A stretch of 8,391 nucleotides of DNA, from the NCBI GenBank assembly GCA_003489395.1, contig DNMN01000040.1, positions 1 to 8,391 of the forward strand, read 5' to 3'. This document shows positions 1 through 8,391 of the stretch, one piece after another. The translations under genes were made by a program, and so were the position numbers. The notes under the pieces were generated by a model, which saw only the letters and a list, made by a program, of their open reading frames with translations, was not told the origin of the DNA and ran no database searches. Positions within the stretch are counted from its first letter, which is position 1, and each line of letters opens with the position of its first letter. Source of the DNA: Candidatus Yonathbacteria bacterium. Lineage in GTDB: Bacteria; Patescibacteriota; Minisyncoccia; Phycocordibacterales; UBA1550.

Positions 1-446
1 ATAATATTTTTCTTGCTGTCAAATATTGGTAAATGATATTCAAGCTCATAGTATTCGCCCTCATCTTTTTGATCAAGGACAAGCTCCTTTGTTTCAAGAA
101 CTTTTTTAAATATTTCAAGCTTACGCTCCTTATTCTGCGGAATATTTGCGCTTCGCGTGGTAACAATAACATCGCCATTAGTGTCAACGATTTCAACATA
201 CAGTATCTTTGGATTATTCCTAACAACAGTGTCAATAATTTCCTGGAGCGACTGCTTTTGCTCATAAATCTGAGCGTACATTCGTTCAATGTCCTGATGC
301 ACAAGCTGTGTAACAGCATCAACATCCGCCAGCACTTGTTTTTTGATGGTAGTTGCTTCCCTGCCAATGATTATCCAAAAGCCCACAGTGAGCGTTACGA
401 CAGTCACAACAATAAGCACAAGATTTATTTTTGTACCGAGCTTCAT
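1..446 (-). CDS. Membrane-bound sensor protein, N-terminal part (possible histidine kinase or similar), runs off the window
   Basis: The frame is open from an ATG at 446 to the window edge and encodes the first 148 residues; the stop lies outside. The product starts MKLGTKIN, followed by one hydrophobic segment at about residues 7-27. A charged, helix-rich extracytoplasmic stretch comes next (about 30-75), then a strand-rich part with ILYVEIVDTNGDVIVTT at about 86-102. One membrane anchor followed by a Cache/PAS-like fold is typical of bacterial sensor kinases, chemoreceptors and cyclic-di-GMP enzymes. The output domain is missing, so the class cannot be decided. The start is supported by a promoter-like pair ending 10 bases before the ATG. 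No Shine-Dalgarno is seen. It is divergent from the beta-propeller gene at 611, sharing a 164-base intergenic region. I am fairly sure it is a real gene and unsure of its function. Confidence 0.72.
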   Translation of the reverse strand, partial: MKLGTKINLVLIVVTVVTLTVGFWIIIGREATTIKKQVLADVDAVTQLVHQDIERMYAQIYEQKQSLQEIIDTVVRNNPKILYVEIVDTNGDVIVTTRSANIPQNKERKLEIFKKVLETKELVLDQKDEGEYYELEYHLPIFDSKKNI

Positions 447-456
447 TTCACTATAC

Positions 457-485
457 AGTGTATCCTTAAATCAATAGAGTCGCAA
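457..485 (-). promoter_or_regulatory. Putative promoter of the sensor gene
   Basis: Read on the minus strand, TTGCGA (485-480) and TACACT (462-457) are separated by 17 bases, each matching 4 of 6 consensus positions. The predicted transcript starts only a few bases before the ATG at 446, which agrees with the lack of a ribosome binding site. Confidence 0.35.
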
Positions 486-540
486 GATGATTTGCTCTGT
501 AGTTCTCCACATTTTTAAAATTTAAAATCATTCTCTGCGC

Positions 541-569
541 TTGAGCAATACAGGCGACACTGATACAAT
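541..569 (+). promoter_or_regulatory. Putative extended -10 promoter of the beta-propeller gene
   Basis: TTGAGC (541-546), a 17-base spacer and TACAAT (564-569) are preceded by TGA, which forms an extended -10 (TGn). The predicted start near 576 gives a leader of about 35 bases before the ATG at 611. No clear Shine-Dalgarno sequence lies in that leader. Confidence 0.5.
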
Positions 570-610
570 ATATTTGTTAAATAATCCTTTAACCATTTGC
601 GTAAAAATTC

Positions 611-1696
611 ATGAAAAAAATATTACTGCCTGCAGTTTTAATTGTTGCTATCATTGTTTCAATTGGCGTACTCAAGCTCTCAGGATTTTTCCTTCCTGAT
701 GAAAAAGTTTACGTTGCTGTTGAAGGAGCGGGCTACATTGCAGTTATTGACTCAAAAAAGCAAACAAGATTCCGCACGATTGACCTCTCAATAGAGCAGA
801 ACGACAGCACCTTAACGTTTGCGCCTCACAATGTTCAGGTTTCTCCGGATGGCAAAAGCGTCTGGGCTACCGCAAATATGGACAAAAACCGAGATGTTGA
901 CGCGCGGCACCTGCCAAACGAGGTGGTTGTAATTGACCCAATAACCGACAGCGTTATAAAGCGCATCCCCACATCCCCCGGTATCTTTCTCGCGCATATA
1001 GCATTTACCACTGACAATAAATACGCTTATGTGACGGCGCAAATGGAAGGAGTAATCTACAAAATCAATGCCTCAACCTACACAATTGAAAAGAAAATTA
1101 ACACAGGAATAGACAGCGAGCCTCATGGTATTCGCATGTCTCCAGACGGCTCATCGGCTTATATCGCTTTCTTCAAGAGTAAGGGTTTTGGAATACTTGA
1201 TCTCAAAACAGACACAGTCACTGTAACATCTCTCCCAGGAACGGCTGTTCAGACTGGGGTCACGCCAGACGGTGAATACGTTGTCGTATCAATCTTTGAC
1301 ACGAAGCAACTCGCCATTTACAACACAAAAACAAAAAAAATGGATTACCTAGAGCTCCCAGCAGATGCGAAAGGCCCTATTCAAATGTACCCAACTCCTG
1401 ATTCGCGTTTTATGTACCTTGCAGATCAGGGATATTATTTTGGCACGCCCGTTGGAACGCAGGTTTACAAAATTGACATTGCCGCGCAAAAGATAGTAAA
1501 GGAAATAAAAGTCGGCCAAGGGCCTCACGGAGTGGTTGTTTCAAAGGACGGAGCATTTGTGTATGTCACAAACATTCTTTCTGGGAAAGTGTCCGTCATT
1601 GACACATCAACAGATCAAGAAATTTCAACTATTTGGGTTGGCAAGGAACCAAATGGCATCAGTGCTTGGTCAAAGAAATTAGGAGGAACACCGTAA
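611..1696 (+). CDS. Membrane-anchored YVTN/YncE-type beta-propeller protein
   Basis: The product has 361 residues. A hydrophobic N-terminal segment (about 4-22, after MKK) acts as a signal anchor, so the rest is probably outside the cytoplasmic membrane. The remainder consists of repeated propeller blades with a strand-turn pattern, such as VYVAVEGAGYIAVID (about 33-47) and AYVTAQMEGVIYKI (about 139-152). The last blade is a near-canonical YVTN repeat: FVYVTNILSGKVSVID followed by WVGKEPNGI. Each blade ends in a turn of the SPDG/TPDG kind (SPDGKSVW, SPDGSSAY, TPDGEYVV, SKDGAFVY). The length fits a seven-bladed propeller of the YncE family. Such proteins bind partners or ligands; no catalytic residues are apparent and the ligand is unknown. 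It is divergent from the sensor gene and ends at a strong terminator. The gene call is secure, the family likely, the role open. Confidence 0.85.
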   Translation: MKKILLPAVLIVAIIVSIGVLKLSGFFLPDEKVYVAVEGAGYIAVIDSKKQTRFRTIDLSIEQNDSTLTFAPHNVQVSPDGKSVWATANMDKNRDVDARHLPNEVVVIDPITDSVIKRIPTSPGIFLAHIAFTTDNKYAYVTAQMEGVIYKINASTYTIEKKINTGIDSEPHGIRMSPDGSSAYIAFFKSKGFGILDLKTDTVTVTSLPGTAVQTGVTPDGEYVVVSIFDTKQLAIYNTKTKKMDYLELPADAKGPIQMYPTPDSRFMYLADQGYYFGTPVGTQVYKIDIAAQKIVKEIKVGQGPHGVVVSKDGAFVYVTNILSGKVSVIDTSTDQEISTIWVGKEPNGISAWSKKLGGTP

Positions 1697-1712
1697 TTCC
1701 AGCCATAACCTC

Positions 1713-1753
1713 AAAACAACCGCTCAAATGCTACGCATTTGAGCGGTTGTTTT
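1713..1753. terminator. Bidirectional intrinsic terminator between the propeller gene and tRNA-Arg(CCG)
   Basis: A perfect 18-bp inverted repeat (1713-1730 and 1736-1753) encloses the loop CTACG. The left arm begins AAAA and the right arm ends TTTT, so it can end transcription from either side. It starts 16 bases after the propeller stop codon, and its other edge is one base from the 3' end of tRNA-Arg. Confidence 0.85.
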
Positions 1754-1754
1754 A

Positions 1755-1826
1755 TGCCCTCATGAGGAGTCGAACCTCAATTACAAGCTTCGGAAGCCTG
1801 AGTCCTGTCCATTGAACGATGAGGGC
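1755..1826 (-). tRNA. tRNA-Arg (anticodon CCG)
   Basis: The full cloverleaf can be drawn over 72 bases. The acceptor stem is GCCCTCA/TGAGGGC (7 bp), the D stem GTTC/GGAC, the anticodon stem CAGGC/GCTTG with loop TTCCGAA, the variable loop has 4 bases, and the T stem TGAGG/CCTCA carries loop TTCGACT. The discriminator is A. The 3' CCA is not encoded, so it must be added by the CCA enzyme. The gene lies 8 bases downstream of the cation transporter stop and could be cotranscribed with it. Its acceptor stem is identical to that of the other tRNA-Arg in the window. Confidence 0.95.
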
Positions 1827-1834
1827 TTTTTGCA

Positions 1835-2878
1835 CTAATTTATCTCAATATCAATATGCCGTACAGCAGGAATCTCCTTTTTAATTCTTTCCTCAAGTTC
1901 GTCAATGCGTGTGCCAATCACGCGCGGTACGCGGTCTGTATAGTCCACAACATACCGAAGAAACTCTTGGTAATCCCCTTTTATCATCTCGTAATCATCT
2001 TTAAGCATCACGCCGTTTGAAAGTTCTTTAAAAAGCGCAGTACCGTTTATTTCTGCCTCACACTTCGCTCTGTATTTCCCAAGCTCCACAACAGACGACT
2101 TGAAATCATGCACGCGCTCAATCATCGGGTCTGCAACAAGTATTTCAATAATCCTATCCTTCACCTCCTCTGGAATAGACTTCTCCACCAAAAAACGCTT
2201 ATTTTTCAATATCAAAACGATTGCGACCCACGCCAAAAGCATACCAATGACGATAGAGCCCATCGCGTCCCACATAGGATTTCCCGTGAAATACGAAAGT
2301 CCAACAGAAACTCCCGCGACAAAAACACCAAAGACTGCAACGCCGTCTTCATACACCACAGCAAGCACTGTCGGGTCGCCATCTTGAAACGCTTCAACAA
2401 GGGTCGCATCCTCCCCTCTCTCGTTCCAAAGTTCACGAAATGCAATTGAAAAAGTAATGAGCTCGACGACAAACGCAATTGCGAGAATAATAAAAACTTC
2501 TGGCTTTATAGTAAGCTCCTCTGGGTTCAATAGTGTGTGGACACCGTGATAAACGGTAATCCCAGCACCTACAAAAAATACTCCGCAAGCGGAAATCAAG
2601 GCCCAAAAGAACCTTTCAAGCCCGTACCCATATGTAGAATCCTCATCAGGCGCGCGACGACTCTTTACAATGCCGACCATCAGCAAGGCCTGATTCGCGG
2701 TGTCCGCAAAACTGTGCACCGCCTCAGAAAAAAGGGAGCTTGAGCCAGAGACAGCAAAACCAATAGCTTTTAGAATTGTAATTGTAAAATTCCCTACAAG
2801 CGCGGCAACAACAGAAACAAAGCCGGGTTCTCTCTTATAGCCAACAACCTTACTATTTAGTTTTTCTAATTTGTTCAT
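1835..2878 (-). CDS. Cation diffusion facilitator (ZnT9/SLC30A9-like), probable zinc or other divalent metal transporter
   Basis: From the ATG at 2878 the product has 347 residues. Six membrane segments can be placed at about 20-42, 49-70, 90-110, 127-147, 172-196 and 203-225, followed by a soluble C-terminal domain. The second segment holds SEAVHSFADTANQALL with H55 and D59 in the HxxxD metal-site position. The fifth holds VVYEDGVAVFG with E177-D178. The stretches YGYGLERFFWALISACGVF and YFTGNPMWDAMGSI match the pattern I know from the SLC30A9/ZnT9 branch of the family. Family members exchange metal ions for protons across the membrane; the metal is inferred. The frame is open upstream to a TTG at 2932, but those codons lie in a degenerate tRNA copy (GHPDKD reads its acceptor end). 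I therefore take the ATG, with AGGG six bases before it, as the start. Confidence 0.9.
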   Translation of the reverse strand: MNKLEKLNSKVVGYKREPGFVSVVAALVGNFTITILKAIGFAVSGSSSLFSEAVHSFADTANQALLMVGIVKSRRAPDEDSTYGYGLERFFWALISACGVFFVGAGITVYHGVHTLLNPEELTIKPEVFIILAIAFVVELITFSIAFRELWNERGEDATLVEAFQDGDPTVLAVVYEDGVAVFGVFVAGVSVGLSYFTGNPMWDAMGSIVIGMLLAWVAIVLILKNKRFLVEKSIPEEVKDRIIEILVADPMIERVHDFKSSVVELGKYRAKCEAEINGTALFKELSNGVMLKDDYEMIKGDYQEFLRYVVDYTDRVPRVIGTRIDELEERIKKEIPAVRHIDIEIN

Positions 2879-2908
2879 AAAGAGCCCTGCGGGGCCTTGG
2901 TCAAAATC

Positions 2909-2969
2909 CTTGTCGGGGTGCCCTATGTCCAAGACAAGATTCTGTTGAATCTGAATCGAACTCGGCCTA
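2909..2969 (-). pseudogene. Degenerate, interrupted copy of the 3' part of tRNA-Pro
   Basis: Two blocks repeat the neighbouring tRNA-Pro exactly. Positions 2953-2969 equal 3042-3058 (17 bases: variable loop and T arm), and 2911-2922 equal 3028-3039 (12 bases: acceptor 3' strand with flank). In the intact gene these blocks are 2 bases apart; here they are 30 bases apart. The extra bases hold a hairpin with arms AGATTC/GAATCT. No matching 5' half is found, so this is not a working tRNA. Confidence 0.6.
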
Positions 2970-3015
2970 ATCTAAATCTCTTACGGAGATTTCCGCAGAA
3001 GCGTCCCACGCTTCT
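2937..3015. repeat. Three successive small perfect hairpins between tRNA-Pro and the transporter gene
   Basis: Three hairpins follow each other: AGATTC/GAATCT with a 4-base loop (2937-2952), AAATCTC/GAGATTT with a 5-base loop (2974-2992), and AGAAGCGT/ACGCTTCT with loop CCC (2997-3015). None is followed by a T run on either strand, so they are not ordinary intrinsic terminators. They may be processing or stability structures in a tRNA-Pro/transporter transcript, or remnants of a repeat. Confidence 0.5.
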
Positions 3016-3020
3016 GGTTA

Positions 3021-3110
3021 AGTCTTGTGTCGGGGTGCCGAGAATCGAACTCGGCCTATCTGCTCCCAAAGCAGACGTACTACCGATATACTACACCCCG
3101 ACACAAGACT
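3021..3110. repeat. 17-bp perfect inverted repeat enclosing tRNA-Pro (extended acceptor stem)
   Basis: Positions 3021-3037 and 3094-3110 are exact reverse complements. Seven of the 17 pairs are the tRNA-Pro acceptor stem. The other ten pair the 5' leader with the 3' trailer, including the discriminator base. Confidence 0.9.
3030..3100 (-). tRNA. tRNA-Pro (anticodon TGG)
   Basis: The 71-base cloverleaf is complete. The acceptor stem is CGGGGTG/CACCCCG with the C1-G72 pair and A73 typical of bacterial tRNA-Pro. The D stem is GTAT/GTAC, the anticodon stem TCTGC/GCAGA with loop TTTGGGA, the variable loop TAGG, and the T stem CCGAG/CTCGG with loop TTCGATT. No CCA is encoded. Leader and trailer are complementary for ten more bases, giving a 17-bp continuous stem in the precursor. 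That is unusual, because the RNase P site would lie inside a helix. A partial copy of its 3' part lies about 120 bases downstream. Confidence 0.95.
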
Positions 3111-3198
3111 CAATCGTTGTTTCTCTCCGTCCAAGGAGACTGCATCCAAGATGTGAATCTACTGATTCAGAATTTGCTAATTCAGAAACCGTTGGGAA

Positions 3199-3227
3199 AT
3201 CATAGCACAGATACCTATATTTGCGAA
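3199..3227 (-). promoter_or_regulatory. Putative promoter of tRNA-Pro
   Basis: Read on the minus strand, TTCGCA (3227-3222), a 17-base spacer and TATGAT (3204-3199) are seen, with TGC before the -10 as an extended element. The predicted start near 3192 gives a leader of about 90 bases. That leader contains hairpins TGAATC/GATTCA (3154-3169) and TCTCC/GGAGA (3124-3139). Confidence 0.42.
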
Positions 3228-3229
3228 GA

Positions 3230-3685
3230 CTATAACACAATATTCTGCAGAAATTTTACGCTTGCCCGTCTAGTTTTAGTATCAATTTGCACGGTAATTG
3301 CGTCAAAAACCCATTCTGGTTCCCCATTTGCATGCTTCTCAAACAAATATAATTGGATAACACGCGCTAATCTCTTGAGTTTATATGGGTGCAAATTGTC
3401 CTCTGGGCGATATTTATCTGTTACACGCGAAACATTATCTTTACATAGGCCTCGCCTATGGGGACTATCTGTTTCACGGGAAACATTTCTGCCAAGGTTT
3501 TCACGTGTAACGCTTTTTACTTCAATAAAATGCGTAATTCCGGCCTTTTTGGCAATAACGTCAATTTCTCCGCACTTTTTAAGGTAATTTCGCTCAATTA
3601 CCAGAAAACCCTTATTTTCTAGGTATTTTACGGCAATATCCTCACCTAAACGACCGATCTTCTGCTTTTCTGTGGGTTCCGCCAT
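3230..3685 (-). CDS. yraN: YraN/UPF0102-family putative endonuclease with an in-frame insertion carrying parS-like repeats
   Basis: The product has 151 residues from the ATG at 3685. The restriction-endonuclease-like core is intact: GEDIAVKYLENKGF with E15, KKCGEIDVIAK with D42, then FIEVKS with E55 and K57, forming the D/E-ExK nuclease centre. A C-terminal helix and strand follow (YKLKRLARVIQLYLFEK, VFDAITVQI). Family members are usually about 115-125 residues. The excess lies after the ExK motif (about 58-93), where three similar peptides, SVTREN, NVSRET and NVSRVT, are each encoded by a 16-base palindrome resembling parS. An ATG at 3694 is in frame, but it overlaps the best -10 hexamer, so I prefer 3685. 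The substrate is unknown; DNA processing is a family-level inference. It is divergent from the HTH gene across a 329-base non-coding region. Confidence 0.85.
   Translation of the reverse strand: MAEPTEKQKIGRLGEDIAVKYLENKGFLVIERNYLKKCGEIDVIAKKAGITHFIEVKSVTRENLGRNVSRETDSPHRRGLCKDNVSRVTDKYRPEDNLHPYKLKRLARVIQLYLFEKHANGEPEWVFDAITVQIDTKTRRASVKFLQNIVL
3419..3434. promoter_or_regulatory. parS-like site 1 (one mismatch), inside the YraN gene
   Basis: TGTTACACGCGAAACA matches the known Bacillus-type parS consensus TGTTNCACGTGAAACA at all but one defined position. On the coding strand it reads NVSRVT. Confidence 0.6.
3444..3460. repeat. Small perfect hairpin between the two best parS-like sites
   Basis: CATAGGC (3444-3450) and GCCTATG (3454-3460) pair perfectly around a 3-base loop CTC. 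The hairpin lies inside the inserted part of the YraN gene. Confidence 0.5.
3470..3485. promoter_or_regulatory. parS-like site 2 (one mismatch), inside the YraN gene
   Basis: TGTTTCACGGGAAACA differs from TGTTNCACGTGAAACA at one central base. It lies 51 bases from site 1, in the same reading phase, and encodes NVSRET. Confidence 0.6.
3497..3512. promoter_or_regulatory. parS-like site 3 (three mismatches, perfect CACGTG centre)
   Basis: On the minus strand CGTTACACGTGAAAAC matches 12 of 15 defined parS positions, including the whole CACGTG core. It lies 27 bases from site 2, in the same codon phase, and encodes SVTREN. Confidence 0.45.
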
Positions 3686-3692
3686 CAAAATC

Positions 3693-3701
3693 ATTGTACC
3701 A
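3693..3701 (-). promoter_or_regulatory. Putative extended -10 of the YraN gene, consistent with a leaderless start
   Basis: On the minus strand TGG precedes TACAAT (3698-3693). Seven bases then separate the hexamer from the ATG at 3685, which would place the transcript start on or next to the start codon. The -35 region overlaps the parS-like palindrome at 3710-3725, so a protein bound there could repress this gene. Confidence 0.42.
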
Positions 3702-3709
3702 TTTTAGGG

Positions 3710-3725
3710 CGTTTCTCGTGAAACA
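3710..3725. promoter_or_regulatory. parS-like site 4 (two mismatches), upstream of the YraN promoter
   Basis: CGTTTCTCGTGAAACA matches 13 of 15 defined parS positions. It is non-coding and lies just upstream of the YraN -10. Its 14-base core recurs exactly at 6313-6326. Confidence 0.5.
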
Positions 3726-3770
3726 CCTTAGAATTGCCATATTTTAGCCTAAAAATGGGGTAATTCCTGT

Positions 3771-3795
3771 GAAACCCTTACATATCAAGGGTTTC
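3771..3795. repeat. 9-bp perfect inverted repeat in the candidate origin
   Basis: GAAACCCTT (3771-3779) and AAGGGTTTC (3787-3795) flank a 7-base loop. There is no T run after it, so a terminator is unlikely. It may be a protein site or an RNA hairpin. Confidence 0.5.
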
Positions 3796-3857
3796 CCGCG
3801 ATTTTGCTTCATGTCCTTTACGGTTTGCGCCTCTATAATGACACACTTTTATGTCCT

Positions 3858-3887
3858 TTATCAACACTATCCACATAGTTATCCACA
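3858..3887 (+). promoter_or_regulatory. Three tandem DnaA-box-like 9-mers
   Basis: TTATCAACA (3858-3866), CTATCCACA (3867-3875) and TTATCCACA (3879-3887) lie head to tail. The last equals the DnaA consensus TTATNCACA; the other two differ from it by one base each. Confidence 0.6.
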
Positions 3888-3927
3888 GTTTTGAGCATTT
3901 TCCCCCATATTTTTCCGTTTCCAGCCG

Positions 3928-3944
3928 TTGACACCATGTGTCAA
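3928..3944. promoter_or_regulatory. Operator-like palindrome TTGACAC-CAT-GTGTCAA
   Basis: The 7-bp arms are perfect around a 3-base centre. The left arm contains TTGACA, but no -10 lies at the right distance on either strand. This fits a dimeric regulator site better than a promoter. The nearest downstream gene is the HTH protein at 4024, which could bind it, though that is only a positional guess. Confidence 0.45.
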
Positions 3945-3989
3945 AGTAGTGCTCTCTGGTAACGGATGTCCTTTAGGAATGAATGTGCC

Positions 3990-4017
3990 TAGAAAAACCG
4001 AACACCCGTGCTATACT
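3990..4017 (+). promoter_or_regulatory. Putative promoter of the HTH/LAGLIDADG-like gene, consistent with a leaderless mRNA
   Basis: TAGAAA (3990-3995), 16 bases, then TATACT (4012-4017) with TGC in front as an extended -10. Six bases separate the hexamer from the ATG at 4024, so transcription should start at the start codon. No Shine-Dalgarno is present. Confidence 0.5.
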
Positions 4018-4023
4018 TAGTAC

Positions 4024-4716
4024 ATGCGTACAGATAAAGATAAGGCAATAAATTTGCGCAAAACCGGTAAGAGCTATTCAGAGATTGAAGAGGAATTAAA
4101 AATACCTAGAAGCACACTGTCTGCGTGGTTTAAAGGTTCAGCATGGTCACAAAGAATAAAGGAGGATCTTAGCTCAACTGCGGTAACAAAGAGTACTGTG
4201 CGAATTATAGAGCTCAACAATATTCGTGGAGTGCATCTTGATAAGCTATATACTCAAGCAAGGCTGGAGGCACTGAAAGATTTTGAGGCACTCAAATTCC
4301 ATCCAACATTTATTGCTGGAGTGATGTTGTACTGGGGAGAAGGAGATAAAGCATCCAAACATCGCGTATCGCTGACAAATACTGATCCTGCAATGATTAA
4401 AATCTTTATTAATTTTCTTAAAGATGTTTGTGATATCAACGACGAAAAAATAAAAGCATGGCTTCTTTTGTATCCGGATCTTCAAGAAACAAATTGCAAA
4501 GAATACTGGATAAAGGAAGCTGGCTTACAAAATATTACTTTTAATAAGAGCATCTATATAGATGGCAGACACAAGACTAAACGTTTGGGGTATGGTGTAT
4601 GCACTGTTGGTGTTTCTAGTAGATATTTTAAGGAAAAGGTGTTATTGTGGATTTCACTATTCCCTGATATGCTTTCTGGCAGGGAATTATATGGTAAAAA
4701 TGCGGATATAATTTAG
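4024..4716 (+). CDS. HTH plus LAGLIDADG-like protein overlapping tRNA-Gly
   Basis: The product has 230 residues. The N-terminus (about 5-38) reads as a helix-turn-helix of the recombinase/homeodomain-like kind: DKAINLRKTGKSYSEIEEEL then IPRSTLSAWF. After a helical linker, HPTFIAGVMLYWGEGDK (93-109) resembles a LAGLIDADG motif, with the acidic residue of GEG in the metal-binding position. TNTDPAMIKIFINFL (118-132) follows, as in that fold. Only one such motif is clear, so a dimer or a repurposed DNA-binding protein is possible. Homing activity is not shown. There is no Shine-Dalgarno, and the -10 sits six bases before the ATG. The last five codons and stop lie in the first 15 bases of tRNA-Gly, the TAG falling in its D arm. 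Transcription through the tRNA is likely, and the two products need different processing of one RNA. Confidence 0.78.
   Translation: MRTDKDKAINLRKTGKSYSEIEEELKIPRSTLSAWFKGSAWSQRIKEDLSSTAVTKSTVRIIELNNIRGVHLDKLYTQARLEALKDFEALKFHPTFIAGVMLYWGEGDKASKHRVSLTNTDPAMIKIFINFLKDVCDINDEKIKAWLLLYPDLQETNCKEYWIKEAGLQNITFNKSIYIDGRHKTKRLGYGVCTVGVSSRYFKEKVLLWISLFPDMLSGRELYGKNADII
4659..4687 (+). repeat. 8-bp inverted repeat just upstream of tRNA-Gly
   Basis: ATTCCCTG (4659-4666) and CAGGGAAT (4680-4687) could form a hairpin with a 13-base loop. It lies in the 3' end of the HTH gene, 14 bases before the tRNA, so it may mark a processing point in a shared transcript. Confidence 0.4.
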
Positions 4717-4772
4717 TGGTAGAATTCCTCGTTGCCAACGAGAGAGTGGGAGTTCGATTCTCCCTATCCGCA
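4702..4772 (+). tRNA. tRNA-Gly (anticodon GCC)
   Basis: The 71-base cloverleaf has acceptor GCGGATA/TATCCGC, D stem ATTT/GAAT, anticodon loop TTGCCAA on stem CCTCG/CGAGA, a 4-base variable loop, and T stem GGGAG/CTCCC with loop TTCGATT. The outermost anticodon-stem pair is a C-A mismatch. A73 is the discriminator and no CCA is encoded. No convincing promoter of its own is visible, so it is probably transcribed with the overlapping upstream gene. Confidence 0.94.
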
Positions 4773-4776
4773 CAAT

Positions 4777-4821
4777 AAAAAACAAATGAACCAACCCTGA
4801 GGGTTGGTTCATTTGTTTTTT
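4777..4821. terminator. Bidirectional intrinsic terminator between tRNA-Gly and tRNA-Arg(TCG)
   Basis: A perfect 21-bp stem (4777-4797 and 4801-4821) has a 3-base loop TGA. Six A at one end and six T at the other let it serve both convergent tRNA genes. Confidence 0.9.
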
Positions 4822-4822
4822 G

Positions 4823-4894
4823 TGCCCTCAGAGGGAATCGAACCCCCATCCTCGGTTCCGAAGACCGGTACTCTATCCGTTGAGCTATGAGGGC
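4823..4894 (-). tRNA. tRNA-Arg (anticodon TCG)
   Basis: The 72-base cloverleaf has acceptor GCCCTCA/TGAGGGC, D stem GCTC/GAGT, anticodon stem CCGGT/ACCGA with loop CTTCGGA, and T stem GGGGG/CCCTC with loop TTCGATT. The outermost anticodon-stem pair is C-A and the T stem has one G-U pair. The discriminator is A and no CCA is encoded. It converges on tRNA-Gly and is divergent from the cca gene. Confidence 0.94.
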
Positions 4895-4922
4895 AACGAA
4901 ACCACACTGAAGTGATACTGAG

Positions 4923-4951
4923 ACTGTACCGCAAAAGTAGTCAAAAGGCAA
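4923..4951 (-). promoter_or_regulatory. Putative promoter of tRNA-Arg(TCG)
   Basis: On the minus strand TTGCCT (4951-4946), 17 bases, and TACAGT (4928-4923) each match 4 of 6 positions. The predicted leader before the tRNA is about 20 bases. It lies back to back with the start region of the cca gene, where a TATAGT hexamer precedes the ATG. Confidence 0.35.
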
Positions 4952-4978
4952 AAAAAACTGTATAGTTTCAATAACTAA

Positions 4979-6454
4979 ATGAAGTCTGATATCTCGTATA
5001 AAATACCTTCTGAGGTTTCACATGTAACAGAAACCTTGCGAAACGCAGGGTTTGAAGCATATCTCGTGGGTGGATGTGTTCGCGACATATTGCAGGGGAT
5101 TAAGCCAAAAGACTGGGACGCCACCACAAATGCTACTCCGGAACAGATCCAGGCGCTTTTTGAGAATTCTTTTTATGAAAACGACTATGGTACCGTTGGC
5201 ATTGTAAATGAAACAGATGATGAAACTTTAAAAGTCGTAGAAGTAACCCCGTACCGAAGTGAAGGCGCATATACAGACAAACGCCGCCCAGACAGCGTTT
5301 CGTTTCACGGGAAACTAGACGAAGACCTAAAACGACGTGATTTCACTATAAACGCTATTGCATACGACGAATCTAAAGGACATCTAACGGACATTCATGG
5401 CGGTCTAAAGGACATAAAGGACAGAGTCATTCGTACAGTAGGGAATCCACAGGAGCGTTTCAACGAGGATGCTCTTCGTGTTCTCCGCGCGGTACGTCTT
5501 GCCACAGACCTTGGTTTCATAATTGAATCTGAAACTCAAAACGCAGTTGTAGAGAAAGCAGGGGATTTGAAGCACATCTCTATGGAGCGTATTCGTGATG
5601 AATTTACGAAAATGATAATGACAAAGAACCCGATGATTGGAATTGTTATGTGCCAGAAACTTGGACTTCTAAAATATATCGCGCCTGATATTGAGCGTGG
5701 AATTGATGTTGAACAAAACGGCGATCACATTTACACAGTGTGGGAACACAACCTGCGCGCGCTACAACACTCTGCGGACCGCGAGTGGCCTCTCCACGTG
5801 CGACTCGGCGCGCTCCTTCATGATGTTTCAAAACCAGAGACACGACGTTGGTCAGAAGAAAAAAATGATTGGACATTTTATGGGCACGATGTAGTGGGTG
5901 GACGTGTTGCAAAAAAAGTTCTTGAACATTTAAAATATCCTAAAAAAATTGTTGATGTTGTTTCAGCACTCGTGCGTTACCATTTGTTTTTTTCTGACAT
6001 AGAAAAGATTACGCTCTCCGCGGTGCGTCGCATTGTGAAAAATGTTGGACCAGACAATGTGTGGGACTTGATGAAAGTTCGCGCATGCGATCGTATAGGA
6101 ATGGGCCGTCCAAAGGAAGCGCCTTACCGTTTGCGTAAATATGAATCAATGATAGAGGAAGCGATGCGCGCGCCTGTGTCTGTGGGAATGCTAAAGATTG
6201 ATGGAGAAAAAATAATGGAGGTTACTCGTGAAACGCCGGGTCCAAAACTTGGCTTCATCCTCCACGCCCTCCTAGAGGAAGTGCTTGACGACCCCGAGCT
6301 CAACACAGAAGCGTTTCTCGTGAAACGCACACTTGAGCTCGCAAAACTTCCTATTGATGAATTAAAAAAACTTGGTGAAGAAGGAAAAGAAAAGAAAGAG
6401 GAAGAGGAAGAAAAAGAACTCGCAGTGATTCGCAAGAAGCACGGGGTGAAATAA
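4979..6454 (+). CDS. cca: CCA tRNA nucleotidyltransferase (class II, with HD domain)
   Basis: This cytoplasmic enzyme adds or repairs the 3' CCA of tRNAs from CTP and ATP. The product has 491 residues. The class II nucleotidyltransferase head holds LVGGCVRD (29-36), the catalytic pair in DWDATT (D45, D47), and RRDFTINAIA (119-128). The neck has NEDALRVLRAVRLATDLGF (162-180). An HD domain follows with H257, HD at 281-282 and ACDRIG with D371. The C-terminal region LKIDGEKIME...PGPKLGFILHALLEEVL is typical of CCA enzymes. A charged, low-complexity lysine/glutamate tail (about 462-487) ends the protein. All four tRNAs in the window lack encoded CCA, which fits this job over poly(A) polymerase. 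No Shine-Dalgarno is evident; a TATAGT lies about 13 bases before the ATG. Four parS-like palindromes and two exact TAAAGGACAT copies are embedded in the coding sequence. Confidence 0.94.
   Translation: MKSDISYKIPSEVSHVTETLRNAGFEAYLVGGCVRDILQGIKPKDWDATTNATPEQIQALFENSFYENDYGTVGIVNETDDETLKVVEVTPYRSEGAYTDKRRPDSVSFHGKLDEDLKRRDFTINAIAYDESKGHLTDIHGGLKDIKDRVIRTVGNPQERFNEDALRVLRAVRLATDLGFIIESETQNAVVEKAGDLKHISMERIRDEFTKMIMTKNPMIGIVMCQKLGLLKYIAPDIERGIDVEQNGDHIYTVWEHNLRALQHSADREWPLHVRLGALLHDVSKPETRRWSEEKNDWTFYGHDVVGGRVAKKVLEHLKYPKKIVDVVSALVRYHLFFSDIEKITLSAVRRIVKNVGPDNVWDLMKVRACDRIGMGRPKEAPYRLRKYESMIEEAMRAPVSVGMLKIDGEKIMEVTRETPGPKLGFILHALLEEVLDDPELNTEAFLVKRTLELAKLPIDELKKLGEEGKEKKEEEEEKELAVIRKKHGVK
5014..5029. 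promoter_or_regulatory. parS-like site 5 (two mismatches), in the start of cca
   Basis: GGTTTCACATGTAACA matches 13 of 15 defined positions of the parS consensus read in its reverse form. It encodes EVSHVT, the same codon phase as the YraN repeats. Confidence 0.42.
5301..5316. promoter_or_regulatory. parS-like site 6 (three mismatches), in cca
   Basis: CGTTTCACGGGAAACT shares its 14-base core GTTTCACGGGAAAC exactly with site 2 at 3471-3484. It is in a different reading phase, so shared peptide selection does not explain the identity. Confidence 0.4.
5374..5423 (+). repeat. Three copies of TAAAGGACA in cca
   Basis: TAAAGGACAT occurs at 5374-5383 and 5406-5415. TAAAGGACA occurs again at 5415-5423, overlapping the second copy by one base. 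The first is read in a different frame (KGH) from the others (LKD, KD). Confidence 0.75.
6220..6235. promoter_or_regulatory. parS-like site 7 (three mismatches), in cca
   Basis: GGTTACTCGTGAAACG keeps the GTTnC-CGTGAAAC arms. It encodes EVTRET, close to the YraN repeat peptides. Confidence 0.35.
6312..6327. promoter_or_regulatory. parS-like site 8 (three mismatches), in cca
   Basis: CGTTTCTCGTGAAACG is a near-perfect palindrome, extended by one more pair to GC on each side. Its core equals the non-coding site 4, but it is read in another frame (FLVKRT). Confidence 0.38.
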
Positions 6455-6489
6455 AAAATATCTTAGCGAATCTAAGATATTTTTTATTT
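6449..6489. terminator. Bidirectional terminator shared by cca and exonuclease III
   Basis: A perfect stem of 18 bp (6449-6466 and 6472-6489) encloses the loop CGAAT, with A and T runs at the two ends. The stop codons of both convergent genes (6452-6454 and 6486-6484) are part of the stem. Confidence 0.88.
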
Positions 6490-7251
6490 TAATTCTAATA
6501 CAATAGGGCAGTGGTCGGAACCGAGGAAGTTGGTGAGCATTGAAGTTTCCTTCACGCGGGGGAGTAAGTCGTAAGTAATAAAAAAATAATCTATGCGCCA
6601 ACCGACGTTGCGATCGCGCGCGGAAGTTTTCATATCCCAATATGTATAAACATCTTTTGTATTTGGATGAATGTGACGATAGATATCAATGTAGCCGTGA
6701 TAAATGAGTTCATCAATCCACGCGCGTTCTTCTGGTAAAAATCCAGTATTCTTTTCATTCTCTTTTGGGCGAGCAAGATCAACAGCTTCGTGCGCAGTAT
6801 TTACATCACCGCAGATAATAACCTTGTGCCCCTTTTTGCGGAGCTTCTCTGTGAAAACGAGAAATGCGTCATAAAAGTCTAGCTTATATTTCAATCGGAC
6901 AGGCCCACCGCCACCATTAGGGAAGTAGCAATTCAAAAGGACAAAGTCGTGAAAGTAAAGGACAAGAAGGCGACCCTCTTGGTCAATGTCCTTTAGACCC
7001 ATTCCTTCCTCCACCTTTTCAGGCTTTTCTTTTGTATAAACAGCCACACCGCTGTACCCCTTTCGCATTTTTGAGTGTGAAAAGTATGCAAAATAGCCCT
7101 TTGGCGCGCGGACTTCTTCGGGAAGCTGAGTTTCTTCAACTTTTGTTTCCTGTAAACACAAAATGTCAAAATCTTTTTTTATAATTTCAGCAAAATTGCC
7201 TTTCTTGTGAATTGCGCGTAAGCCATTAACATTCCAAGAGATTATTCTCAT
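6484..7251 (-). CDS. xthA: Exonuclease III (AP endonuclease, ExoA/XthA type)
   Basis: The enzyme cleaves DNA at abasic sites and removes 3'-blocking groups in base excision repair. The 255-residue product covers the whole endonuclease/exonuclease/phosphatase fold and has the family's normal length. Visible catalytic motifs are ISWNVNG (N7), LQETK (E35, metal), CYFPNGG (Y109), GDVNTAH (D149, N151), WRIDYFF (D221) and GSDHCPI (D246, H247). NTGFLPEERAWID is the conserved loop before the C-terminal half. All key residues are present, so it should be active. The ATG at 7251 begins the conserved first strand MRIISWN. A TATACT hexamer lies six bases upstream and there is no Shine-Dalgarno, which suggests a leaderless mRNA. 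It converges on cca and shares its terminator. It is divergent from the small coiled-coil gene. Confidence 0.96.
   Translation of the reverse strand: MRIISWNVNGLRAIHKKGNFAEIIKKDFDILCLQETKVEETQLPEEVRAPKGYFAYFSHSKMRKGYSGVAVYTKEKPEKVEEGMGLKDIDQEGRLLVLYFHDFVLLNCYFPNGGGGPVRLKYKLDFYDAFLVFTEKLRKKGHKVIICGDVNTAHEAVDLARPKENEKNTGFLPEERAWIDELIYHGYIDIYRHIHPNTKDVYTYWDMKTSARDRNVGWRIDYFFITYDLLPRVKETSMLTNFLGSDHCPIVLELK
6956..6995. repeat. TAAAGGACA repeats in the exonuclease III gene
   Basis: TAAAGGACA lies at 6956-6964 on the plus strand, and ATGTCCTTTA (its reverse complement extended by one base) at 6986-6995. AAAGGACA also occurs at 6936-6943. Confidence 0.7.
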
Positions 7252-7257
7252 ACTTAT

Positions 7258-7263
7258 AGTATA
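7258..7263 (-). promoter_or_regulatory. Putative -10 of exonuclease III
   Basis: TATACT on the minus strand lies exactly six bases before the ATG at 7251, the same hexamer and spacing as upstream of the gene at 4024. The -35 is poor. Confidence 0.4.
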
Positions 7264-7271
7264 TAGAACCG

Positions 7272-7300
7272 TTGTGCATTTTACGAATAGGGAATAGACT
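7272..7300 (+). promoter_or_regulatory. Putative promoter of the small coiled-coil gene
   Basis: TTGTGC (7272-7277), 17 bases, then TAGACT (7295-7300). The match is modest. The predicted leader is about 30 bases and contains the strong Shine-Dalgarno. Confidence 0.3.
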
Positions 7301-7322
7301 TAAAGTGGAAACACATTCACAG

Positions 7323-7330
7323 AAAGGAGG
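7323..7330 (+). promoter_or_regulatory. Strong Shine-Dalgarno AAAGGAGG that fixes a GTG start
   Basis: AAAGGAGG ends six bases before the GTG at 7337. It is the only textbook ribosome binding site I see in the window and decides the non-ATG start of the small gene. Confidence 0.75.
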
Positions 7331-7336
7331 TGTATC

Positions 7337-7561
7337 GTGAGCACATTTAATACTCGTGATGAAGATGATCAAGCGCGAATAGCCAGACAACGGTTTGAAT
7401 ATCTGCAAGCAAATGTTGTTAATTGCCGGCGAGTTGTAAACTCATTAAGAGAAACAGTTGTTTACAACCTAGGGCGATACAGCGATGCAAAAAAACATCT
7501 TAAGAAAAATGAAGCTGAGCTGAAGCGTCTTCGCGAGATGCTTCATCCAGATGAACAGTAA
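7337..7561 (+). CDS. Small coiled-coil protein of unknown function
   Basis: The product has 74 residues from a GTG start and is not a family I recognise. It is very hydrophilic and almost all helix: a short acidic N-terminus (NTRDEDD), then heptad-like spacing of hydrophobic residues through ARQRFEYLQANVV, VNSLRETVVYNL and KKNEAELKRLREML. There is one cysteine (C30), no membrane segment and no signal peptide. The ideal Shine-Dalgarno, its own possible promoter and a following terminator support a real, independently expressed gene. It lies between exonuclease III (divergent) and the recombinase (convergent), so no operon hints at its job. It could be a structural or adaptor protein. Confidence 0.7.
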   Translation: MSTFNTRDEDDQARIARQRFEYLQANVVNCRRVVNSLRETVVYNLGRYSDAKKHLKKNEAELKRLREMLHPDEQ

Positions 7562-7564
7562 CTA

Positions 7565-7599
7565 AAAACGCGTTAGATAATAATTATCTCTCGCGTTTT
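7565..7599. terminator. Bidirectional terminator between the small gene and the recombinase
   Basis: The outer stem is AAAACGCG (7565-7572) with CGCGTTTT (7592-7599). The inner stem is AGATAAT (7575-7581) with ATTATCT (7583-7589), and the two are separated by a 2x2 internal loop. A T-rich tract follows on the plus strand and an A-rich one precedes it. Confidence 0.75.
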
Positions 7600-7602
7600 C
7601 TT

Positions 7603-8391
7603 TTATCTATTATGGAACTTCTTGTGTACGTTTCGTAGTTCGCTATCTGTAATATGAGTATAGATTTGTGTTGTGGAAATATTTGAATGACCGAGCATCA
7701 TCTGCACAGAGCGAATGTCGGCGCCATTGTAAAGCAAGTCAGTTGCAAATGAGTGCCGTAAAATGTGTGGAGTAACTTTGTCCATAATGCCGGCCTTTAC
7801 AGCATAAAACTTTACCATGCGTTCTATTGAGCGGGGACTGAGGCGAAACGAACCGTCTACTCTTGCCTTCTTCCCTTCACTCACAAAAAGCGCGTCGTCC
7901 ATATCAGTCCTCTTTTTTAAATATGCTGTAATTGCTTTTTTTGCATCATCTGAAATAAAAACCACGCGCACTTTTTCACCTTTTCCACGGACAGATATTT
8001 CATCGCGTGTAATATCAATATCGCGAGAGAGCGCGCACAACTCCGACAAACGAAGCCCAGTAGAAAAAAATAATTCAAGAATTGCCTTGTCGCGAAGTTC
8101 CTTCACTCCGTCTCCGCTCGGCGCATCTAGTAGTCGCCTCAAATCCTGTGGCGTGAGCAAATCAATAGTGCGCTCAGCGACCTTCGCAAGTTCAATACGC
8201 TCTGGCGCGTACGACTCCACGCCTCGTTTACGTAAATATTTTAGAAAACTGCGAATGGCGATGAGATAATAATTTTGTGTTTTCTTCTTTAATGTTTCCT
8301 GGCGACCATCACGCACTCCAGCTTTTTGGCGGTTGAGCCACAGCCGAAACGTGCGCATAAGTTCGTCGTCAATGTCTTTTGGTTCTTTTGC
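7603..8391 (-). CDS. Tyrosine recombinase of the XerC/XerD type, 5' end outside the window
   Basis: The frame stays open to the window edge, with the codons before the ATG at 8358 reading KEPKDIDDEL, so the true start is outside. The visible part begins in the N-terminal SAM-like core-binding domain (FRLWLNRQ, TQNYYLIAIRSFLKYLRKRG). The catalytic domain has the full set, numbered from the ATG at 8358: R103 in STGLRLSEL, K126 in RGKGEKVR, H198 and R201 in PHILRHSFATDLL, H224 in LGHSNISTTQIYTH, and nucleophile Y233. The C-terminal end after YTH is short, as in XerC/XerD rather than phage integrases. Xer enzymes resolve chromosome dimers at dif near the terminus; many CPR genomes carry a single such gene. 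No dif site is visible. It converges on the small coiled-coil gene. Confidence 0.93.
   Translation of the reverse strand, partial: AKEPKDIDDELMRTFRLWLNRQKAGVRDGRQETLKKKTQNYYLIAIRSFLKYLRKRGVESYAPERIELAKVAERTIDLLTPQDLRRLLDAPSGDGVKELRDKAILELFFSTGLRLSELCALSRDIDITRDEISVRGKGEKVRVVFISDDAKKAITAYLKKRTDMDDALFVSEGKKARVDGSFRLSPRSIERMVKFYAVKAGIMDKVTPHILRHSFATDLLYNGADIRSVQMMLGHSNISTTQIYTHITDSELRNVHKKFHNR

Follow-up and report, generated by a model that had tools for sequence, protein, structure and literature searches.

A likely chromosomal origin among parS-like palindromes in yraN and cca of a Yonathbacteria-like genome

The window (the whole stretch of DNA analysed, 8,391 nucleotides) is a complete single contig of a Yonathbacteria-like (Parcubacteria) genome of 639 kb in 62 contigs. 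It includes two ordinary genes, yraN and cca. The window YraN matches UPF0102 both by profile and by fold, its AlphaFold2 model matching 3fov with an E value of 6e-8. Between the genes lie an array of DnaA boxes and a short repeat, and parS-like 16-mers lie within the genes and between them. The features are as follows (sites without a strand are given as unstranded).

3230–3694, minus strand: yraN (UPF0102, predicted PD-(D/E)XK-like fold; PF02021, 61.9 bits against a cut-off of 23.6), with three parS-like sites in a loop
3419–3434, unstranded: parS-like site, 1 mismatch; in yraN, coding NVSRVT (residues 87–92)
3470–3485, unstranded: parS-like site, 1 mismatch on both strands; in yraN, coding NVSRET (residues 70–75)
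3497–3512, unstranded: parS-like site, 3 mismatches; in yraN, coding SVTREN (residues 61–66), directly after the ExK motif
3710–3725, unstranded: parS-like site, 2 mismatches; in intergenic DNA, 15 bp upstream of the ATG of yraN
3812–3819, minus strand: AAAGGACA repeat, copy 1 (motif AAA[GA]GACA)
3852–3859, minus strand: AAAGGACA repeat, copy 2, overlapping the DnaA-box edge
3858–3889, minus strand: candidate oriC core of three tandem DnaA boxes (minus-strand ACTGTGGATAACTATGTGGATAGTGTTGATAA)
3967–3974, minus strand: AAAGGACA repeat, copy 3 (motif AAA[GA]GACA)
4024–4716, plus strand: HTH open reading frame
4979–6454, plus strand: cca (CCA tRNA nucleotidyltransferase; PF01743, PF12627, PF01966), with four parS-like sites
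5014–5029, unstranded: parS-like site, 2 mismatches; in cca, coding EVSHVT
5301–5316, unstranded: parS-like site, 3 mismatches; in cca, coding SFHGKL in the other frame
6220–6235, unstranded: parS-like site, 3 mismatches; in cca, coding EVTRET
6312–6327, unstranded: parS-like site, 3 mismatches; in cca, coding AFLVKR in the other frame

The initial annotation had proposed an origin-proximal centromere on the strength of eight such 16-mers. All eight are present, with 1, 1, 3, 2, 2, 3, 3 and 3 mismatches to TGTTNCACGTGAAACA on the better strand, exactly as it had tallied; six of the eight carry two or three. What it missed is that only site 3710 is intergenic; of the other seven, all within coding sequence, yraN holds three and cca four. 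The site equivalent in place to 3710 has a single mismatch in G013, G008 and G004. Chance does not account for the cluster: counted on both strands the window holds 14 matches, against a mean of 0.34 and a maximum of 3 in 200 dinucleotide-preserving shuffles. Across the genome there are 38 strand-matches, 14 in this 8.4-kb contig and 24 in the other 631 kb. The latter are attributed to chance because a reversed control pattern gives a similar count (22 over the entire genome). The even genomic spread that had been named as fatal to the proposal is thus not seen, the window being the sole concentration.

The cluster recurs among relatives. Relatives from 40 other families carry yraN, and at least two sites surround it in 35 of the 40. 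Across 53 loci with a readable yraN (G043 and G018, where the gene is broken, were left out), 221 sites fall within 254 kb spanning −4000 to +1500 of yraN, against 16 in the remaining 488 kb of the same loci, a 27-fold higher density near the gene; 59 permuted-palindrome controls gave a mean of 1.3 and a maximum of 7 near yraN. A yraN match is absent from six of 61 genomes, five of which also lack the palindrome at 2 mismatches; G016 has no yraN match, yet carries the DnaA-box core. In a phylum-wide outgroup (the 30 highest-scoring of 102 genomes that gave a match, 1.5 kb each side), any site at all occurs in one of 30 yraN loci; for peptide comparison the YraN protein was recovered at 21 of these. 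A named set of 80 loci, which overlaps the main relative set (L077 and G013:C4), was rejected as an unbiased survey since its search pattern itself contained EVK[TS][VI][ST], and serves for names only.

A protein that would bind these sites is encoded elsewhere. All 41 genomes searched, the window's own among them, have ParB, whose absence had been another result expected to overturn the centromere proposal. N, HTH and C domains are present in both intact copies scanned; the full copies of G013, at 334 aa, and G017 have the N-terminal GERRxRA motif, the HTH and a C-terminal dimerisation domain, and the GKSR/GHAR motifs align to Spo0J. An assembly gap splits the window genome's own copy. The gene is not linked to the origin: on the 981.5-kb contig of G017, parB lies at 711.8 kb and yraN at 84 kb. 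The usual partner is a different matter. One Pfam model for ParA, the ATPase of a classical parABS centromere, found nothing in seven of eight genomes, the window's own among them (PF13614). A short SMC of about 750 aa is encoded in 13 of 14 genomes. Since ParA was not found in seven of eight genomes, recruitment of SMC is the most likely mode of action, rather than a ParA gradient.

The strongest competitor keeps the same origin and array and has them moved, in classical parABS fashion, by a diverged ParA beyond the reach of the Pfam model or by another ATPase. The presence of ParB in 41 of 41 genomes and of site clusters in most loci would suit it, and there is a precedent in pneumococcus, whose ParB partners the ParA-like CpsD according to an excerpt of PMC7022226. 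Against it, PF13614 matched all 14 control genomes, E. coli included; the one match among the eight genomes here lies on a 10-kb contig with an open reading frame judged by eye to be integrase-like; and no start of a ParA-like open reading frame was seen beside parB in the neighbourhoods of G000, G013 and G017. This arrangement is considered rather unlikely.

The site of replication initiation is addressed by the DnaA boxes and by GC skew. The three tandem boxes originally described are present (TTATCAACA at 3858–3866, CTATCCACA at 3867–3875 and TTATCCACA at 3879–3887), and the flanking genes, yraN and the HTH open reading frame, do point outward. At up to 3 mismatches the core pattern occurs in 26 of 61 genomes, as exactly one intergenic copy in each, and is absent from 35; the reversed control gave 0. 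In all 25 genomes with both features (window included) it has the orientation of the yraN match and lies upstream of it by no more than about 600 bp. In the 600 bp preceding yraN, the AAA[GA]GACA motif reaches 6.4 times its density in the remaining locus DNA. DnaA is encoded in 13 of 13 genomes. Its gene had been described as missing from the neighbourhood; it shares a contig with yraN in 11 of the 13, at a distance of 0.5–59 kb.

Cumulative skew, proposed for the whole genome, was computed for relatives (11 genomes; stretches of 40–200 kb around the locus), the window genome being fragmented. The minimum lies within 60 kb of yraN in 11 of 11 genomes, and no more than 2.5 kb from it in five: G013 and G001 (window's genus), G017, G058 and G029. 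It falls 375 bp upstream of yraN in G013, the closest relative, and 640 bp upstream in G017. In four others (G041, G050, G051 and G022) it is no more than 1.4 kb from dnaA, with yraN 27–60 kb off, and in two (G030 and G018) it is at neither gene. The expected minimum is therefore found within the window's own genus, but the order-wide picture is mixed; outside that genus the array is origin-proximal and not always at the origin. In a 12-kb view, 21 of 36 loci have their local minimum upstream of yraN by no more than 1.7 kb, although local skew partly follows gene orientation. An earlier impression from coarse skew samples, that four relatives all switch at yraN, was dropped when joined stretches placed G041 at dnaA and G030 at neither.

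The four minima at dnaA could mean that the ParB cluster is origin-proximal only, that replication starts at dnaA, and that the boxes upstream of yraN are secondary or regulatory; G013 and G017 indeed have a DnaA-box cluster beside dnaA as well. With both clusters available, however, these two genomes have their minimum at yraN, 33–38 kb from dnaA, and G058 behaves likewise. No three-box cluster is found at yraN in G041, G051 and G022, whose minimum is at dnaA, and the core is single-copy wherever it is found. This reading is improbable.

Somewhat less probable still is that the palindromes serve a transcription factor, or a nucleoid-occlusion protein resembling Noc, instead of a partition ParB. 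Noc belongs to a homologous protein family and binds a related palindrome (NBS), and the NCBIfam Noc model gives the G013 ParB 193.9 bits; its cut-off, however, is 315. Partial text of PMC7383237 assigns specificity to Arg and Gly in ParB (R173/G201 in Caulobacter numbering) and to Gln and Arg in Noc. With this numbering transferred by motif, the ParB-type pair is kept here, and neither the Noc pair nor TATTTCCCGGGAAATA sites were found. The sites likewise read as ParB-type at base 2 (G 91%, A 4%) and base 7 (A 79%, C 6%), a result favoured by picking them for likeness to parS.

The host genes appear to bear marks of the DNA site. cca is present in 46 of 55 loci and divergent from yraN in all 46. 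Synonymous recoding of yraN (50 genes, 300 recodings; G043 and G018, with a broken yraN, and G014, G037 and G042, with a stop within the aligned span, left out) reduced 55 real sites to a mean of 5.2 and a maximum of 11. For cca (46 genes, 200 recodings), 85 real sites compare with a mean of 3.4 and a maximum of 8. As recoding leaves 10–25 times fewer sites, codons in both genes look chosen for the DNA site, with the protein reading through the palindrome. The 62 sites in yraN divide among the reading frames as 0, 8 and 54, and they mostly spell VSRET-type peptides; in the frame that is never used, the consensus would be read with a TGA. YraN residues 68–76 and 79–93 have pLDDT below 50, and the loop carrying the site-coded peptides likely tolerates them, as far as the AlphaFold2 model indicates. 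Sites are lacking from the yraN span in 17 of 55 genomes and from the cca stretch covered in 11 of 46. Mobile palindromes were rejected as a general source, because most in-gene sites have no shared flank when inspected by eye. That VSRET is instead a functional YraN peptide, the palindrome being a by-product of codon usage, is very improbable: the motif, loosely defined, occurs in 43 of 53 YraN proteins of the order, but about 90% of sites are lost when the same proteins are recoded, the modelled loop is disordered, and sites occur in two yraN frames, at shifting cca positions, in intergenic DNA and in two broken yraN genes.

Some yraN genes carry inserts resembling mobile palindromes.

The concentration of sites, the ubiquity of ParB and the skew minimum at yraN in the window's genus support the reading first offered. 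The window likely contains the chromosomal origin together with a predicted ParB centromere, in which a DnaA array sits amid eight parS-like palindromes, seven of them in coding sequence, and which would act through SMC. The following course of events is proposed. (i) DnaA would open the DNA beside the box array at 3858–3889. (ii) ParB, whose gene lies at another locus, would load onto the palindromes. (iii) Loaded ParB would spread across yraN, the origin and cca. (iv) The resulting complex would mark newly copied origins. (v) It would recruit the short SMC for segregation, in place of a ParA gradient. Selection on the DNA probably keeps the sites, with codons chosen so that translation can pass across the palindrome, for the most part giving VSRET-type peptides. 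The sequence itself shows position, clustering, conservation, codon bias, the presence of ParB and the non-detection of ParA; binding by ParB and DnaA, SMC loading and segregation are inferred. Origin marking and SMC loading are the probable roles of the array. A broader proposition, for which the chances are about even, is that a centromere has been written into two housekeeping proteins across the order. ParB binding would dictate the active-site loop of YraN, with its repeated VSRET, and spots in the CCA-adding enzyme; the centromere would have stayed in these genes even as replication came to start now at yraN, now at dnaA, serving as a ParA-less origin mark and SMC platform.

Neither an origin nor a centromere map for this group was found in the open-licence literature. 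The present analysis gives a sequence-based map of both for a large group of bacteria that have small genomes and are known chiefly through metagenomes. In the window's genus, genome assemblies can be oriented and checked with the aid of the conserved core that precedes yraN. Because most of the likely centromere sites lie in two ordinary genes, the same letters spell protein and would bind ParB, which makes this a clear example of a function of the DNA remodelling the protein that a conserved gene encodes. A small genome with ParB–parS but apparently no ParA also makes the role of ParB on its own testable.

Chromosomal ParB–parS systems of Bacillus, Caulobacter and Pseudomonas share the 16-bp palindrome, its origin-near clustering and a chromosomal-type ParB with the system described here, which differs in the lack of a detected ParA in seven of eight genomes and in a parB unlinked to the origin. 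Closer in the first respect is Streptococcus pneumoniae, in which, as excerpted from PMC7022226, an orphan ParB and parS near oriC operate without ParA and ParB complexes recruit SMC. Here the phylum is different, the SMC is short (about 750 aa) and the sites are concentrated in yraN and cca. Intragenic parS is also known: nine of ten sites in Pseudomonas aeruginosa are predicted in coding sequence (PMC4368675, in part), and parS lies in open reading frames of Rhodobacterales repABC replicons, for which the authors suggest DNA-level selection (PMC9040568, likewise in part). Unlike the cases in those excerpts, the same two genes are used order-wide here, and the loop beside a predicted catalytic motif is rewritten as repeated parS-coding peptides. 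Intragenic parS and ParA-less ParB–parS are thus each already known; what is new is that yraN and cca have been rewritten in this way throughout an order.

There is strong support for the reading put forward in the initial annotation, in which the window holds a predicted replication origin and ParB centromere. The window corresponds to the whole of contig G000:C60 (8391 bp), from a genome of 639 kb in 62 contigs. Candidatus Yonathbacteria are its closest named relatives; Nomura-, Zambryski-, Taylor-, Kaiser- and Wolfebacteria are more distant. Four tRNA genes are present, along with the following genes, named from Pfam and NCBIfam.

611-1696, forward strand, beta-propeller protein
1835-2932, reverse strand, cation efflux protein
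3230-3694, reverse strand, yraN
4024-4716, forward strand, helix-turn-helix (HTH) open reading frame, between the DnaA boxes and tRNA-Gly
4979-6454, forward strand, cca
6484-7251, reverse strand, exodeoxyribonuclease III
7603-8391, reverse strand, tyrosine recombinase of the Xer type

Profile searches, Pfam and NCBIfam among them, gave no confident family assignment for the HTH frame. It occupies this place in the window and apparently in the closest relative, G013, and is absent there in G008 and G004.

The eight parS-like 16-mers (sites; predicted ParB targets) reported earlier were recovered exactly, mismatch counts included. Seven lie in coding sequence: yraN contains those at 3419, 3470 and 3497, and cca those at 5014, 5301, 6220 and 6312. 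The site at 3710 is the sole intergenic one. Both strands together hold 14 matches, against a mean of 0.34 and a maximum of 3 in 200 shuffles. With up to three mismatches allowed, the whole source genome has 38 strand-matches, of which the window accounts for 14; a reversed control pattern gives 22. The proposed concentration of the palindrome is real, and the cluster is the only one in the assembly.

Of 61 genomes chosen as relatives, 55 have YraN; these comprise 15 from the window's genus and 40 from as many other families, and all 55 loci were analysed. The stretch from -4000 to +1500 of yraN was searched with every base of the consensus TGTTTCACGTGAAACA specified and at most three mismatches allowed, which is stricter than the original pattern and drops window sites 3497 and 6220 from the count. 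At least one site is found in 53 of the 55 genomes and at least three in 46; among the 40 other families, 35 have at least two. The two genomes with no site near yraN (G032, G035) are represented by loci of only 3.2-3.4 kb. With two genomes carrying a broken yraN omitted, the 254 kb near yraN contain 221 sites and the remaining 488 kb of the same loci 16, and 59 control palindromes with permuted half-sites average 1.3 near yraN (maximum 7). The best sites lie in or beside yraN and cca in all six genomes searched whole. A set of 80 named loci, found with a pattern favouring the yraN loop and overlapping the first set, has 339 sites near yraN versus 9 far from it, with at least two near sites in 71 loci and a site in yraN in 64.

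Within these genes the sites are conserved as DNA, as judged from sequence comparison. One or more sites fall within the yraN span in 12 of the 15 congeneric genomes and in 26 of the other 40. Among 62 sites within 53 yraN genes, 54 are read in a VSRET-type frame, eight in an FLVK/FLMK frame and none in the third, where the consensus contains TGA. Synonymous recoding provides a null that is rough because codon usage was drawn from all long frames of each locus: 55 sites are observed in 50 yraN genes versus a mean of 5.2 and a maximum of 11 in 300 random recodings, and the other families alone, summed gene by gene, give 40 versus about 4. The cca gene, detected in 46 of the 55 loci and divergent from yraN in every one (some copies partial at the locus end), contains 85 sites versus 3.4 (maximum 8; 200 recodings), and 11 of the 46 copies have none. 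The gap is ten- to twenty-five-fold. Site positions differ from family to family, as expected if sites are repeatedly gained and lost. Stops or frame changes disrupt yraN in two genomes, yet its span retains sites: one with two mismatches in G043, and two, with one and three mismatches, in G018.

An AlphaFold2 model of YraN (20-sequence alignment) has a mean pLDDT of 82; residues 68-76 and 79-93 fall below 50 and include sites 3470 (residues 70-75) and 3419 (residues 87-92). Site 3497 corresponds to residues 61-66. The top solved Foldseek match is 3fov (E 6e-8). Most of 21 readable outgroup proteins, from 30 loci, show an FG.P.E-like motif in the short segment that follows the catalytic EVK. 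A strict VSRET-like motif occurs in one of the 21 versus 22 of 53 in the window's order, a loose one in two versus 43. Only one of the 30 outgroup yraN loci has any site at up to three mismatches. The taxonomic boundary is not perfectly sharp, given an array in G163, of the same class and another order. This near-parS array lies about 1.6 kb from that genome's yraN and is one of two arrays of TGTTTCGCGTGAAACA with 52-bp spacing (G163:C12:22114-22233 and G163:C4:27-198). Another relative of the same class carries the fully symmetric TGTTCCACGTGGAACA three times (G103:C8:12276-14135), perhaps as its own ParB site. Separately, the yraN loop of some species contains short in-frame palindromes (window 3444-3460; L057:9971; L059:9915; L061:19542), and the GAATTAGCAAATTC-type palindrome also occurs elsewhere in the genus. 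These are reminiscent of the Rickettsia palindromic elements that occur within genes.

The three DnaA boxes form a 32-base core (3858-3889, reverse strand). At up to three mismatches it is found as a single copy in 26 of 61 genomes and not in the other 35; a reversed control gives none. Each of the 25 core genomes having yraN, 15 of them from the window's genus, has the core no more than about 600 bp upstream of that gene and in the same orientation. For 11 genomes, cumulative GC skew was computed across 40-200 kb surrounding the locus. The minimum falls at yraN in five: 375 bp upstream in G013, and at 640 bp in G017, 1.4 kb in G058, 1.4 kb in G001 (dnaA also near) and 2.5 kb in G029 (dnaA and yraN 3.4 kb apart). 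In G041, G050, G051 and G022 the minimum is no more than 1.4 kb from dnaA, with yraN 27-60 kb off and no three-box cluster at yraN; G050 has one core match, at three mismatches, and the other three none. In the remaining two genomes the minimum is at neither gene, lying 31 kb from yraN in G030 and 10 kb from it in G018. The complete contig of G017 has the opposite skew switch at 470-500 kb. The dnaA gene was found in 13 of 13 genomes, in 11 on the same contig as yraN, 0.5 to 59 kb away. An origin upstream of yraN is well supported for the window's genus. Skew minima lie at yraN in some genomes and dnaA in others; across the order as a whole the array is therefore origin-proximal, and the position of the start seems to vary by lineage between yraN and dnaA. 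Replication start appears to have shifted between the two genes, the parS cluster remaining at yraN.

In the 600 bp preceding yraN, the short repeat AAAGGACA is enriched 6.4-fold. Of 97 motifs of this kind upstream of the gene, 83 share its strand; copies at 3812, 3852 and 3967 flank the DnaA boxes. It could be an origin element. The core match of G050 (G050:C6:54394-54425) is at the extreme 5' edge of the yraN frame, reading in-frame TVDNLGDNVHK, and origin and yraN may overlap there.

ParB (TIGR00180), which the centromere reading calls for, is encoded in all 41 genomes searched, the source genome included, its copy being interrupted by an assembly gap. N-terminal, HTH and C-terminal domains are present in both intact copies scanned. 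Its GKSR and GHAR motifs align with those of Spo0J and correspond, by numbering carried over from motif spacing, to Caulobacter ParB positions 170-173 and 201-204, which include an Arg and a Gly in ParB but a Gln and an Arg in Noc (PMC7383237). ParA (PF13614) was detected in one of eight genomes of the order, with 14 of 14 controls positive, and seems to be missing. In 13 of 14 genomes an SMC open frame of 724-797 aa matches the two head halves of TIGR02168; G039 gives only weak matches, and all 14 fall below the family cut-off. Pfam reported no hinge domain in the two genomes scanned. By eye, SMC frames of about 750 aa (L247:1817-4060, L248:2475-4745) have rnc- and nusB-like neighbours. The parB gene (L176:14352-15189, L250:3471-4475, L252:5291-6400) adjoins, as judged by eye, a relA/spoT-like gene with topA near; no ParA-like neighbour was seen at these three loci. 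In G017, parB is about 350 kb from yraN.

Beside the site positions, their conservation as DNA and the encoded proteins, all established at the sequence level, a mechanism can be proposed: (i) ParB would load at the sites; (ii) it would spread across the origin; (iii) SMC would be recruited; (iv) segregation would be assisted. No report of parS, origin or ParB in the window's group was found in the accessible text of the open-licence literature, PMC7111523 included. ParB sites within genes are known in Pseudomonas (PMC4368675) and in repABC replicons (PMC9040568). Three things are unusual here: a centromere spelled mostly within yraN and cca through the order, a seemingly missing ParA, and a replication start that apparently changed place as the centromere kept its position. 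The pneumococcus, which has an orphan ParB with four parS sites close to oriC, offers the nearest working parallel (PMC7022226).
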